A stretch of 64,000 nt of DNA from Streptomonospora nanhaiensis (lineage in GTDB: Bacteria; Actinomycetota; Actinomycetes; Streptosporangiales; Streptosporangiaceae): contig NZ_JACCFO010000001.1 in the NCBI RefSeq assembly GCF_013410565.1, positions 1,488,001 to 1,552,000 on the forward strand, written 5' to 3'. Positions 1-64,000 of the stretch are shown in pieces (within the stretch, counting starts at the first letter, position 1; the number at the start of each line of letters is the position of its first letter). The notes beneath the pieces are model-generated. The model ran no database searches. It saw only the letters and a list, made by a program, of their open reading frames with translations, and was not told the origin of the DNA. A program made the translations under genes and the position numbers.

Positions 1-1
1 C

Positions 2-319
2 GACCCCGTGCAGGTGGCCCAGAGCTTCGCCAAGCGCTGGGAGAACGGCAACCCCGCCGGGGTCATCACCGCCTTCGCCAAGGCGCTGGTCATCCGCCCC
101 ACCCCCTGGCCCGACTCCCAGCGCATGGAGGTGTGCCGGTTCTACGTGCAGACCGTCACCGCCAACATCGAGGCGTTCCTGGCCGACAAGCCCCGCCAGA
201 TGACCGTGTGGCTCGACGACGCCGCGACGTGGTTCCCCCAGCTGTGGGAGCGCATCGGCGGGGAGGGCGACTACGAGGCGGCGCTGGCGGAGTTCGCCAG
301 CCGGCACAACGCGAGCTGA
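2..319 (+). CDS. C-terminal part of a sulfotransferase-like protein (5' end outside window)
   Basis: The reading frame is open from the window edge to a TGA at 317-319, giving the last 105 residues. The opening residues DPVQVAQSFAKRW resemble the part of P-loop sulfotransferases that follows the PAPS-binding RDP motif, and the tail rich in Trp and Phe fits such a C-terminus. The N-terminal PAPS-binding loop is outside the window, so the assignment is tentative. It could equally be an uncharacterised conserved protein. It lies 84 bp upstream of the jet operon on the same strand but shows no functional link to it. Confidence 0.45.
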   Translation, partial: DPVQVAQSFAKRWENGNPAGVITAFAKALVIRPTPWPDSQRMEVCRFYVQTVTANIEAFLADKPRQMTVWLDDAATWFPQLWERIGGEGDYEAALAEFASRHNAS

Positions 320-403
320 CACCCGCCCGCGCCGCGCTCCTACGCAGGTCACGCGCTGGGGTGGCCGCGCCCGTCACCGCCACGCACTAAGTTGGTGCGG
401 GTC

Positions 404-2041
404 ATGCCTAACCACGCCGACGACCACCCGCCGGGCGCCGCCGAGCAGCCGGCCGACCCCACCGGCGCCGCCGACCGGCTGCGGCTCTACAGCTACCTCA
501 CCGCGCCCGAGCGGCGCACCTACCTGGCCGTCATGCGGCTGTTCACGTCCACGCTCATGGCCGACCTCGGCGCCGGCGAGGTCGCCGCGGCGCTGGCCGG
601 CGCCGAGCGGCGCGGCGAGATCGACCCCGGCGAGTCCCGCCTTGAGGTCGTGGTGGACCGGCTGGAGCAGCTGGCCCGCTGGGGCAACCTCGTGCCCGGC
701 CGCCGCGAACCCGCCGCCACCATCGCCGAGTTCACCCGCAGCCGGGTGCGCTACCAGGTCGCCAAGCTCGCCGTGCGGGTCCAGCGCGACGCCGAGGACG
801 TCCTGGAGGTCGCCGAGGGCGCCCGCGAGGTCTCGCGCGAACTGCTGCCCGCCATCGAGCAGGGGCTGGCCGACGTCGAGCGCACCCTCGACCACCTCGC
901 CGCGAGCGCCGCCGGGCGCGGCCCCCAGGCGGCGTCGGCGCGCGGCCTGCGCGAGCGGCTGGCCCAGCAGGTCACCACGCTGTTCCTGCAGCACGAGGAG
1001 TTCGCCGCCGCCGTGCGCGACTTCTACGCCTACCTCGGCTCGGTGATCGCCCGCTACGACCTCGCCCCCGCCGAGATGACCGGCTTCAAGCACATGCTGC
1101 TGGAGTACGTGGAGCTGATCGCCAAGGACGTGCTGCGCCACTCCGAGCCGATCGTGGTGCGCCTGGGCGCCCTCAACCGCCGCCGCGCCGAACTGCTGGG
1201 CCACCTGGGCGCCGGACCCGGCGACGACCTGGCGCCGCGGCCGGCCCGCCTGGGCCAGATGGAGCTGATGGAGCGCGCCCCGGGCCGCCGCGACGCCGAC
1301 TGGGACGGCCTGACCGGCTGGTTCATCGGGCTGCCCGGCCGGCCCTCCGAGGTCGACGCGCTGCGCGAGGCCACCAGCCGCGCCATCACCGCCCTGTTCG
1401 CCAACGTCAAACGGGTCACCGGCGCGGGCGGGGTCGACCCCGGGCGGCGCCGCGACCTGCTGCGGCTGGCCGCCTGGTTCGACTCCGCCGAGCCCGAGGC
1501 CGCCCACGACCTCTACGCGGCGGCGTTCGGCCTGTTCTCGGCGCGGCACCTGGCGCTGGCGCCCGAGGACGACTCCCCCGACCCCGCCCGCACGTGGGCG
1601 CGGGGCCGGCGCGTGGACGTCGAGGTCAACGTGCGCAGCCGCGGCGAGCGCGCGCCCGGCGGGCAGGTGCCGCGGGTGAGCGACGACCCGCTGGGCCGCG
1701 CCGCGCTGCTGGAGGAGGAGGACCGCCGCCACCGCCGCCGCGCGGCGGCGGTGGGCGAGCTGTCGGCGGCCGGGACCGACCTGGCGGGCGCGCGGCTGTC
1801 CGGCGACGCCCTGGAGGTGCTGTGCGAGCTGCTGACCCTGGCGGGGGCCACCCGCGACGGCCCCGCCGACCGGGGCACGGCCGCCGACGCGGTCACCGGC
1901 CTGACCGTGGAACTGGAGCCGCGGCCCGCCGGCCGGGTCACCCGCATCGGCTCGGTGCTGGGCGACCTGGAGCTGCACGGGGTGGAGGTCCGGCTGCGGG
2001 TCGATGACCCGCTGCTGCCGCCGGCGGGGGGCGCGCCGTGA
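404..2041 (+). CDS. jetA: Wadjet type III JetA-like protein (DUF2397/TIGR02677)
   Basis: This 545-residue protein matches by eye the DUF2397 (TIGR02677) family: an N-terminal winged-helix-like region (LRLYSYLTAPERRTYLAVMRLF) followed by long charged helices. In type III Wadjet systems this is the JetA kleisin-like subunit of an SMC complex that recognises and helps destroy circular plasmid DNA. The ATG at 404 is chosen; GTG at 395 and TTG at 392 are in frame too, and none has a strong Shine-Dalgarno site. The stop overlaps the jetB start (GTGA), so translation of the two is probably coupled. The family assignment is good; activity is unproven because jetD is absent. Confidence 0.85.
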   Translation: MPNHADDHPPGAAEQPADPTGAADRLRLYSYLTAPERRTYLAVMRLFTSTLMADLGAGEVAAALAGAERRGEIDPGESRLEVVVDRLEQLARWGNLVPGRREPAATIAEFTRSRVRYQVAKLAVRVQRDAEDVLEVAEGAREVSRELLPAIEQGLADVERTLDHLAASAAGRGPQAASARGLRERLAQQVTTLFLQHEEFAAAVRDFYAYLGSVIARYDLAPAEMTGFKHMLLEYVELIAKDVLRHSEPIVVRLGALNRRRAELLGHLGAGPGDDLAPRPARLGQMELMERAPGRRDADWDGLTGWFIGLPGRPSEVDALREATSRAITALFANVKRVTGAGGVDPGRRRDLLRLAAWFDSAEPEAAHDLYAAAFGLFSARHLALAPEDDSPDPARTWARGRRVDVEVNVRSRGERAPGGQVPRVSDDPLGRAALLEEEDRRHRRRAAAVGELSAAGTDLAGARLSGDALEVLCELLTLAGATRDGPADRGTAADAVTGLTVELEPRPAGRVTRIGSVLGDLELHGVEVRLRVDDPLLPPAGGAP

Positions 2042-3450
2042 GCGGCACCGGGATCACCCGGCGCGACCCGCTGGCGGGCGGCGAGCCGGCGGCGTTCGAG
2101 GGCCTGGACGCGATCGAGGCGGCGCAGGTGCGGCGCTGCGTGCGGGTGCTGCTGCGGCGGCCGCTGCTGCGCGCCGAGGGGCCCGACGGCGAGACCCTGC
2201 CGGCGGTGCGGCGCTACGCCGACCGGCTGCAGACCCTGTTCGCGGCCTACCTGGGCTACCGGCTGGTCGTGGAGCCGGGGTTCGCGCGGCTGTACAAGAC
2301 CGGCCGCACCCCCGACGGCGTGCGCGGGGCCCACAAGCCCAACGGCGCGGCGTTCACCCCGCGCGCCTACGCCTACCTGGCGCTGGTGCTGGCGGTACTC
2401 ACCGGGGGCGGCGGGCAGCTGCTGCTGTCGTCGCTGGTGGCCGAGGTGCGCGCGGCAGGGGCCGAGGCCGGGCTGGAGCTGGGCACGGGCATCGTCGACC
2501 GGCGGGCGCTGGCCGCGGCGCTGCGCCACCTGGTCGATCTGGGCGTGCTGGCCGAGACCGACGGCAGCGTGTCGCCGTGGGCCGAGGACGCCGACCGCGA
2601 GGCGCTGCTGACCGTCAACGCCGAACTGCTGGGGCACCTGGTGGCGGCGCCGCTGAGGCGCCACGCCTCGCCGCAGGCGCTCGCGGGCGCGGCCGAGGCC
2701 CCCGCCGCGGACGGCGCGCCGGGTGCGGCCGCCGACGAGCGGCACGCGGTGCGCCGCCGCCTGGTGGAGGACCCGGTGGTGCTGCTGGCCGCGCTGCCCA
2801 AGGCGCAGCGCGAGTGGCTGCGCGCGCACCTCCGCTCCGAGGCCCACCTGCTGGAGGAGCTGACGGGCCTGCGGATGGAGGTCCGCGCCGAGGGCGTGCT
2901 GGCGGTCGACCCGGAGGGCTACCTGACCGACCGCGTGTTCCCGGGGACGGGCACGGTGGCGCGCATCGCCCTGCTGGCGGCGGCCGAACTGCTGGCGGAC
3001 CCGGCGGCGGACCCGGCCGAACCGGGGACCGCGTCCGCGCCCCGGCCGGACTCCTCGGGCGGCGGCGCGGCCGAGCGCGCCGAGGCGGCCGCGGGCGGGC
3101 CGGCCGGCGGCGAGGACGGGTGGATCGCGGTCGAGCCGGGCCGGCTGCGCGCGGTCGTGGCCGACATCGCCGAGCGCTACCCCCGCGCCTGGTCGCGCGA
3201 GGCGGTGCGCGACCCCGGCCGCCTCGCCGAGTCGGTCGCCCAGGCGCTGGCGCAGGCGGGGCTGGCCCGGGTGCGCCCGGGGGGCCTGGCGGAGCTGAAC
3301 CCGGCGGCGGCGCGGTACCGCCCGGTCCCCGACGCACCGGCGGGTGAGGGGGCCGACGTCGGCGACACGGCCGGTGACGACCGCACCGGTGCCGCCGACC
3401 GCGCGGCGCCCCGCCCCGGCGCGGGCCAGGACGCCCTGTTCGGCCTCTAG
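2038..3450 (+). CDS. jetB: Wadjet type III JetB-like protein (DUF2398/TIGR02678)
   Basis: This 470-residue protein looks like the DUF2398 (TIGR02678) family, the KITE-like JetB subunit that bridges JetA and the JetC SMC ATPase. Visible family features are the N-terminal arginine-rich segment (RRCVRVLLRRPLL), the region LYKTGRTPDGVRG and a helical core near residues 110-180. The GTG start at 2038 overlaps the jetA stop by four bases (GTGA). The C-terminal 130 residues include a Pro/Ala/Gly-rich linker and a low-complexity tail. The gene ends at a TAG followed by a 919-bp non-coding stretch before jetC, which is unusual for a system normally encoded as a tight operon. Confidence 0.85.
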   Translation: MSGTGITRRDPLAGGEPAAFEGLDAIEAAQVRRCVRVLLRRPLLRAEGPDGETLPAVRRYADRLQTLFAAYLGYRLVVEPGFARLYKTGRTPDGVRGAHKPNGAAFTPRAYAYLALVLAVLTGGGGQLLLSSLVAEVRAAGAEAGLELGTGIVDRRALAAALRHLVDLGVLAETDGSVSPWAEDADREALLTVNAELLGHLVAAPLRRHASPQALAGAAEAPAADGAPGAAADERHAVRRRLVEDPVVLLAALPKAQREWLRAHLRSEAHLLEELTGLRMEVRAEGVLAVDPEGYLTDRVFPGTGTVARIALLAAAELLADPAADPAEPGTASAPRPDSSGGGAAERAEAAAGGPAGGEDGWIAVEPGRLRAVVADIAERYPRAWSREAVRDPGRLAESVAQALAQAGLARVRPGGLAELNPAAARYRPVPDAPAGEGADVGDTAGDDRTGAADRAAPRPGAGQDALFGL

Positions 3451-4369
3451 GGCGCGGTCAGTGGATGCTCGCCTTACCGCGCGGCGCCCCGCCGCCGTTC
3501 CCGCCGTGGCCTCCGATCCCCCGGCGGGCACACTCGGCGGAGCCCCGCCCGCCGGGAACGGCCGGGGCGGGGACCGCCCTGGCCGGCTGCTCGGCCGCAC
3601 GAGAGCGGAACCGGCCCCTCCCCGGCGCCCGGAGGGCGCCACGCGCATCACGGGAGGCGCCCGCGCGTGCGCCGCTCGCCACGGGCGGGCGGCGACACTC
3701 CATGGACCGCGCCCCCGCGCCGCTCCCCTTCTGCCGCCGGCGGTCGCGGCCGCGACGGCGACCGACGTGGGCGCCAGGACGTGGACGGCGCACGCGAGCC
3801 CGCAGGGTGCGGGCCGGCGGTCCCCGTCGGCCCCGCAGGTCCGTCCCCGCGGACCGGTCGGCCTGGGGCGGTGCCGGGGCACGGCGGGGACCGTCCGCGC
3901 CGGCGTAGGCACCGGGCGGTGCCCGCGGGGGCAGCACGCCGTCCACAGCCCCGCGGAACCGCTCGCGCGGCGGGGCAGCCGCACCGAGACTGGGACGTCG
4001 GAGGGGCTCGCGGCATGGGTTCCTCCGCCCTACCGTCCCGCCGAATCGCCACCGGCGGCCGTCCGCGGCCCCGCCCGGCCGGACCGAACGCTCACGGCCG
4101 CACACCCGCCCGGCGGTGCGCGCCCGGGTTTTCCACAGCCGCCGCAACCGGGTCGCGGGGGCGGGCGGGCACCGCGAAACTGGAAAAAGGCAGGCGGTGA
4201 GCACCGCTGATCCGCACCCGGCCCGGTCGGTACCGGGCCGGGTGCCGCGCACGGCCGCCGCACCCGGACGCCACACGCCGCGGGGCCAATCCGCGCGGCA
4301 CCCGGGCGCCGCACCGTCCCGCCCGCCGTCCCCTGTCACGACCACGATCGATCGGAGTGAACCGCAGCC
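3451..4369. other. 919-bp non-coding gap between jetB and jetC
   Basis: I see no protein family in any frame here. Open frames exist only because the region is extremely GC-rich, and their translations are Arg/Pro/Ala low-complexity strings. No remnant of the JetD TOPRIM or DUF2399 motifs could be recognised. The segment holds one perfect hairpin (4214-4245) and ends in the jetC ribosome-binding site (GGAG near 4354). It may carry a separate jetC promoter or a regulatory RNA; that is inference. Confidence 0.6.
4214..4245. repeat. Perfect 14-bp inverted repeat with 4-base loop upstream of jetC
   Basis: The arms GCACCCGGCCCGGT and ACCGGGCCGGGTGC are exact reverse complements, separated by CGGT. 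The structure lies 125 bp before the jetC start. No T-run follows, so a simple intrinsic terminator is not obvious. An operator, an RNA structure or a processing site are alternatives. Confidence 0.7.
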
Positions 4370-7300
4370 ATGTCTCTCCCCGAGGTACCGACCCCGGAAC
4401 TTGCCGGCGGCGAGCGCGCGGCGCGCGCCCCCGGGGCACCGCGCGAGCGGTGGCGGCTGCACCGGGGCGGTGTGGTCAACATCTGGCAGTACCGCGACGA
4501 GGAGTTCGACCTCTCCGGCGGCCGGGTCATCTTCAAGGGCACCAACGGCTCCGGGAAGTCCCGCACCCTCGAACTCCTGCTGCCCCTCTGCCTCGACGGC
4601 GACCTCCGCAACATGGGCTCCAAGGGCTTCGACACCGTCAGCATGAGCCGGCTGATGCTCGACGACTACACCGAAGGCACCGTCCGCGTCGGCTACGGCT
4701 GGATCGAGCTGCGCCGCGTGCTGGCCGACGGCACCGAGTCGTTCCTCACCTGCGGTGTCGGCGTCAAGGCCAGCGCCGCGGGCCGCCAGGTCAGCGACTC
4801 CTGGCGGTTCATCACCCCGCTGCGGGTCAACAAGGACTTCGCGCTGATGGAGCAGGAGCGCCCCATCGGCCAGGCCCGGCTGCGCGAACGCGTCGGCGAC
4901 GACGCCGTGGTCAGCGGCCAGGAGGCGTTCCAGCAGCGGGTGGCCGCCGCCGTCTACGGCATCAGCGGCGGCAGCCGCTACACCGACCTCCTCCACCTCC
5001 AGCGCACCCTGCGCAACCCCGACATCGGCCTCAAGGTCCTCCAGGGCCAGCTGGAGCAGCTGCTCTCCGACGCCCTGCCGCCGGTCGACCCCGACGTCAT
5101 CTCCCGCACCGCCACCGGCCTGGACAACCTTGAGGGCGTGCGCCGCAACGTCGCCCGGCTGCGCCAGGCCGACTCCGCCTTGGGCGGCTTCCTCACCGGC
5201 TACCGCGGCTACGCTCTGGGCGTGCTCGCCGACCGCGCCGCCGCGCTCGGCAAGGCCGAGGCCGAGGTCGACCGCGCGGCCGCCCGCCGGGCCAGGCGCG
5301 ACAAGGAGCGCGCGGCGGCCGAGGACGCGCTGCGCGCGGCCGAGGCCGAGCGCGACGCCGTGACCGAGCGCGCCGAGGCCGTCCAGACCGAACTCGACGC
5401 CCTCAAGGCGTCCCCCGCCTACAGCGCCCTGGGCGACCTTGAGGACAAGGCGGCCACCGTCGCCTCCCAGCGCCGCCACGTGGTGGCGGCGCTGGACAAC
5501 GCCGAGGGGCTGCGCGCGGCCGAGGACCAGTCCATCGGCGCCGTCGAGCGGGCGGCCGCGCTGGCGGTGCGGCTCGGCGACGCCGCCGCCTCCCGCGCGG
5601 CCGAGGCGCGCGAGGCGCTGGCCGGGATCGGGCTGCGCTCGGCGCTGGGCCCGCTGCCCGACCTCCGCCCCGCCCTGGAGCGCACCCGCGCCACCGCGCG
5701 CGTCCTGCGCTCCCCCGAACCCGGCGCCCGCCCCGAGGACGTCGAGCGCGAGTCCGCGCCCGCCATCGACACCGCGGCGCTGGAACAGGCCGCCGCCCAG
5801 GCGCGCGACCGCGTGGCGGCGGCCGCGGCGGCCGCCGCGCAGCGGGCGCCGGAGCTGGCCGCCCTGCGCGGCGAGGCCGAGCGCCTCGCCGAGGAGGACG
5901 CCCGCATCGAGCGGCTGGGCGAACGCGCCGCCCAGGCCGCCGAGGACGCGGCCGAGGCCGGCCGGCGCGCGCGGGAGAGCGAGGAGCGGCTGCACGAACT
6001 GGCCCGGGAGTGGGCCGACTCCGTGCGCCGCTGGCACGACCAGGCGCTGCCCGCCGACGACCGCCCCGGCGCCGACGAGCTTTTGCCCGTGCCCGAGGCC
6101 GACGCGGTGGCCACCGACCCCGAGGGCTTCCGCGGCACCCACCGCGACATCCGCGCCGCCCTGCAGCCGCGCGTGCGCGCCGCCCAGCACGCGGTGCTCC
6201 AGGCCGAGCAGCGACTGGCGCAGGCCGAGGCCGAACGGGTGCGGTTGGCGGCCGAACGCGACCGGCTCGGCGCGACCGCCGAGGTCGAGCCCCCGGCGCC
6301 GCCGCTCACCACCGCCAAGCGCGCCCCCTCCGACGGCGCCCCCTTCCACCGGCTGGTCGACTTCCGCCCCGGCACCCCCGCCGACGCCCAGGCCGCCCTG
6401 GAGGCCGCGCTGGAGGCCGCCGGACTGCTCAACGCCTGGGTACGGGCCGACGGCGCCTTCGGCGAGGCCGCCGACACCGGCGACGACACCTGGGCCGTCC
6501 CCGGCCCGCCGTGCGCGGGCCCGTCGCTGGCCGACGTGCTGCGTCCCGCCGCCGCCGACACCCCCGTCTCCGACGACGCGGTCGCGGCGATCCTGCGCTC
6601 CGTCCCCCTGCTGGCCGCCGAACCCGCCGCGTCCGGCGCCCCCGGTGCGGCCCAGGCCGCGGCCGACCGCGCACACCCCTCCGCCGCGGATTCCGGCGGC
6701 ACACCCGCCGCCCCGGGCGCGACCGCAGCGCCGGGCGCGACCGCGCCCCAGGACCGCGCGGCCACCCCGGTCGCCGCCCCGCGTTCCGCCTCCCCCGCCG
6801 CCGGCGGCGGTGCCCCCGCGCCCGGCGGCCGCTCCGGGGCCGACCTCGCGTTCTCGCTCGACGGGTGGTGGCGGGCCGGGGTGCTGCGCGGACGCCACCG
6901 CAAGGCCGCGGCCGAGCTGATCGGCGCGGGCGCCCGCGAGCAGGCCCGGCGCCGCCGGCTCGCGGAGGTCGACCACGACCTCGCCCGGGTCGACTCCGAG
7001 CGCGCCGACCTCCGCGCCGCGCTGGCCCAGGCCCAGCGGCAGGAGGCCGCCTGGAACACCTGCCTGGAGTCCTTCCCCGACATCGGCGAGGTCCTGCGCG
7101 GCCGGATCGAGACCCAGACCCGCCGCTCCGCCGCCCGCCGGGCCGCCTCCGACGCCGAGCGCGCCGAGGCCGAGCACGCGCGGGCCCGCGCCCGCGCCGG
7201 GGCCGAGCGCGCCGAGCACCAGCGCGCCTGCGCCGACCTCGGCGTGGCCTCGGGCCTGGGCGAGCTGCGCGACCTGTCCGACCACGCCCGCCGCGCCGCC

Positions 7301-8830
7301 GACCTGCTGGCCTCCACCGGCGCCCTGCTGGAGCGCGACTACCCCGAGGCCCTGCGTTCGGTGGCCGCGGCCCAGGCCGACCACGCCCGCACCGCCGAGT
7401 CCCGCGCCAAGGCCGAGTCCGACGCCGCCGAGACCCACCGCGCCTACGCCGAGGCGCACGCCGTCCTGGCCACCCTGCGTGCCAGCCTGGGCCGCGACGC
7501 CGAACAGGTCAGCGCCGAGATCAGCGCGTTACAGGAGGAGCGGCAGCGCCTGCGCGCCCAGGCGCCCAAGGCCCAGGGCGAGGTCGAGGCCGCCATCAAG
7601 GCGCTGGCCGACGCCGAGGCCCGGGTGGCGGCCGTGGACCTTCAGGTGGCCGACGCCCGCGCCAAGGTCGCCGACGCCGAGGACGCCCTGACCGACGCCG
7701 CCGGCGTGAGCGGCGTGTGGGAGGCCGCCACCGGCCAGGTCGAGCCGCCGTTCGAGCGCGCCGACCTGCGCGCCGCCCTGGCCCGCGCCCTCGCCGACGA
7801 CACCGGCTCCGGCGATCCGGCAGCGGGCGCGGAGCCGGGCGGGCGGTCGGCGGCCGCCCGGCGCGCCGCCGGCGACCCCGCGGCGCTGGAGCGCGACCTC
7901 ATCGGCCGCATCCAGACCCTCCAGGCCGCGCTCGCCGGAACCCACGACGTGCAGGCCGACCGCGACCACGGCATCCTCACCGTGACCGTCAGCGACGAGG
8001 CCGGAACCGCCCCGGTGGCGGCCACCGCGCGCGCCACGGCCGCCCGGCTCGCCCAGGCCGAGGACAACCTCACCGAACGCGAGGAGGGCATCTTCGAGGA
8101 GTACCTGCTGGGCGACATCGCCGAGGAGCTGCACCGCCAGATCGGCGCGGCCGAGGCGCTGACCCGGCGTATGAACACCGTCCTCGAAGGCGCCCACTCC
8201 AGCCAGGGCGTGCGGGTGGAGCTGTCGTGGGAGCCCGCACCGCACCTGGACCCGGCCGAGCGGTCGGCGTTCGCGCTGGCCAAGAAGTCGGTGGCGCAGC
8301 GCACCCCCGAGGAGAACGACCGGCTGCGCCGCGCGCTCATGGACCGCATCCGCGCCACCCGCGAGCAGGGCAGCAGCACCGGCTACGCCGAGGTGCTGGC
8401 CGGCGCCCTGGACTACCGCCAGTGGTACGCCTACCGGGTCCGCATCCACGACACCGGCCCCGACGGCCGGCCGCGCGACCGCCGCGTCCGCCAGCTGTCC
8501 TCGGGCGAGACCCGCCTGGTGTCCTATGTGACCCTGTTCGCGGCCAGCGCGGCCTTCTACGACGCGCTGCAGACCGAGGCCGACGGCCCGCTGCGCATGG
8601 TGCTGCTGGACGAGGCGTTCGAGCGGCTGGACGACCCCACCATCGCGCGGCTGCTTGAGCTGCTGGTGGACCTGGACATGGACTGGGCCATCACCTGGCC
8701 CTCGGGGTACGGCGTCTCGCCCCGGATCGACCGCATGCACATCTACGACATCCTCAAGCGCAAGGGGGCCTGGGGCGTGGCCTGCGCCCGCACGACCTGG
8801 AACGGCTCCGGCTTCGAGCGCGCCGGCTAG
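4370..8830 (+). CDS. jetC: Wadjet type III JetC-like SMC ATPase (TIGR02680)
   Basis: This 1486-residue SMC/MukB-like ATPase is the motor of a Wadjet complex. The Walker A motif GTNGSGKS is at residues 57-64, a signature-like motif QLSSGETRLVSY lies near 1374, and the Walker B segment VLLDEAFERLDD is near 1410. Two very long Ala/Glu/Arg-rich coiled-coil arms lie between (about 270-650 and 850-1160), as expected for TIGR02680. Residues about 740-830 form an Ala/Pro/Gly-rich insertion that interrupts the region between arms and looks unstructured. The ATG at 4370 has GGAG about 12 bases upstream. No jetD follows; the next gene is unrelated. Confidence 0.88.
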   Translation: MSLPEVPTPELAGGERAARAPGAPRERWRLHRGGVVNIWQYRDEEFDLSGGRVIFKGTNGSGKSRTLELLLPLCLDGDLRNMGSKGFDTVSMSRLMLDDYTEGTVRVGYGWIELRRVLADGTESFLTCGVGVKASAAGRQVSDSWRFITPLRVNKDFALMEQERPIGQARLRERVGDDAVVSGQEAFQQRVAAAVYGISGGSRYTDLLHLQRTLRNPDIGLKVLQGQLEQLLSDALPPVDPDVISRTATGLDNLEGVRRNVARLRQADSALGGFLTGYRGYALGVLADRAAALGKAEAEVDRAAARRARRDKERAAAEDALRAAEAERDAVTERAEAVQTELDALKASPAYSALGDLEDKAATVASQRRHVVAALDNAEGLRAAEDQSIGAVERAAALAVRLGDAAASRAAEAREALAGIGLRSALGPLPDLRPALERTRATARVLRSPEPGARPEDVERESAPAIDTAALEQAAAQARDRVAAAAAAAAQRAPELAALRGEAERLAEEDARIERLGERAAQAAEDAAEAGRRARESEERLHELAREWADSVRRWHDQALPADDRPGADELLPVPEADAVATDPEGFRGTHRDIRAALQPRVRAAQHAVLQAEQRLAQAEAERVRLAAERDRLGATAEVEPPAPPLTTAKRAPSDGAPFHRLVDFRPGTPADAQAALEAALEAAGLLNAWVRADGAFGEAADTGDDTWAVPGPPCAGPSLADVLRPAAADTPVSDDAVAAILRSVPLLAAEPAASGAPGAAQAAADRAHPSAADSGGTPAAPGATAAPGATAPQDRAATPVAAPRSASPAAGGGAPAPGGRSGADLAFSLDGWWRAGVLRGRHRKAAAELIGAGAREQARRRRLAEVDHDLARVDSERADLRAALAQAQRQEAAWNTCLESFPDIGEVLRGRIETQTRRSAARRAASDAERAEAEHARARARAGAERAEHQRACADLGVASGLGELRDLSDHARRAADLLASTGALLERDYPEALRSVAAAQADHARTAESRAKAESDAAETHRAYAEAHAVLATLRASLGRDAEQVSAEISALQEERQRLRAQAPKAQGEVEAAIKALADAEARVAAVDLQVADARAKVADAEDALTDAAGVSGVWEAATGQVEPPFERADLRAALARALADDTGSGDPAAGAEPGGRSAAARRAAGDPAALERDLIGRIQTLQAALAGTHDVQADRDHGILTVTVSDEAGTAPVAATARATAARLAQAEDNLTEREEGIFEEYLLGDIAEELHRQIGAAEALTRRMNTVLEGAHSSQGVRVELSWEPAPHLDPAERSAFALAKKSVAQRTPEENDRLRRALMDRIRATREQGSSTGYAEVLAGALDYRQWYAYRVRIHDTGPDGRPRDRRVRQLSSGETRLVSYVTLFAASAAFYDALQTEADGPLRMVLLDEAFERLDDPTIARLLELLVDLDMDWAITWPSGYGVSPRIDRMHIYDILKRKGAWGVACARTTWNGSGFERAG

Positions 8831-8858
8831 CCCGGGCGGCCGGGCCCCCGCACGCCGC

Positions 8859-8883
8859 CGCGCGGGGGTTCGGCCCCCGCGCG
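8859..8883 (+). terminator. Hairpin after jetC (perfect 10-bp stem)
   Basis: CGCGCGGGGG and CCCCCGCGCG flank a TTCGG loop, 28 bp after the jetC stop. There is no T-run, which is common for actinomycete terminators. It separates jetC from the next gene. Confidence 0.55.
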
Positions 8884-8929
8884 CCTGGGCAGTGGGCCCC
8901 CGTCCGAGCAGACAGGAGGGGGCACACCG

Positions 8930-9292
8930 ATGTCCGAGAACCGGCCGGTCGAAGGCGAGCACCGCTACCAGCAGCAGATCGACTCCCCGGACCAGCACGA
9001 GGAGCGTCCGGGCAAGAGCCTGGTCACCACCAACCACGACGTCATCCGCCAGTGGGCCGAGGAGCGCGACGCCCGGCCGGCGACCGTCCCCGGAAGCGAG
9101 TACGACGGCCGCCCCGGACGGCTGCTGTTCGACTTCCCCGGCTACTCCGGTGAGAAGCTCCGGCACATCGACTGGGACGAGTGGTTCGAGGCGTTCGACG
9201 AGCGCGGGCTGAACTTCATCTACCAGGAGCACAAAAAGGACGGGCAGCCCAGCAACTTCTTCCAGCTGGAGAACCCCACCGAGAACTCCTGA
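8930..9292 (+). CDS. Conserved small protein of the family often labelled '1,4-alpha-glucan branching enzyme'
   Basis: This 120-residue protein has a disordered acidic N-terminus and then the pattern of a widespread small bacterial family: TTNHDVIRQWAEERDARPA, a glycine-rich turn, LLFDFPGYSG, IDWDEWFEAFDERGLNFIYQ and a final SNF motif. Many database entries name such proteins branching enzymes, but they lack any glycoside hydrolase domain; the function is unknown to me. A strong ribosome-binding site (AGGAGGG, 8914-8920) precedes the ATG at 8930. It follows jetC on the same strand, but the hairpin between them and the breadth of the family argue against a role in Wadjet. Confidence 0.75.
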   Translation: MSENRPVEGEHRYQQQIDSPDQHEERPGKSLVTTNHDVIRQWAEERDARPATVPGSEYDGRPGRLLFDFPGYSGEKLRHIDWDEWFEAFDERGLNFIYQEHKKDGQPSNFFQLENPTENS

Positions 9293-9475
9293 CGGCAGGG
9301 GGCGCCCCGCCGCGGCGGCACGGGCGGCACATGGGCACGCCGCCCGGATTATTCCCGACCCCGCCTGTCAGAAGGGCTATACGGCCGGGCCCGCACGGCT
9401 GCTGATAGCTTCTGTACCAGCGATCAAGGGTCGCCCGATAAACACTGGAATCGCGTCAGGAAGGTGCCTAAGAAC

Positions 9476-10090
9476 ATGCCTGCGCCGTACTCGCTGCCGG
9501 AGCTTCCCTACGACTACGCAGCGCTGGAGCCGTGGATCTCCGGTCAGATCATGGAGCTGCACCACGACAAGCACCACGCCACGTACGTCTCGGGCGCCAA
9601 CACCGCTCTGGAGAAGCTGGCCGAGGCTCGCGAGAAGAACGACCTGAGCACGGTCAACCTGCACCAGAAGAACCTGGCGTTCAACCTGGCGGGGCACGTC
9701 AACCACTCCGTCTTCTGGCCGAACCTGTCGCCGGACGGCGGCGACAAGCCCGAGGGTGAGCTGGGCGCGGCGATCGACGACCAGTTCGGCTCCTTCGACG
9801 CCTTCCGCGCGCACTTCAGCGCCGTGGCCACCGGCGTCCAGGGGTCCGGCTGGGCCATCCTCGCCTGGGACATCCTGGGTCAGCGCCTCATCATCGAGCA
9901 GCTCTACGACCACCAGGGCAACCTCGCCGCGGGCTCCTACCCGCTGCTGATGCTCGACATGTGGGAGCACGCCTTCTACCTGCAGTACAAGAACGTCAAG
10001 GCGGACTACGTCAAGGCGTTCTGGAACGTCGTCAACTGGGCCGACGTCCAGCAGCGCTTCGAGGACGCGCGCAAGGTCCAGCTCGGCTGA
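9476..10090 (+). CDS. sodA: Superoxide dismutase (Fe/Mn family)
   Basis: This 204-residue enzyme dismutates superoxide to oxygen and hydrogen peroxide in the cytoplasm. The expected metal ligands are visible: His29 in MELHHDKHH, His77 in HVNHSVFW, and Asp161 and His165 in [12 protein letters not shown], the family signature. The C-terminus [13 protein letters not shown] is also typical. An in-frame GTG at 9464 would add four residues, but it falls inside the Shine-Dalgarno sequence AGGAAGG, so the ATG at 9476 is preferred. The sequence resembles the mycobacterial iron enzyme as much as manganese forms, so the metal cannot be decided here. Confidence 0.95.
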
Positions 10091-10199
10091 CCTTCGCGCT
10101 CCGGCCGAGCGGGAACCAATGAGGGGTGGCGCCTTCGGGCACCGCCCCTCATTCGCGTGCGGGGCCGGGCGGGGGCGCGCCGGCGGCGTTCGCACGCGG

Positions 10200-10886
10200 T
10201 CAGCGGCGCAGCAGTTCCATGGCGGCCCGGGGGCTGTCGACCACGGGGTGGCCGGTGGCCGCCAGGCGTTCGCGGCTCATCATGCCGCTGGCCACCAGCA
10301 GCGCGTTGGCGCCGACCGCGGCGGCCGCGCGGCCGTCGTCGTCGATGTCGCCGATGAGGACCACCGTGGCGGGGTCGTCCACCCCGAGCGCCTCCAGGTG
10401 GGCGGCCAGGTGCTCGGCCTTGGAGTCCTCGGCCGTGTCGTAGCGGCGGCCGTCCACGCGCAGGAAGTGGCCGGTGAGGCCGCGCTCCTCGATGAGGGGC
10501 ACCAGCGCGTCGTGCCCTGCCATGGACAGCAGCGACTGCGAGCCCCCGGCGCGCGTCCAGTCCACCAGCATCTCCGGCGCGCCGTCGGCCAGGCGGCAGG
10601 CCGGCAGGGCGGTGCGGTAGTGGCTGTCGTAGATCTCGTTGATGCGCGCCCACTCCGCGCCGGTGAGCGGCCGGCCGAGCAGGTCCTCGTAGCAGGCGAT
10701 CAGGGGCCGCCGGAAGCACGACCGCCAGTAGTCGAGTTCGACGGGATCGCGGCCGAAGGCCGCGCACACCCCGTTCAGCCCGGCGAGGTTGGCGTGGTTG
10801 TCGTTGAGGAGGGTGCCGTTCCAGTCCCAGACGATGTGCGTGATGCCGCTGAGGTGGGGAAGCTCGTTTTCTACCACTCTGTGCAC
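10200..10886 (-). CDS. HAD-superfamily hydrolase
   Basis: This 228-residue protein has HAD motif I as DWNGTLLND (Asp21), a helical cap (about residues 35-100), and a late motif VVLIGDIDDDGRAA that carries the acidic metal-binding residues. It is probably a phosphatase of small metabolites, similar to phosphoglycolate phosphatases. In motif I the second Asp of the usual DxD is Asn, as in a subset of actinobacterial members; this could lower or change phosphatase activity. The GTG start at 10886 lacks a clear Shine-Dalgarno site, and a second in-frame GTG lies three codons downstream. It converges with sodA. Confidence 0.75.
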   Translation of the reverse strand: MHRVVENELPHLSGITHIVWDWNGTLLNDNHANLAGLNGVCAAFGRDPVELDYWRSCFRRPLIACYEDLLGRPLTGAEWARINEIYDSHYRTALPACRLADGAPEMLVDWTRAGGSQSLLSMAGHDALVPLIEERGLTGHFLRVDGRRYDTAEDSKAEHLAAHLEALGVDDPATVVLIGDIDDDGRAAAAVGANALLVASGMMSRERLAATGHPVVDSPRAAMELLRR

Positions 10887-10944
10887 TGTAGGGGACGGAG
10901 CCGCGGGCGCCCAGCCCGCGCCCGCCCCTGCGGCGTACCGCCGG

Positions 10945-11574
10945 CTAGGGGCAGCCCGGCACGGCGGTGCCGCGGTGCTCGGCCTTGCGGCGGCGCCGGC
11001 GGCGCCAGGCCCACACCCCGATGAGCGCCAGCAGCGGCACGGCCACCAGGATGAGCAGGGGCACGACCACGGCGAGCACGGAGGTCGCCACGCTGGCGAT
11101 GTCCTCGAAGGTGCTGACCACGGGGCCGCCCGCGCCGAAGGTCACGGCGTTGAGGACGGGGCGGGCGGCGGACTTGAGCACGTGGAAGACGAGCGCGATC
11201 AGCACTCCGGCGAGGATCGGCCACCACGACCCTCCCCCCTCGCCGGCGGCGGCGTCGCTGGTCCAGGCCGCGAGGTCGCCGGTGGTGACGGCCGAGGCCC
11301 CGGCGCCGAAGGTGATGCCGCCCGAGGTGGGGCGCACGAAGGTCTGGACGACGTCGTTGACGCTGTCGACGGCCGGGATCTTGTCGGCGGTGACCTCAAG
11401 GGCCAGCAGCACGCCCAGGATCACCAGGACGGCCGGGTGCTCCAGCCACTGCCATCCGGGCCCCAGCGGCAGCAGGTCGGTGTAGCGGGCGATCAGGCCC
11501 ACGGTCAGCAGCGGCACGTAGGCGTTCAGCCCGGCCGCCGAAGCGAGTCCGGTACCGGTGAGTACTTCCAGCAT
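10945..11574 (-). CDS. DUF4126 family membrane protein
   Basis: This 209-residue protein starts MLEVLTGTGLASAAGLNAYVPLL, the hallmark opening of DUF4126 proteins. It has about four hydrophobic segments (roughly residues 5-30, 48-68, 125-145 and 165-190) and an Arg-rich cytoplasmic tail. The glycine-rich GGITFGAGA and TFGAGGPV repeats are typical. The function of the family is unknown. The ATG at 11574 is chosen because the family begins there; upstream sequence in the frame is low complexity. Confidence 0.8.
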   Translation of the reverse strand: MLEVLTGTGLASAAGLNAYVPLLTVGLIARYTDLLPLGPGWQWLEHPAVLVILGVLLALEVTADKIPAVDSVNDVVQTFVRPTSGGITFGAGASAVTTGDLAAWTSDAAAGEGGGSWWPILAGVLIALVFHVLKSAARPVLNAVTFGAGGPVVSTFEDIASVATSVLAVVVPLLILVAVPLLALIGVWAWRRRRRRKAEHRGTAVPGCP

Positions 11575-11829
11575 CGAGGGGCGACCCGATCGTCTCGTGT
11601 GCTCCGGGCGCCGCCGCCCCGGACGGGCACTGCCCGCCCGGGGCGGCGGCATGCGTTTGGGGAGTGAGACGCGCCGAACGGCGCGGAGGTTCCGGGATTG
11701 CACCTCGGCGATTGCCACCGACGCGGTGGCCCGCGGTGCGCCGCCCGCTCCCGGCCGCACCCTGCCCGCACCGAGGTCCCGCCTCGGCGCGGGCGGCCCC
11801 GGCGCCCAGACCACGCCCGGTGCGGGCGC

Positions 11830-12084
11830 CTACTGCCGGTAGCCCTCGACCTCGCTCTTGGGGCGGACGCCGGCTTCGTCGGGGTTCTCGCCGAACTCCT
11901 CACGGGCGCGGCGCTGGCGCAGGAGGTCCCAGCACTGGTCCAACTCCTGCTCCAGGGCGCGCATGCGCTGCCGCTCCTCGGGCGTGAGGCGGTGCTCGCT
12001 CTGCTCGCGGAGGTCGCGTTCCTCGGTGACCAGATCCTTGATCCGGCTGAGGATGGTGTTCTCCTGGCTCTTGGAGTCGCTCAT
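11830..12084 (-). CDS. DUF2630 family protein
   Basis: This 84-residue, highly charged helical protein reads ILSRIKDLVTEERDLRE early and then has a predicted coiled coil through DQCWDLLRQRRAREEFG, matching the small actinobacterial DUF2630 family. The C-terminal VRPKSEVEGYRQ is also family-typical. Function is unknown. The start at 12084 (ATG) gives the usual length of about 80 residues. Confidence 0.85.
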   Translation of the reverse strand: MSDSKSQENTILSRIKDLVTEERDLREQSEHRLTPEERQRMRALEQELDQCWDLLRQRRAREEFGENPDEAGVRPKSEVEGYRQ

Positions 12085-12297
12085 GTGATCAATCGTGGGC
12101 GGGCGCCGCCGCGATCGCAAGCACTGTCCGCAGGGCGCACGCCGCAACGCCGCCGCTCGTGGGCCCCCGTGGTAGGAATTCCCGGCGGCGAGGTCTAAGC
12201 GCCGCCGTGCCGGGGACTGCATGGTCGGGGAGACCGCCGGACTCCCCCGGTTCGCCCCGAATGCTCCGGACGCCCCCTATTACCGGCTGGAGACGCC

Positions 12298-12912
12298 ATG
12301 ACTATCTACGCCGACCGCCCGCTGCGCTTCCTCCTCCAACTGTGCGCCGACACGGCGACCGCGGCCTGGATCGCCGCGTGGGTGTGGGCGGGCCTGGCCC
12401 TGCACGACACGCTGAGCGCCCTGGCCGTGCCGGGCGAGCTGATGGAGTCGGCGGGCGAGGGGTTCGCGGAGAACATGGCCGACGCCGCCGAGCGGGTGCG
12501 CGAGGTCCCGCTCGCCGGCGACAGCCTGGCCGCGCCGTTCACCAGCGTGGGCGAGGCGGGAGGCGCGCTGAGCGAGGCGGGCCGGGGCTTCCAGGAGACC
12601 ATGGGCCTGGTGGCACTGGTGCTGCCGCTGCTCACGGCCGCCATGCCGGTCCTGTTCGCCCTGCTGCTGTGGGCGATGACGCGGGCCCGCTGGATCCGCC
12701 GCGCAAGCGGGGCGGCGGCGCTGCGCTCGCTGCCCGACGAGGCCGGCGCCTCGCTGCTGGCGCTGCGGGCGATGGCCTCGGCGCGGCCGCGGCTGCTGAC
12801 CGCCGTCCACCCCGACCCCGTGGGGGCCTGGCGGGCGGGGGACCGCGCCGCCATCGCCAAGCTGGCCGACCTGGAGCTGAAGCGGGTGGGGCTGCGCGCC
12901 CGGCGCCGGTGA
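12298..12912 (+). CDS. Conserved actinobacterial membrane protein, function unknown
   Basis: This 204-residue protein has a hydrophobic helix near residues 20-45, a soluble extracytoplasmic segment rich in Ala and Glu (about 46-100), a second hydrophobic hairpin (about 103-128, VALVLPLLTAAMPVLFALLLWAM), and a basic cytoplasmic tail. I do not recognise a named domain. The ATG at 12298 directly opens the conserved part. It stands alone between divergent DUF2630 and the copper genes. Confidence 0.65.
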   Translation: MTIYADRPLRFLLQLCADTATAAWIAAWVWAGLALHDTLSALAVPGELMESAGEGFAENMADAAERVREVPLAGDSLAAPFTSVGEAGGALSEAGRGFQETMGLVALVLPLLTAAMPVLFALLLWAMTRARWIRRASGAAALRSLPDEAGASLLALRAMASARPRLLTAVHPDPVGAWRAGDRAAIAKLADLELKRVGLRARRR

Positions 12913-13108
12913 GGCCGGCCGAGCCGGCGGGGGCCGACACCGCCGGGGGGTGTCCCCGCCCTCGGGCCGGGCACGCCGCCCGGCCCGGCTTGTCCCAAGA
13001 TCACCGGTTGGTCCACCCGGGCGGCCATACTGGTAGGCAGCGCTTCCCGGTGCCTTGGCCGGACGGTGCGCCGTTCCTCGGGAATGCCGCAGGGGCATAC
13101 GACGCTTC

Positions 13109-13127
13109 TATACCCGAAGGGGGTATA
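13109..13127. promoter_or_regulatory. CsoR-type copper operator
   Basis: The inverted repeat TATACCC-GAAGG-GGGTATA lies 42 bp before the csoR start. It has the TACCC/GGGTA arms around a G-rich centre that are known for CsoR operators of actinobacteria. Autorepression of csoR-copZ, released by Cu(I), is inferred. Confidence 0.75.
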
Positions 13128-13168
13128 TTCTCATGGCTGGAGAGCGGGAAACCCAGGGGAGCACCCAG

Positions 13169-13456
13169 ATGGCCACCTACGGCTACCACGACAACAAGCA
13201 GAGCCACCTCAACCGGCTCCGCCGGATCGAGGGCCAGGTGCGCGGGCTCCAGAGGATGGTCGAGGACGACGCCTACTGCATCGACATCCTGACCCAGACG
13301 GCCGCGGTCAACAAGGCGCTGCGGTCGTTCGCGCTGTCGATGCTGGACGAGCACCTCAAGCACTGCGTGGGCCACGCCGTCGCCCACGGCGGCGAGGAGG
13401 CCGACGAGAAGGTGCGCGAGGCGTCCGAGGCGATCGCCCGGCTGGTGCGCTCCTGA
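13169..13456 (+). CDS. csoR: Copper-sensing transcriptional repressor CsoR
   Basis: This 95-residue all-helical DUF156 protein carries the Cu(I)-binding triad as Cys37, His62 and Cys66 (contexts DAYCID and EHLKHC), the same spacing as M. tuberculosis CsoR. The N-terminal HLNRLRRIEGQVRGLQRM helix is the family signature. The ATG at 13169 follows AGGGGAG (about 13155) with proper spacing. An operator lies upstream, and copZ follows 43 bp downstream. It should repress its own operon until copper binds. Confidence 0.93.
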   Translation: MATYGYHDNKQSHLNRLRRIEGQVRGLQRMVEDDAYCIDILTQTAAVNKALRSFALSMLDEHLKHCVGHAVAHGGEEADEKVREASEAIARLVRS

Positions 13457-13499
13457 CCCCGCCCCACTCCCACCACGTCCGCGTAGGAAGGGGCCGATC

Positions 13500-13706
13500 A
13501 TGGCCGGCACCACTGTCACCGTCAAGGGCATGACCTGCGAGCACTGCGTCAAGGCGGTCACCGAGGAGGTCTCGGCGCTGCCCGGTGTGACCACCGTCGA
13601 CGTCGACCTGGCCAGCGGCCGGGTCCACGTCGAGAGCGAGACCCCGCTGAGCGACGAGCAGCTCGACGCCGCCGTCGACGAGGCCGGCTACGAGATCGTC
13701 CGCTGA
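13500..13706 (+). CDS. copZ: Copper chaperone CopZ (heavy-metal-associated domain)
   Basis: This 68-residue HMA-domain protein has the metal-binding motif MTCEHC (Cys13 and Cys16) and the ferredoxin-like pattern ending AVDEAGYEIVR. It binds Cu(I) and passes it to export ATPases or back to CsoR. It is probably co-transcribed with csoR. The copper-exporting ATPase copA that often follows is not here; a strong palindromic terminator comes directly after. Confidence 0.93.
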   Translation: MAGTTVTVKGMTCEHCVKAVTEEVSALPGVTTVDVDLASGRVHVESETPLSDEQLDAAVDEAGYEIVR

Positions 13707-13729
13707 ACAGCCGCCCGCGAAGCGCGGGA

Positions 13730-13767
13730 GGGGGCGGGGGCGCACCGCGCGGTGCGCCCCCGCCCCC
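13730..13767. terminator. Perfect 38-bp palindrome between copZ and ndh
   Basis: Nineteen bases (13730-13748) are followed directly by their exact reverse complement (13749-13767), then TTCGTTGT. It lies between convergent copZ and ndh and can act as a bidirectional terminator. Confidence 0.8.
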
Positions 13768-13803
13768 TTCGTTGTCCGCTGCTCCCCGGCTCCTGCCCCG
13801 GCC

Positions 13804-15177
13804 CTAGGAGCCGGCGCGGGCCGCGGCGTTGTCCAGCAGCCGGGCGCTCTCCTTGCGGGAGTCCTCGGGGTTGAGGTAGTGGGCCGCCTCAAGGTCCACG
13901 AACGTCGAGGGCTTGCCCTGGTGGAAGCCCAGCCGCGAGACCTCGCCGCCGGTCAGCGCCCGGATCATCCAGTTGGCAGCCACGCGGGCGCGCGCGGGGT
14001 TGGAGGGCAGCGAGTACAGGTGGTAGCCGCGGGTCACGGCGAAGGCGGGCAGGCCGGAGAGGTCGTAGCCCAGAGGGCGCGCCACCGCGTCGTTGCCGCC
14101 GAGGTCGACCACCAGGCCCAGGTCCTTGTGCTCGAAGGGGCGCAGGGCCCGCCGCGTCAGCGAGGCCACCACGTTGTCGGCGGCCACCACGCCCTGCCGC
14201 TCGGCGTACTGCGCGGTGGGCGGGCAGATGGCCGAGGAGTCCTCCTTGCTGAGGTCGGGCACGGCCGCGGCGTCGCCGATCGCGAAGATCTCGGGCCGGT
14301 CGGGCACCGCGAGGTCGGAGCCGACCACGAGCTTGCCGCGGTTGGTCTCGGTGCCCACCGACTCCATGAGAGGGCTCGGCGAGGTCCCCGCCGTCCAGAT
14401 CAGCGTGCGGCAGGGCAGCACCCGGCCGTCGGTGAGGGCGACCTTGTGCTCGGTGACCTCCTTGACCGACACCTCCAGCTTGACCTCCACGCCCATGCGG
14501 CGCAGCAGGTCCAGGGCGTTCTCGCCGAGCTTGGGGCCCAGTTCGGGCAGCAGGCGGGGGGCGATGTCCACGAGGTGCCAGGAGATCGCGGCGCCCAGCG
14601 AGGGGTAGAGCCGCGCGGCCTCGTCGGTGAGGCGGCGCAGCGACGCGGCGGTCTCGACGCCGGTGTAGCCGCCGCCCACCACGATGAAGCGGCAGCGCTC
14701 CTCGCGCTCGACCGGGTCGGAGGTGGCGTTGGCCAGCTCCAACTGGGCCAGCACGTGGTCGCGCAGCACGGTCGCCTCGGCGAGGTTCTTGTTGCCGTAG
14801 GCGTACTCGGTCAGGCCGGGGATGTCGAAGACCCGGGTGAGGCTGCCGGGGGCCAGGATGAGCCGGTCGTAGCGCTCCACGGTCAGCTCGTCGGAGATCT
14901 TGCGGACCAGCACGGCCTCGGCGTCGGCGTCGATGCCGATCGCCGAGCCGGGCACCATGCGGGTGCGGCGCAGGCTGCGGTGCAGGGAGACCGCGACCGA
15001 CTGGGGGGTGAGCAGGCCGGAGGCCACCTGGGGCAGCAGGGGGCTGTAGAGCATGTAGTCGTTGGGCGCGATGAGCACGATGTCGGCCGCCTGCTTGGGG
15101 ACGCGCTTCTCCAGTCGGCGCAGCGCGTGCAGGCCCGCGAAGCCCGCGCCGATCACCACAATGCGAGGCCGTGCCAT
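13804..15177 (-). CDS. ndh: Type II NADH:quinone oxidoreductase (NDH-2)
   Basis: This 457-residue flavoprotein transfers electrons from NADH to the quinone pool without pumping protons, at the inner face of the membrane. The FAD-binding VVIGAGFAGLHALRRL is at the N-terminus, the NADH-binding VVGGGYTGVETAASL near residue 170, and a second FAD motif IFAIGDAAAVP near 300. The quinone-site region (PPTAQYAERQG) and a C-terminal amphipathic segment are present. The ATG at 15177 opens directly on the Rossmann fold. It stands as a single gene. Confidence 0.92.
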   Translation of the reverse strand: MARPRIVVIGAGFAGLHALRRLEKRVPKQAADIVLIAPNDYMLYSPLLPQVASGLLTPQSVAVSLHRSLRRTRMVPGSAIGIDADAEAVLVRKISDELTVERYDRLILAPGSLTRVFDIPGLTEYAYGNKNLAEATVLRDHVLAQLELANATSDPVEREERCRFIVVGGGYTGVETAASLRRLTDEAARLYPSLGAAISWHLVDIAPRLLPELGPKLGENALDLLRRMGVEVKLEVSVKEVTEHKVALTDGRVLPCRTLIWTAGTSPSPLMESVGTETNRGKLVVGSDLAVPDRPEIFAIGDAAAVPDLSKEDSSAICPPTAQYAERQGVVAADNVVASLTRRALRPFEHKDLGLVVDLGGNDAVARPLGYDLSGLPAFAVTRGYHLYSLPSNPARARVAANWMIRALTGGEVSRLGFHQGKPSTFVDLEAAHYLNPEDSRKESARLLDNAAARAGS

Positions 15178-15379
15178 CGTCGCTTCACTCCTTATCGACG
15201 TCTACGACGGCCCGCCCGTCCCGCGGGTGCGGGGCGCCGGCGGGCGCAACTGTCCGTCTGGTGCAGGGCTGCCCGAGGCGGGTGCGGTCAAACGTCGGCG
15301 CGGCGCGGCGGGGCCTGCGCCGACACGCCGCTCCCGGCGCCGGGAGCGGTGCGCGGCGGGGCGCCGCGGCGGGGCGCCC

Positions 15380-15952
15380 TCAGCCCTCGGCGAGCAGCGC
15401 GGCGCCGGCCATCTCCAGCAGCAGCGCACCCATGCGCTCGGGCGGGAGTTCGCCCGCGCTGTGCGGGGTGGAGTTGAGCAGGCCGAACACGGCGTGCACG
15501 GCCGCGCGCAGGACGGGGGCGCCGGCGCCGGGGCGCAGGCGGGACAGGACCTCGACCCACTGCTCGACGTAGCCGCGCTGGAGGCGGCGGATGCGGCGGC
15601 GCTCGGGCTCGGGGACGTTGCCCAGTTCGCGGTCGTGCACGGTGATCAGCGCGGGTTCGGTGAGGGCGAAGTCGATGTGGCCGCGCAGCATGGCGCGCAG
15701 CGCCTCGCGGGGACCGGGCGCTGCGTCGGCGCGGGCGCGGGCGTCGGCGGCCAGGCGCTCGCTGACGTCGATCAGCATGGCCGCCAGCAGCGCCTCCTTG
15801 CCGGGGAAGTGCCGGTAGAGGGCGGGGCCGGTGGTGCCCACGGCCCGGCCCAGGTCGTCGATGGTGACCCCGTGGAACCCGCGCTCGGCGAAGAGGACGG
15901 CGGCGGCGCGCAGGATCTCGCCGCGGCGCGCGCCCGCGGGGCGCTGGGCCAT
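15380..15952 (-). CDS. TetR-family repressor of the adjacent carboxylase operon
   Basis: This 190-residue regulator has an N-terminal TetR helix-turn-helix (ILRAAAVLFAERGFHGVTIDDLGRAVG...ALYRHFPGKEALL, residues 10-55) and a helical ligand domain. A strong Shine-Dalgarno site (GGAGG) precedes the ATG at 15952. It is divergent from the accD1-accA1-fadE operon, with two near-identical 16-bp sites in between, so autorepression and repression of the operon are likely, with an acyl-CoA as probable inducer (inference by analogy with PsrA/LiuR-like regulators). Confidence 0.85.
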   Translation of the reverse strand: MAQRPAGARRGEILRAAAVLFAERGFHGVTIDDLGRAVGTTGPALYRHFPGKEALLAAMLIDVSERLAADARARADAAPGPREALRAMLRGHIDFALTEPALITVHDRELGNVPEPERRRIRRLQRGYVEQWVEVLSRLRPGAGAPVLRAAVHAVFGLLNSTPHSAGELPPERMGALLLEMAGAALLAEG

Positions 15953-16045
15953 GGCGGACACCTCCCTCCTCGGCCCCCGGACGGGGCGGCCGACCGCGAA
16001 CGGGGCCCCGCCCGGGATCGGCGCGGTGTGACACTGGACACCTAC

Positions 16046-16086
16046 GTTAACGGTCACTAACATCGCCGATGTTAACGGTCATTAAC
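16046..16086. promoter_or_regulatory. Tandem TetR operator sites
   Basis: GTTAACGGTCACTAAC (16046-16061) and GTTAACGGTCATTAAC (16071-16086) differ at one base and are spaced 25 bp start to start, on the same face of the helix within about half a turn. Each is an imperfect palindrome (GTTA...TAAC). The second ends 14 bp before the carboxylase start, so binding would block transcription or its initiation. Confidence 0.75.
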
Positions 16087-16100
16087 AGCGGAGGCGAACC

Positions 16101-17726
16101 ATGCGCGCGGCACCGGTGCTCACCTCGGCCGTCGACACCGACGGCCCCGCCTTCGCCCGCAATGCCGAGGCCAACCGGGCGCTGGCCGCCGAGCTGCGCC
16201 TCCGGCTGGAGACCGCGGCGCTGGGCGGGCCCGAGAAGACCCGCATCCGCCACACCGAACGCGGCAAGCTGCTGCCGCGCGACCGGGTGGACGCGCTGCT
16301 GGACCCCGGGTCCCCGTTCCTGGAGCTCTCGCCCCTGGCCGCCTACGGGCTCTACGGCGACGACGGCCAGGACGCCCCGGCCGCCGGGATCATCACCGGC
16401 ATCGGGCGGGTGGCCGGACGCGAGGTCGTGGTGGTCGCCAACGACGCCACGGTCAAGGGCGGCAGCTACTACCCGATGACGGTGAAGAAGCATCTGCGCG
16501 CCCAGGAGGTCGCGCTGCACAACCGGCTGCCGTGCGTCTACCTGGCCGACTCCGGCGGCGCGTTCCTGCCGATGCAGGACGAGGTGTTCCCCGACCGCGA
16601 GCACTTCGGGCGGATCTTCTACAACCAGGCGACGATGTCGCGGCTGGGCATCCCGCAGGTGGCGGCCGTGCTGGGCTCCTGCACCGCCGGCGGCGCCTAT
16701 GTCCCGGCCATGAGCGACGAGGCGGTGATCGTGCGCGAGCAGGGCACGATCTTCCTGGGCGGACCGCCGCTGGTGAAGGCCGCCACCGGCGAGGTCGTCA
16801 CGGCCGAGGAGCTGGGCGGCGGCGACGTGCACGCGCGGGTGTCGGGGGTGGCCGACCACCTGGCCGACGACGACGCGCACGCCCTGGCGATCGTGCGCCA
16901 GATCGCGGGGACCTTCGGCCCGCGCGGCGAGCCCGCGTGGGAGCGCGCCGAGCCCCGGCCCCCGGCGCTGGACCCGGCCGAGCTGTACGGGGTGGTGCCC
17001 ACCGACACCCGCACCCCCTACGACGTGCGCGAGGTCATCGGCCGCGTCGTCGACGCCAGCGAGTTCGCCGAGTTCAAGGCGGAGTACGGCACCACCCTGG
17101 TCACCGGGTTCGCCCGCGTCCACGGGCACCCGGTGGGGATCGTGGCCAACAACGGGATCCTCTTCGGGGAGTCGGCGCTGAAAGGCGCCCACTTCATCGA
17201 ACTGTGCGACCGGCGCGGCATCCCGCTGGTGTTCCTGCAGAACATCTCGGGGTTCATGGTGGGCCGCGACTACGAGGCCGGCGGGATCGCCAAGCACGGC
17301 GCGAAGATGGTCACGGCGGTGGCGTGCGCGCGGGTGCCCAAGTTCACCGTGGTGATCGGCGGGTCCTTCGGCGCCGGCAACTACAGCATGTGCGGCCGGG
17401 CCTATTCGCCGCGGTTCCTGTGGATGTGGCCCAACGCGCGGATCTCGGTGATGGGCGGCGAGCAGGCGGCGTCGGTGCTGGCCACGGTGCGGCGCGACCA
17501 GAAGGCCGCGCGCGGCGAGGACTGGCCCGCCGAGGCCGAGGAGGAGTTCAAGGCCCCCATCCGCGACCAGTACGAACGCCAGGGCGCCCCCTACTACTCC
17601 ACGGCCCGGCTCTGGGACGACGGCGTGATCGACCCCGCCGACACCCGGACCGTGCTGGCCCTGGGCCTGGAGGCCGCCCGATACGCCCCGCTGGAGCCCG
17701 TGGGCTACGGCGTCTTCCGGATGTGA
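16101..17726 (+). CDS. accD1: Acyl-CoA carboxylase carboxyltransferase (beta) subunit, methylcrotonyl-CoA type
   Basis: This 541-residue carboxyltransferase has the two crotonase-like halves: an N-terminal [17 protein letters not shown] segment and [16 protein letters not shown], and a C-terminal [27 protein letters not shown]. These are characteristic of 3-methylcrotonyl-CoA carboxylase of leucine breakdown (AccD1/LiuB type). It moves carboxyl from biotin to the acyl-CoA. It is the first gene of an operon with the biotin carboxylase (10-bp spacing) and an acyl-CoA dehydrogenase, the same trio as accD1-accA1-fadE19 in mycobacteria. Substrate specificity is inferred from this context. Confidence 0.9.
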
Positions 17727-17735
17727 GGTGCGACG

Positions 17736-20285
17736 ATGACCACCGCTGAATCCGCCACCACCGCGCCCCCGGCGCCCTCGGGCACGGCCGCCGCGGGCCC
17801 CGGCGCGCCCGGCGCCACCGCCACGACCGTGCTCGTGGCCAACCGCGGCGAGATCGCGGTGCGGATCATCCGCACGCTGCGCCGCATGGGCCTGCGCACG
17901 GTCGCCGTGCACAGCACCGCCGACGCCGGCGCCCGGCACGTGCGCGCCGCCGACACGGCCGTGTGCGTGGGGGGCGCCGCGCTGTCCGACAGCTACCTCA
18001 ACGCCCCGGCGATCGTCGCCGCCGCCCAGGCGGCCGGCGCCCGCATGGTCCACCCCGGCTACGGGTTCCTCGCCGAGAACGCCGCGTTCGCCCGGCTCTG
18101 CGCCGAGGCGGGGCTGGTGTTCATCGGTCCGCCGCCCGAGGCGATCGAGGCCATGGGCGACAAGATCCGCGCCAAGCGGGAGGTCGCCGCGGCCGGGGTG
18201 CCGCTGCTGCCCGGGTTCGCCGAGGAGCCCGGCCGACCGATGGACGACACCGCGCTGGAGCGGGCCGCCGCCGACGTGGGCTACCCGCTGCTGATCAAGC
18301 CCTCGGCGGGCGGCGGCGGCAAGGGGATGCGGGTCGTGGAGGGCCCCGGCGAACTCGCGGCCGCGGCAGCGGCGGCGCGGCGCGAGGCCCGGGCCGCGTT
18401 CGGCGACGACACCCTGCTGGTGGAGCGCCTGGTGCGGCGGCCCCGGCACATCGAGGTGCAGGTGCTGGCCGACGCGCACGGCAACGTGGTGCACCTGGGC
18501 GAGCGGGAGTGCAGCCTGCAGCGGCGCCACCAGAAGATCGTGGAGGAGGCGCCGTCGCCGCTGCTCACGCCCGAGCAGCGCGCGGCCATGGGCCGCGCCG
18601 CGGTGGCCGCCGCCCGGGCCTGCGGGTACGTGGGCGCGGGCACGGTGGAGTTCATCGTGCAGCCGCCGCGGGAGGAGCCGGGCGGCGGGGCCGGAGGCGG
18701 CGGGGCGGGTGCCGGGCACGCCGATACGGGAGCCCCGGGGGAACCCCTTGCTTCAAGTCAACCCCACGCCGCGCCGCACACGCCACCCGGATCCGCCGGG
18801 CTGTGGACGGCAACCCCGGCCGAGGCCGCCGGCGGCCCGCCCCCGGCCGGTGCCGGGCACGGCGAGACCGGGGCTTTGGGGGAACCCCTTTCTTCAAGTC
18901 AACCCGAGGCCGGCTCCCCCGCACCACACCACCTCCGCCCCCTGGGGACAACCGCGGCCACCGCCGATGGCCCCGCACCCGGGGCGCCCTCCCCCACCGC
19001 CGCCCCCGGCCTCTCCTACGCCTTCCTGGAGATGAACACCCGCCTCCAGGTCGAGCACCCGGTCACCGAGGCCGTCGTGGCGGTCAACGGCCGCCGCGGC
19101 ATCGACCTGGTCGAACTCCAGGTCCGCGTCGCGCGCGGCGAACCCCTCCCCTTCACCCAGGAGGACCTCGCGCTCGACGGCCACGCCGTGGAATCCCGGG
19201 TCTACGCCGAGGACCCCGCCCAGGGCTTCCTGCCCACCGGCGGCCGCGTCCTGCTCCTGGCGGAGCCCGAGGGCCCCGGCGTCCGCGTCGACTCCGGCCT
19301 GGACGAGGGAACCGAGGTCACCTCGGCCTACGACCCCATGCTCGCCAAGGTCGTCACCTGGGCCCCCGACCGCGCCGCCGCCCTGGACCGCATGGACGCC
19401 GCCCTCGCCGGCTACACCCTGCTGGGCTGCGACACCAACGTCGCGTTCCTGCGCCGCCTCCTGCGCACCCCCCGCGTCCGCGCCGGCGACCTCAGCACCG
19501 ACCTCACCCCCCAACTCGCCCCCGCCCTGGTGCCCGCCGACGGCGCCGACGTCGACGACGGACTGCTCGCCGCCGCTGCCGCCGACCACCAACTCGGCCT
19601 GGAGCCCGACCCCCGCACCGCCGACCGGTTCGCCGTCCCCGACGGCTGGCGCCTGGGCGCGCGGGCCTGGACCACCTGGCGGCTGCGCGCGCCCCGGCGC
19701 GGCCCCGCGGCGGTCCGGCTGCGCCGCCGCGCCGAGGGCACCACCGCCGGCACCGCCGGCGGGCCGGAGGCGCCCGTGGCCTACGAGGCCAGCGTCGACG
19801 GCGGACCGCCCTTTGCCATCGACGCCGCCCGCACGCCCGACGGCCGCACCCTGGTCGTCACCGTCCACGGCCGCACCCTGCGCTACGCCCGCGCCACCGA
19901 CCCGGCCGGCCTGTGGCTGGGCCGCGACGGCGCCGCCTGGCGGTTCACCGACGACCCCCGCCTGGCGCCGGTGCGCGGGGGCGGCGCCGCCGCCGACGGC
20001 GCCGTGCGCAGCCCCATGCCCGGCACCGTGCTGTCGGTGGCCGTGGCCCCGGGCGACCGCGTCGTGGCCGGAAGCCCCGTGGCCGTGGTCGAGGCCATGA
20101 AGATGGAGCACACCGTCACCGCTCCCCTCGACGGCACCGTCACCGAACTGCACGCCCGCCCGGGCCGGCCCGTGGCCATGGACGAGGTCCTGGCCGCCAT
20201 CACCCCCGAGGCCGCACCGGCCCCGCGCGATCCCGGAGCCGCACCGGCCTCCGCGTCCACCACCGTCAAGGAGCAGGAGCCATGA
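17736..20285 (+). CDS. accA1: Biotin carboxylase/BCCP (alpha) subunit with large in-frame insertion
   Basis: This 849-residue protein has an ATP-grasp biotin carboxylase domain (LVANRGEIAVRIIRTLRRMG near residue 30; ATP loop KPSAGGGGKGMRV near 188; FLEMNTRLQVEHPVTE near 428) and a C-terminal biotinyl domain with EAMKMEHTV (the Lys is biotinylated). Typical homologues have about 650-700 residues. The excess comes mainly from residues about 313-425, a Pro/Ala/Gly-rich stretch placed between GTVEFIV and the catalytic FLEMNTR strand. The DNA of that insert contains two copies of a 57-bp repeat. The stop overlaps the next start (ATGA). Whether the enzyme tolerates the insertion is open. Confidence 0.88.
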   Translation: MTTAESATTAPPAPSGTAAAGPGAPGATATTVLVANRGEIAVRIIRTLRRMGLRTVAVHSTADAGARHVRAADTAVCVGGAALSDSYLNAPAIVAAAQAAGARMVHPGYGFLAENAAFARLCAEAGLVFIGPPPEAIEAMGDKIRAKREVAAAGVPLLPGFAEEPGRPMDDTALERAAADVGYPLLIKPSAGGGGKGMRVVEGPGELAAAAAAARREARAAFGDDTLLVERLVRRPRHIEVQVLADAHGNVVHLGERECSLQRRHQKIVEEAPSPLLTPEQRAAMGRAAVAAARACGYVGAGTVEFIVQPPREEPGGGAGGGGAGAGHADTGAPGEPLASSQPHAAPHTPPGSAGLWTATPAEAAGGPPPAGAGHGETGALGEPLSSSQPEAGSPAPHHLRPLGTTAATADGPAPGAPSPTAAPGLSYAFLEMNTRLQVEHPVTEAVVAVNGRRGIDLVELQVRVARGEPLPFTQEDLALDGHAVESRVYAEDPAQGFLPTGGRVLLLAEPEGPGVRVDSGLDEGTEVTSAYDPMLAKVVTWAPDRAAALDRMDAALAGYTLLGCDTNVAFLRRLLRTPRVRAGDLSTDLTPQLAPALVPADGADVDDGLLAAAAADHQLGLEPDPRTADRFAVPDGWRLGARAWTTWRLRAPRRGPAAVRLRRRAEGTTAGTAGGPEAPVAYEASVDGGPPFAIDAARTPDGRTLVVTVHGRTLRYARATDPAGLWLGRDGAAWRFTDDPRLAPVRGGGAAADGAVRSPMPGTVLSVAVAPGDRVVAGSPVAVVEAMKMEHTVTAPLDGTVTELHARPGRPVAMDEVLAAITPEAAPAPRDPGAAPASASTTVKEQEP
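18709..18905 (+). repeat. Two direct copies of a 57-bp repeat inside accA1
   Basis: Copies at about 18709-18764 and 18849-18905 start with GGTGCCGGGCACG, share the block GGGGGAACCCCTT and end CTTCAAGTCAACCC. By my count about 48 of 57 positions agree. The GGGG-AA-CCCC block is a small palindrome. They read in the same phase, 140 bp apart, as part of the protein's inserted segment. Confidence 0.75.
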
Positions 20286-21436
20286 CCCACGGGCTGTCCG
20301 ACGAGTACGAGGAACTGCGCCGCACCGTCGAGGAGTTCGCGCGAACCGAGGTGGCGCCGGCCATCGGCGACTACTACGAGCGCGGCGCGTTCCCCTACCC
20401 CATCGTCGCCGCGATGGGCCGCATGGGCCTGTTCGGCCTGCCCTTCCCCGAGGAGTACGGCGGCATGGGCGGCGACTACTTCGCGCTGTGCCTGGCCCTG
20501 GAGGAACTGGCCCGCGCCGACTCCTCGGTGGCCATCACCCTGGAGGCGGCGGTCTCGCTGGGCGCCATGCCGATCCACCGGTTCGGCACCGAGGAGCAGA
20601 AGCGCGCCTGGCTGCCGCGGCTGTGCTCGGGGGAGGCGCTGGGGGCGTTCGGGCTGACCGAGCCCGGCGGCGGCTCCGACGCCGGGGCCACCCGCACCAC
20701 CGCCCGTCTGGCCGACGGCCAGTGGACCGTCAACGGCACCAAGTGCTTCATCACCAACTCCGGCACCGACATCACCGCGCTGGTCACCGTCACCGCCGCC
20801 ACCGGAACCCTGCCCGACGGCCGCCCCGAGATCTCGGCGATCCTGGTCCCCTCGGGCACCCCGGGCATGGCCGTGGGGCAGCACTACTCCAAGGTCGGCT
20901 GGAACGCCTCCGACACCAACGAACTCGTCTTCACCGACTGCCGGGTGCCCGCCGACAACCTCGTCGGCGAGCGCGGGCGCGGCTACGCCCAGTTCCTGCG
21001 CATCCTGGACGAGGGCCGCATCGCCATCGCCGCGCTCGCGGTGGGCCTGGCCCAGGGGTGCGTGGACGAGAGCGTCCGCTACGCCGGGCAGCGCGAGGCG
21101 TTCGGCCACAGCATCGGCCACTACCAGGCGATCCAGTTCGCCATCGCCGACATGGAGGCCCGCGCCCACACCGCCCGGCTAGCCTACTACGACGCCGCCG
21201 CCCGCATGCTCGCCGGCGAGCCGTTCAAGAAGCAGGCCGCCATCGCCAAGCTGGTCGCCTCCAACGCCGCCATGGACAACGCCCGCGCCGCCACCCAGGT
21301 CTTCGGCGGCTACGGCTTCATGAACGAGACCCCCGTCGGCCGCTTCTACCGCGACGCCAAGATCCTGGAGATCGGCGAGGGCACCTCGGAGATCCAGCGG
21401 ATGCTCATCGCCCGCGAACTGGGGCTGCCGGCGTGA
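20282..21436 (+). CDS. Acyl-CoA dehydrogenase
   Basis: This 384-residue flavoenzyme oxidises an acyl-CoA to the 2-enoyl-CoA. The family signatures are FGLTEPGGGSDAGATRTTA (about residues 123-141, FAD contact) and QVFGGYGFMNETPVGRFYRDAKILEIGEGTSEIQ at the C-terminus, which contains the likely catalytic Glu (YRDAKILEIGEGT). It overlaps accA1 by four bases and completes the operon. By position it corresponds to isovaleryl-CoA dehydrogenase or FadE19 of leucine and branched-chain catabolism; the exact substrate is inferred. Confidence 0.9.
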   Translation: MTHGLSDEYEELRRTVEEFARTEVAPAIGDYYERGAFPYPIVAAMGRMGLFGLPFPEEYGGMGGDYFALCLALEELARADSSVAITLEAAVSLGAMPIHRFGTEEQKRAWLPRLCSGEALGAFGLTEPGGGSDAGATRTTARLADGQWTVNGTKCFITNSGTDITALVTVTAATGTLPDGRPEISAILVPSGTPGMAVGQHYSKVGWNASDTNELVFTDCRVPADNLVGERGRGYAQFLRILDEGRIAIAALAVGLAQGCVDESVRYAGQREAFGHSIGHYQAIQFAIADMEARAHTARLAYYDAAARMLAGEPFKKQAAIAKLVASNAAMDNARAATQVFGGYGFMNETPVGRFYRDAKILEIGEGTSEIQRMLIARELGLPA

Positions 21437-22238
21437 CCTGACCGGTGTGCGGGCGGTGGCCGGGCCGGGCCGGGGTGGTGAGTGAGCGGCTCAGGGACCG
21501 CTCCGCCGAGGAGCCGGGCACCAGCGCGGACCGGCCGGCCGCCGCCCGCACCGCCTGGGCCACCCCGGGCACGCGCCCCCCGGCCCTGCCCGCCGGCCGC
21601 CGCGCCGCCGCCCTGGCGGCGGCGTCGTGCGGGGCACCGCCCGCCATGCCCCGCACGACCCCGTGGCGCGCCAGCACCTGGCGGATGTACTCCCCGGGCG
21701 CCAGGTACTGCATCGGCTTCGCACGGCGCATCGGCACGTCGCGCATCACGTCCTCCACCAGCTCCCGCAGCGCCGACCGCACCTCGGGGCGGTCGAGCGC
21801 TTCCTCGGTCGAGGCCACGACCGCCGGCATGTCCACCCCGCGCTCCTCCACCAGCCGTTGGAGGAAGGCGTTGTCGAACGCGCTTCCCGGGGCCATGTCG
21901 CGGAACAGGGCGCGGCGCGTGGCGATGTCGGTGGCACCGCGAAGGCGCGCCCACACGTCCTGGGCCAGGGTTCCGGCCACCAGAGCCATCGCCAGCCCGT
22001 GGTGGCCGACACCGTTGTAGCGCCAGGGGGCCAGCCCCGAGGCGTGGGCGACCGAGGCGCCGTTGCGGGCGAACTCCAGCTTGAAGCCCAGGGACTCCAT
22101 CCCCACCGCCTCGCCGACCACCGCGTGGCCCAGTTCGTGGGCCACGACCAGTTCGTCCATCATGCGCTGGAGGAACTCGGCCCCGTGGGGCACCCATTCC
22201 CCGACGTCGCCCGAACGGGCTGAGGGTGATTCGGGCAT
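21405..22238 (-). CDS. Putative zinc-dependent peptidase-like protein (HELGH)
   Basis: This 277-residue protein has an HExxH-type motif early (ELVVAHELGHAVVGEAVG, about residues 29-46), resembling the FtsH-type HEAGH site. A helical middle region follows, then a basic, disordered C-terminus (about 205-277). A third metal ligand cannot be assigned by eye. It may be a small metallopeptidase of unknown target. The ATG at 22238 is the best start. Its 3' end overlaps the acyl-CoA dehydrogenase end by 32 bp on the opposite strand, and the last ~70 residues are low complexity. Confidence 0.6.
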   Translation of the reverse strand: MPESPSARSGDVGEWVPHGAEFLQRMMDELVVAHELGHAVVGEAVGMESLGFKLEFARNGASVAHASGLAPWRYNGVGHHGLAMALVAGTLAQDVWARLRGATDIATRRALFRDMAPGSAFDNAFLQRLVEERGVDMPAVVASTEEALDRPEVRSALRELVEDVMRDVPMRRAKPMQYLAPGEYIRQVLARHGVVRGMAGGAPHDAAARAAARRPAGRAGGRVPGVAQAVRAAAGRSALVPGSSAERSLSRSLTTPARPGHRPHTGQVTPAAPVRGR

Positions 22239-22450
22239 GACGGGCTCCCCTGCGTGGCTCGTGGGCGGCGCCAGGATGCTAGCAAGCCCCTGGCGCACCC
22301 GCGCACGTCCGCCACGGGTACACCGCTTTCTCACACCGCCCTGCCGAAAACCCGCACGTTCAGTCACGGTGTGTAGTTGAATGGCCTCGTTCCGGCAGAG
22401 GCTCCCGCTCCGCCTCCCCCGTGGTCCACGCTGAAACGGAGTCGTCCCGC

Positions 22451-23188
22451 ATGCCCCCCATCCCGTTCGCACCGGCCCTGGCCGCCGCCGGCGCGGTCGT
22501 TCTCGCGCTCTCCGCCGCCCCTGCCTCCGCCGCCGCGCAGGGGCCCGGGTGCACGGTGCCGGTGCCCCCGCCCAGCGCCGAGGAACGCGACCGCTACCTG
22601 TGCGGCGACCCCCGCCTGGGCCCGGCCGAACTCCCGCGCGCGGGCGTGGTGGGCGAACTCCTCACCGACTACGACCGCCTGGGCGGCCTGTCCCCCATCG
22701 CGTTCGTCAGCCGGCACCGCCAGACCGGCGTCGACAGCGCCACCGGCGAGGTCTCCGAGAGCTGGCGCTACCCCGCCCACGACGGGTTCGCCGTGGTGGA
22801 CGGCGAGGTCCGGCGCGAGGTCGAGACCCTGCGCGAGGGCACGCTCCTGGACCGGTTCGGCTCGGCCCACGGCTCCTTCCTCGCCCCCGCCGACACCCCC
22901 TTCCCCGAGCGCTCCCTGCCGCCGGACTCCCTCAACACCTGGGAGGGCGGGCCCCGGCACAACTACCGCTGCTACGCGGTCACCGAGGCCTTCTCCGCCG
23001 AGGTCGGCCCGATCGCCCCGGCCTTCGAGCAGCCCGGCGGCGGCGAGCAGGTCCTGCTCGACCCCGACCTCGTGCCCGAGGCCGGCGGCCTGGACCGCCT
23101 GGGCGCCGACTCCATGGTCGAGTGGGGCTACCTCGACGTCCGACCCGCCCGCGAGTGCGACGTGGACGACGCGGCGCCCGCCCGCTAG
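22451..23188 (+). CDS. Secreted TNT-domain protein (NAD+ glycohydrolase-like toxin)
   Basis: This 245-residue precursor has a signal peptide (about residues 1-30, ending ASAAA) and a C-terminal domain that matches the TNT (tuberculosis necrotizing toxin, formerly DUF4237) fold: GTLLDRFGSAHGSFLAPADTPFPERSLPPDSLN, a Tyr-rich strand, and VGPIAPAFEQPGGGEQVLL. In CpnT this domain hydrolyses NAD+; the arginine, glutamine-proline-glycine-glycine and related residues are in place. The ATG at 22451 has GGAG 10 bases upstream. No immunity gene of the IFT type is recognised beside it; secretion would protect the producer. Confidence 0.8.
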   Translation: MPPIPFAPALAAAGAVVLALSAAPASAAAQGPGCTVPVPPPSAEERDRYLCGDPRLGPAELPRAGVVGELLTDYDRLGGLSPIAFVSRHRQTGVDSATGEVSESWRYPAHDGFAVVDGEVRREVETLREGTLLDRFGSAHGSFLAPADTPFPERSLPPDSLNTWEGGPRHNYRCYAVTEAFSAEVGPIAPAFEQPGGGEQVLLDPDLVPEAGGLDRLGADSMVEWGYLDVRPARECDVDDAAPAR

Positions 23189-23637
23189 CCGGGTGCCACA
23201 GGCGGCACCGCACCCTGCCGCCGCGTCAGCTCCCCCGGTCCACGACGGGCCCATCGGCGCGCCGGCCGCCCCCGCGGCGGTCGGCGCGCCTTCGGCCGCC
23301 CGCTTCCCGCCCCGCCTCCGGCACCCCGCGCCGCGGCCGGGACCGGCCGCCCGTCGGCCGCGGGAAGCCCGTGCCCGATGCCCGCATCGCATGCGGTGAG
23401 CCCTTGTCCGCAGCCCTGTGCGGAGCCCCGTGGACACCCGGCAGGTCCTCGCCGTCGCCGCCGTGGTCGCTGTCGCCGCCTTCGGCGCCCTCCAGGCCTG
23501 GCCGCACCGGCGCAGGTGCGCGCGCTGACCGGCCGGGCGATCCGCCGGGGCCGGCGGCACCGCCACACGCGCCACCTGCGCCGCCGCCCGGGCGGCGGCG
23601 AGGTAGCACCCGCCTGAATCGGGTACACCTGGTGTTC
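23189..23637. other. Mostly non-coding interval with one possible 32-codon ORF
   Basis: Apart from the small frame at 23430-23528, I see only GC-rich sequence without a recognisable gene. It contains short GCC/GGC palindromes. Confidence 0.4.
23430..23528 (+). CDS. Possible small single-span membrane protein (32 residues)
   Basis: A GTG with CGGAG five bases upstream opens a 32-residue frame. It reads a short polar start, about 20 hydrophobic residues (VLAVAAVVAVAAFGALQAW) and a basic tail (PHRRRCAR). This is the shape of a small membrane peptide, but the length and GC bias make chance possible. Confidence 0.3.
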   Translation: MDTRQVLAVAAVVAVAAFGALQAWPHRRRCAR

Positions 23638-24479
23638 ATGGACACGCCGCGCATCGTCTACGACCGCCGGGGCAACGGCTCCCCCGTCCTGCTGCTGCAC
23701 GGCCTGGGCCACCACCGCCGCGCCTGGCAGCGCGTGGTGCCCGTCCTCGCCCGCCACCACGACGTCGTGGTGCCCGACCTGCCCGGGTTCGGCGACTCCG
23801 CGGCGCCCGACCCCGACTGCGCCTACGACATCGGCTGGCTGGCCGACACCGTGGCCGCCTTCTGCGACCGCATCGGGGTCCGGCGCCCGCACGTGGCGGG
23901 CAACTCCCTGGGCGGGGCCATGGCGCTGGAGCTGGGCGCCGGGGCCGCGCCGCCTCGGTGACCGCGCTCTCGCCCATCGGGTTCGGCACCGCCCCGCGCA
24001 TCGCGGGCGCCCGGTGCCTGTCGCGCGGCGCGCGGTGGGCGGCGCGCATCCCCGCGCCGGTGCTGCGGGCGGCGGTCGAGACACCGGCCGCACGCGCGCT
24101 CGCCCGGCGGTTCCTGCGCGGCGACCCCGCCTCCGAGGCCGCCCGCGCGGTCACCTTCGACGTCTCGGTGCTCTCGCCCGGCTCGCCGTTCCTCCGGCTG
24201 ACCCCGCACGTGGCGGGGTACGTCTTCCAGGAGAGCGTGGCGGCCGGGGTCCCCGTCACCGTCGCCTGGGGCGACCGCGACCGCCTGCTGCCGCCCGCCG
24301 GGGCGCGCCGGGCGCTGCGCCGCATCCCGCACGCCCGCCAGGTGGCCCTGCTGGGGTGCGGGCACATCCCCATGGCCGACAACCCGCGCGCGGTGGCCGC
24401 CGAGATCCTGCAGACCTGCCGCCGTGCCGGTGCGGGGCGGCCGGCGCGGACGCCGGCGGGGGCGGCCGCCGCGCGCTGA
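23638..24479 (+). pseudogene. Alpha/beta hydrolase split by a frameshift
   Basis: The first frame (23638-23961) has the strand and oxyanion region VLLLHGLGHHRRAW and the nucleophile elbow GNSLGG. The second frame (from about 23945 to 24479) continues the fold with VTALSPIGF, the acid residue in TVAWGDRDRLLP, and the catalytic His in GCGHIPMADNP. All three members of the Ser-Asp-His triad exist but in two frames. Loss of one base near 23939-23950 (a GGGG run) explains it; the first frame ends on a TGA that overlaps a GTG. It is either a recent pseudogene or a sequencing error; intact, the protein would have about 280 residues. Confidence 0.75.
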
Positions 24480-24541
24480 GGCCGGTTCCGGTCGCCCGTC
24501 GGGGGTTCCGGTCACCCGGGGGTTATGGCCGCCGAAACGCG

Positions 24542-24576
24542 CCGCGCCCCTGCGCCTCGGGGGCGCAGGGGCGCGG
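24542..24576. terminator. Hairpin with 15-bp stem between convergent genes
   Basis: The arm CCGCGCCCCTGCGCC (24542-24556) pairs exactly with GGCGCAGGGGCGCGG (24562-24576) around TCGGG. It lies between the hydrolase and thrS, whose 3' ends face each other, and can terminate both. Confidence 0.7.
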
Positions 24577-24594
24577 GCACCGGGTGGCCGGGCG

Positions 24595-26568
24595 CTACCG
24601 GCGCTCGCGCACCGCGGTGACGATCTCGGCGACGGCGTCGTCCAGCGGCACCCCGTTGTTCTGGGAGCCGTCGCGGTAGCGGAACGACACCGCGCCCTTG
24701 CTGATGTCGTCGTCGCCGGCCAGCAGCATGAAGGGGACCTTCTGCTTCTGGGCGTTGCGGATCTTCTTCTGCATCCGGTCGTCGCTGGCATCGACCTCGA
24801 CCCGGATGCCCTCCGCGCGCAGCCGCGCCGCCAGCTCCTCCAGGTAGGGGACGTGCTCGTCGGCGATGGGGATGCCCACGGCCTGCACCGGGGCCAGCCA
24901 CGCCGGGAACGCGCCCGCGTAGTGCTCCAGCAGCACGCCGAAGAACCGCTCGATGGAGCCGAACAGCGCCCGGTGGATCATGACGGGCCGCTGCCGGGAG
25001 CCGTCGGCGGCGGTGTACTCCAGCTCGAAGCGCTTGGGCTGCTGGAGGTCGACCTGGAGGGTGGACATCTGCCAGGTGCGCCCGATGGCGTCCTTGGCCT
25101 GCACCGAGATCTTGGGTCCGTAGTAGGCGGCGCCGCCGGGGTCCATGACCAGCTCCAGGCCCTGCTTCTGCGCGGCCTGGCGCAGCAGCTCGGTGGCCTC
25201 CTCCCACTCCTCGGGCTCGCCGATGAACTTCGCGGACTCGCCCCGGGTGGACAGCTCCAGGTAGAAGTCGCCGAGCCCGTAGTCGCGCAGCAGGTCGAGC
25301 ACGAAGGTGAGCAGGCTGTCGAGCTCCTCGGGCGCCTGCTCGCGGGTGCAGTAGATGTGGGAGTCGTCCTGGGTGAACCCGCGGGCCCGGGTGAGGCCGT
25401 GCACGACGCCCGACTTCTCGTAGCGGTAGACGGTGCCGAACTCGAACAGCCGCAGCGGCAGCTCGCGGTAGGAGCGCCCGCGCGAGCGGTAGATCAGGTT
25501 GTGCATGGGGCAGTTCATGGCCTTGAGGTAGTAGTCCTGGCCGTCGAACCGCATGGGGGGGAACATGCCCTCGTCGTAGTTGGGCAGGTGCCCCGAGGTC
25601 TCGAACAGGTTCGCCTTGGTGATGTGGGGGGTGTAGACGAACTCGTAGCCGGCCTCCTCGTGGCGGCGGCGGGAGTACTGCTCCATCTCCTTGCGGACCA
25701 CCCCGCCCTTGGGGTGGAACACCGCCAGGCCCGAGCCGAGCTCGTCGGGGAAGGAGAACAGGTCGAGCTCGGCGCCCAGCCGGCGGTGGTCGCGCTTCTC
25801 GGCCTCCTCAAGGAAGGCGAGGTAGTCCTTGAGCGCGTCGCGGGACTCCCAGGCGGTGCCGTAGATGCGCTGGAGCTGGGGGTTCTTCTCGCTGCCGCGC
25901 CAGTAGGCGGCGGCCGAGCGCATCAGTTTGAAGGCGGGGATCGCCTTGGTGGTGGGCAGGTGCGGTCCCCGGCACAGGTCCTTCCAGCACAGCTCGCCGG
26001 TGCGCGGGTGGACGTTGTCGTAGATGGTGAGCGCGCCGGCGCCGACCTCGACCGAGGCGCCCTCGGCGGCGTCCTGGGCCGAGCCCTTGAGGCCGATGAG
26101 CTCCAGCTTGTAGGGCTCGTCGGCGAGTTCGGCGCGGGCGTCGTCGTCGCTGACGGGGCGGCGGACGAACCGCTGGCCCTGCTTGACGATCTCCTGCATG
26201 CGCTTCTCGATGCGCTTGAGGTCGTCGGGGGTGAAGGGCTCGGCGACGTCGAAGTCGTAGTAGAAGCCGTTGTCGATGGGCGGGCCGATCCCGAGCTTGG
26301 CCTCGGGGAACAGCTCCTGCACCGCCTGGGCCATGACGTGGGCGGCGGAGTGGCGCAGGATGGCGCGGCCGTCGGCGGAGTCGACCGCGACGGGTTCGAC
26401 CGCGTCGCCGTCGGCGAGTTCGTGGGCGAGGTCGCGCAGCTCGCCGTTGACGCGGGCGGCGACAACGGTCCTGCCGTCGGCGTCGAGCGCCTGGCCGGCG
26501 GTCGTCCCGGCCGCCACCGCACGCTCGGTTCCGGCGAGGGTGATGCGCAGCTCAGGGACGACGGACAC
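24595..26568 (-). CDS. thrS: Threonyl-tRNA synthetase
   Basis: This 657-residue class II synthetase charges tRNA-Thr. Domains in order are an N-terminal TGS domain (1-65), the editing domain with HSAAH (about 75-240), the catalytic core with motif 2 and the zinc-ligand segment [21 protein letters not shown], motif 3 ([21 protein letters not shown]), and the anticodon-binding domain (about 545-657). The GTG at 26568 is the start because a GAGGAG Shine-Dalgarno site lies just upstream and the TGS domain begins there. Upstream frame sequence is low complexity. Confidence 0.97.
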
Positions 26569-26884
26569 GGTTGCTCTCCTCACGGGCGGGACTGGGCGGT
26601 AGGGCGCGGGGCCGTGCGGAGTGCGGCGGCCCCGGCGCGGTGCGGCGCGACCGGGTGCGGCCGCGCCCCGCGCTTCGATGCTATCGGCTCCGCCCCACCC
26701 GCTCACCCTGGTTATCCGGGGCGTACCCGTCGCGCCGGCCGGCGGGCGGACAAGGGAGCGTGTCGGGCGAAGGCGGACAGATTAGGATCCGTTGGCGAGG
26801 CGGCACCCGCCGCCCGGGTATGCCACCGGTGGAGGAGCGCGGCGGGCCGCGGCAGGGCCGCGGCCGCCGAGTCGAGGCGCGGGG

Positions 26885-28080
26885 GTGCGCGTGCGCGTTG
26901 TGGTGGTAGGTGCCGGGATCGCCGGAACGGCGCTGGCGGCGGCACTGGCCGGCTCCCGCCACGAGGTCGTGGTGCTGGAGCAGGCGCCCGGCCCCTCCCC
27001 CGTGGGCGCGGGCCTGGTCCTGACCCCCAACGCGGTGCGTCCGCTGCGCCGGCTGGGGCTGGGTCCGGCACTGGACCGGGTGGCGGTGCCGATCGCCGGC
27101 CGCGACGTCCTGCGCTACGACGACGACCTGCTGCTGGGCGCCACCCCCAGGACGGCGCCCACGCCGAGCGCTACGGCGCCCCCAACCTCGCCCTGCTGCG
27201 GGCCGACCTGCACGCGGCGCTGCTGGCGGCCGCGGGCGAGGGCGCGGTGCGCGGCGGGCGCTACGTCACCGACCTGCTGGAGAGCAGCGACGGCGTGACG
27301 GTGCGCTGCGCCGACGGGCGGTCTGCGCACGGCGACGTCGCCATCGGCGCCGACGGCGCCAACTCCCTGATCCGCAGCCTGGTGAACACCGAGCGCTACC
27401 GGCCGGCCCGGCGCGTGCTCTACCGCGGCCTGGCCCCGGCCGAGCGCGCGCCGGCGCTGCTGCGGGAGCCGCGCGTGCGGGTGTGGTCGGGCAGGGACCG
27501 CTACATCGCCGCCTACCCGGTGTCGGCCGGGCGGCGGGTGGCGTTCACGGCGACGGTGCCGGCGGGGGCGCGCGACCCCGACTCCTGGGCGGTGCGCGGC
27601 CGGGTGGCCGACCTGCTGTCGGCGTTCGCCGGCTGGAGCCCCACGGCCCGGGCGCTCTTCTCGGCCGCCGAGTGGGTCGGCATGTGGGGCGTGCACGACC
27701 ACGGGCCGGTTCCGGTGTGGAGCCGGGGCCGAGTGGCGCTGCTGGGCGACGCGGCCCACCCCACGCTGCCGTTCTTCGCCCAGCCCGCCAACCAGGCGGT
27801 GGAGGACGCGGTGGCGCTGGCCGCGCACCTGCGGGAGGCCACGTCCCTGGAGGCGGGGGCGGCGCTGAAGCGCTACGCGCGGCGGCGCCGGCAGCGCACC
27901 GACCGGCTGCGGGAGGTCAACGAGGAGATCCTGGCCGCGGTGCGGGCGGGCGGCGACGACTCCCCCGAGGCGTGGACGCGCACGGCGGCCAAGGCCGAGG
28001 ACGCCCACGGCGACTGGATCTACGGCCACGAGGCCGAGGACGAGGGGCCCGGCGGGGTTCCGGGCGACGCGGGCCGCTGA
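26885..28080 (+). pseudogene. FAD-dependent monooxygenase split by a frameshift
   Basis: The N-terminal frame carries the Rossmann motif VVVVGAGIAGTALAAALAG and GAGLVLTPNAVRPLRRLGL. After about 27145 the protein continues in another frame: RYGAPNLALLRADLHAALL, GADGANSLIRSLV (the DG motif), and the FAD motif LLGDAAHPTLPFFAQPANQAVEDA. One base appears to be missing in a run of five C (27143-27147). The intact enzyme would have about 400 residues and belong to the p-hydroxybenzoate hydroxylase-like class. The start is uncertain (GTG 26885 or 26891, weak Shine-Dalgarno). A sequencing error is as likely as decay. Confidence 0.75.
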
Positions 28081-28294
28081 AGGCGCACCGCGCGAGCGCC
28101 TGCCGCGGCGGCGGGGCGCGCCGCTGGGAGGGCTGTGGAGGCGCCGGGAGGCGCCGAGGCGGCCGTCGGGCCCGGCGCGGGCCCCCGGGGGCGCAGCGGC
28201 CGCCTCAGCGGCCGGACGGGGAGTCGAGAAAACGATCGGTATTTTCACGGCTTGGCCCGTTACCTCGTCTTGATCCGGCCGATATTGTGACTGC

Positions 28295-28768
28295 ATGTCT
28301 CCGAGCCCCATGACCGACCGTCCGGCCCCGGCGGCATCCCCCACCACGAGCACACGCGCACACCGGCCCTCGCGGCGGTGGCGCCGGTTCCGCACCCGGC
28401 TGCGGGTGTGGCGGCTGCGCATGCACGCCCACCCGGTCCTGAGTTGGACCTGGCGCGGCGTCGTGGCCACCGTCGGCCTCTTCTTCGTGCTGGCCGGCGT
28501 GGTCATGTGCGTGACCCCCGGCCCGGGTGCCGCCGCGATCGTGCTGGGCCTGGCCGTCCTCGCCACGGAGTTCGCCTGGGCCAAGCACCTGCTGCGCCGC
28601 GCGCGGCACTGGGCGCACGCGGCCAAGGAGAAGGCCAAGGACCGCGCGGTGCGCTCCCACCCCGACTCCCGCCTGGCGCGGCTGCTGGGCGCGCGCCCGT
28701 CCGCCGGGACCGGCGAGCGCCCCCGCCGCCGGTTCTCGCTGCGCCGCTGCGCCCGCTCGCTGGGCTGA
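28295..28768 (+). CDS. TIGR02611-type (PGPGW-like) membrane protein
   Basis: This 157-residue protein has a basic N-terminus, a hydrophobic hairpin (about residues 55-95) around TPGPGAAAIVLGLAVLATEFAWA, and a basic tail. The TPGPG motif followed by LGLAVLATEF is the mark of the actinobacterial TIGR02611 family, in which the fifth residue is usually Trp; here it is Ala. Function is unknown. Start at ATG 28295. Confidence 0.75.
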   Translation: MSPSPMTDRPAPAASPTTSTRAHRPSRRWRRFRTRLRVWRLRMHAHPVLSWTWRGVVATVGLFFVLAGVVMCVTPGPGAAAIVLGLAVLATEFAWAKHLLRRARHWAHAAKEKAKDRAVRSHPDSRLARLLGARPSAGTGERPRRRFSLRRCARSLG

Positions 28769-28991
28769 TCCCCGCGCCCGCGTCCGCGCCCCTGCGGATG
28801 CGGCGTATCGGACAGCAGATTTCCGCCGAAGCGGACCTGCCGCTCGACCATGGCGTCGGCCACACGCCGCGGCTGGTTCCGCCGACCGGATCCCGCCCGT
28901 CGGCAGGCGCTGACCTGCGGGAAAACCGCGCCCGGCGGCCGGTGCCGCGCGGGGCGCCACGTGTTCCCCGTTGCGCCGGGATGAAACAAAC

Positions 28992-29023
28992 AAGGCCGAC
29001 TCCTGATGATCGGAGCCGACCTT
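28992..29023 (-). terminator. Intrinsic terminator of tRNA-Val(CAC)
   Basis: On the minus strand a 12-bp stem (two G-U pairs) with an 8-base loop is followed by TTGTTTGTTT. It lies 8 bp beyond the tRNA 3' end. Confidence 0.85.
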
Positions 29024-29031
29024 GATCGGGG

Positions 29032-29105
29032 TGGGCGATACTGGACTCGAACCAGTGACCTCGTCGGTGTGAACGACGCGCTCTAGCCAACTGAGCTAAT
29101 CGCCC
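29032..29105 (-). tRNA. tRNA-Val(CAC)
   Basis: A 74-nt cloverleaf: acceptor GGGCGAT/ATCGCCC, D-arm GCTC/GAGC, anticodon stem CGTCG/CGACG with loop TTCACAC (anticodon CAC), and T-arm ACTGG/CCAGT with TTCGAGT. CCA is not encoded. It reads GUG valine codons, very common at this GC content. Confidence 0.95.
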
Positions 29106-29554
29106 GGGTGTCCGGCGCCTCTCGGCGGGGCGAACACTGAAGACTCTAGCGCATCCGACGGGGTGGATTGTGCCGTCGTCCCCACCAGGCGGGCGGTACT
29201 GTGACCGACGTCTCACCAAACGGGTCCACTGCGGTGTTCAACAGCGCGCAAAACGCGAAACGCCCTCATAGGCGGACAATCGGGCGCCCACGAACATCCG
29301 GGACGCACGCACCTCCGCCTCGCGGGTGACGTGGGCCACAGATCATCCGGAAATTACTGGTTTCCGCAGCTCATTACAGTGACCGGAGGACCAGGAGGCG
29401 GCATAGGAAAACCCAGCCGCACTCCAAGAGGCATCCAACTGGCAAAGTTTTCCGGTTGCGGCGTCATAGACCGCACCCGGCCGCGTTGGAGCGGGCGAGA
29501 CGGTTAACCCACCCGCGCTTTACGCGGGGCCGGACGAGAAAAGGTTTGGCGAAC
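29106..29554. other. 449-bp intergenic region upstream of the ssgB-like gene
   Basis: No gene is recognised. The segment is less GC-rich than its neighbours and should hold the promoters of the divergent tRNA-Val and ssgB-like genes. I could not assign a specific -10/-35 pair. Confidence 0.4.
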
Positions 29555-29974
29555 ATGAACAGTAGCGGCACCACTGCCACCGCCGAGCTGGGCCTTCGGC
29601 TCGTGGTCCCCGACCGCACGGCGGTCCCCCTGGTCGCACGGCTCGACTACACCGCCGACGACCCCTACGCCATCAAGGTGGCGTTCCACACCGGCGAGGA
29701 CGAGCCCGTCGAGTGGATCTTCGCCCGCGAACTGCTGACGGTGGGCATCGTGCGCGCCGCCGGCGAGGGCGACGTCCGCGTGTGGCCCGAGTCGGGCAAC
29801 GGCGAGCGCACCGTGAACATCGCGCTGTCGTCGCCGTTCGGCCAGGCGCAGTTCGACGCCCCGGTCTCGCCGCTGGCGGAGTTCCTGCACCGCACCTACG
29901 AGATCGTGCCGGCCGGGCGCGAGGGCGAGTTCGTCAACCTCGACGCCGAGATCGAGCAGCACCTCCTGGCCTGA
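29555..29974 (+). CDS. ssgB: SsgA-like sporulation/cell-division protein, SsgB type
   Basis: This 139-residue protein has the SALP family pattern: LGLRLVVPDRTAVPLVARLDYTADDPYAIKVAFHTGEDEPVEWIFARELL, then GDVRVWP, and ALSSPFGQAQFDAP. In streptomycetes SsgB recruits FtsZ to sporulation septa. The family is confined to sporulating or morphologically complex actinomycetes, so it is also a taxonomic clue. The ATG at 29555 is about 9 bases after GAAAAGG. SsgB is the most widespread paralogue; SsgA, SsgD or another member cannot be fully excluded. Confidence 0.85.
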   Translation: MNSSGTTATAELGLRLVVPDRTAVPLVARLDYTADDPYAIKVAFHTGEDEPVEWIFARELLTVGIVRAAGEGDVRVWPESGNGERTVNIALSSPFGQAQFDAPVSPLAEFLHRTYEIVPAGREGEFVNLDAEIEQHLLA

Positions 29975-30469
29975 CCGCCTGACCAGCTCGCGCCGCCCAA
30001 CGGGCCGGTCCCGTCACAGCACGCCGTGGCCGACGCGCCGCGGCCGCGCAAGCCCGGCCTCTGGTTTACCCAGCGGCCAACCCCGCAAACCGGACCGGCC
30101 CGCGGACCTATTCGGCCGCGACCGTTTCTCCCGGTGGCCACCGGTTTCCGTCTCACCGCCGCAGCCGATCACGGCGCGTAGCGGCCCCGCCACCGCGCAG
30201 TCCGGCTCGGACCCGCGCTTTCGGCCGCACCGCACGGCCCGCCCCGGGCGGCAGCATCCGCCGCACCGCACGGCGCGCCCGGCGCCATCACCCACGGCGA
30301 ACGGCCCGTCCGCTCCGCGCGCCCCCGCCGCACCGGAACGCCGCGCCGCGGCCTGCCCCGCGCCCCGTGCCGGAACAGGGCCGGGACCGCTGAGCGCACT
30401 CCCCGGCGGCGAGGGCACCCGCCCGCGCGGCGGGCGCCCTCGCCGCCGGCACTGCTTCCGCAGCGCTGG
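29975..30469. other. 495-bp intergenic region, no gene seen
   Basis: Translations in all frames are low complexity. The region lies between convergent genes and ends in the strong hairpin at 30405-30447. Confidence 0.5.
30405..30447 (-). terminator. 19-bp stem hairpin after the class IV aminotransferase
   Basis: The arms 30405-30423 and 30429-30447 pair with one mismatch around CGCGC. On the minus strand it begins 22 bp after the aminotransferase stop. Confidence 0.7.
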
Positions 30470-31312
30470 TCAGGGGTCCATGTCGGCGGCGCCGCGCTCG
30501 GCGAAGACCTCCATCGCCCGGCGCGTGACCGGCCCCGGGGCGGCCGGCAGCACGCGGCCGTCGATCGCCCGGATGGGCTGGACGTCGCGGCCCGACGACG
30601 TCAGGAACGCCTCGGAGACGTCGTCCAGGGCCGCCATGGGGATGTCGGCCTCCTGCCCGCCGGCCCACTCCAGGACCAGTTCGCGGGTGATCCCGGCCAG
30701 CGGCCCGGCCGACAGCGGCGGGGTGAGCAGGGCGCCGTCCAGAACCACGAACACGTTGCTGCCGGTGCCCTCGCACAGGTTGCCCGCCGTGTTGGCGAAG
30801 ACGGCCTCGCCCGCGCCGCGCTGCTTGGCGTAGTCCAGGGCGACCACGTTCTCGGCGTAGGAGGTGGTCTTCATGCCCGTCAGGGCGCCGTTCTCGTTGC
30901 GCGTCCAGGGCACCACCGCGACGTCGACCACGGGCGCGATCGGCCCCAGCGGCCCCACCGCCACCACGCACGTCAGCTCACCCCCGACGCGGTCGGAGCC
31001 CAGCGGGCCCAGTCCGCCGGTGACCGTGATGCGCACCCGCGAGACGGGGATGTCGGGGTTGGCGTCCAGGGCCTGGCGCACGCCGTCGGCGATGAGGGCG
31101 GTGTCGGGCTCGGGCAGCCCGATGCCCACCGCCGAGCGGGCCAGGCGGCGCAGGTGCCGGGTGAGCGCGAACGGCTCGCCGGCGACCCCCTTCACGGTCT
31201 CGAAGACGCCGTCGCCCACCGTGATGCCGTGGTCCAGGACCGGGATCCGGGCCTCGTCCGCATCCAGGACCTTCCCCCGACCGAAACCCGCGCCGGCGAT
31301 CCACACCCGCAT
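30470..31312 (-). CDS. Class IV aminotransferase, aminodeoxychorismate lyase-like
   Basis: This 280-residue PLP enzyme belongs to fold type IV. It shows DHGITVGDGVFETVK near residue 27, the presumed PLP-lysine in MKTTSYAENVVAL (about 150-162), and the C-terminal EGTGSNVFVVLDG and LAGITRELVLEWA motifs. The pattern fits 4-amino-4-deoxychorismate lyase (PabC, folate pathway) or a branched-chain or D-amino acid aminotransferase. No pabA/B neighbour is present to decide. The ATG at 31312 has a good GGGAGGA site upstream. Confidence 0.8.
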   Translation of the reverse strand: MRVWIAGAGFGRGKVLDADEARIPVLDHGITVGDGVFETVKGVAGEPFALTRHLRRLARSAVGIGLPEPDTALIADGVRQALDANPDIPVSRVRITVTGGLGPLGSDRVGGELTCVVAVGPLGPIAPVVDVAVVPWTRNENGALTGMKTTSYAENVVALDYAKQRGAGEAVFANTAGNLCEGTGSNVFVVLDGALLTPPLSAGPLAGITRELVLEWAGGQEADIPMAALDDVSEAFLTSSGRDVQPIRAIDGRVLPAAPGPVTRRAMEVFAERGAADMDP

Positions 31313-31842
31313 ACTCGCGTCCTCCCTTGGTTCTCCAGGCTCGCCGGCGCGCCGTGCCCGCGCGCCGGCGGGCGCCCCGCACGGGGCCGACCCCGCGGAG
31401 GCGCCACCGCCCCGGGCGCACCACCGGCCACCTGCGTCACCGCGCGGGGTGCTCGGGGGCGTCGCGGCGGCGTGCCGCCGCCTGGTGCGATCCTGCCACC
31501 TCACGGGTCCCCGCGGCAGCCCGCGGCCCGGCGCGCCGGGCCGTTCGCGGGCGCCCGCCACCGCCGAAAACCCTTACGGCGCAAGCCTTCTGTCCAATCC
31601 CGGCCGATGCCGTATATGCGACGTAGGCCACGGGTACCGTAGCGAAGCACACCTGTATCCGCCTCATCACCCCGATCCACGTACTACTCCGACACGCTGG
31701 TGCATATCGGACGCGTGGATTACGAATGGCTATCATCTGGGCAACGCTATGAGGACCCCTGCCCCGGGGCCCCGCGGACCCGCCCGCGACCCTGCCCCGG
31801 GGCCGCGCGGTCCGGCCGAGACGACGACGGATCAAGAGAGCT
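31313..31842. other. 530-bp intergenic region between divergent genes
   Basis: No gene is recognised. It should hold the promoters for the aminotransferase and the roadblock gene. A 14-bp direct repeat, CCTGCCCCGGGGCC, occurs twice near 31755-31815, and a less GC-rich stretch lies at about 31620-31750. Confidence 0.4.
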
Positions 31843-32274
31843 ATGACCTCACAGAGCACCGCCCCAGGCGAGTTGAGCTGGCTGCTCGACGACCTCCTCA
31901 CGCGCGCGCAGGGCACCCGCCACGCGATCGTCCTGTCCACCGACGGCCTGCTGATGGCCTCGTCCAGCCGCCTGGACCGCCCCCAGGCCGAACACCTGGC
32001 GGCGATCGCCTCCGGGCTGCACAGCCTGGCCTCGGGCGCCAGCAAGCAGTTCGGCGCCGGCGGCATCCGCCAGAGCATCATCGAGATGGACGACGCCTTC
32101 CTGTTCGTCGCCGCGGCCGGCGAGGGCGCGTGCATGGCGCTCCTCTCCGACACCGAGTGCGACGTCGGCCTGGTGGCCTATGAGATGAACAAGGTGATCC
32201 AGCGGGTCGGCCAGTACCTGTCCGCACCGCCCCGGCCGGACATGCCCACAACACCCGCCCACGTCGAGCGCTGA
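31843..32274 (+). CDS. Roadblock/LC7 domain protein
   Basis: This 143-residue protein matches the actinobacterial roadblock/LC7 family: LSWLLDDLLTRAQGTRHAIVLSTDGLLMASSSRLDRPQAEHLAAIASGL and the later FVAAAGEGACMALL and VGLVAYEMNKVIQRVG. In conservons this protein sits between a nitrate-sensor-like histidine kinase and DUF742/GTPase genes and acts as a regulator of the small GTPase. Here it stands alone, so the partners must be elsewhere. ATG at 31843; ribosome-binding site weak. Confidence 0.88.
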   Translation: MTSQSTAPGELSWLLDDLLTRAQGTRHAIVLSTDGLLMASSSRLDRPQAEHLAAIASGLHSLASGASKQFGAGGIRQSIIEMDDAFLFVAAAGEGACMALLSDTECDVGLVAYEMNKVIQRVGQYLSAPPRPDMPTTPAHVER

Positions 32275-32463
32275 GCCGTCCCCGCCGCTGCTCCGCGCCC
32301 CCGTCCGGACGCCTCGACGGCGCCGCCGCGCTCCGCACCCTGCCCCGCGCACGGCGCCGCCCTGGGATTTCGATTTCGCCCAGGCGCCACGATCCGCTAA
32401 AGTTCAGAGGCAGCGAGAGGGACACCGGGCCACGCGAGACCGGCCGGGTCAACCCCACTCCGC

Positions 32464-32536
32464 GCGGACGTGGCTCAGCTGGTAGAGCATCACCTTGCCA
32501 AGGTGAGGGTCGCGGGTTCGAATCCCGTCGTCCGCT
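32464..32536 (+). tRNA. tRNA-Gly(GCC), copy 1
   Basis: A 73-nt cloverleaf: acceptor GCGGACG/CGTCCGC, anticodon stem TCACC/GGTGA with loop TTGCCAA (anticodon GCC), and T-loop TTCGAAT. CCA is not encoded. Identical to the second copy 109 bp downstream. Confidence 0.96.
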
Positions 32537-32572
32537 CGACGAACAAGCTCCCATGGGGCAACCCATGGCACT

Positions 32573-32645
32573 GCGGACGTGGCTCAGCTGGTAGAGCATC
32601 ACCTTGCCAAGGTGAGGGTCGCGGGTTCGAATCCCGTCGTCCGCT
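32573..32645 (+). tRNA. tRNA-Gly(GCC), copy 2
   Basis: Base-for-base identical to the first tRNA-Gly across 73 nt. The 36-bp spacer between the copies is unrelated to the flanks. Confidence 0.96.
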
Positions 32646-32689
32646 CGGAGAAGCCGTAAGGGACACCCACGCCCTTGAGCACGGCTCGC

Positions 32690-32761
32690 GGCGGAGTGGC
32701 CGAGTGGCTTAGGCAAGGGACTGCAAATCCCTGTACACGGGTTCGATTCCCGTCTCCGCCT
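32690..32761 (+). tRNA. tRNA-Cys(GCA)
   Basis: A 72-nt cloverleaf: acceptor GGCGGAG/CTCCGCC, anticodon stem AGGGA/TCCCT with loop CTGCAAA (anticodon GCA), and T-arm ACGGG/CCCGT with TTCGATT. Confidence 0.95.
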
Positions 32762-32790
32762 CCCCCGTTCGCACCCCGGTGCGACCCTTG

Positions 32791-32864
32791 GGGCGGTTAG
32801 CTCAGTTGGTTAGAGCGCTACCTTGACACGGTAGAGGTCACAGGTTCGAATCCTGTATCGCCCA
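32791..32864 (+). tRNA. tRNA-Val(GAC), probable island insertion site
   Basis: A 74-nt cloverleaf: acceptor GGGCGGT pairs with ATCGCCC (one G-U), anticodon stem CTACC/GGTAG with loop TTGACAC (anticodon GAC). CCA follows directly in the DNA, unlike the other tRNAs here. An integrase remnant begins 14 bp downstream, which makes this the likely attachment site of the accessory region. Confidence 0.93.
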
Positions 32865-32880
32865 CCAGAATCACCGCAGG

Positions 32881-33303
32881 TCAGAATGGGTCTCTCAGAG
32901 ACTTCCCTCCTCGGCTCACGCCGACGGGGGAGATATCTGGGAGATCCCTTCTGTTTTCGGAGACGGAGTCGGCCCTCCGGCCGCGCTGTCCCGGTAGCCG
33001 CCGGTACAGCACGTCCAGAAAATCCGGCAACTGCACCCACCGCTTGCCCGCCGGCGTCTTCGCCCGCGAAGCCTTGGCCAGGCGCCCACCGCTTTCACGC
33101 AAGGGGCGGCGCACAACAATGGCACGATTGACCTCGTCGTACTCCTCGACTTGCAGCCCGACCAATTCAGACCAGCGGGCACCGGTGGAGGCGTCCATGA
33201 GGGCCAAGACGAACCCGGCACGGCCGAAGGTGTGGTGCAGGCGCAACGCCGCGCGCAGCGCCTGCGTGGGAGTGGCGACGCGGCGGTCGCTCTGGTAGCC
33301 GCC
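32881..33303 (-). pseudogene. Tyrosine recombinase (integrase) remnant
   Basis: About 130 residues of a phage-type integrase catalytic domain remain: ATPTQALRAALRLHHTFGRAG, then ALMDASTGARWSELVGLQVEEYD containing the first catalytic Arg, and KTPAGKRWVQLPDFL. The N-terminal arm-binding domain and the C-terminal HxxR and Tyr motifs are missing, so it cannot be active. The frame ends 17 bp from tRNA-Val(GAC), the usual place of an integrase in tRNA-integrated elements. It joins a CpaF fragment at about 33303. Confidence 0.75.
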
Positions 33304-33637
33304 GGATGATGTTCTCGATGTCGGGGTCTTCCAGCAGTTCTTGCAGCGGGCCAAGTCCGCAGACCTGCGCCAGCGCGCGCTGGGCCACCACACGCTCGGT
33401 CGATGCGTTCAGCACCGGACGGCCCTGGTTCAAGGCGCGCTGGGCGGCTTCGTCCAGTACCTGGCGGATGGTGCGCTCGGCTCGGCGGCGGTAGTCCTCG
33501 CCGCCCAGCGGCCCCTCGTCGTCAGCCGCGGCCGCGCTGAGGCGGCGCATCGCCTCCCCGGCGGTGAACCGCGCCCACTGGGCCAGCAGGTCGTCGCGGT
33601 CGAGAGTGGGGACGGGAGCGGTGTGCTCGGTGGTCAT
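33304..33637 (-). pseudogene. N-terminal fragment of a CpaF/TadA-type secretion ATPase
   Basis: About 110 residues remain, starting MTTEHTAPVPTLDRDDLL and ending at GLGPLQELLEDPDIENII, a motif that in CpaF/TadA ATPases precedes the nucleotide-binding domain. The Walker A and B motifs are lost; at about 33303 the sequence switches into the integrase remnant. It overlaps the CpaE-like frame by four bases (ATGA), so it was part of the same operon. Confidence 0.65.
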
Positions 33638-34404
33638 GCCGCGCCCGCTCGAAGCGGTGCCGAGGGCGGGGCGGGCACGTGGTCGGGGTGGAGCGCGTCT
33701 GCCAGTGCCGCGGCGAGGGAGCGCGCGGCGCGCAGCAGCGGGCGGCGGCCGGCGTGCGCGGCCGGTGTTCCGCTGCGAACGAAGGCGTCCGCCTTGGGGT
33801 CGGTGGGAAGGTGCTCGAGGACGGAGAGGCCGAGGGCTTGGCCGATCTGGCCGCCGTCGGGGCGGTGCCCGGTGACGACCAGTCCTAGGCGCCGCACTCC
33901 CCCGCGCAGGGCCGGCAGCGCCTCCTTGGCGCGCTTGAGCTGCGCCAGGTCGTCAGCCACCACCAGCAGTGCCGCGTCGGATGCCGCCACCAGGCGCGCG
34001 GCCGGCGACCGGGGCGTTAGGCGCCCCGCGTCCACCATCCACACCGCTTAGGTTGATGCCAGTGCCTGGGGATGCGGGGGGAGTATGGCCACGGCGCCGA
34101 CGGCGCGGTCGGCGGTGGCCGGCGCCGGGCACACGAGCTGGCCGCCGGGCAGCGTCTGCGTGCAGTCCCGCAGCAGTCGGCCGCTCTGGTCGGGGCCGGG
34201 GAGGTCGTCGGCGCGGATGGCGGCCGCCAACTCGACCACCCCGGGTGATGTGGGCATGTGCCGCCAGGCGGCCACAGCGCCGCCGGAGGCGTCGGCTTCC
34301 ACCATCACCGCGGGCATCTCCTGAGGCCAGGAGGCGGCCAGCGCCAGAGCCAGGGTGGTGACCCCCGGCGCGCCGCCCAGCGAGAACAGCGTGACCACCG
34401 GCAT
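33634..34404 (-). pseudogene. CpaE/TadZ-like MinD-type ATPase interrupted by a stop codon
   Basis: The frame starts MPVVTLFSLGGAPGVTTLALALAASWP, a degenerate MinD-type P-loop (GGAPGVTT in place of GKGGVGKT), and continues VMVEADASGGAVAAW. A single in-frame TAA at 34048-34050 interrupts it after LAST. The same frame goes on with VWMVDAGRL, SDAALLVVADDLAQLKRAKEAL and GLSVLEHLPTDPKADAF, the second half of a CpaE-like fold. Full length would be about 256 residues. A GTG two codons after the stop could start a separate product. Likely a nonsense-mutated gene of a Tad or conjugation operon. Confidence 0.65.
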
Positions 34405-35105
34405 CAGCCCGCTCCCCCGTCGACCTCGACCACTGTCAGCGCGTCAGCCGAGGCCGCCCGCGCCACCGCCTCGGCGTCATCCGCCGCCAGCACCAGCTCC
34501 ACCCGCATCGCGCCGTCCTCAGTGGCCTCCACTGACTGGACCCGCGCGGGGAACGCCTGCTGCTCCTGCGGAACACCGGGTTCGCCCGGAGTCGGCGCCT
34601 CCTCCACGGACGGCGGCTCTCCCTGGGTGGTGGCGGTGATGACCACGGCCACGTCGGCCCCCTGCCCCAGTGACGCCGGGGCCTGGTTGTCGGCCAGCCG
34701 CGCGCCGACCACCGCTTCATCAGGCTCGGGGTAGTCGTCCGGGCTCCCCAGCGCGTGCGGAGCGATCAGCGTGTCAGCGTGGAGCGGGCTCAGGAGCCGC
34801 TGCCCCACCAGGTCGTCCACCTGCCCGGCGGGGACGGCCGCCAGGTTCTCGGCCCCGGCGATCTCAACGACGTGGAGGTCCTCGGCCGTCAGCACGTGCC
34901 CGGCCGGCAGGTCGCGGGCGGCGGCCACCATGCCGCTGCGCTGGTCGACCTGCCCGAGCGCGGCGGCCACCGCCACCGCTCCCACCACCATCAACGCCGC
35001 GCCCAGGGCCAGCCAGCGCCAGCGGCGCGGCCCCGCGCTCAGCAACCGCTCGGGTGCCGGTGGTGTACTACTGCGCTTGCTTGTCCGTTCGGCTACTCCT
35101 GCCAT
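34404..35105 (-). CDS. SAF-domain (CpaB/RcpC-like) membrane protein
   Basis: This 233-residue protein has a basic cytoplasmic start, one membrane helix (about residues 30-52), and an SAF domain with VAAARDLPAGHVLTAEDLHVVEIAG, as in the CpaB/RcpC proteins of Tad pilus or integrative-element secretion operons. The C-terminal half is acidic and Pro-rich. Its stop overlaps the next start by ATGA. It belongs to the same leftward operon as the CpaE- and CpaF-like remnants. Confidence 0.75.
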   Translation of the reverse strand: MAGVAERTSKRSSTPPAPERLLSAGPRRWRWLALGAALMVVGAVAVAAALGQVDQRSGMVAAARDLPAGHVLTAEDLHVVEIAGAENLAAVPAGQVDDLVGQRLLSPLHADTLIAPHALGSPDDYPEPDEAVVGARLADNQAPASLGQGADVAVVITATTQGEPPSVEEAPTPGEPGVPQEQQAFPARVQSVEATEDGAMRVELVLAADDAEAVARAASADALTVVEVDGGAG

Positions 35106-35142
35106 CAGCTCGCTCCGGTTCAGGGTTCAGGGAACTCCTCGT

Positions 35143-35943
35143 TCAGGGGACGCGGTCCACCAGGCCGTGGGACTCCACCACGTCGACCTCGGCGGCCGCG
35201 GTGGTCACCAGGGGCTCCAACGCACCGCCGCCCTCGGCGGAGGACCACTCCACCTCCCACACCACCGCGACCTCCAGGTCGTAGACCCCCTCGGGCTCGG
35301 GCGTGGAGGGACGGGTGAAGGTGTGGCCGCACTCCGGGGAGGCCGCCGCCGGGTCATGCCGCCCCGTCACGAAGGGCGTGCCGGGGCCGTCGCAGGACAC
35401 CGTGGTCCCGTCGCCCATGGACCAGTGCGCCGTGGTCGGCGTCGCGGTGACCTCCACCGAGCCGCCGGGCACCTCGGCCCGCGCCGACTCCGGCCGCCAG
35501 GTGTCCTCCTCCACCCACAACCAGACCGGTACGTGCACCAGCACCGGCTGACCGGTCGAGGGGGACGTGGTGATCTGCGGGGTCGGCGGCCACAGTGCGT
35601 CACGGGCCGCATCGATGGCCGAGGCCGCCGTGATGACCGCCGTGTCGCCGAGATCCTCCTGGCCGACGAGCGTCTCGCATTCCTGCGTGCCCAGGCCGGT
35701 CTCCTCGCATGTGGGGGCGGCCTGCACGGCCCCGGTGCCCGGAGCGCTGGTCGCGCCCCCGTCCGCATCGGGGCGGGCGTTGGAGGGATGGGCGCCGGAC
35801 TCGGCTTGGGCCTCGCACCCCAGCGCGTCGCACTGCGCGTTGCCGTCGAAGTAGTCGGGGTCGGCCCAGGCGAGGGACCCGCCGCCGGCCACGAAGCCGA
35901 GCGCGAGCCCGCCGACGACCACGGTGCGGTCGCGGGTCAGCAT
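35143..35943 (-). CDS. Secreted or membrane-anchored protein of the same operon
   Basis: This 266-residue protein has an N-terminal signal-like helix (VVVGGLALGFVAGGGSLAWADP), a Cys-containing acidic region, and a beta-rich domain with AHWSMGDGTTVSCDGPGTPF, which resembles a PKD-like turn, and PECGHTFTRPSTP. Similar proteins appear beside SAF-domain and TadA-like genes in integrative elements of actinomycetes; the function is unknown. It overlaps the lipoprotein gene by seven bases. Confidence 0.6.
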   Translation of the reverse strand: MLTRDRTVVVGGLALGFVAGGGSLAWADPDYFDGNAQCDALGCEAQAESGAHPSNARPDADGGATSAPGTGAVQAAPTCEETGLGTQECETLVGQEDLGDTAVITAASAIDAARDALWPPTPQITTSPSTGQPVLVHVPVWLWVEEDTWRPESARAEVPGGSVEVTATPTTAHWSMGDGTTVSCDGPGTPFVTGRHDPAAASPECGHTFTRPSTPEPEGVYDLEVAVVWEVEWSSAEGGGALEPLVTTAAAEVDVVESHGLVDRVP

Positions 35944-36479
35944 GACCCCGCCTGGCCCAGCAGCAACTCCGAGACCTTCCAGGTCTGGCCGTCGCGGCTG
36001 ACGGTGGCCTCGGCCTGGCGCCGGATGGGCTCCCGCGGGCTCTCCTCCACGAGTTCGCCGCTTTCGGCGTCCTCCTGCAACCAGGCGGTGGTGTCGACGC
36101 AGTCGCGGATGACGACCGCGGCCGCCTCGGCATCGACATTGTCGGCCTCCGGAGAGTGCACGGGGGCGCCCCGCGCCACCACACCGTCCTGGGCCCGCGC
36201 CTTCAGGCTCTCGCTCGCGAAGTCCAGCGCCTGCCCGGTGGCGTAGGGCTCAAGCGCCGCGTAATCGGGGTCGGTGGTCCGCGACTGCTCGGCGATCACC
36301 GCCCACATGCCCTCGTAGACGGCCAGTGCCTCCTCCTCGGGCGCAGCGGCACTGGCCGAGGGCGACGGCGAGGCGCTTGTCTCGGTAGGAGGGTCGGCAG
36401 ACGCGCCCGAACACGACACCAACACCGTGGTCAACAGCACCGATACGGCCGCCACCGCCGCACCCCGCCCACGAGTCAT
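35937..36479 (-). CDS. Putative lipoprotein of the same operon
   Basis: This 180-residue protein has a signal peptide ending in the lipobox LVSC, a Ser/Pro/Ala-rich linker, and a soluble domain (LAVYEGMWAVIAEQSRTTDPDYAALEPYATGQAL...VSRDGQTWKVSELL) that resembles small extracytoplasmic NTF2-like domains. ATG 36479 is chosen; ATG 36506 gives nine more residues and has GAGAG upstream. It is the first gene of the leftward operon to the integrase remnant. Confidence 0.65.
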   Translation of the reverse strand: MTRGRGAAVAAVSVLLTTVLVSCSGASADPPTETSASPSPSASAAAPEEEALAVYEGMWAVIAEQSRTTDPDYAALEPYATGQALDFASESLKARAQDGVVARGAPVHSPEADNVDAEAAAVVIRDCVDTTAWLQEDAESGELVEESPREPIRRQAEATVSRDGQTWKVSELLLGQAGSC

Positions 36480-37124
36480 CGGCAACCCCGCTGCGCTCTC
36501 GTGCATCACTCTCTTCGGATTACCGAAAGTAATACGACAGTCACACAAATCCAAGGGGTTGGCATCGCCGAATTCGCGCGGGGGTCAAATGCGCCGTATT
36601 GGGAGCATCGCCACTCCGCGGCCAGGCCATCTCCTGCCCGCATCACCGGCGAACTTCTCTATCGAGATGCAAATGGACTGTATCCAGGAATACTATGGGT
36701 AACAGCACAGAAGATATTGCAATGCACGCATTTACCCTATTTTTCCTGTGCCATCCTTAATGCACCGACATATGCCTGGCAGCGCGGTTCGAGCGGCGAC
36801 TTAGGCGCCTGGGGCATGGGCGCTCGGTCGTGGTGCCCCCTCACGGTGAGGGGAGACATGGGGCCCGCAGGTGGCAGCCCGGCCAACGGGCCTGGTGTTC
36901 CAGTCCGTCATTCTCCTTCCGCCCAGTGCCGAATCATTCTCTGACGTGCCGTTTTACCCGCGAGGGCGCACCCACCAATACCGTTCGACCCCGCCGTGCA
37001 CCGCGTAGGCCCGAAACCACCGAGCACCTACGGAGCACCATGACCGCGACGGCGTCCGTCCTAGACTTCGCCAGCATCCTCGAATAGCCACGTGAATGTG
37101 AACATATGGGTACGCCTCGTAGGT
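36480..37124. other. Intergenic region with lower GC
   Basis: Most of this 645-bp stretch has no recognisable gene. Its GC content is visibly lower than that of its surroundings (AT-rich runs near 36540-36780), as if acquired from another source. It contains a 15-codon ORF with a good ribosome-binding site near its end. Confidence 0.4.
37040..37087 (+). CDS. Possible 15-residue peptide
   Basis: ATG at 37040 follows GGAG with a five-base spacer and encodes MTATASVLDFASILE. It could be a leader-like peptide, a remnant or chance. Confidence 0.2.
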   Translation: MTATASVLDFASILE

Positions 37125-37985
37125 TCAGTGGGTGCCCTCTGCACCACCACGTACCCGAGCGATCTTGAAGATGGCCACAGGACCCAAGAACGGTGATGGA
37201 CCACTAGTAAGGGGATAGTCCTGACCCATACCGGCGTAGAGGACGAGCCCGTCCCCTGACAGCTCTTTCAAGATTTCAGTGATGCTCCGCTGCGCGTCCC
37301 GTACCTCAGAACGAGAGTACTCGATATCTGACGATATATCACTCCAGTCACGGAAGGCTTGCACCGCACTATCAATGACATCCTGTTCCTCGTCTGAGCA
37401 GTCGTCTGGCTCGATGTGTTCTAACCACCCCAGGCAGCCAGAGAGGATAGGCCAAAGATCCCGCCCCGTCTTCACATGGTTGAGCGCCACGACATGAGGC
37501 TCTGGGTCGTCCACCGTAATGACATCGATAATTCGATCGACCTGATCCCTTTTCAGCTTGCTGATCACATCGGCAAGCGTCTTGATCCCCCACACTTCAA
37601 TAATGACGCCCCTGTACAAGGGGCGAAGTTCGTTGTCGATGAATTGGTCAACTTCGCCTGGTGCCGTATCGTTTGTGAGGAAACGCCATACCCTCACGTC
37701 ACGGTGCTCCTGGAGGCAGCCCTCCAAATCTCTGCGGATCTTTGCCTTGGTTCTATCAATCCGCTCGCCGCGCGTGGCGTGTGCCGCGAAGAACACCCGA
37801 GCTTTAGGGCAGTATCCGTCATTCTTGGTGTCCCCCTTCGGACCGGCGGCCCGCACGGGTTCATAGTCACCCGGGTACAACTCCATGCCGAGACGGTCCA
37901 TGCAATCCTGGAAGGCGTTGCCCTCAAGCCGAAGCAACTGGCCTTCAACGAGTTTCCGCAGCGAGTTCTGATCCATAGGAGTCAT
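37125..37985 (-). CDS. Candidate defence nuclease (restriction-endonuclease-like N-terminus)
   Basis: This 286-residue protein has an N-terminal domain with GPKGDTKNDGYCPKARVFFAAHA (about residues 48-70), a pattern like the acidic-plus-lysine core of restriction-like nucleases found in several phage-defence systems. The middle (DRTKAKIRRDLEGCLQEH, WRFLTND, EVWGIKTLADVISKL) and the C-terminal helical region are unassigned. The GC content is clearly lower than that of its neighbours, suggesting recent acquisition. The frame is open further upstream to 38216, but that part is GC-rich and unlike the rest, so ATG 37985 is chosen. Nuclease activity is inference. Confidence 0.55.
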   Translation of the reverse strand: MTPMDQNSLRKLVEGQLLRLEGNAFQDCMDRLGMELYPGDYEPVRAAGPKGDTKNDGYCPKARVFFAAHATRGERIDRTKAKIRRDLEGCLQEHRDVRVWRFLTNDTAPGEVDQFIDNELRPLYRGVIIEVWGIKTLADVISKLKRDQVDRIIDVITVDDPEPHVVALNHVKTGRDLWPILSGCLGWLEHIEPDDCSDEEQDVIDSAVQAFRDWSDISSDIEYSRSEVRDAQRSITEILKELSGDGLVLYAGMGQDYPLTSGPSPFLGPVAIFKIARVRGGAEGTH

Positions 37986-38220
37986 TATTCCGATCATCCG
38001 CCCCACATCCGCTGGGGGCGGACTTACAGTGACGTGCTCGGCTGTGGAGCCGGGCCGGCGAGTGGCGAGGCAGCCGAGGACCCCGCGCAGCGTGTCGGCG
38101 TCCTCGGTGTCCTGCGCGGTCTCGGGGGCGGCAAACTGGTGCAGAAGCGCGTATGAGGCGGGGTGCGGCTGAACTGGGACGGTTGTGGATGCTGGTGCCG
38201 TGGCGGCGCCGGTCAATCAG

Positions 38221-38313
38221 TCACGCCTCGGTCAGGATGTTGAGGTCGTGGCTGACGCTGTGCGCGCTCGGGGTAACGCGGCGGCGAGGTCTCCGGCGCG
38301 CACGCCCTCGGAG
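38221..38313 (-). pseudogene. Possible ArsR-type winged-helix remnant
   Basis: In two overlapping minus-strand frames the sequence reads EGVRAGDLAAAL and then VTPSAHSVSHDLNILTEA followed by TGA. Together they resemble the recognition helices of ArsR-family regulators (GDLAAALGVTPSAVSHHL). The frame change and absence of flanking domains mark it as debris. Short length keeps confidence low. Confidence 0.35.
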
Positions 38314-38539
38314 GGGCGGCGCCACGTTCAAGGCGCGCGCCTTTGCGCGTTCCTCCATAACGAAAGCAATGGAAAGTGCCTTAAAAAACCGGTCCAGTTA
38401 TACGAGAATTGGACTCCACAACATTCTAAGTACGTGCGGATATTTCTCACGGCACATATTGACTGGTCCTGAAAAGGTGGGTGTAGATGTCGGTGCCCTA
38501 CCCGGCGTGCCCTGCAACCAGCACAGGGAGGGAATCCGC

Positions 38540-39286
38540 ATGCAGCCCCACCGGCCCACACCCGCCAATCCGCCTCCGAACACCCTCTGCCGCATCCTCG
38601 CCACGTCCGATCCCTCCCAGGTCGGCGCCGTGCGCGCGTGGATCGCCGAGGCCACCGTCGAGGAGGCACGCAGCCACGACATCCAGCTCGTGGCCGGTGA
38701 ACTCGTCGCCAATGCTCTAACCCACTCGAGTTTCCCGGCACCGCCCGGCCCGATCGGGATGATCGCTCTGCGTCAGAGCGCCCACCACGTCGAAGTTCGG
38801 GTCACCAACCACGCCCCACGGCCCGGGTCGGTACCGCTGCCCCGTCCAGCCGACCCCGACGCGGAGTCCGGGCGAGGACTGCTCCTCGTGGCGGCCCTCG
38901 CCGACATATGGGGCTGGCACCGTGAAGACACCCGGATCACCGTGTGGGCACGCTTCCACCGCTGCGGCGGTGCCCAGTGGTGGGCCTGCGCGGTCGGGGC
39001 CGCACGTCCGTGCGCACTCCGCGCCACGCCCGCGTCTCCCCCGCCGTCAAACCCCGCACATCGGCCGCTGCCCAACCGGTGTTCGACGCCGCCGCCAGCG
39101 CCCGCGCCTTGGCGCAAGCCCTTCGAGCGCGCGGCCGACAGCGGGTCTACGGTGTGGCCGATCCCTGCGTCTCGGTGGTCTCCATCCCGCAGGCCACCGT
39201 GTGGTGTCGCGGCGGCATGCTGGTCTGGCGCGACGCCTTGGGCAGGCGTGTGCAGATCTTCGCCGAGGAGATCGACCACGCCGTAG
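38540..39286 (+). CDS. Anti-sigma-factor-like ATPase (HATPase_c), 3' end uncertain
   Basis: Residues about 15-140 form a GHKL ATPase of the RsbW/SpoIIAB type: IQLVAGELVANALTHS (N box), the strand VEVRVTNHAPRPG, and DAESGRGLLLVAALADIWGW (G box). Such proteins bind ATP and phosphorylate or sequester regulatory partners. AGGGAGGG lies upstream of the ATG at 38540. The frame stays open to 39286, but from about 38970 it reads low-complexity residues and overlaps a better coding frame, so the true C-terminus is probably near residue 145, with a missed stop or frame slip. Confidence 0.65.
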   Translation: MQPHRPTPANPPPNTLCRILATSDPSQVGAVRAWIAEATVEEARSHDIQLVAGELVANALTHSSFPAPPGPIGMIALRQSAHHVEVRVTNHAPRPGSVPLPRPADPDAESGRGLLLVAALADIWGWHREDTRITVWARFHRCGGAQWWACAVGAARPCALRATPASPPPSNPAHRPLPNRCSTPPPAPAPWRKPFERAADSGSTVWPIPASRWSPSRRPPCGVAAACWSGATPWAGVCRSSPRRSTTP

Positions 39287-39309
39287 CGCTCCTGCTCGCC
39301 GCCCCCTGA
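39010..39309 (+). CDS. Small protein downstream of the HATPase, function unknown
   Basis: From GTG 39010 a 99-residue frame with normal actinomycete codon bias reads ALAQALRARGRQRVYGVADPC and ends with VWCRGGMLVWRDALGRRVQIFAEEIDHAVALL. A short protein with a Trp-rich C-terminal motif often follows RsbW-like genes in streptomycetes. It overlaps the 3' part of the preceding frame by 277 bases, so one of the two ends is misread. The start is uncertain. Confidence 0.45.
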   Translation: MRTPRHARVSPAVKPRTSAAAQPVFDAAASARALAQALRARGRQRVYGVADPCVSVVSIPQATVWCRGGMLVWRDALGRRVQIFAEEIDHAVALLLAAP

Positions 39310-39701
39310 GACCTTCACCCGCCAGGCGCGGCAGTCTGTCGAGAACGCCGCAGGGCCCGCAGCCAGCCCGGGCTCTATCGATGGCTGCCCGCCACGCCGC
39401 CGGGGAATGAACCACCGTCCCGAGCAGCGTCCGCCTCCGCCCGGGACACCCACAGAGACCTCTGAACTGGCCTGTCAGCAATGTGTCGGCGGCCGGTCAC
39501 CGTTTTGATGAGACCGCCCGGCGCGGTGAGGGGCGCCGCTTCGCACGGCCCAGTCCAGCCTTCGCACCCGGGCGGTAATGACCGCCTCACCTGGCCTGTC
39601 AGCGACAGGTCCTCGGTAAGTCACCAACCCCGTCGGCTGCGGCGTTCTATGAGCGCCGCAGCCGCTCGCCTCCAAACCAGCGTTTCGGAAAGGATCCGGC
39701 C
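39310..39701. other. 392-bp interval, no gene seen
   Basis: Both strands give only short or low-complexity frames. The last part holds the ribosome-binding site GAAAGGA of the next gene. Two short stretches with GGCCTGTCAGC (near 39471 and 39594) form a small direct repeat. Confidence 0.4.
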
Positions 39702-40241
39702 GTGCCCTGCCATCCCCCCTCCGACGACACCGCGCACAATCACCACGCCCGGGAGCCGGACACCTTCGCCGACGTCCTGCAGCGGCTTCCTGAACTCGGC
39801 CGCGTCCTTTACACCGGCTCCGCCAAGCACACGCGCCGCCTGGATGAGACCACCGGCGCCAACCGGGGAGTGTGGGCGCGCAAGACATGGCGGGCGCTGC
39901 GCTGCATGAACGCCTACGCATCCGCCAAAGCCGGGACGCCTCCCTATGCGGGCGCCCTCATCGACTTCTGCGGCGATCCGGACGTCTCGGCGGACCTGGC
40001 CATGCCCGTACGGCAGATCGCGCCGAGAGAATCCGCTCACGTCAACGCAAAATGGGAAAACGAGCGTGTTTTCCCCGTCCCAACACGGGTGCGCCGCCGC
40101 GGCGCGGCTCGGATGCAGGCCCACATCAAGATCGCTTCCCGCGGCGTGAGCCCCCGCATCCACTACCTGGACGACACCGCCAACACCGGATTGATCGTCG
40201 TGGGCTGGATCGGCCGCCACCTCACCAACACCAAGACCTGA
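39702..40241 (+). CDS. Hypothetical protein
   Basis: This 179-residue protein begins at a GTG with AAAGGA upstream. It reads TFADVLQRLPELGRVLYTGSAKHTRRLDETTGANRGVWARKTWRALRCMNAY in the N-terminal half and ends RIHYLDDTANTGLIVVGWIGRHLTNTKT. The C-terminal GWIGRHLTNTKT pattern recurs in uncharacterised actinomycete proteins as far as I recall, but I cannot name the family. The composition is typical of cytosolic proteins. It lies alone between remnants. Confidence 0.5.
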   Translation: MPCHPPSDDTAHNHHAREPDTFADVLQRLPELGRVLYTGSAKHTRRLDETTGANRGVWARKTWRALRCMNAYASAKAGTPPYAGALIDFCGDPDVSADLAMPVRQIAPRESAHVNAKWENERVFPVPTRVRRRGAARMQAHIKIASRGVSPRIHYLDDTANTGLIVVGWIGRHLTNTKT

Positions 40242-40535
40242 CGCTCGGGAAGCCTGCTGGTAGCCCGTCCCCATGTTCGATCGGTTTGAGCAGGCCACCA
40301 CAACCGCGAGTTTTTTTCAGAAGCTGTCTGGAACTTGGGGGAATGACGCCGACGCATCAGTGTCAGCGCAGGTCACGGCCCAGAAAGTCCGGCGCGCCCG
40401 GTGAAAGGGCTGGGCAGGCCGTCCGCAGCCGGTGAACGACAGACCATCGCAGCGTGAGCGGCCTGTCGGCGGTGTGTCCACGCGGCCCTTTGGGGTGGGT
40501 CCGGTCAGCACCGGCCGACCGGAAGGGCCCCGCTC

Positions 40536-41306
40536 ATGGACGCCACCCACGCAACGATGATGCCGCCTTCGGTGGCGCCGCTGCGCGCCGCCGAACGTAC
40601 CTTCGACGCCTTGGCCGACCGGCTGTGGCTGGAACCCCGCGCCCCCAAGCGGCCTGAGAAGTCCGAGCTGGTTCCGCCCGTGGCCATGGACCTGCGCCAG
40701 GCGCGGGCGTGGCTGCTGCAACCCGAGGTCGACCACCGCAAGGCCGACCGGTTGTGGCGGCTGGTCATCGCCCGTGCCCGCGCCGAGGAGGCGTGGATGA
40801 CGGTGGCGGTCGGACCGGCACTGCCCGGCGTGCGCGGGGCGGCCCGGCGCACCTGCCGCGGCCTCAACGCCGAGCAGGCCGCCGATGTGGAGGCCGAGAT
40901 GCTGGCGGCCTTCGTGGTGGCGGTGGGCACGGTCAACACCGGCTGGACGCGGTTGGCCTGGCGGCTGCGCTGCCGCGCCCAGCGCGCCGGCATGCGCGCC
41001 CGCCACCGCGAACTGTTGGCGCCCGTTGTCCAGGACCGGTTGGAGGAGACGGAGGAGCCGGCCCGCCCGGGCGGCCACCCCGACCTGGTGCTGGCCCGCG
41101 CAGTGGCCGCCGGCGTCCTGCCACCTGCGGAGTCCGAGCTGATCGGGCGCACCCGCCTGGAGGACACCACGCTGCGCACCGTGGCTGCCGAACTCGGGGT
41201 GGAGTACAAGACCCTGCACAAGCGCCGCTCGCGCGCCGAGGCCCGTCTGGCCAGGGCCTTGACCGCCCAGGGCGCCCTTTCGGCCGCCGGTGGAGGCCGG
41301 CGGTGA
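40536..41306 (+). CDS. Sigma-factor-like helix-turn-helix protein of the mobile region
   Basis: This 256-residue protein has a helical N-terminal part and a C-terminal segment, LPPAESELIGRTRLEDTTLRTVAAELGVEYKTLHKRRSRAEARLARAL (about residues 185-240), with the layout of a sigma-70 region 4 helix-turn-helix (TVAAELGVEYKTLHKRRSRAEARL). No clear region 2 is seen. It directly precedes the pilin and TrbL-like genes, as sigma-like proteins often do in actinomycete integrative elements. Start: ATG 40536; the ATG at 40557 is an alternative. Confidence 0.55.
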   Translation: MDATHATMMPPSVAPLRAAERTFDALADRLWLEPRAPKRPEKSELVPPVAMDLRQARAWLLQPEVDHRKADRLWRLVIARARAEEAWMTVAVGPALPGVRGAARRTCRGLNAEQAADVEAEMLAAFVVAVGTVNTGWTRLAWRLRCRAQRAGMRARHRELLAPVVQDRLEETEEPARPGGHPDLVLARAVAAGVLPPAESELIGRTRLEDTTLRTVAAELGVEYKTLHKRRSRAEARLARALTAQGALSAAGGGRR

Positions 41307-41515
41307 GCGCGCCCGGCGTAAGCGGGCCGCGCCGGGGTGTCGATTCTGTGGGGCGTGGTGACGGGTTTTCCCGGGTGAGTCCGGCACCGCCCGCAGGCTG
41401 CTGCCCGGTGTGCCCTGACACTCACCTGTGCCGCCCCGCCCCAGTCCGTGGAAGGAGGACGCCCGCGCGGGCGGTGCCGGACCCCGACGTGGCCGACCGG
41501 GTGCGGAGGTATGAC

Positions 41516-41887
41516 GTGAAGGACCCGCGACGTGAGGGGCTTTGGTTCCGGGCGCTGCTGGCGGTGGCGGCCGTGGTCGCCGCGGTGGCGGCGATGCTGC
41601 TGATGCCGGGCGCGGCGTGGGCCGACAGTGGCCCCGCCGGCACCCAGGAACTCGTCGAGGTCGTGGAGCGGATCCGGACGGTCATCGTCTCGCTCCTGGC
41701 GGCGCTGGCCACGCTGCTGCTGACCGTGGGCGGCCTGCGGTGGCTGCTAGCGGGAGGCGACTCCGGCGAGGTCGACCGCGCGCGCCGCTCGCTGATGGGC
41801 GCCGCCATCGGGTACGGCATCGCGATCCTGGCCACGGTACTGCTGGACATCCTGCAGTACATCGTGGGCGACGCGGGCGGCGGGTGA
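41516..41887 (+). CDS. VirB2/TrbC-like pilin or small membrane protein
   Basis: This 123-residue protein has a signal-like first helix (about residues 12-36, ending AAWADSGPAG), a short loop, and two membrane helices (about 53-76 and 92-116). This is the architecture of type IV secretion pilin subunits, supported by the following TrbL-like gene. The GTG at 41516 is preceded by GGAGGT at five bases. Its TGA overlaps a GTG (GTGA) that is probably the original start of the next gene. Confidence 0.7.
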   Translation: MKDPRREGLWFRALLAVAAVVAAVAAMLLMPGAAWADSGPAGTQELVEVVERIRTVIVSLLAALATLLLTVGGLRWLLAGGDSGEVDRARRSLMGAAIGYGIAILATVLLDILQYIVGDAGGG

Positions 41888-41930
41888 CCGCCATGACGGT
41901 CCCGCTCCTGCTGCCCCCGCCGAACCGCCC

Positions 41931-43217
41931 GTGCCCGACCCCCAACCCGGGCCCCCGCCCAGCCCGCCGCCCGACCCCCAACCGCCGACCGGGGAATCCT
42001 CGCCCGAGCCCGACCCCTCACCGGGGCCGCCTCCGCCCGAGGAGGGACCCGAACCCGCAGACTTTGGCGGGCAGGACGAGGACGGCGCCGCAGACGGCGG
42101 CGAGGGCGGCCTGCCTGAGGAGATCGCCGACTGCGGCGCGATCGAGGTGAGCTGCCACGTCTCCCGCTGGTTCTACGACCTGGTCGACCAGTCGTTGAAC
42201 CCGCTGTTCGGGTGGCTGGGCGCCCGCGCCTTCCACACCCCGCTGCCCGACACCTCGGTGGAAGGGCTGTGGGAGGGGGTACTGGCGGTGACCAACATCC
42301 TCTACCTGCTGGCCGTGGTGGCGGGCGGGCTCGTGGTGATGGGCCACGAGACGGTGCAGACCCGCTACTCGGCGCGGGAGGTCCTGCCGCGCCTGGTGGT
42401 GGGGTTTGTGGCGGCCAACGCCTCGCTGTGGATCTCCACCGAGATGATCCGCGGGGCCAACGGCATCGCCGCCGGGGTCTCGGCACTGGGAATCGATCCG
42501 CAGCGAGCGGCCACCAATCTTCAGGAGCGCCTGGGCTCCATCCTCATCGAGGGCACCATCTTCGTGCTGCTGCTCCTGGTGGCGGTCGTGGTGCTGCTGG
42601 TGGTGTGGTGCGCGATGGAAGCCGTCCGGATCGTCATGACCATCACCCTGGTGGTGGCCGCGCCGCTCCTGCTGGCCTTCCACGCCCTGCCCTACTCCCA
42701 GCGCCTGGCCGCCCTGTGGTGGCGGTGCATGGCCGGGGTGCTGGCCACCCCCATCGCCCAGAGCCTCGCCTTCACAGCGTTCATGCGGCTGGTCTTCCAA
42801 GGCGAGATGCAACTGTATGGCAATGAGGACGGCGAGGACTGGCTCCTCAACATCATGCTGTTCTTGACGCTGCTCTACATCCAGGTCCGCGTCCCGATGT
42901 GGATCTTCAAGCTGGTCTGGCAGCACAACACCGGGCGCTCGCCGCTCGCAGCAGCTCTGCGCACCACCCTAATGGCGCTGGTCTTCCGCAAGGTGCTGCC
43001 GGCGCGGCTGGGTCGGGCCGCAGCCGGGCGCCGGGGCCTGGCTCCGGCCCCCGGCGTCGGCGCCGCGGCCAGCCGACGCGTGAACCCGCGCGCCGGCGTA
43101 GGCGGCCGGGGCCGGCCCGCTCCGGAGGCCGGCGCGCGAAGAACACGTGCAGCCGGCTGCCGTTCCCCGCGCTGTGCATCACGTTGTCCGGTTCGAGGTC
43201 GGCTGCTTCGACGGTGA
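41931..43217 (+). CDS. TrbL/VirB6-like conjugation channel protein, both ends disturbed
   Basis: This protein has a Pro-rich acidic N-terminus, then six or so membrane helices (roughly residues 110-345) with LVVGFVAANASLWISTEMI, the typical TrbL/VirB6 layout. It would form part of the inner-membrane channel of a type IV secretion system. The frame starting at GTG 41884/ATG 41893 (coupled to the pilin stop) fits the natural N-terminus but runs out of phase; one base seems to be missing near 41913-41922. At the C-terminus the frame continues from about 43130 into foreign antisense sequence of a NUDIX fragment, so the natural end is lost. Confidence 0.65.
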   Translation: MPDPQPGPPPSPPPDPQPPTGESSPEPDPSPGPPPPEEGPEPADFGGQDEDGAADGGEGGLPEEIADCGAIEVSCHVSRWFYDLVDQSLNPLFGWLGARAFHTPLPDTSVEGLWEGVLAVTNILYLLAVVAGGLVVMGHETVQTRYSAREVLPRLVVGFVAANASLWISTEMIRGANGIAAGVSALGIDPQRAATNLQERLGSILIEGTIFVLLLLVAVVVLLVVWCAMEAVRIVMTITLVVAAPLLLAFHALPYSQRLAALWWRCMAGVLATPIAQSLAFTAFMRLVFQGEMQLYGNEDGEDWLLNIMLFLTLLYIQVRVPMWIFKLVWQHNTGRSPLAAALRTTLMALVFRKVLPARLGRAAAGRRGLAPAPGVGAAASRRVNPRAGVGGRGRPAPEAGARRTRAAGCRSPRCASRCPVRGRLLRR

Positions 43218-43290
43218 TGCCCAGCTCCTCACGGAACTCGCGCACCGCTGCGTCAATGATTGCGCTTTTATCCTCGGCTTCCAAGTCGCT
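43130..43290 (-). pseudogene. NUDIX hydrolase fragment
   Basis: About 50 residues read SAIIDAAVREFREELGITVEAADLEPDNVMHSAGNGSRLHVFFARR. This contains the REFREELG core of the Nudix box and the strand that follows. The rest of the domain is absent on both sides, so it is debris that truncates the TrbL-like gene. Confidence 0.65.
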
Positions 43291-43390
43291 GGAAACACCT
43301 CACTGCGTTCGCAGGGATGGATCAATGACTGGCAGGATGCGCTGATCTGGGCGGAGTCAGAGCTGTCGAGCGCGGGAGTACTGTCTTGCC

Positions 43391-43915
43391 ATGGCAGACC
43401 GACCTCCCATCCCCACCGAGATGCGCCGGCAAGTTCTCGTCGAATCTGGCCACCGCTGCGCTATCCCGACGTGCCGGCAGCACCCTGTTGACATCGACCA
43501 CATAGACGACTGGGCGAAGGTGCGCGAGCACAGGTTCGAGAACCTGATCGCCCTCTGCCCGACCTGCCACCGCCGGAAGTCGGCGGGAGAGATCGACCGG
43601 AAGTCGGTCCGCCAGTACAAGGAGAACCTCGGTGTCCTGAACAGTCGTTATACGGCAATGGAGATGCAGCTTCTGCGCTGGTTCGTGAAATACCGAGCCC
43701 AGAGAGGATATCCGATGCTCCCTTATGGGATGGTATGGCTGATCGGGAATCTCGTTGAAGACAACCTGGTGTCCCTTTCGAATGACCGGGGCGGATTACG
43801 GCTAATGAGAGAACAAGCGGAGATCCGTCGTGCTCATTATGTCGTCCTTACTGAAGACGGCAAGGACTTCATCGCCCGTTGGATCGATGCTCGTCCCCTC
43901 AGTCCTACGCTTTAG
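43391..43915 (+). CDS. HNH endonuclease
   Basis: This 174-residue protein has a complete HNH motif: HRCAIPTC (Cys23, Cys28), DHI (Asp36, His37), NLIALC (Asn51, Cys56) and CPTCH (Cys59, His60), so it can bind a structural zinc and a catalytic metal. The C-terminal half is a helical domain of unknown role. Codon use is less GC-biased than in neighbours. It sits as an insert between the TrbL-like gene and a truncated membrane-protein gene, either as a homing-type or a defence nuclease. Confidence 0.8.
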   Translation: MADRPPIPTEMRRQVLVESGHRCAIPTCRQHPVDIDHIDDWAKVREHRFENLIALCPTCHRRKSAGEIDRKSVRQYKENLGVLNSRYTAMEMQLLRWFVKYRAQRGYPMLPYGMVWLIGNLVEDNLVSLSNDRGGLRLMREQAEIRRAHYVVLTEDGKDFIARWIDARPLSPTL

Positions 43916-43924
43916 CAAAGCGCG

Positions 43925-44251
43925 TCGCTCAACGACGTCGAACGGCCCCCAGGCCCGGTCGTTCTCGGCTTCGGTGGTGCGCTGGCGACGGTAGTTGATG
44001 ACCAGCAGGGCCACCGCGTCCAGGTCGCGCGGGCGCAGCACCTCGGGCGGCTCCCAGGCGGGCGTGTCCAGCAGCAGCCATGCCCCGGCGGTCAGCAGCG
44101 CCACCACCCCGGCGGCCACCACCCAGGCCAGGGCGATCAGCCACGCCAGCGGAAGCGGCGCGGTGTGCCGCCGCGCCAGCCCTGCCGTCCCTGCGGCCGC
44201 CAGCGACGAGGACGAGGGGTGAGCGGCCGCCCGGTGGTCGTGTGCGCCCAA
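43925..44251 (-). pseudogene. Truncated membrane protein
   Basis: About 108 residues remain, with one strong helix (PLAWLIALAWVVAAGVVALLTAGAWLLL) and DTPAWEPPEVLRPRDLDAVALLVINYRRQ. Past 43925 the frame runs antisense into the HNH gene, so the original 3' part has been lost. The start is unclear (TTG 44251 or internal). It probably belonged to the mobile-element operon. Confidence 0.5.
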
Positions 44252-44545
44252 GTCGAGGACCGCAGCGCTGATGCGGTGATCACCGAACTGAACCGGCGCG
44301 GCGTGCCGATGGCCCGGTTCGACCCGTCACCGACTTTCCCGGGCGAGGTGACCCTCGCTGCGGAAGCGGGCGGCGGGAAGCGCTTGCACGGCCGCACCAC
44401 CACCCCTCGCGGGTCGTTGACCTCGCCTTGGTGCGCGCCGTCTACCACCGCCGCACCTCCGGGTACGGGGCCGCCTTCGCCCACCTGGCCGAGCCAGACG
44501 CGCGGTTCGCCGCCGCCCAGGCCCGCCGTTGCCCGAATCCGGGGC
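44219..44545 (+). pseudogene. N-terminal fragment of a graspetide ATP-grasp maturase (TgmB/MvdD-like)
   Basis: The GTG at 44219 opens VVVCAQVEDRSADAVITELNRRGVPMARFDPS, the start of the pre-ATP-grasp domain. After a one-base loss near 44401-44410 (CCCC run), the other frame continues DLALVRAVYHRRTSGYGAAFAHLAEPDARFAAAQARR, the arginine-rich strand typical of RiPP ATP-grasp maturases. The ATP-grasp domain itself is missing after about 44545. It is a remnant of a peptide-modifying gene. Confidence 0.6.
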
Positions 44546-44839
44546 GTCGGCGCCCCGTTGAGACGGGGGTATCGCCGGGCCGCTCTGACCCGGCGCGCGC
44601 CCCTCCTGGCGTTCGCCTCCTGCGGCCACGGTCGACGCAAAGGAACCGCTCTGCGGCTGCCACGGCATCTACCCAGTCGCCTCGGGGCCTCACCGCCATC
44701 TCACGCGCTGGGCCGATCACGGCCGCACGATCCAGCTCGACCGCGACGCCCCGCCGACGAGACTCCCGCCCGTGCGGCCGGGACAATGGACACACTCCCG
44801 TGCCGTCGGCCGGCGCATCTTCATCCACGAGGGGATCAC

Positions 44840-45826
44840 ATGGATTTCCGCCCGATCGAGCGCACGACGCAGGCGTTTCAGCAGCCGGTGACCGCCGAGG
44901 AGGTCCAGAGGGTTTACCGCCGCGTCTTCGGCTCCGATTCCCGAGTGGTGTCCGCGGTGGAGCTGGGCTCGGGCATGTACAACAACGTCTATCGCGTGGC
45001 TCTGGCCGAGCGGGACCGCCCGGTGGTTCTTCGGGTGGCGCCGGCGAAGGCGCGGCAGTTCCGCAGCGAGCGGCACCTGATGAGGAACGAGCACGCCGGC
45101 TTTCCGTGGCTTGCTCCGATCGCGCACCTGATGCCGCAGGTGATCGCCGCGGACTGGACGGGGCAGGTGATCGGCCGGGACTGGATGATCCAAACCTACC
45201 TGGAAGGTGTCCCGGCTCCAGAGCATCTGGGGTCGTACCCGCGGAGCACATGGCCTGCGTTCTTCCGGCAGATGGGTGCGATCACCCGTGCCGTGCACGA
45301 TGTGCGGGGACCACATTTCGGGCCTGTGGCCGGGCCGGGATACGCCACGTGGAGCGAGGCTGTGATCGCGTCCCTGGAGGACATCGCCGCGGACCTGGAC
45401 GGTGCGGGGCTGGAGGCGACGGACGTGCGCAGGGTCGCCGCGGCGGCCCGCCACGACCGGGCGGTGCTGGACGAGGTCACCGAACCCCGCCTTCTGACCG
45501 GTGACCTGTGGACTGTGAATACTCTGCTCGACCGGGACGCCGACGTGCCGACCATCAGCGGCGTGCTGGACTTCGACCGCTGCCACTTCGGGGACCCGGA
45601 CGCCGATTGGACGATCCGTATGGCGACGGCCAAGGCCGATGAGCGCGAAGCCTTCTGGGAGTCCTACGGTCCGCTGGACCGGTCGGAGGCCGCGGTGTGG
45701 AGGGCGCGGGTCTATGAGGCGCGGCATCTGGGTGCGGTACGCCTGGAGCGGTACCGGCTGGGCAAGGCGGAGGCGGTGAGCGAGAGCTATGGGGCGATGG
45801 CCGCCGTGCTCGCCCAACTGGCCTGA
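44840..45826 (+). CDS. Aminoglycoside phosphotransferase-family (APH) kinase
   Basis: This 328-residue protein has the APH kinase fold: an N-lobe with the ATP loop ELGSGMYNNVYRVAL and the lysine-equivalent region VVLRVAPAK, the catalytic segment TGDLWTVNTLLD (about residues 218-229, in the place of HGDLHxxN) and the metal-binding GVLDFDRCHFGDP near 244. The substrate is unknown; family members phosphorylate antibiotics or other small molecules. The ATG at 44840 has GGGG nine bases upstream. It converges with and slightly overlaps the ATP-grasp fragment. Confidence 0.8.
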   Translation: MDFRPIERTTQAFQQPVTAEEVQRVYRRVFGSDSRVVSAVELGSGMYNNVYRVALAERDRPVVLRVAPAKARQFRSERHLMRNEHAGFPWLAPIAHLMPQVIAADWTGQVIGRDWMIQTYLEGVPAPEHLGSYPRSTWPAFFRQMGAITRAVHDVRGPHFGPVAGPGYATWSEAVIASLEDIAADLDGAGLEATDVRRVAAAARHDRAVLDEVTEPRLLTGDLWTVNTLLDRDADVPTISGVLDFDRCHFGDPDADWTIRMATAKADEREAFWESYGPLDRSEAAVWRARVYEARHLGAVRLERYRLGKAEAVSESYGAMAAVLAQLA

Positions 45827-46422
45827 CCCGCGTCGCCGGGCGGGACCACGCGGAGTTGGACCTGTCGCGCGAGCAGGTCGGCACGCTGTTCCACCTCGGC
45901 CGCGTCCGTGCCGGTGGCGACGAAGGCGCCCAACCGCTGGGCATTGGCCGAAGGGGTGTGGACCATGCCGCCGATCGGCGCCCGCCAGCGCACGAACGGC
46001 ACCCCCGGCGCGGGCCTCCGAAACCCGGTCACGGAGACGAGCCATCCGGCGTGCGGGACGGCGATGAAGCGGACGGTGGCATAGCCGTGGGCGGTGGGGG
46101 TGAGCACTGCCGGGCGGCCTAAGGCGACCTCGAGCAGGGCCGCGAAGACCTCGATGCCCAGGGCGTGCTGGAGCAGGAGGCCGATGTGCCCGGCACCGAT
46201 CCGGGCGGCGATCTCGATGATCGTGCACTGGCAGGCCACATCAACGATGACTTCGGTGTGCGAGGCGCCATGAGGGATGCCGACCGCGCGGATCACCGCG
46301 TCCACCTCCCGGTGCACAGCCGCTTCCGTCGCCGGGGGCAGGCGGACAGGAATGCCGACATCGCCACCTCGGCGAAGAGCGAGTGGACGCGAAGGCGTGG
46401 GCGGCGCTTCGCCACTCGTCAA
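45787..46422 (-). pseudogene. C-terminal fragment of an ATP-grasp enzyme
   Basis: The frame retains HTEVIVDVACQCTIIEIAARIGAGHIGLLLQHALGIEVFAALLEVALG, which contains the ATP-grasp metal-binding Glu and Arg (EIAARIGAGH), and the following lid-type domain (LVSVTGF, SANAQRLGAFVATG). The N-terminal and central domains are gone; the first ~45 residues look unrelated. It resembles carboxylate-amine ligases such as L-amino acid ligases more than TgmB. With its flanks it forms RiPP-associated debris. Confidence 0.6.
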
Positions 46423-46457
46423 GAGGAAGTCCCGTGAACCGGCTCGCGCTCGCCGCC

Positions 46458-47609
46458 TCAGGCGAGGAGGAGGCAGCGGTCCCAGCGAGACTGTAGACCC
46501 GAGTTCAAGGCCAGGTGTGTGCCTGCGGTGCCTTCCAGGAAGCCCGCCCCTTCGTGGTGCGGCGCGGGCGTCTCAGCGGACTTCTGCGCGGTCGGCAGGT
46601 GGCGGTGGAGTCGGGGCACCCCGGGCGCCTGGTCCTCGGCCATCCGTGTGAGGGCGCGTAGAACCCCCGCAGGGCCGTGGCACAGACCTCCGGCGGTGAG
46701 GCCATCGACGCCGGTCCCGGCCACCAGACATGCGTCCATGGCCCGCTCGGCCGTGTGCCGGCGCGCGATGTCGCCCAATGCCAGCGCCGCGACCTGCTGG
46801 GCACGGGCAAGGCCCGAGGTCCCGTAGCACCATGTGGGCGGCCCGGGTCGGGTCGGCCCGGTGGCATTGTGGGCGACCGTCCAGGGCGGCCACCATGGTC
46901 CCGCCCGACCTTCGTACTGGAGAGAGTCCAGATAGGCGCAGAGGAGTTCGAGCGTGGCACGCTGCTCCCGCACCGTGCGGCCGGCGCGGTAGGTCAATCC
47001 CAGGAGGCTCACCACGCCGGCGATACCGTGGGCCATGCCGAGGTTGGCGTGGCCGTCGGGAAAGTCCGGGTCATGTCCTCCCCGGGGCGAGTGGTGGACC
47101 CACCAGCCGGGGTGGCAGCGACCCTCGCGGCGCACCGGACGGCACAGGCGCACCAGGTAGGCCAGCACGTCCTCGAGCAGTTCGCCGTCAGGGTCGGCCT
47201 CCCACACCGCCACGGCGATTCCGGTGAGGCCGCTGACCAGGTCGTACTCCCCGAAGGAGGCCGGTTCCGCGCGGTCGATGCGGGCGTGGGCTGCTTCCAG
47301 GCGGTGGCGGACGAGCCTCCGCAGTTGTTCCCGGACCGTCGCGCGGGCACGGCGGTAGTGGTCGGGCGGGGCAAGGGCGAGCGTGAAGGCGACTGCGGGA
47401 AGGCCGTGGAACAGGCCGGGACGGACCGTGGGATCGAGGGCGCCCCCTGCCAGGGCGGTGCGCAGCCATGCGTGAGCCGTCTCGGCAGGGCTTCCCGAAG
47501 CCAGGTGGACCAAGGCGATCCCCAGGGCACCGCGCGCCAGGGACAGCGGCGGTCCCGCTTCCGCCTCAACGGAAGCCGGGTCCTGGGGAAGCGCATCAGC
47601 GGGGGGCAT
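46458..47609 (-). CDS. Lanthipeptide cyclase LanC
   Basis: This 383-residue protein is a class I lanthipeptide cyclase. It forms the (methyl)lanthionine rings by adding Cys thiols to dehydrated residues. It keeps the zinc and active-site motifs: NLGMAHGIAGVV, WCYGTSGLARA (Cys about 259) and LCHGPAGVLRAL (Cys-His about 309-310), and the final EGTAGTHLAL. The ATG at 47609 overlaps the end of lanB by 14 bases, as in a single operon. No frameshift or missing residue is seen. Confidence 0.9.
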   Translation of the reverse strand: MPPADALPQDPASVEAEAGPPLSLARGALGIALVHLASGSPAETAHAWLRTALAGGALDPTVRPGLFHGLPAVAFTLALAPPDHYRRARATVREQLRRLVRHRLEAAHARIDRAEPASFGEYDLVSGLTGIAVAVWEADPDGELLEDVLAYLVRLCRPVRREGRCHPGWWVHHSPRGGHDPDFPDGHANLGMAHGIAGVVSLLGLTYRAGRTVREQRATLELLCAYLDSLQYEGRAGPWWPPWTVAHNATGPTRPGPPTWCYGTSGLARAQQVAALALGDIARRHTAERAMDACLVAGTGVDGLTAGGLCHGPAGVLRALTRMAEDQAPGVPRLHRHLPTAQKSAETPAPHHEGAGFLEGTAGTHLALNSGLQSRWDRCLLLA

Positions 47610-50513
47610 GGGCCGCTCCGGGCAGGTGGCGCAGGGACAGGGTGAGGCTGCGCGCCAGCGCGAGCAGGCGGTGCTCGTCGTCGCGGTCGGGCCCGTGCAC
47701 ACGGTTGTGGTGCATATGCCACAGCGAGGGCAGCACCGTCAGGGGGTCCTGGCAGTGGCGCCGGTAGGCGGCCAGTGCTTCGTCCCGGGCCTGCCACGCC
47801 CGGTCGACGTGCGGCGGCGCCATTTCGGCCTGGGTGAACAGTGCGCGAGCGCGGGCCAAGGCGGGGCGGTCGACCGGCTCGGAGGAGCGGGGCAGACGGG
47901 TCAGCAGCCAGTCAGAAGCAGCTCCCATGGCCGCGGAGACGCGGAGCAGGGACAGCGCCGCCAGCGCCCGAAGACGGTCCGCGTCCTGCCCGCACGCCTG
48001 GATCTGCGCCAGTGCGGCGCGGCTGTCCGCGACGAAGACGTCCTCGGCGGCCCTCATGGCGGTCCCGCGGCCGTACCTGTCCCGCTCCGGGCGGTAGGGC
48101 TCGAGTCGCCAAGTGTGGATCAGTTCCGCCTCGCCGAGGGTTCGGGCCCACTCCCCCACGGCCGCCTGGACGGCGTCCGGCTCGGCCGGTGCCCGTAGGC
48201 GCAACCGCAGGTGCGGACCGGAGTCGTCGCGGTAGCGCACGAACCAGGTCCGCGCCGGCACTCCGCCGAGGAGGGCGTCAAGGCCGCTGAGTCCGGCCAG
48301 GACCCCGGTGAACAGGCAGGGGTCGGTGTAGAGGTGGGCGGAGACCCACGCGGACCTGTCGACGGCCGCGGCACTGCGCGCCCGTGAGGCGATCGGGGGA
48401 TTTGGGCACGGCGTCGGCGGCCGCGTGGTGCCCAGGGGAAACACGAGTTCGTGGGCGTGGCCGCCGCACCAGGAGAAGCCGTCGGGGTCGGGGGCCTCGG
48501 TGATGACGGCGCTGCCGTGCCGGTGCAGGTGGTCGGTGACCAGCACGCGCTGTGCGGGCTCCGCGAGGTCCAGCGGCAGCCCGCGTTCCCCCTCCAGCAG
48601 CAGCACGCGGCGGGGCAGGGGCAGGTGGGGCCGGCTGCGGGCCTGGGGCCATGTGTGCGGAGTGAGGCGCCACTGGGCGGGGGTGAGGATGCTGCGGCCG
48701 GTGCGCAGCCGCGGCAGGTAGGCGAAGCTCGCGGTGGTCGGCGGCCACGGTCGGTTGGTCGGGTAGAGGCCGGTGCGGCCCTGCGGCAGTTCGGCGGTGA
48801 AGCGGGCCAAGGGGTGGGTGTAGCGGCGCGTGTCCAAGGCACTGGTGCAGAAGGGCTCCAGCACGGCTCCGGTGGGCGTGTGGACCAGGCGCAGGTGGTC
48901 GGGGTCGATGCGCACCGCCACCTCCCGGATGTCCATGACCTCGACGCCTGGCTGGTCGGGCGGGTAGGTGTCGATCACCAGTACGCGCGAGGCGACGATG
49001 GGCGAGCGGGCGACGTGGGACGCGTCAGCGGCCATGGGCGGGGCCAGGACCTGCACGGGCACGGCGCCTGCGGTGAGGGTCGGCAGGTGGGTGTCCAGGC
49101 GTGGATCCACCATGCCCGGCAGATGGGCGAAGCGCCCGGTGAGGGCTCCCGCCCCGCGCGAGAGCCCGGTGATGAACAACTGGAACCGGCCCGCGTCGAC
49201 ATCGGCTGCGGAGGCGCTCAGCAGGTGGGCTCGCACTTCGGTGTGCGCGGGCACCCGATCGGGCTCCGCGCCGACGAGGTGGCGCCACGCCGGTGCCTCC
49301 AGGTCGAGGTCGACTTCGCCCTGCGCGGCGGCCTCGGCGGCGGCCGCCGCCAGGGCTCGCTCCCGGTCCCGGTCGGGATGCGCGGCGGGGGCGGTCAGGC
49401 GCGAGCCGGGGAAGGACGCGGGCAGCCCCAGCCCGGCCGGTCCGGTCAGGCTGAGGAGGCCCACGAGCGCGTGCTGGCCGTAGGTGTCCAGGCAGCGCCG
49501 GTGGTAGTCGGCCCATGCTGTCTGGTCGGCGGTCTTTGGGGCAATGCGCGCCGCCACACCGGCGGCGCGGGCCGCCTCCTCGGCCACCTGGCGGTGGAGT
49601 TCGACCCGCACCGCCAGCCGGGTGTCGACCGCCACCGCCTGCCCGTCGCCGGCGCCCAACTCCCGGTTGACCCGGTGGCGGATGCGGATCCGCTCCTCGT
49701 GGCCGGTGCCGGATCGGTTGTGGTGCCGCAGCGCTTTCGCCGCCGGCTCCAGAGCGGGGGCGTGCTCGGCGAGGTGGGACAGCGGCCACGGGTGCCAGAC
49801 GGGCGGCGGTGCCGCGCTGATGAGGATCCGGTGCGCGAGCAGGGTCGTGAGCAAGTCGGAGACGGCGGCCGCCCCGGCTCCGGGGAAGGCGCAGGTGAGC
49901 GCGGTGCGCAGTTCACCGATGGTCGTGGGTACCCGGGCGAGGCCCAGGGCAAGGAGACCGCCGGGGTGTGGCGCAGCGACACCGTGCCCGCCTTGCGCGG
50001 GTCATCGCGGTGCGGGGTGTGGGCCAGGACCAGCCGGTCGCCGTGGACGCGCACCGTCTGCGCGGCCACCACCCCGGTGGCGTGGCCGGCTTCGGCGCTC
50101 GCAGCGCCGGCGTGGGCGGCCAGCCAGCCGGGAGCGGGCTGAGCGAACTCCTGGTGATGGTCCTGCCAGGAGACCTGCGTCAAGGAACCGATCGTGACGG
50201 GCGCGACTCCCGCGAACAGTCCGAACGGTGTCGGGCGGCCGGTGGCGCGAAGCAGGTAGCGGGTGAGCGCTGCGGCGGTGCGGCGCGCCTTGGCCTTCGT
50301 TGGAGGATCGGCACGGAGCAGCGTGCGTGCCAGCGAGGGGCTGGCGACCTCGATCGCCCTCACCAAAAGGTGATCCCGTTCGCAGACCCCGGCGGTCCAC
50401 GCGCGCAGCTCCGCCTCGGAAGCCCGTCCCACGTCGAGCCAGCGCCGCCCGGGGGCGTGGGCGCGGGTGGCGGCACGCAGCGACGCGCCCAGTCCGGTCA
50501 AGGGGATGTACAC
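47596..50513 (-). CDS. Lanthipeptide dehydratase LanB, split by an apparent frameshift
   Basis: Together the two frames give about 970 residues, the size of full-length class I LanB. These enzymes use glutamyl-tRNA to dehydrate Ser/Thr. The N-terminal frame (50513 to about 49950) contains the PTPFGLFAGVA signature. The second frame (to 47596) carries the rest of the glutamylation domain and the C-terminal elimination (SpaB_C-like) domain, WFVRYRDDSGPHLRLRLRA and RLEPYRPERDRYGRG. One base seems to be lost near 49945-49960. The GTG at 50513 lies after the hairpin following the precursor gene. If the shift is real, the enzyme is dead; if it is a sequencing error, the locus is intact. Confidence 0.85.
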
Positions 50514-50545
50514 CAGGGCTCCGTTCAGTCCGGTCGGGGGGGCAC

Positions 50546-50581
50546 GTGTGAGCGGGCACCGTGCTCGGCGCCCGCTCACAC
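50546..50581 (-). terminator. 12-bp perfect inverted repeat between precursor and lanB
   Basis: GTGTGAGCGGGC and GCCCGCTCACAC surround a 12-base loop, starting 8 bp after the precursor stop. Such a hairpin can act as a partial terminator or RNA-stabilising element so that more precursor than enzyme is made, as in other lanthipeptide operons. Confidence 0.7.
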
Positions 50582-50589
50582 GGCTCAGG

Positions 50590-50799
50590 TCATCCGCCGC
50601 CGCCGCTGTTGGTGCAGCTCTGCGTGCAGGCGCTCTGGCAGGTGGAGCCGCATCCGTCGTTGGTCATCGACCACAGCGGCTCATCGACAACGGGGACCTC
50701 GACCCGCAGGTCCAGATCGAAGGCGTCGTCGCCGAGCGTGCGGTCGCGGCTGAGGGCCACGAGGCCGTCGGCGGTGGGTGCCGCGGTGAGGGTGCTCAA
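50590..50799 (-). CDS. FxLD-type lanthipeptide precursor (LanA)
   Basis: This 69-residue peptide has an acidic leader with FDLD at residues 27-30 (the FxLD motif recognised by LanB) and a C-terminal core of about 25 residues, MTNDGCGSTCQSACTQSC plus TNSGGGG. The core holds four Cys (50, 54, 58, 62), eight Ser/Thr, and an Asp-Gly pair (48-49), the likely target for isoaspartate formation by the adjacent methyltransferase. The start (ATG 50799) overlaps the lanS stop by ATGA. The leader cleavage point is not evident; no protease or transporter gene is nearby. Confidence 0.88.
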   Translation of the reverse strand: MSTLTAAPTADGLVALSRDRTLGDDAFDLDLRVEVPVVDEPLWSMTNDGCGSTCQSACTQSCTNSGGGG

Positions 50800-52073
50800 T
50801 GTCGCTCCTTTTCTCCGAGGGTGTCGGTCCAGTTCAGGACCGTGTGGGTGTGCCGCTTGGTCAGGACCCGCCCGCTCGGCAGTGCCTCGCGCGGCGTGGA
50901 GGCGGGCAGGATGTCGATCTTTGGCCGACGGCCCCGGTGGTGGCGGCCCCAGTCGCTGATCAGCTCAACCATGGCGTGAGCGACGTGGCGGGCCCGCGGA
51001 CCGTGGCCCACCGCGCCGAACTCGTAGGCGTCCTCCGTGCCGTCGCTGCCGCGGATGCAGCGGTAGGCGAAGCTGGTCCCGTCGTCGCTGATCACCGCAG
51101 GGGTTCCGGACAGTACGACCGGGCGCAGGATCCCCGCCTCGACCGCGCCGCGCTGGGCGGTCAGCAGTGCCCATCCGTCGGCCGCGCACGCCATGTACAG
51201 GTCCTGGCTGTCGGTGGGTTCCATGCCGCCGACGCACGTTGAGGACCAGAGGACCACCGGATCCTGGGCCAGTGCCGCGCGCAGCGCCCCGACGTCCACC
51301 GACGGGCCGTCTTCCAGTCGCAGCCCGACCTGCCTGCCCTCGGCCTCGTGCAGCAGCGGCATGGGTTCCCAGTGCTCTCCGGCGCCTTGCATGCGCACGA
51401 AGCCGCAGACATCGACCGCGACGCACCGCCACCGCCCCGCGCCGGCACCGCGCTCCAAGGTCAGGCAGCGGGTGAGGCCGCGCACCCGCATCGGCACCAC
51501 CACGCGGCCGCCCGGCGCCACCTGCGCGTCCCAGGCCGGAGGGAAGTCCCAGGCCCCCGCGGTGGCGATGACCCGGTCGTAGGGCGCCCGGTCGGGGTAG
51601 CCGTGCTCGCCGTCGGCCACAGCCAGGTGAATCCCTTCCAGACCGGCCTCCTTCAGGCACCGCGTGGCACGGTCGATGACCTCGGGGTCGATGTCGATCG
51701 AGGTGACTTGCCCCCGCTCTCCCACCAGGTGCCGGATCAGGGCCGCGTTGTAGCCGCCGGAACCGATCTCGAGAACGCGGTGGCCCGGCCGCAGGTCGGC
51801 GCGTTGCAGCATGGTGGCGATGATGCTCGGCGCCGAAACGGAGCTGAGCGCCACGTCGGTCTCGGGATCGCACTTGGTAACCACGGCCTGGTGCTGGTCG
51901 TAGACCTCGGTCAGCGGGAGACCGGGCAGGAACGCGTCGCGGGGCACGGAGCGGAGCGCGCTTTCGACGCGCGGTGACGGCAGCTCCATGCCCAGGCCCA
52001 CCCGTTCGCGGATCAGGTCCTCGACCATGCTCTGGCGCGCCTGTTCGGGGGTGATCGGGGTGTGAGAGGGCAC
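50796..52073 (-). CDS. FxLD-system methyltransferase (LanS, PIMT-like)
   Basis: This 425-residue protein has an N-terminal protein-isoaspartate-methyltransferase-like domain with the SAM motif VLEIGSGGYNAALIRHL near residue 98 and YDRVIATAGAWDFPPAWDAQVAPGGRVVVPM. The C-terminal domain (about residues 215-425) is typical of the FxLD-system enzymes. OlvS-A, a characterised relative, methylates an Asp of a lanthipeptide, which then cyclises to succinimide and opens to isoaspartate. It is the first gene of the operon (GTG start, GGAG upstream). An IS element ends 21 bp upstream, which probably separates it from its promoter. Confidence 0.9.
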   Translation of the reverse strand: MPSHTPITPEQARQSMVEDLIRERVGLGMELPSPRVESALRSVPRDAFLPGLPLTEVYDQHQAVVTKCDPETDVALSSVSAPSIIATMLQRADLRPGHRVLEIGSGGYNAALIRHLVGERGQVTSIDIDPEVIDRATRCLKEAGLEGIHLAVADGEHGYPDRAPYDRVIATAGAWDFPPAWDAQVAPGGRVVVPMRVRGLTRCLTLERGAGAGRWRCVAVDVCGFVRMQGAGEHWEPMPLLHEAEGRQVGLRLEDGPSVDVGALRAALAQDPVVLWSSTCVGGMEPTDSQDLYMACAADGWALLTAQRGAVEAGILRPVVLSGTPAVISDDGTSFAYRCIRGSDGTEDAYEFGAVGHGPRARHVAHAMVELISDWGRHHRGRRPKIDILPASTPREALPSGRVLTKRHTHTVLNWTDTLGEKERH

Positions 52074-52090
52074 GGAGGCTCCAAGCTCTG

Positions 52091-52968
52091 CTAGGCAGTG
52101 TTTGTTGAACGGGTAAGGTCGCGCAGCCAGATTCTGATCGAGGCCACCTGGACGGTGCCCTCGAAGATCACGGCCCGCTTGTCATAGCGGGTGGCCACCG
52201 CGCGGTTCTGCTTGAGCAGGTTGATCGCGCGCTCGACGGTGTTGCGCAAGCGGTAGGCCTCCCGGTCGAAGGACGGGGGCCTGCCGCCCGCCGAACCGCG
52301 CCGCAGCCGGTTGGCCCGCTGGTCGGCGGGCTCGGCGATGGTCGCCTTGGTCTTGCGCCGGCGCAGGTAGGACCGGTTGGCGCGGCTGGAGTAGGCCTTA
52401 TCGCCCAGCAACCGGTCCAGGCGGGTGCGCGCCCGCCCCCCGGAGCGCGCCAGGCGCAGCCGCTCCAGCAGAGGCCGCAGCATCACCGTGTCGGCGTGCT
52501 GGCCGGGGGTGAGGGCCAGGACCAGCGGCCGCCGGCGGGTGTCGGCGATCAGGTGGATCTTGGTGGACCAGCCGCCCCGCGAGCGCCCGAGTGCTTGGGC
52601 CCTGTCCCCTTCGTCCCGGGCCGCCTCCCCTTTTTTGGGGCTCCGGCGGCGTGGTGGTGGGCGCGGATCACGGTGGAGTCGATACCGGCGGTGAGTTCGG
52701 CGCCGGTGAGGGCGTCGATGCGCAGCCGGTCGGCGATGCGCTGCCAGGTGCCGTCCAGGCACCAGCGGCGGTGGCGTCCGGCGGCGGTTTCCCAGGGGCC
52801 GTAGCGTTCGGGCAGGTCGCGCCAGGGGATGCCTGTCCTGGTGCGGTAGAGGATGGCGTTGATGACGCGGCGGTGGTCGGCCCACCGCTTGCCTTTGCGG
52901 GGGTGGGCGGGCATGAGCGGGGCGAGCAGGTCCCACTCGGCGTCGGTGAGTTCATGGCGTCGGACCAT
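52091..52968 (-). CDS. IS5-family transposase (two frames joined by programmed frameshift)
   Basis: The first frame (52968 to about 52550) starts RRHELTDAEWDLLAPLMP and ends its DDE part with AGIDSTVIRAHHHAAGA. The second frame continues GGWSTKIHLIADTRRRPLVLALTPGQHADTVML, GDKAYSSRANRSYLRRR and the C-terminal VERAINLLKQNRAVATRYDKR with the catalytic Glu. A run of six A followed by GGGG (plus-strand T-run 52632-52637) is a standard slippery site for frameshifting in the IS427 group of IS5. The stop codon of the second frame lies in the flanking CTAG. Confidence 0.88.
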
Positions 52969-53025
52969 GGATCCCAAGGATTACCGAAGACCAGCCCGCC
53001 CCGCAGACCTTTCAAAAAACAGGAC
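52095..53025. mobile_element. IS5-family insertion sequence, 931 bp
   Basis: The ends show imperfect inverted repeats, GGCAGTGTTTGTTGAACGG on the left and GGTCCTGTTTTTTGAAAGG (minus strand) on the right, with about 14 of 19 identical. CTAG flanks both ends (52091-52094 and 53026-53029) as the target duplication usual for this group. It lies between lanS and the divergent regulator. Confidence 0.85.
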
Positions 53026-53317
53026 CTAGTCGCTGTCGTCGGACATGCCGAGCGTGCGGCGGGTGCGGGGCGGCCGACGGCGGCGTCAACTCCCCCGGCG
53101 AACGGCTGCGCGGATCGGCTGCGAAGGGCTCGCGCCGACCGCGCGCCGACGGTTCCTCGGCCCTTCCACCGTGCCGCCGCCTCTGCCGTCACGGTAGTGA
53201 GAATTCGCTGCACCCTCCCGCCCATCAGGAGCGTGCGAACGGCGTGAACCGCTCGCGCCGGCACCGCACCGGTGTTAGCGTCACCCCACACTCCGGGTAG
53301 CGAGAGAGGCCGTTCGC

Positions 53318-53700
53318 ATGGGAAGCGCCCACCCCGTGGAATGCGCACGTCGAATCGGCGCCGAAGAACTGGGCGACGCTCACCCGCAGGTGAGCGAACT
53401 GCACCGCATTGCCGAGGTGATCGCTGACCATTGCGGACACACCAAGGTCAAATCCCATCGGCTCGCCTGGAAATGGACGGTCCAGCAGGCTGCCGAAGCA
53501 GCCCGCCGGCTTGCCGAGCAACACCCCGATCGCTACCGCGGCGCCGCCGTCGCGGAACGCTCATGGAAGAGCTGGGAAGCCGGCGAACGTCCGAATGCGA
53601 CATATCAGGACCTGCTCTGCCGCCTCTTCCATACCGGCCCGGTGGCCCTCGGCTTCGCCGTCGACTATGCGCCCAGGCCATGGCGTGGAGAAGAACTGCT
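53318..53700 (+). other. Remnant or N-terminal extension with a first XRE-like region
   Basis: The frame reads AEVIADHCGHTKVKSHRLAWKWTVQQAAEAARRL and WKSWEAGERPNATYQDLLCRLFHTGPVALGF. This is the start of a typical actinomycete XRE regulator (helix-turn-helix, then LLCRLY.T.P..LGF). It is in frame with the following regulator but separated by about 45 low-complexity residues, one of which encodes the next Shine-Dalgarno site. It may be a truncated duplicate regulator or a genuine double-HTH protein. Confidence 0.5.
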
Positions 53701-53845
53701 CCCCCTCGTAGCCGCACCTCGGCACCGGTCCGCCGGGTCGATGGTTTTCCCGGAGCGCGCGTGCGGCGACTTTGTGGCATCTCCGCCCCCGGCAACGGCC
53801 ACCGGCGAAGTCCGGGATACGGTTCGCGTGGGGAAGGAGAACCGT

Positions 53846-55165
53846 ATGGGTACGTCTGCCCGATCCGCGCTACGTCGGCGCCGGGAAGAACTCGGCCTGT
53901 CCCAAGAGGCCGCCGCCCACGCGGCGAGAGTGGATAGGTCGACGTGGCATCGGTGGGAGACAGGAAAGGCGACTCCCATACCCCAACAGCGCAAACGCAT
54001 GGCAGCGGTGCTTGACGTCTCCCTCTCTGAGCTGACGGCGCTTTTGAGGCTCGACGCCGCGAGCGGAGACGACAGGCAGGTCACCATATCGGCGGTGGAG
54101 CATTCGGGCAGATCGCCCTCGCCTGCGGTCTCGCTGAAGGAAGAGGTGGAACGGGCAGTGCAGGATCGACGACGGTTCCTCGCCCTCACGGGAACGGTGT
54201 TGGCCGCATCGATCACCGGTGCCGGCTCCTACAGCTTCACGTCCCAGACCTTCTCCCCCGCCGCGGCCCCAGGAGTCGGCGTGCTCGCCTGGCTGGAAGA
54301 AGAAGTGCCTCGCCTCCGCCGGATGGACGACCAGGTCGCCGGAGAGGCCCTGCGCCAAGTGGTACTGGGCGAATTGAGGATCGCCGTCGACCTTCTGGGG
54401 GAGTCGCGGGGCGAGGAGTACGAGCGCCGCACTCTCACCGTGGTCTCCCACCTGGCTCAACTCGGCGGCTGGATCAGCTTTGACGAGGGGTGGAACGCTG
54501 CAGCGCAAAGCCTCTTCACCACAAGCCTGAAGGCGGCGCACTGGGCGAACGACACCGGACTGGTGTGCAACGCGTTGGCTGCCATGGCCTTCCAGTCGGC
54601 CTTGACCGGGCATCCGGCCGATGGAGCCCAGCTCGCGGAGGCCGGAGCGCAGCAGGCGGCTCACCAGCCGCCGCGCATTCGCGCGCTGCTCGCCTCTCGC
54701 AAGGCGCGGGCGTACGCGTTGAGCGGTGACAGGGCGGACTGCGAACGGTCGTTGAACGAAGCCGAGGATCACTTTCAGCGGAGTGACAGCGACGACTCAA
54801 CTCCGGAGTGGATCTACTACCTGGACGAAAGCGAACTCCACGCTCAGGCCGGAGCGTGCTGGCTCGATCTGGGCCGGCCGCGCCGCGCGCTCGACGCGTT
54901 GGAGAGCGCCCTGCACCACCAGGATCCCGCCTACGTGCGGGACGGGGCCATCTACCGCATACGCACTGCCAGGGCACACATCGGGCTCGGCGACCTCGAC
55001 CACGGGTCCGCAGCACTGGCCGAGGCCGCCGCTCTGGCCCGGCGGGCGCGGGCCACGCGGCCGCTCGCGGACCTCGAGGACGTCCGGGTGGGCTTGAACA
55101 CCAAGGATCCCGGCGTGCGGGCACTGAACGAGCAAATCCGGGCGCTTACGGACAGTGAGCAGTAG
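53846..55165 (+). CDS. XRE-family regulator with TPR-like C-terminus
   Basis: This 439-residue protein has an N-terminal helix-turn-helix (RRRREELGLSQEAAAHAARVDRSTWHRWETGKATP, about residues 10-44), a linker with one hydrophobic segment (RRFLALTGTVLAASITGAGSYSF, about 113-135) and a helical-repeat domain (LFTTSLKAAHWANDTGLVCNALAAMAFQSAL onward) like TPR regulators of specialised metabolism. ATG 53846 has GGAAGGAG upstream. It is divergent from the lan operon across the IS, so it is the best candidate for its regulator. The next gene starts directly after its stop. Confidence 0.8.
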   Translation: MGTSARSALRRRREELGLSQEAAAHAARVDRSTWHRWETGKATPIPQQRKRMAAVLDVSLSELTALLRLDAASGDDRQVTISAVEHSGRSPSPAVSLKEEVERAVQDRRRFLALTGTVLAASITGAGSYSFTSQTFSPAAAPGVGVLAWLEEEVPRLRRMDDQVAGEALRQVVLGELRIAVDLLGESRGEEYERRTLTVVSHLAQLGGWISFDEGWNAAAQSLFTTSLKAAHWANDTGLVCNALAAMAFQSALTGHPADGAQLAEAGAQQAAHQPPRIRALLASRKARAYALSGDRADCERSLNEAEDHFQRSDSDDSTPEWIYYLDESELHAQAGACWLDLGRPRRALDALESALHHQDPAYVRDGAIYRIRTARAHIGLGDLDHGSAALAEAAALARRARATRPLADLEDVRVGLNTKDPGVRALNEQIRALTDSEQ

Positions 55166-55870
55166 ATGAGTGAACACCGCGTTGCCCTGGTCACGGGAGC
55201 CAACCGAGGAATAGGGCTGGAGATAGTCCGCCAGCTCGCCGAGAAGGGGATCGCCACCGTCCTTGGATCGCGCTCCGAGGACGCCGGGATGGAACAGGCA
55301 CGAAAGCTCAGCGAGAAAGGGCTGCCCACATCCGGGGTGCAACTCGACGTCACAGACACTTCATCGGTCGAGTCCGCGGTAGACCGCGTGCTCGCCCAGC
55401 ACGGCCGGATCGATGTCCTCGTGAACAACGCGGGAATAACGGACGGCGACACCCACCCGAGCGATCTCGACTTGGCAACGGCCCAGGAAGTGATCGACAC
55501 AAATTTAATGGGCGCCTGGCGGTGCACTCAAAAGGTGCTCCCGACCATGAGATCCACCCATTACGGCCGCATCGTGAACGTCACCAGCAGTCTTGGCTCG
55601 CTCGCAGAAATGGACAGCGACTCTGAGCCTGCATACCGAATCTCAAAGGCGGCGCTGCACGCACTTACCCGCGTCCTTGCAGCGGAACTCGCGGGCACAG
55701 GGATCCTGGTGAACGCCGCCTCTCCGGGCTGGACAAGAACAGCGATGGGCGGACCGCGCGCCCCGCGGGACGTTCGCACCGCTGCCGAAACTCCGGTGTG
55801 GCTTGCCACACTACCGGACGGCGGCCCGACCGGCGGCTTCTACTACGATCGAGAACCGCATCCCTGGTAG
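55166..55870 (+). CDS. Short-chain dehydrogenase/reductase
   Basis: This 234-residue SDR binds NAD(P)H through TGANRGIG (10-17) and has NNAG (87-90), the catalytic Ser near 141, Tyr157 and Lys161 (YRISK). It reduces or oxidises an unknown carbonyl/alcohol substrate. The length is typical of classical SDRs. The ATG directly follows the regulator's stop codon, so both are one transcript. A classical intrinsic terminator lies downstream. Confidence 0.92.
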   Translation: MSEHRVALVTGANRGIGLEIVRQLAEKGIATVLGSRSEDAGMEQARKLSEKGLPTSGVQLDVTDTSSVESAVDRVLAQHGRIDVLVNNAGITDGDTHPSDLDLATAQEVIDTNLMGAWRCTQKVLPTMRSTHYGRIVNVTSSLGSLAEMDSDSEPAYRISKAALHALTRVLAAELAGTGILVNAASPGWTRTAMGGPRAPRDVRTAAETPVWLATLPDGGPTGGFYYDREPHPW

Positions 55871-55935
55871 AGCTAAACCGCGTTTCAGAATTCCCCCTTC
55901 TCCGGGGCATCGAAACCGCTGATATTCGCCCATCC

Positions 55936-55969
55936 GGGCCCCACTCGGACTCCGAGGGGGCCCTTTTTT
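55936..55969 (+). terminator. Intrinsic terminator after the SDR gene
   Basis: GGGCCCC pairs with GGGGCCC around an inner CTCG/CGAG stem, followed by six T. It ends the XRE-SDR transcript. Confidence 0.92.
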
Positions 55970-56262
55970 GTGCCCCAACACAGTTGCATCATCCATGCCA
56001 CTTCTTTGCAGCTATCATGCTCTGGCCTCCCGGAAATGCGATCACCTTAAACGGATAGAGAAGCAGTTGGCCGATTGAGGAAACATCGATCCGGCTGCTG
56101 CGCGAGCGTACCGCCCAGTGCAGGGGACCATCATGCCGTCGCCCCCGACCGCGTCGAAGTGCGAGCGCAGAACCAAAAAAGCACCAGCGAATTGTTCTTG
56201 GCTCCTGCGGCGGTTCGCCAAAGACGCCCCGGGCATCGACCGCGCCCACACCCTGACCCGAG

Positions 56263-57010
56263 GTGAAGGTCGACCCGGTGGTGCGGGAATTCACCCCGGG
56301 GCGCTCGCCGGGCCTGCTGGAGGTGGGCGGGGCCTGCACGGGCATGATCGGCACCCGCCTGGCCCGCCACCTGGACGCCCGCGGCCCGCTCCTGAGCATC
56401 GACACCGCCTGCTCGGCCTCGCTGACCGCCCTGCACTACGTCTGCCGCGACCTCCAGGACCAGCGCGTCGACACCGCGCTGGTGGCCGGGCTCAACTCCG
56501 TGGACAACGCTGCGGTGAGCTCGGCGTTCGCCGCCGGCGGCGTCCTGGCCCGGGTGTGTCGGCCCTTCGACGCCCGCGCCGCCGGGTTCGTGCGCGCAGA
56601 AGGCGTGGTCGTGCTGGTGCTCCAGCGCGCCTCCCGGGCCCGCGCGGCCGGGAACCCGGGCTACTGCCTGGTGGCGGGTTCGGTGGTGGGCGGCGACGGC
56701 GCGGCGCCGACGGCGGTGGGCGCCCCCCACGCCGGCGCCCAGGCCGACCTGGTGCGCTCCGCCTACACCCAGACCGGCCTCGACCCCGACTCGGTCGGGG
56801 TCGTCCAGGCCCACGGCACCGGGACCCGGGCCGGGGACCGCGCCGAAGCCCGCGCCCTGGCCAAGGTCTTCAAGCGCACACGCCAGGACCCGCTGCTGGT
56901 GTGCAGCATCAAGGGCGCGGTCGGGCACCTGGAAGGAGCGGCCGGGCTCGCCGGGGTGGCCGCCACCGCCCTGACCCTGCACCACGGCCAGGCGTGGCCG
57001 CCGCAGCCTA
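56263..57010 (+). pseudogene. Beta-ketoacyl synthase fragment
   Basis: About 245 residues of a ketosynthase core remain. The nucleophile is in SIDTACSASLTALHYV (Cys50), the first His in QAHGTGTRAGDRAEARAL (about 184), and the second His in KGAVGHLEGAAGLAGVA (about 222, in place of the common KSNIGH). Roughly 90 N-terminal residues and the C-terminal strand-helix are missing, so the fold is incomplete. It resembles modular PKS or fatty-acid-like KS domains. A different frame ending at 57080 reads YSLQDYTDFVDAYGFDV, the tail of another, unidentified gene. Confidence 0.7.
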
Positions 57011-57344
57011 CGCCCGCGTGGGAGGGTACAGCCTGCAGGACTACACCGACTTCGTCGACGCCTACGGCTTCGACGTCTGAAACTGGCGGGATGTGCGACG
57101 CGGCTGCAGATGCGGCTGGTGCGGATGACCGCGCGACCGTGCGCGCACCGGGCGGGAACTGCGGCTGCGCACTGAGGCCGCTCACCGGATCGCCTCCCTG
57201 CGCCCCCGCGAACCGCGAACCTGAGTCAGGCCAGTGCGGGGGGGACGGGGGCAGGGCGCGGAACCGCCACACGGCCGCGGAGTCGGCGTAGGGGTCCAAG
57301 CGCACGTTAGAGCGGCTACGCGCCCCACGTCCTGATTGCGTCCT

Positions 57345-58241
57345 TCACTGCAGGCCAGGTATTGGACGAAAATTTTCCTTCCATTCTTTTTCTTTCACAT
57401 CCCAAGTGTAAGTGTCGCCTGAGAGATCGGTTTCTGTTCCGTCACGGCCCACCCATCGGATCGGCATCTCCTGGCTACCAAACGCTGCAATGTCTTCTAC
57501 ACCGTTCACCTCGGCCGTTACACTGAGAGTTCCTTCATATAGCATTCCAGAGTGCGAAATGAACGATATTGCAGCATTTTGCGATTGCCCTTCCTGGAGA
57601 GTTATTGACGCCGGAGGCATCGCCATCCCGGAGAATTCTCCATCCTGGTCACTGACGGTTACCTCATTATTTCGAGTGTCTGCCGATATCCAGTATCCTG
57701 GATTGAGCCCAGCACCGAACTGGCATTCAATATCTGTCCATTCTTCCGGGGCCTCATATCGCCTAATGGGAGTCAATTCAATATCGTCGACTTTCAGTAC
57801 ATCGATTATTCCTGTATCCATCTCCATGAGGACAGTCGGCCAGATCACATACATGTCCGTGCGACGAACGACCCAATCGTGCCAGTCGTCGCAATGCCCC
57901 AACTCCTGCCCGGGAGGTATTTCGGGTGGGGTTGGCAATTTTTCAGGAGGGCCGGCAAACAAAAATCTTGCGAACGTGAATTCCATTTCAACGCCAGCCA
58001 TAATCGGATAATCGGGAGGTCCGGTGATGGTGCACTCGATGTCATTGTGGTGTCCGTCAGCCCAGCAACCGTCGATAGTCATCGGGCTGTCTGCGGAAGT
58101 CGAGGATGTGGGAGATGAGGTAGCCGGTGACGTTTCGATATCCGCCTCATCATCTACTTCCCCAGCGGATTGACAAGCGGTCACGGAAAGCAAGAAGCCA
58201 CTCGTCAACACCGCAGCGTTGAATCTGTGGCTTATTGGCAT
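57345..58241 (-). CDS. Putative lipoprotein of atypical composition
   Basis: This 298-residue protein has a lipoprotein signal (LTSGFLLSVTACQS, Cys at about 23), a Ser/Thr-rich linker, and a beta-rich extracellular domain with paired Cys residues (DGCWADG...DIEC, HCDDW, DIECQFG). GC content is close to 50 percent, far below the neighbours, indicating recent transfer. No family is recognised. It is probably co-transcribed with the small membrane protein 20 bp upstream. ATG 58241 is chosen; the Shine-Dalgarno site is weak. Confidence 0.65.
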   Translation of the reverse strand: MPISHRFNAAVLTSGFLLSVTACQSAGEVDDEADIETSPATSSPTSSTSADSPMTIDGCWADGHHNDIECTITGPPDYPIMAGVEMEFTFARFLFAGPPEKLPTPPEIPPGQELGHCDDWHDWVVRRTDMYVIWPTVLMEMDTGIIDVLKVDDIELTPIRRYEAPEEWTDIECQFGAGLNPGYWISADTRNNEVTVSDQDGEFSGMAMPPASITLQEGQSQNAAISFISHSGMLYEGTLSVTAEVNGVEDIAAFGSQEMPIRWVGRDGTETDLSGDTYTWDVKEKEWKENFRPIPGLQ

Positions 58242-58260
58242 CTGAAGGAACCCCCGGCGC

Positions 58261-58566
58261 TCACCCGATCTGGCAGCGAACATCATTGCTCTCTCCGCTG
58301 GCGTTGCATCCGTTGATTCGTTGCTGCTCGGCAGGGGGCTGGGCGGGAGGAATCGATCCTTGCTGGCATGCGACGACACCGAATACAACTGCCGCGAGGA
58401 CGCCGACGACACCCGCTATCGCCCCAACGCCGGACCACCATCTGTGCCCAAGGTTGACAATCCACCTGCTTATTGCGCGACGTTGATCCACTAGCGCGCG
58501 AGATCTGGCTACCGGTGGACCACTTTCATGATCACCAGTGGAAGAATATGACAACTTCGCTACCAC
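58261..58566 (-). CDS. Small membrane protein, partner of the lipoprotein
   Basis: This 101-residue protein has one membrane helix (GVGAIAGVVGVLAAVVFGVVA) followed by CQQGS and a short tail with NGCNASGESNDVRCQIG, whose Cys spacing resembles the Cys-rich turn in the lipoprotein (DGCWADG...NDIEC). The two may share a small motif. Low GC, same orientation. The start is uncertain, with several possible. Confidence 0.5.
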   Translation of the reverse strand: MVAKLSYSSTGDHESGPPVARSRALVDQRRAISRWIVNLGHRWWSGVGAIAGVVGVLAAVVFGVVACQQGSIPPAQPPAEQQRINGCNASGESNDVRCQIG

Positions 58567-59028
58567 CCATCACGAGGTGAGACGAAAGCATCATATCGAA
58601 CTTCCTGCGGAGTTACTCCCATACGGGGCGGGCATGCAATTGCATAGACGTCTGATATGCCAGACCTTGCCATGTCTTCGCAGTTCAAATCCTAGATCAT
58701 GGATCAGCTTCTGCTCGCCTAGGTTTTTCACTTATCTTGCTGTGGATGCTTTGCGAACTGTCGCGTCATGCGCGCCACGACGCCTTGCCCATCTTCACGA
58801 TGTATCCGTTATGTGACTCTGAGCAAGGCGGGCACCGTCAGTCCTCCTTGACCAAAAAATTCTCAACGCAGAAACCATGCTGGCCCCCTGTATTGGAATC
58901 CGTATCAATCCCTTGCTCATCTTGCACCCCGGTGACCTGATGGCGTCCACCCGCGTTCGCGCCCGGGCGCTGCGCCTGGATGGCCAGGAGGTCGAGTTCA
59001 CGATCGACGGCCGTGCCAGGCCGTGCGC
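58567..59028. other. Interval without a clear gene; low GC on the left
   Basis: Roughly 58567-58930 has low GC and only short frames. From about 58938 GC rises and codons look actinomycete-like, but I could not place the short frame there with confidence. It joins the LanB-tail remnant. Confidence 0.4.
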
Positions 59029-59031
59029 ACG

Positions 59032-59268
59032 CTGATGATCACCGATGCCACCGCCCTGGCCCGCACCGGCCGCCCGCTCCACGGCCACCTGGCGTGGGTG
59101 GCGGAGTTCGAACGCGCCGGCGCGGCACTGGGCGACCTCGCCGCCGGCGGCCGGCTCACCCGCGGTCTGCGCGCCGTCATCGCCCACCACATCCTGTTCC
59201 ACGCCAACCGCGCCGGCCTGTCCACACAGGACCAGCACACCCTTTCCCACCTAGCAGAAGAGGCAGTC
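59032..59268 (+). pseudogene. C-terminal remnant of a second LanB-type dehydratase
   Basis: About 79 residues read TDATALARTGRPLHGHLAWVAEFERAG, GLRAVIAHHILFHANRAGLSTQDQHTLSHLAEEAV. This is the end of the elimination/SpaB_C (thiopeptide-type) domain, recognised by the GLRAVxAHHxLFHxNRxGL motif. All upstream parts are missing. It runs in frame, without a stop, into the following methyltransferase. Confidence 0.7.
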
Positions 59269-60579
59269 ATGGGTACCGACGACCGCACCGCGCCAGCCGC
59301 CGAGGCCGTTCCGGCTGACACCACCAGCACGGTCTCGCCCGCGCCGGGATCCGCCCGCGCCGACCGTGCCGAAGCGCTGCGCCATGCCTGGGTCGAGCGG
59401 ATCCGGGCCGACGGGCACGCCCGGGCGCCCGGCGTGGAAGGCGCTCTGCGCACCGTGCCGCGCCACCTCTTCGTGCCCGAGGCGCCGCTGGCCGACGCCT
59501 ACGCCGACAGCCCCGTCCACATCAAGTACGCCCCCGACGGCACGTCGATCTCCTGCGCCTCCCAACCCGGAGTGGTCGCCCTCATGCTCGACCAGCTCGA
59601 TGCCCGGCCGGGCGACCGCGTCCTGGAGTTGGGCGCGGGCACCGGCTACAACGCCGCCCTGATCGGCCACCTGGTGGGCGCTACCGGGCATGTGACCACC
59701 ATGGACGTCGACGCCGACCTGGTCGAGGGCGCCCGCGCGCACCTGGTCGCGGCCGGCGTGGACAACGTCGAGGTCGTGCTGGGCGACGGCGCCCTGGGCC
59801 ACGCCCCCAACGCGCCCTACGACCGCGTCATCGCCACCGTCGGCGCCCACGCCATCCCCCGCGCGTGGCTGGAGCAGCTCGCACCCGCCGGGCGCCTCGT
59901 GGCACCCCAGCGGCTCAAGGGCAGCGTCTCCCGCTCCATTGTCTGGGAGCACCGCGAAGGCCGATGGGTCTCGATGGGATCGGCGATGAACACCTTCATG
60001 CCCCTGCGCCGGGGCATCGCCGACGACGAGCGCCAACTGATCCCCCTCAGCGCCGACGGGACGGTGCGGTTGCAGGCGCCCGCCGGAATCGGCGCCGACG
60101 CCGAAGAACTGGCCGGGGTGCTGGAGCAGCCGCGCACGGAGGTCTGGACCGAGATGACGGTCGGTGCGGCGGAGTCGCCCGAGTGGATGGAGTTGTTCGT
60201 GAGCTGCGCCCTGCCCAGCGGACTGATCCGCATGCTGTTTCCTCCGGAGGCCAAGGGCGGGCTGCTCACCGCGGACCCCTACCCCTCCTCGACCGCGGCC
60301 CTGGACAAGGGCACCCTCGCCTACCTCACCCGCCGCCCCTCCCCCAGGACCAGCCCCCAGGGCGCCCGGCTGTGGGAGTTCGGCGTCGCCGCGCACGGAC
60401 CCGGCGCCCAGGACCTGGCGCAACGCGTCGCCGAGGCCGTGCGGACCTGGGACCGCGACTACCGCGGCCGCGCTGCCCACTTCGAGCTTCACGACCGCAC
60501 AACGCCGCTGGAGCAAGCGCATCCCGGACGCTTCGTCCTCGACACCCCTCTCAACCGGGTGGTCGTCGACTTCACCTGA
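59269..60579 (+). CDS. Second FxLD-system methyltransferase
   Basis: This 436-residue homologue of the LanS at 50796-52073 has ALRTVPRHLFVPEAPLADAYAD, the SAM motif VLELGAGTGYNAALIGHLVG, YDRVIATVGAHAIPRAWLEQLAPAGRLVAPQRL and a C-terminal FxLD-type domain. It should methylate an Asp in an FxLD lanthipeptide. ATG 59269 has GAAGAGG upstream and fits the family length, but the frame is also fused to the LanB remnant before it. No second precursor gene is visible close by, so it may be orphaned or act on the peptide encoded at 50590. Confidence 0.85.
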   Translation: MGTDDRTAPAAEAVPADTTSTVSPAPGSARADRAEALRHAWVERIRADGHARAPGVEGALRTVPRHLFVPEAPLADAYADSPVHIKYAPDGTSISCASQPGVVALMLDQLDARPGDRVLELGAGTGYNAALIGHLVGATGHVTTMDVDADLVEGARAHLVAAGVDNVEVVLGDGALGHAPNAPYDRVIATVGAHAIPRAWLEQLAPAGRLVAPQRLKGSVSRSIVWEHREGRWVSMGSAMNTFMPLRRGIADDERQLIPLSADGTVRLQAPAGIGADAEELAGVLEQPRTEVWTEMTVGAAESPEWMELFVSCALPSGLIRMLFPPEAKGGLLTADPYPSSTAALDKGTLAYLTRRPSPRTSPQGARLWEFGVAAHGPGAQDLAQRVAEAVRTWDRDYRGRAAHFELHDRTTPLEQAHPGRFVLDTPLNRVVVDFT

Positions 60580-60668
60580 GGGTGCGCGCGCTGCCTGACC
60601 CGGTGTCCGCCGGCATCAGCCCCGGCGGACACCGCCTCGCCCCACCGCCCCACCCCGAGGGAGTACCC

Positions 60669-61790
60669 ATGGACGCCCAGAATCCGGCCGCGCGGCGCTT
60701 CCCGCTCGTCGCGCGGTGGCGTCCGCCGTGCCTGCCCCTGCCCCGGCGGGTGGGCGCACTTGCCGAACTGGCCGAGACCGCCGTGGCGCAGGAGGACCCG
60801 GCGCTGGCCTCCGCCGTCTACAACCAGGCCGCTCTCCTGGCATCCGACCTCGGCCTGCCCGCCCTCGCACGCCGACTGTGCCGGCGGCACGCCGCCGCCT
60901 ACCTGCACGCCTGCCCCCTGGCCGGTGCGGTCGCCGTCCGCGCCCTGGAACCGGTCGTCAACCTCGCCCGCCTGCGGGTGCGCGCCGGCCATGGAGACGA
61001 CGCCCGGCGCCGCCTCACCGCGCTGCACGACGCCGTCACAACCGGCACCAGCGCCGCCTTCGACGGCGTCACAATCCCCGCCGGGCTCGCCCGAAGCCGA
61101 CAGGACCGCCACCACGTCGGGTCCTGGCTGTGGCGGGTCCTGCTCGCCGACGGCACGCGCACCCTCACCACGGCCTGCCGCTGGGCCGAGGCCCGCGCCT
61201 ACATCGAGACCCACCGCGGCATCGGCGAGCGCATGCTGGATGGCCGCCAGGTGGCCGTCATCGCCGCCCTCGCTGCCCACGACACCGCCACGGCGACCGA
61301 ACTACTCGCCACCACCCGCGCCGGAGAGCCCTGGGAGCAGACCGTGACCGCGTGCCTGTCCGCCCTGTGCCGACGCGCTCGCGGCGACAACGTCCACCGA
61401 CTCCTCACCGGCCTCCTCGACGCCTGCGAGGCCGAGCACGTCCCTCCAGGGCTGACCGTCTTCGCGATCCGAATCCGTCTCACCGTCCTTGACATCGCAA
61501 GAGAGACGGACCATTCCGCCCGACGCCGAATCGTCGACGAACTGTACAAGCGAACCGAGGCCGCAACGGACGGGTACGCCGCCCGCGAATGCCTCCAGCA
61601 CACCGCTTTCATGGACCTCGCCACAGACCACCAGAAGACGCGCTGCGCCGACCTGGTCTCGGCGTGCGCCCTAGGGTCCCGGCGAATACGAAAGGAATGG
61701 TCCAACGCACTCGCAGACGCCGTTTCCGCCAGCGACAAGGTCATACAAAACGACATGAGAGGAACACCGAAAAGGAAGAGCAAAGCGTGA
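60669..61790 (+). CDS. Helical-repeat protein linked to the second FxLD locus, function unknown
   Basis: This 373-residue protein is rich in Ala and Arg and appears all-helical with repeat-like segments (LAETAVAQEDPALASAVYNQAALLASDLGLPALARRL), as in TPR-type proteins. Codon bias loosens towards the 3' end. ATG 60669 follows GAGGGAG with proper spacing, 89 bp after the methyltransferase. Proteins of this look occur next to RiPP genes in actinomycetes, but I cannot name a role. Confidence 0.55.
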   Translation: MDAQNPAARRFPLVARWRPPCLPLPRRVGALAELAETAVAQEDPALASAVYNQAALLASDLGLPALARRLCRRHAAAYLHACPLAGAVAVRALEPVVNLARLRVRAGHGDDARRRLTALHDAVTTGTSAAFDGVTIPAGLARSRQDRHHVGSWLWRVLLADGTRTLTTACRWAEARAYIETHRGIGERMLDGRQVAVIAALAAHDTATATELLATTRAGEPWEQTVTACLSALCRRARGDNVHRLLTGLLDACEAEHVPPGLTVFAIRIRLTVLDIARETDHSARRRIVDELYKRTEAATDGYAARECLQHTAFMDLATDHQKTRCADLVSACALGSRRIRKEWSNALADAVSASDKVIQNDMRGTPKRKSKA

Positions 61791-61912
61791 CACCTCCCGT
61801 CCTCCCAAATCTGCGACGCCCCCGGCTCACCTCCACATGCGCAGAGAACAGTCAACTGCTACCAAAAAAGCGAGCCGGGTCATTCACTGGTCCAGAGCAG
61901 GCAGCCGCGTAA
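61787..61912 (+). CDS. Possible 41-residue peptide coupled to the preceding gene
   Basis: A GTG overlaps the stop of the helical-repeat gene (GTGA). The frame reads VTPPVLPNLRRPRLTSTCAENSQLLPKKRAG and ends at 61912. Coupling suggests translation, but nothing supports a function. Confidence 0.25.
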   Translation: MTPPVLPNLRRPRLTSTCAENSQLLPKKRAGSFTGPEQAAA

Positions 61913-61989
61913 CCGTTCACCCCATGCGGCCGGAACAAGCCACGGCTTCTGGAGTGACAAGCCCTTACTAGGGCGGCCAACCAACTGCC

Positions 61990-62202
61990 GGACTCACCCC
62001 CGCGCAGGCAGGGAAGACCAACTCCGCCGGGGTTGCGTACTCGGTGATCAGGACTCACTCCCGCGCAGGCGGGGAAAACCCCGCCTCGGGACGGCGCCTT
62101 TACGACAGCGCGGACTCACCCCCGCGCAGGCGGGGAAGACCCGGTCGCGGGCCGCCCGGGCGGTTTCCACGAGGACTCACCCCCGCGCAGGCGGGGAGGA
62201 CC
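61990..62202 (+). CRISPR. Orphan CRISPR array, 4 repeats and 3 spacers, type I-E-like
   Basis: Repeats start at 61990, 62051, 62112 and 62173, an exact 61-bp period (about 29-30 bp repeat, 31-32 bp spacer). The core CCCCCGCGCAGGCGGGG is a hairpin as in type I-E repeats, with GGACTCA before and AAGACC after. Repeat 3 matches the consensus; repeats 1, 2 and 4 carry one to two changes each (GGCAGGG, CTCCC plus AAAACC, GAGGACC). The spacers are all different. No cas gene lies in the window. By analogy with E. coli repeats the leader would be on the left. Confidence 0.85.
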
Positions 62203-62328
62203 CTTCACGAACTGCACAAACGCGGGCCGTTATCAAAAATACACCTACAGGCTTCGATCACATCAACCATACGCCGCACATCCCTCACCAAAACCTGCGC
62301 CCGCAACCCGCCTACGACAGCCCCTCCT

Positions 62329-62682
62329 CTATCGCCCCAGACTGAGGGGCGCGAAACTCGGACAGGCATGGATCACCCGCGACCACAACGTCGGGTCGGC
62401 CACCGCCACGTTCGCGGCCAGCGACGCCGCGCTGCCCACCACCAGCAGCGCCCAGGGCAGCACTCCCCCGCGCCGCCCCTGACGGGCGTCGGCCAGCAGC
62501 GCCATCGACGCCGCGACGATCATGCCGTCCACCGACAGCGGGAACAACCCCGCACGCCAAGCCGGCTCACCATGACGCAGGGCCAACTCGAACATGTGGG
62601 CGTAGGACACCACGGCCGCGATCACGGTCAGCAGGCACACGGCCGCCACGGAGGTCCACCGCGGCCAAGAGGACAGAAGCAT
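62329..62682 (-). pseudogene. DUF2637 (SpdB-like) membrane protein, truncated
   Basis: The frame has 117 residues, with helices at about 10-30, 45-62 and 75-95. It contains SYAHMFELALRHGEPAWRAGLFPLSVDGMIVAASMALLADARQGRR, the recognisable DUF2637 core found on conjugative plasmids and integrative elements of streptomycetes. The normal ending after ANVAVADPT (a Pro-Ser-Phe-rich motif) breaks off after about 100 residues, so the C-terminal cytoplasmic domain is lost. It marks this zone as mobile-element debris. Confidence 0.7.
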
Positions 62683-62854
62683 GGCGGGTCACTCACCCTT
62701 TCCCTGGCGAGAGGAACGGCGAGGGAGCCGAAACGCGGCCGCGTCGCTGTGCGTGATGGCGGCACAAGCGCTGGAAACCGACTGGGAGACGGCACCCAGC
62801 GCCCGCCACCGTGGGAGACGGGTGGGAGATCCCAACCTCTCGGGTCAGTACACC

Positions 62855-63085
62855 GATAGCTTCTCCCCCAGCGCGCCGCTCGTCCAGCGGCCGCCGGGTG
62901 AGGTCGGCCTCCTCAACGCCCATCAGGTCGAACACGAAGTAGTGGCAAGGCTCGGTGCGGGGCCACAGGCGTCGGGTAGTGGCGCCCCGGCGCGGCCGCG
63001 CCGCTGCACGCCTGCGAACCAGTCGCCTCCGCCGGCGACCAGCACACGATGTCGTCGTCTACCACGGTGCCAGGCGGCGTGGCGC
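62855..63085 (-). pseudogene. ATP-dependent DNA ligase remnant in three frames
   Basis: Read on the minus strand from 63085, one frame gives DDDIVCWSPAE, a second GGGDWFAGVQRRGRAGA, and a third WPRTEPCHYFVFDLMGVEEADLTRRPLDERRA. Placed in order they match the middle of the adenylation domain of bacterial ATP-dependent DNA ligases (the conserved E-I-V strand, LQRR, and FDLL...DL..RPL.ERR). Two frame changes within 200 bp and missing ends mark it as a decayed fragment. Confidence 0.55.
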
Positions 63086-63142
63086 GCAGCCCAAAGGCGA
63101 CACCCAGTGCCGGTGGTGCAGCCGAGCGCTGACGCGCGCAGA

Positions 63143-63856
63143 TCAGCTCCGGGGGGAGAGGAGGCCATCCACCAGATTGACCCCCTCGACCCCCTCAAGC
63201 GACTCCAGGACGATGGATGCTCCGGCTGCGGCGAGGTCCCCTGCGGATCCGATCCCTGAGGCCACGGCGACCGCGCGGACACCGGCGGCATGGGCCGCGT
63301 GCACGTCGCGCGGAGTGTCCCCGATCACCACGGTGTCGTCGCGGCGGAACTGGGTCTGGTACTTGTGCTCGGCTCTGCGGCGGGCGATGTCGACGAGCAG
63401 CGGCCGGTGGGCGTCGTCATCGCCGTAGGCACCGATGCGCAGGTCAAGGTACTGATCGAGCCCGAAGGTGCCCAGTTTGATGGCGGCCGCAGCACGGGTG
63501 TTGCCGGTCAGCACGGTCTGGACGATCCGGGGATCGGCGTCGAGATCGCGCAGCAGCCTCGACACCCCGGGCAGGATCCGGCCCTGCTCGCGCAGCTCCA
63601 CGATGCGGGAGGTGTAGCTGGCGGCCTGGGCCTGTGCGAACCGCCGGAACAGGCCCTCGTCGTCGGGGAGACCGTGCATGGCGAGGGTCTCGGCGAACAG
63701 CACCGGCTCAGTGTGGCCCTGGGCCTTTGCCATGCCGGCGCTCATGGGACGGCCCGTGGCACGCTCGAAAGCCTCCGCGAACACTATTGCGCCGACCCCG
63801 GCGGTCTCGATCAGGGTGTGGTCGACATCCCAGAGCAGCAGCAGGCGTGCAGGCAT
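63143..63856 (-). CDS. HAD-family phosphatase
   Basis: This 237-residue protein has motif I WDVDHTLIET (Asp10, Asp12), a helical cap (about residues 18-95, with GHTEPVLFAETLAMHGLP), motif II in VLTGNTR, and motif IV in DDTVVIGDTPRDVHAAHAAGVRAVAVASG. It fits phosphoglycolate phosphatase-like enzymes of the HAD class. ATG 63856 follows GGAGA. It is intact and of normal codon use, so it may mark the return to chromosomal sequence at the right side of the accessory region. Confidence 0.85.
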   Translation of the reverse strand: MPARLLLLWDVDHTLIETAGVGAIVFAEAFERATGRPMSAGMAKAQGHTEPVLFAETLAMHGLPDDEGLFRRFAQAQAASYTSRIVELREQGRILPGVSRLLRDLDADPRIVQTVLTGNTRAAAAIKLGTFGLDQYLDLRIGAYGDDDAHRPLLVDIARRRAEHKYQTQFRRDDTVVIGDTPRDVHAAHAAGVRAVAVASGIGSAGDLAAAGASIVLESLEGVEGVNLVDGLLSPRS

Positions 63857-64000
63857 CACGTCTCCGGTTGGTATGGGCTCGCAGTTGAGGCCGGCCAGCC
63901 TTGCGAGCACAGGCTGAATTTGCCGTGCCGCCGGCGATGGCACCGTATCCGGCGCGCGACGGTCACCTCCAGCGTCATTTTCCCGTGCGAGGTCGACGCC

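Follow-up and report, generated by a model that had tools for sequence, protein, structure and literature searches.

The FxLD-type class I lanthipeptide gene cluster of Streptomonospora nanhaiensis described here is carried, we consider it probable, on an integrative element at a tRNA-Val gene, in a copy that is decaying and no longer yields a lanthipeptide. The loss of a product is suggested by lanB, which is out of frame, by an IS5 element upstream of lanS and by the degenerate state of the surrounding island. The first-pass annotation of this DNA, a window of 64,000 nucleotides whose numbering is used below unless a contig position (G000:C1) is given, had read the cluster as a producer. Its reading of the family and of the core stands, whereas production in S. 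nanhaiensis is doubtful for the same three reasons. That annotation did not extend to two further observations: the cluster lies on a genomic island, and lanB is uninterrupted in another FxLD cluster of the same genome.

All parts of the cluster lie on the minus strand between 52073 and 46458 and are read as lanS, lanA, a hairpin, lanB (in two frames) and lanC, the order that had been described before. The first gene, lanS (fxlM; 50796–52073, minus strand), has a GTG start and encodes a PIMT-type O-methyltransferase of the FxLD system of 425 aa. It matched TIGR04364 ("methyltransferase, FxLD system") with 422.9 bits (cut-off 320), and residues 16–198 correspond to PF01135 (PCMT). A C-terminal extension past the PIMT domain is present, with the PCMT match ending at residue 198 of 425 and the TIGR04364 match reaching residue 415. 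The first half of the methyltransferase aligns with PIMTs, best with chain 1dl5, of which the source is Thermotoga maritima according to the available part of PMC13001092. The exact WXXXGXP motif was not found in the lanS sequence; in that same part of PMC13001092 it is given for lasso, graspetide and imiditide enzymes and not for lanthipeptide ones. The TTG start of lanA (50590–50799, minus strand) overlaps the lanS stop codon. Its product, an FxLD precursor with the C-terminal part TNDGCGSTCQSACTQSCTNSGGGG, matched TIGR04363 ("FxLD family lanthipeptide") with 45.8 bits (cut-off 30). At the other end, lanC (46458–47609, minus strand) encodes a lanthionine cyclase of 383 aa (PF05147, LANC_like, 104.6 bits), of which the WCYG and CHG motifs align with those of NisC (2g02); we take their Cys, Cys and His to be zinc ligands. 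ATG 47609 is the more likely start of lanC than GTG 47702, because the 31 extra codons from the latter would overlie the end of lanB. Directly downstream of lanC, the C-terminal domain of an L-amino acid ligase (PF18603) is found on a fragment (45787–46422) that may be what remains of the end of an ATP-grasp gene.

Genes for LanB and LanC (PF04738/PF14028 and PF05147) adjoin those for the precursor and the methyltransferase. The LanB of Streptomonospora mangrovi aligns with the lantibiotic dehydratase 5ehk (MibB) and with NisB. In 14 control genomes, TIGR04364 exceeded its cut-off in none and gave weaker matches in all 14, as expected of ordinary PIMTs; TIGR04363 had no match in any of them. 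Judged by these profile matches, the cluster belongs to the FxLD (LanSA-type) group of class I lanthipeptides and includes a PIMT-type methyltransferase. The earlier call of an FxLD class I cluster with a methyltransferase is thus borne out by both FxLD models over cut-off, the LanB and LanC domains and the TxDGC core.

FxLD systems are a known and widespread actinobacterial family, also called LanSA lanthipeptides or lanthimiditides. TIGR04363 precursor matches occurred in four of the six genomes of the genus, S. nanhaiensis included. In the searches of the taxonomic family and of the class, scoring covered the 24 or 18 best first-look candidates of each genome; matches were found in at least 103 of 297 genomes of the family (at least 96 over cut-off) and in at least 59 of 394 genomes of the class sample, which includes family members. 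Relatives of the methyltransferase (E 1e-20, <60% identity) were found on 54 of 72,556 plasmid records. That this is a new kind of cluster was ruled out, because both curated models, TIGR04363 and TIGR04364, exceed their cut-offs. The suggestion that the product is of an undescribed kind does not hold either, as 1305 lanthipeptide clusters with such methyltransferases have been counted (available parts of PMC10787088 and PMC13001092) and S. mangrovi encodes an identical lanA peptide. According to the accessible text of PMC7268733, the four largest families of class I lanthipeptides consist of LanSA-type clusters, all of them actinobacterial; no characterised mature product of this type is named there. 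No title listed in the literature searches concerns this particular cluster.

The same gene order, annotated as fxlM, FxLD lanthipeptide, lantibiotic dehydratase and LanC, occurs on plasmid p1 of Streptomyces angustmyceticus (NZ_CP104318.1). This locus differs by a fifth gene, for a stand-alone thiopeptide-type protein, which had no match beside the cluster in S. mangrovi or in two Nocardiopsis loci; no such protein was over cut-off beside the S. nanhaiensis cluster. The first-pass annotation had remarked on the lack of an adjacent transporter, protease or immunity gene, and none is named in the annotated p1 locus either. By description, the cluster also resembles OlvA/OlvSA of Streptomyces olivaceus, where a PIMT-type methyltransferase stands beside a class I cluster with a conserved core Asp (PMC13001092, PMC7268733, as far as their available text goes). 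The chemistry of OlvSA has been shown in vitro, whereas that of the S. nanhaiensis cluster is predicted, and its lanB is out of frame.

The last 25 residues of the lanA peptide contain four Cys, eight Ser/Thr and an Asp-Gly ahead of the first Cys. The composition given earlier for a "25-residue core" is therefore correct, whereas the length of 25 is a choice and not a mapped cleavage product. The core TNDGCGSTCQSACTQSCTNSGGGG carries the TxDGC motif in the form TNDGC and is similar to the cores at L013, L016 and L033, which represent two Nocardiopsis loci and a further genome of the same genus. More generally, the precursors of relatives have common FxLD leaders and mostly cores of the T-x-D-(G/N)-C type. 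A TXDGC core has been described for LanSA clusters, and OlvSA methylates the Asp of the cyclised peptide, giving an aspartimide and from this 70–80% isoaspartate (available text of PMC13001092, with PMC10787088 for the core). Since the lanA core carries the family TxDGC motif, conversion of its Asp to aspartimide and isoaspartate is likely by analogy with OlvSA. Where lanB is in one frame, as in S. mangrovi, LanB would dehydrate Ser/Thr residues and LanC would join the four Cys into thioether rings. LanS would then act on the cyclised peptide and methylate the TNDGC Asp, which would pass through an aspartimide to mostly isoaspartate.

Between lanA and lanB lies a hairpin (50542–50584, minus strand), for which we propose the role of an attenuator or mRNA stabiliser. 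Compared with 100 dinucleotide shuffles, its stability had a z of −5.8 in S. nanhaiensis and −6.1 in S. mangrovi. The sequence just after lanA had z < −2 in 31 of 53 FxLD sequences and z above 0 in eight (median −2.6), in a survey in which identical precursors were collapsed, loci were limited to those whose precursor fitted the pattern, L021, L024, L032 and L110–L113 were left out, and the near-identical S. nanhaiensis and S. mangrovi sequences were both counted. As no T run follows the hairpin on its 3' side, an attenuator or stabiliser is favoured over a simple terminator. Such a hairpin 3' of lanA would raise the level of lanA mRNA relative to that of lanB.

The cluster sits on an island bounded by tRNA-Val(GAC) (32791–32867, plus strand), which forms the left attachment site, and a direct repeat of its 3' end. 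The right copy of this repeat lies beyond the window, at G000:C1:1577001–1577066 (89001–89066 in window numbering); it is 66 bp long, 97% identical, and covers the 3' half of the tRNA with the bases that follow. A matching pair occurs in S. mangrovi, and 51 bases of the repeat are identical in all four copies of the two genomes. The repeats enclose about 56 kb in S. nanhaiensis and 78 kb in S. mangrovi. Four island stretches common to both genomes (9.0, 3.5, 3.2 and 2.8 kb) are 98.0–99.4% identical, whereas the three longest flanking alignments reach 88.1, 88.6 and 89.8%. This suggests that the island was recently exchanged between Streptomonospora species. The identity values do not fall into two neat classes, as a 2.4-kb flanking piece adjoining the tRNA is 93.4% identical and three smaller island pieces are 91.4, 94.4 and 95.4% identical. 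In S. mangrovi the island starts with a tyrosine integrase and encodes HTH_17, PrgI, TraG-like, TrwB-like, replication-relaxation and T2SSE proteins that exceed their Pfam cut-offs. That copy contains both an integrase and VirB4/VirD4-type transfer genes, together with a TrbL match that is below its cut-off; a relaxase was not among the proteins identified. The cluster would be the cargo of an integrative element at the tRNA-Val gene. A phage origin was considered and rejected: a scan of viral contigs with the lanA pattern, which detects close relatives only, gave no match.

The right part of the island (G000:C1:1554749–1575626) holds several genes that by eye resemble those for universal-stress proteins, CBS-domain proteins and P-type ATPases, and no alignment with the S. 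mangrovi contig is listed there. Four direct repeats with a period of 61 bases (GGACTCACCCCCGCGCAGGCGGGGAAGAC-like) at 61990–62215 resemble a short type I-E CRISPR array. At the edge of a 98% identical block, a beta-ketoacyl synthase (56263–57291) is missing the first 146 of the 252 profile positions of PF00109. DUF2637-type genes occur at 62329–62682 and in locus L021 at 8356–9087, both with Pfam matches, and a third at G000:C1:1576057–1576791 is alike by sequence; the L021 copy lies near the second FxLD cluster and the third near the right end of the island, and the window copy is shorter.

The copy of the locus in S. mangrovi S1-112 (NZ_JAJAQC010000018.1; L012, identical to G003:C9:64605–81879) is 98.5% identical over 9.0 kb. 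Unlike S. nanhaiensis, it has lanB in one frame, no IS5 and an island with integrase and transfer-type genes. Between the two species no codon of lanA is changed (0 of 69), and changes affect 3 of 425 codons in lanS, 38 of 383 in lanC and 13 of 185 in lanB before its break. After the break, 25 of 779 lanB codons are changed, with dN 0.0060 and dS 0.0265. Small as they are, these numbers agree with selection having acted on the cluster until recently.

In the S. nanhaiensis assembly lanB is not a single open frame, as had been noticed before. The assembly does contain the frameshift: the frame is lost near 49,950, at about codon 188, and the S. mangrovi gene is one open frame of 986 codons. The 5' piece (49446–50513, minus strand) follows the dehydratase frame from GTG 50513 to about 49,950 and then runs out of frame to the stop at 49446; the longer ORF 50579–49446 matched PF04738 (Lant_dehydr_N) with 104.1 bits. 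The 3' piece, listed as an ORF at 47596–49854 (minus strand) and with a homologous frame up to about 49,950, contains the rest of Lant_dehydr_N and Lant_dehydr_C (PF04738, 272.2 bits; PF14028, 126.8 bits). GTG 50513 is most likely the start of lanB on its sequence context, a conserved GGAGC and RTG-TAC at this position in S. mangrovi and the two Nocardiopsis loci. As this start lies downstream of a one-base difference at about 50,536, that difference falls between the genes, and the idea of another frame error at the beginning of lanB was ruled out.

Whether the break exists in the living strain bears directly on the alternative that the cluster is intact, that the lanB break reflects a mistake in sequencing or assembly and that the peptide is made, which we consider unlikely. 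Around lanB, the two Streptomonospora sequences differ by two one-base changes and one of three bases. Both one-base changes sit in short C runs, which are a common site of assembly error, and this favours an intact gene, as do the unchanged lanA, the nearly unchanged lanS and the constraint that dN and dS indicate for lanB after the break. The lanB break is the sole frame-breaking indel in 16.2 kb of called coding DNA of the four common island stretches, a count that ignores 30 bases at ORF ends. In a comparison of proteins, 32 S. mangrovi ORFs aligned over more than 85% of their length in one frame and five, lanB among them, were split between frames; these counts exclude best hits below 70% identity and partial single-frame cover, ORF calling followed a simple GC rule, and some of the five are perhaps mis-called. 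Because five ORFs are split, disagreement of frame is not unique to lanB and an assembly error is possible. A frame-error rate from DNA alignments of the 88–90% identical backbone was too noisy and was set aside.

Against an error in the assembly stand several other changes of the island, none of which is a one-base error. Beside the tRNA lies an integrase remnant (32986–33315, minus strand) that corresponds to residues 153–267 (115 residues) of the S. mangrovi island integrase at 68.7% identity. Joined to it is a truncated T2SSE/CpaF-like ATPase gene (33167–33637, minus strand), encoding 156 aa compared with 448 aa in S. mangrovi. A gene that we labelled ParA/CpaE-like by eye (33634–34404, minus strand) has a premature TAA at 34048–34050 and is open in S. 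mangrovi; the alignment across it is gapless, so the stop arose by substitution, and neither of its two pieces had a Pfam match. The S. mangrovi PrgI, TraG-like, TrwB-like, Replic_Relax and HTH_17 proteins had no match (E 1e-5) in the surrounding 280 kb. Of the seven element proteins searched there, a match was obtained for the integrase, in part, and for the TrbL-like protein, of which a 31% identical counterpart is encoded near 42.1–43.1 kb. The S. nanhaiensis island, then, lacks the intact integrase with transfer genes.

Finally, an IS5-family element (52095–53025, minus strand), absent from S. mangrovi, lies between copies of CTAG (52091 and 53026), starting 22 bases upstream of the start codon of lanS; both of its overlapping transposase ORFs exceed the NF033580 cut-off. 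As the transposase reads toward lanS and a GGAG remains ahead of the start codon, from which 21 bases separate the element, lanS may still be expressed. Taken with the integrase remnant, the truncated ATPase, the premature stop and the absent transfer genes, IS5 makes true decay more likely than error. In the preferred reading of a decaying copy, the S. nanhaiensis element would have lost its integrase and the genes for transfer, would have acquired IS5 ahead of lanS and would no longer have lanB in frame.

The second FxLD cluster raises the alternative, in our view very unlikely, that lanB is truly broken and the precursor is modified in trans by another LanB. TIGR04364 was over cut-off at three places in the S. 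nanhaiensis genome. One is this second cluster (G000:C1:6201594–6208203), which comprises a methyltransferase, a precursor, an uninterrupted lanB of 1006 aa, lanC and an extra Lant_dehydr_C gene. Its uninterrupted dehydratase gene, a precursor with the same FDLD leader motif as lanA and a TGDNC core, and the still open lanS, lanA and lanC of the island cluster are consistent with modification in trans; the S. mangrovi LanB and the LanB of the second cluster, however, are only 34% identical, and the cores differ. The remaining FxLD-system methyltransferase lies in the island (59023–60579, plus strand; TIGR04364, 430.3 bits). It is preceded in frame by an apparent thiopep_ocin end (TIGR03891 positions 202–262 of 263, 34.0 bits, below the cut-off of 48.45), and neither of the two FxLD precursors found genome-wide sits beside it. 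A C-terminal fragment of a methyltransferase lies just outside the window (G000:C1:1552140–1552364). Also very unlikely is that isoaspartate lanthipeptide clusters, borne by conjugative elements at tRNA-Val, move between Streptomonospora species and that the degenerate copy survives through the LanB of the second cluster acting in trans, in which case one strain would make two FxLD peptides with one dehydratase.

With the preferred reading of a decaying copy, the place to seek the product would be S. mangrovi rather than S. nanhaiensis. The cluster seems to have been transferred recently and is uninterrupted in one of two related species but apparently broken in the other, which offers a natural comparison for the function of the peptide.
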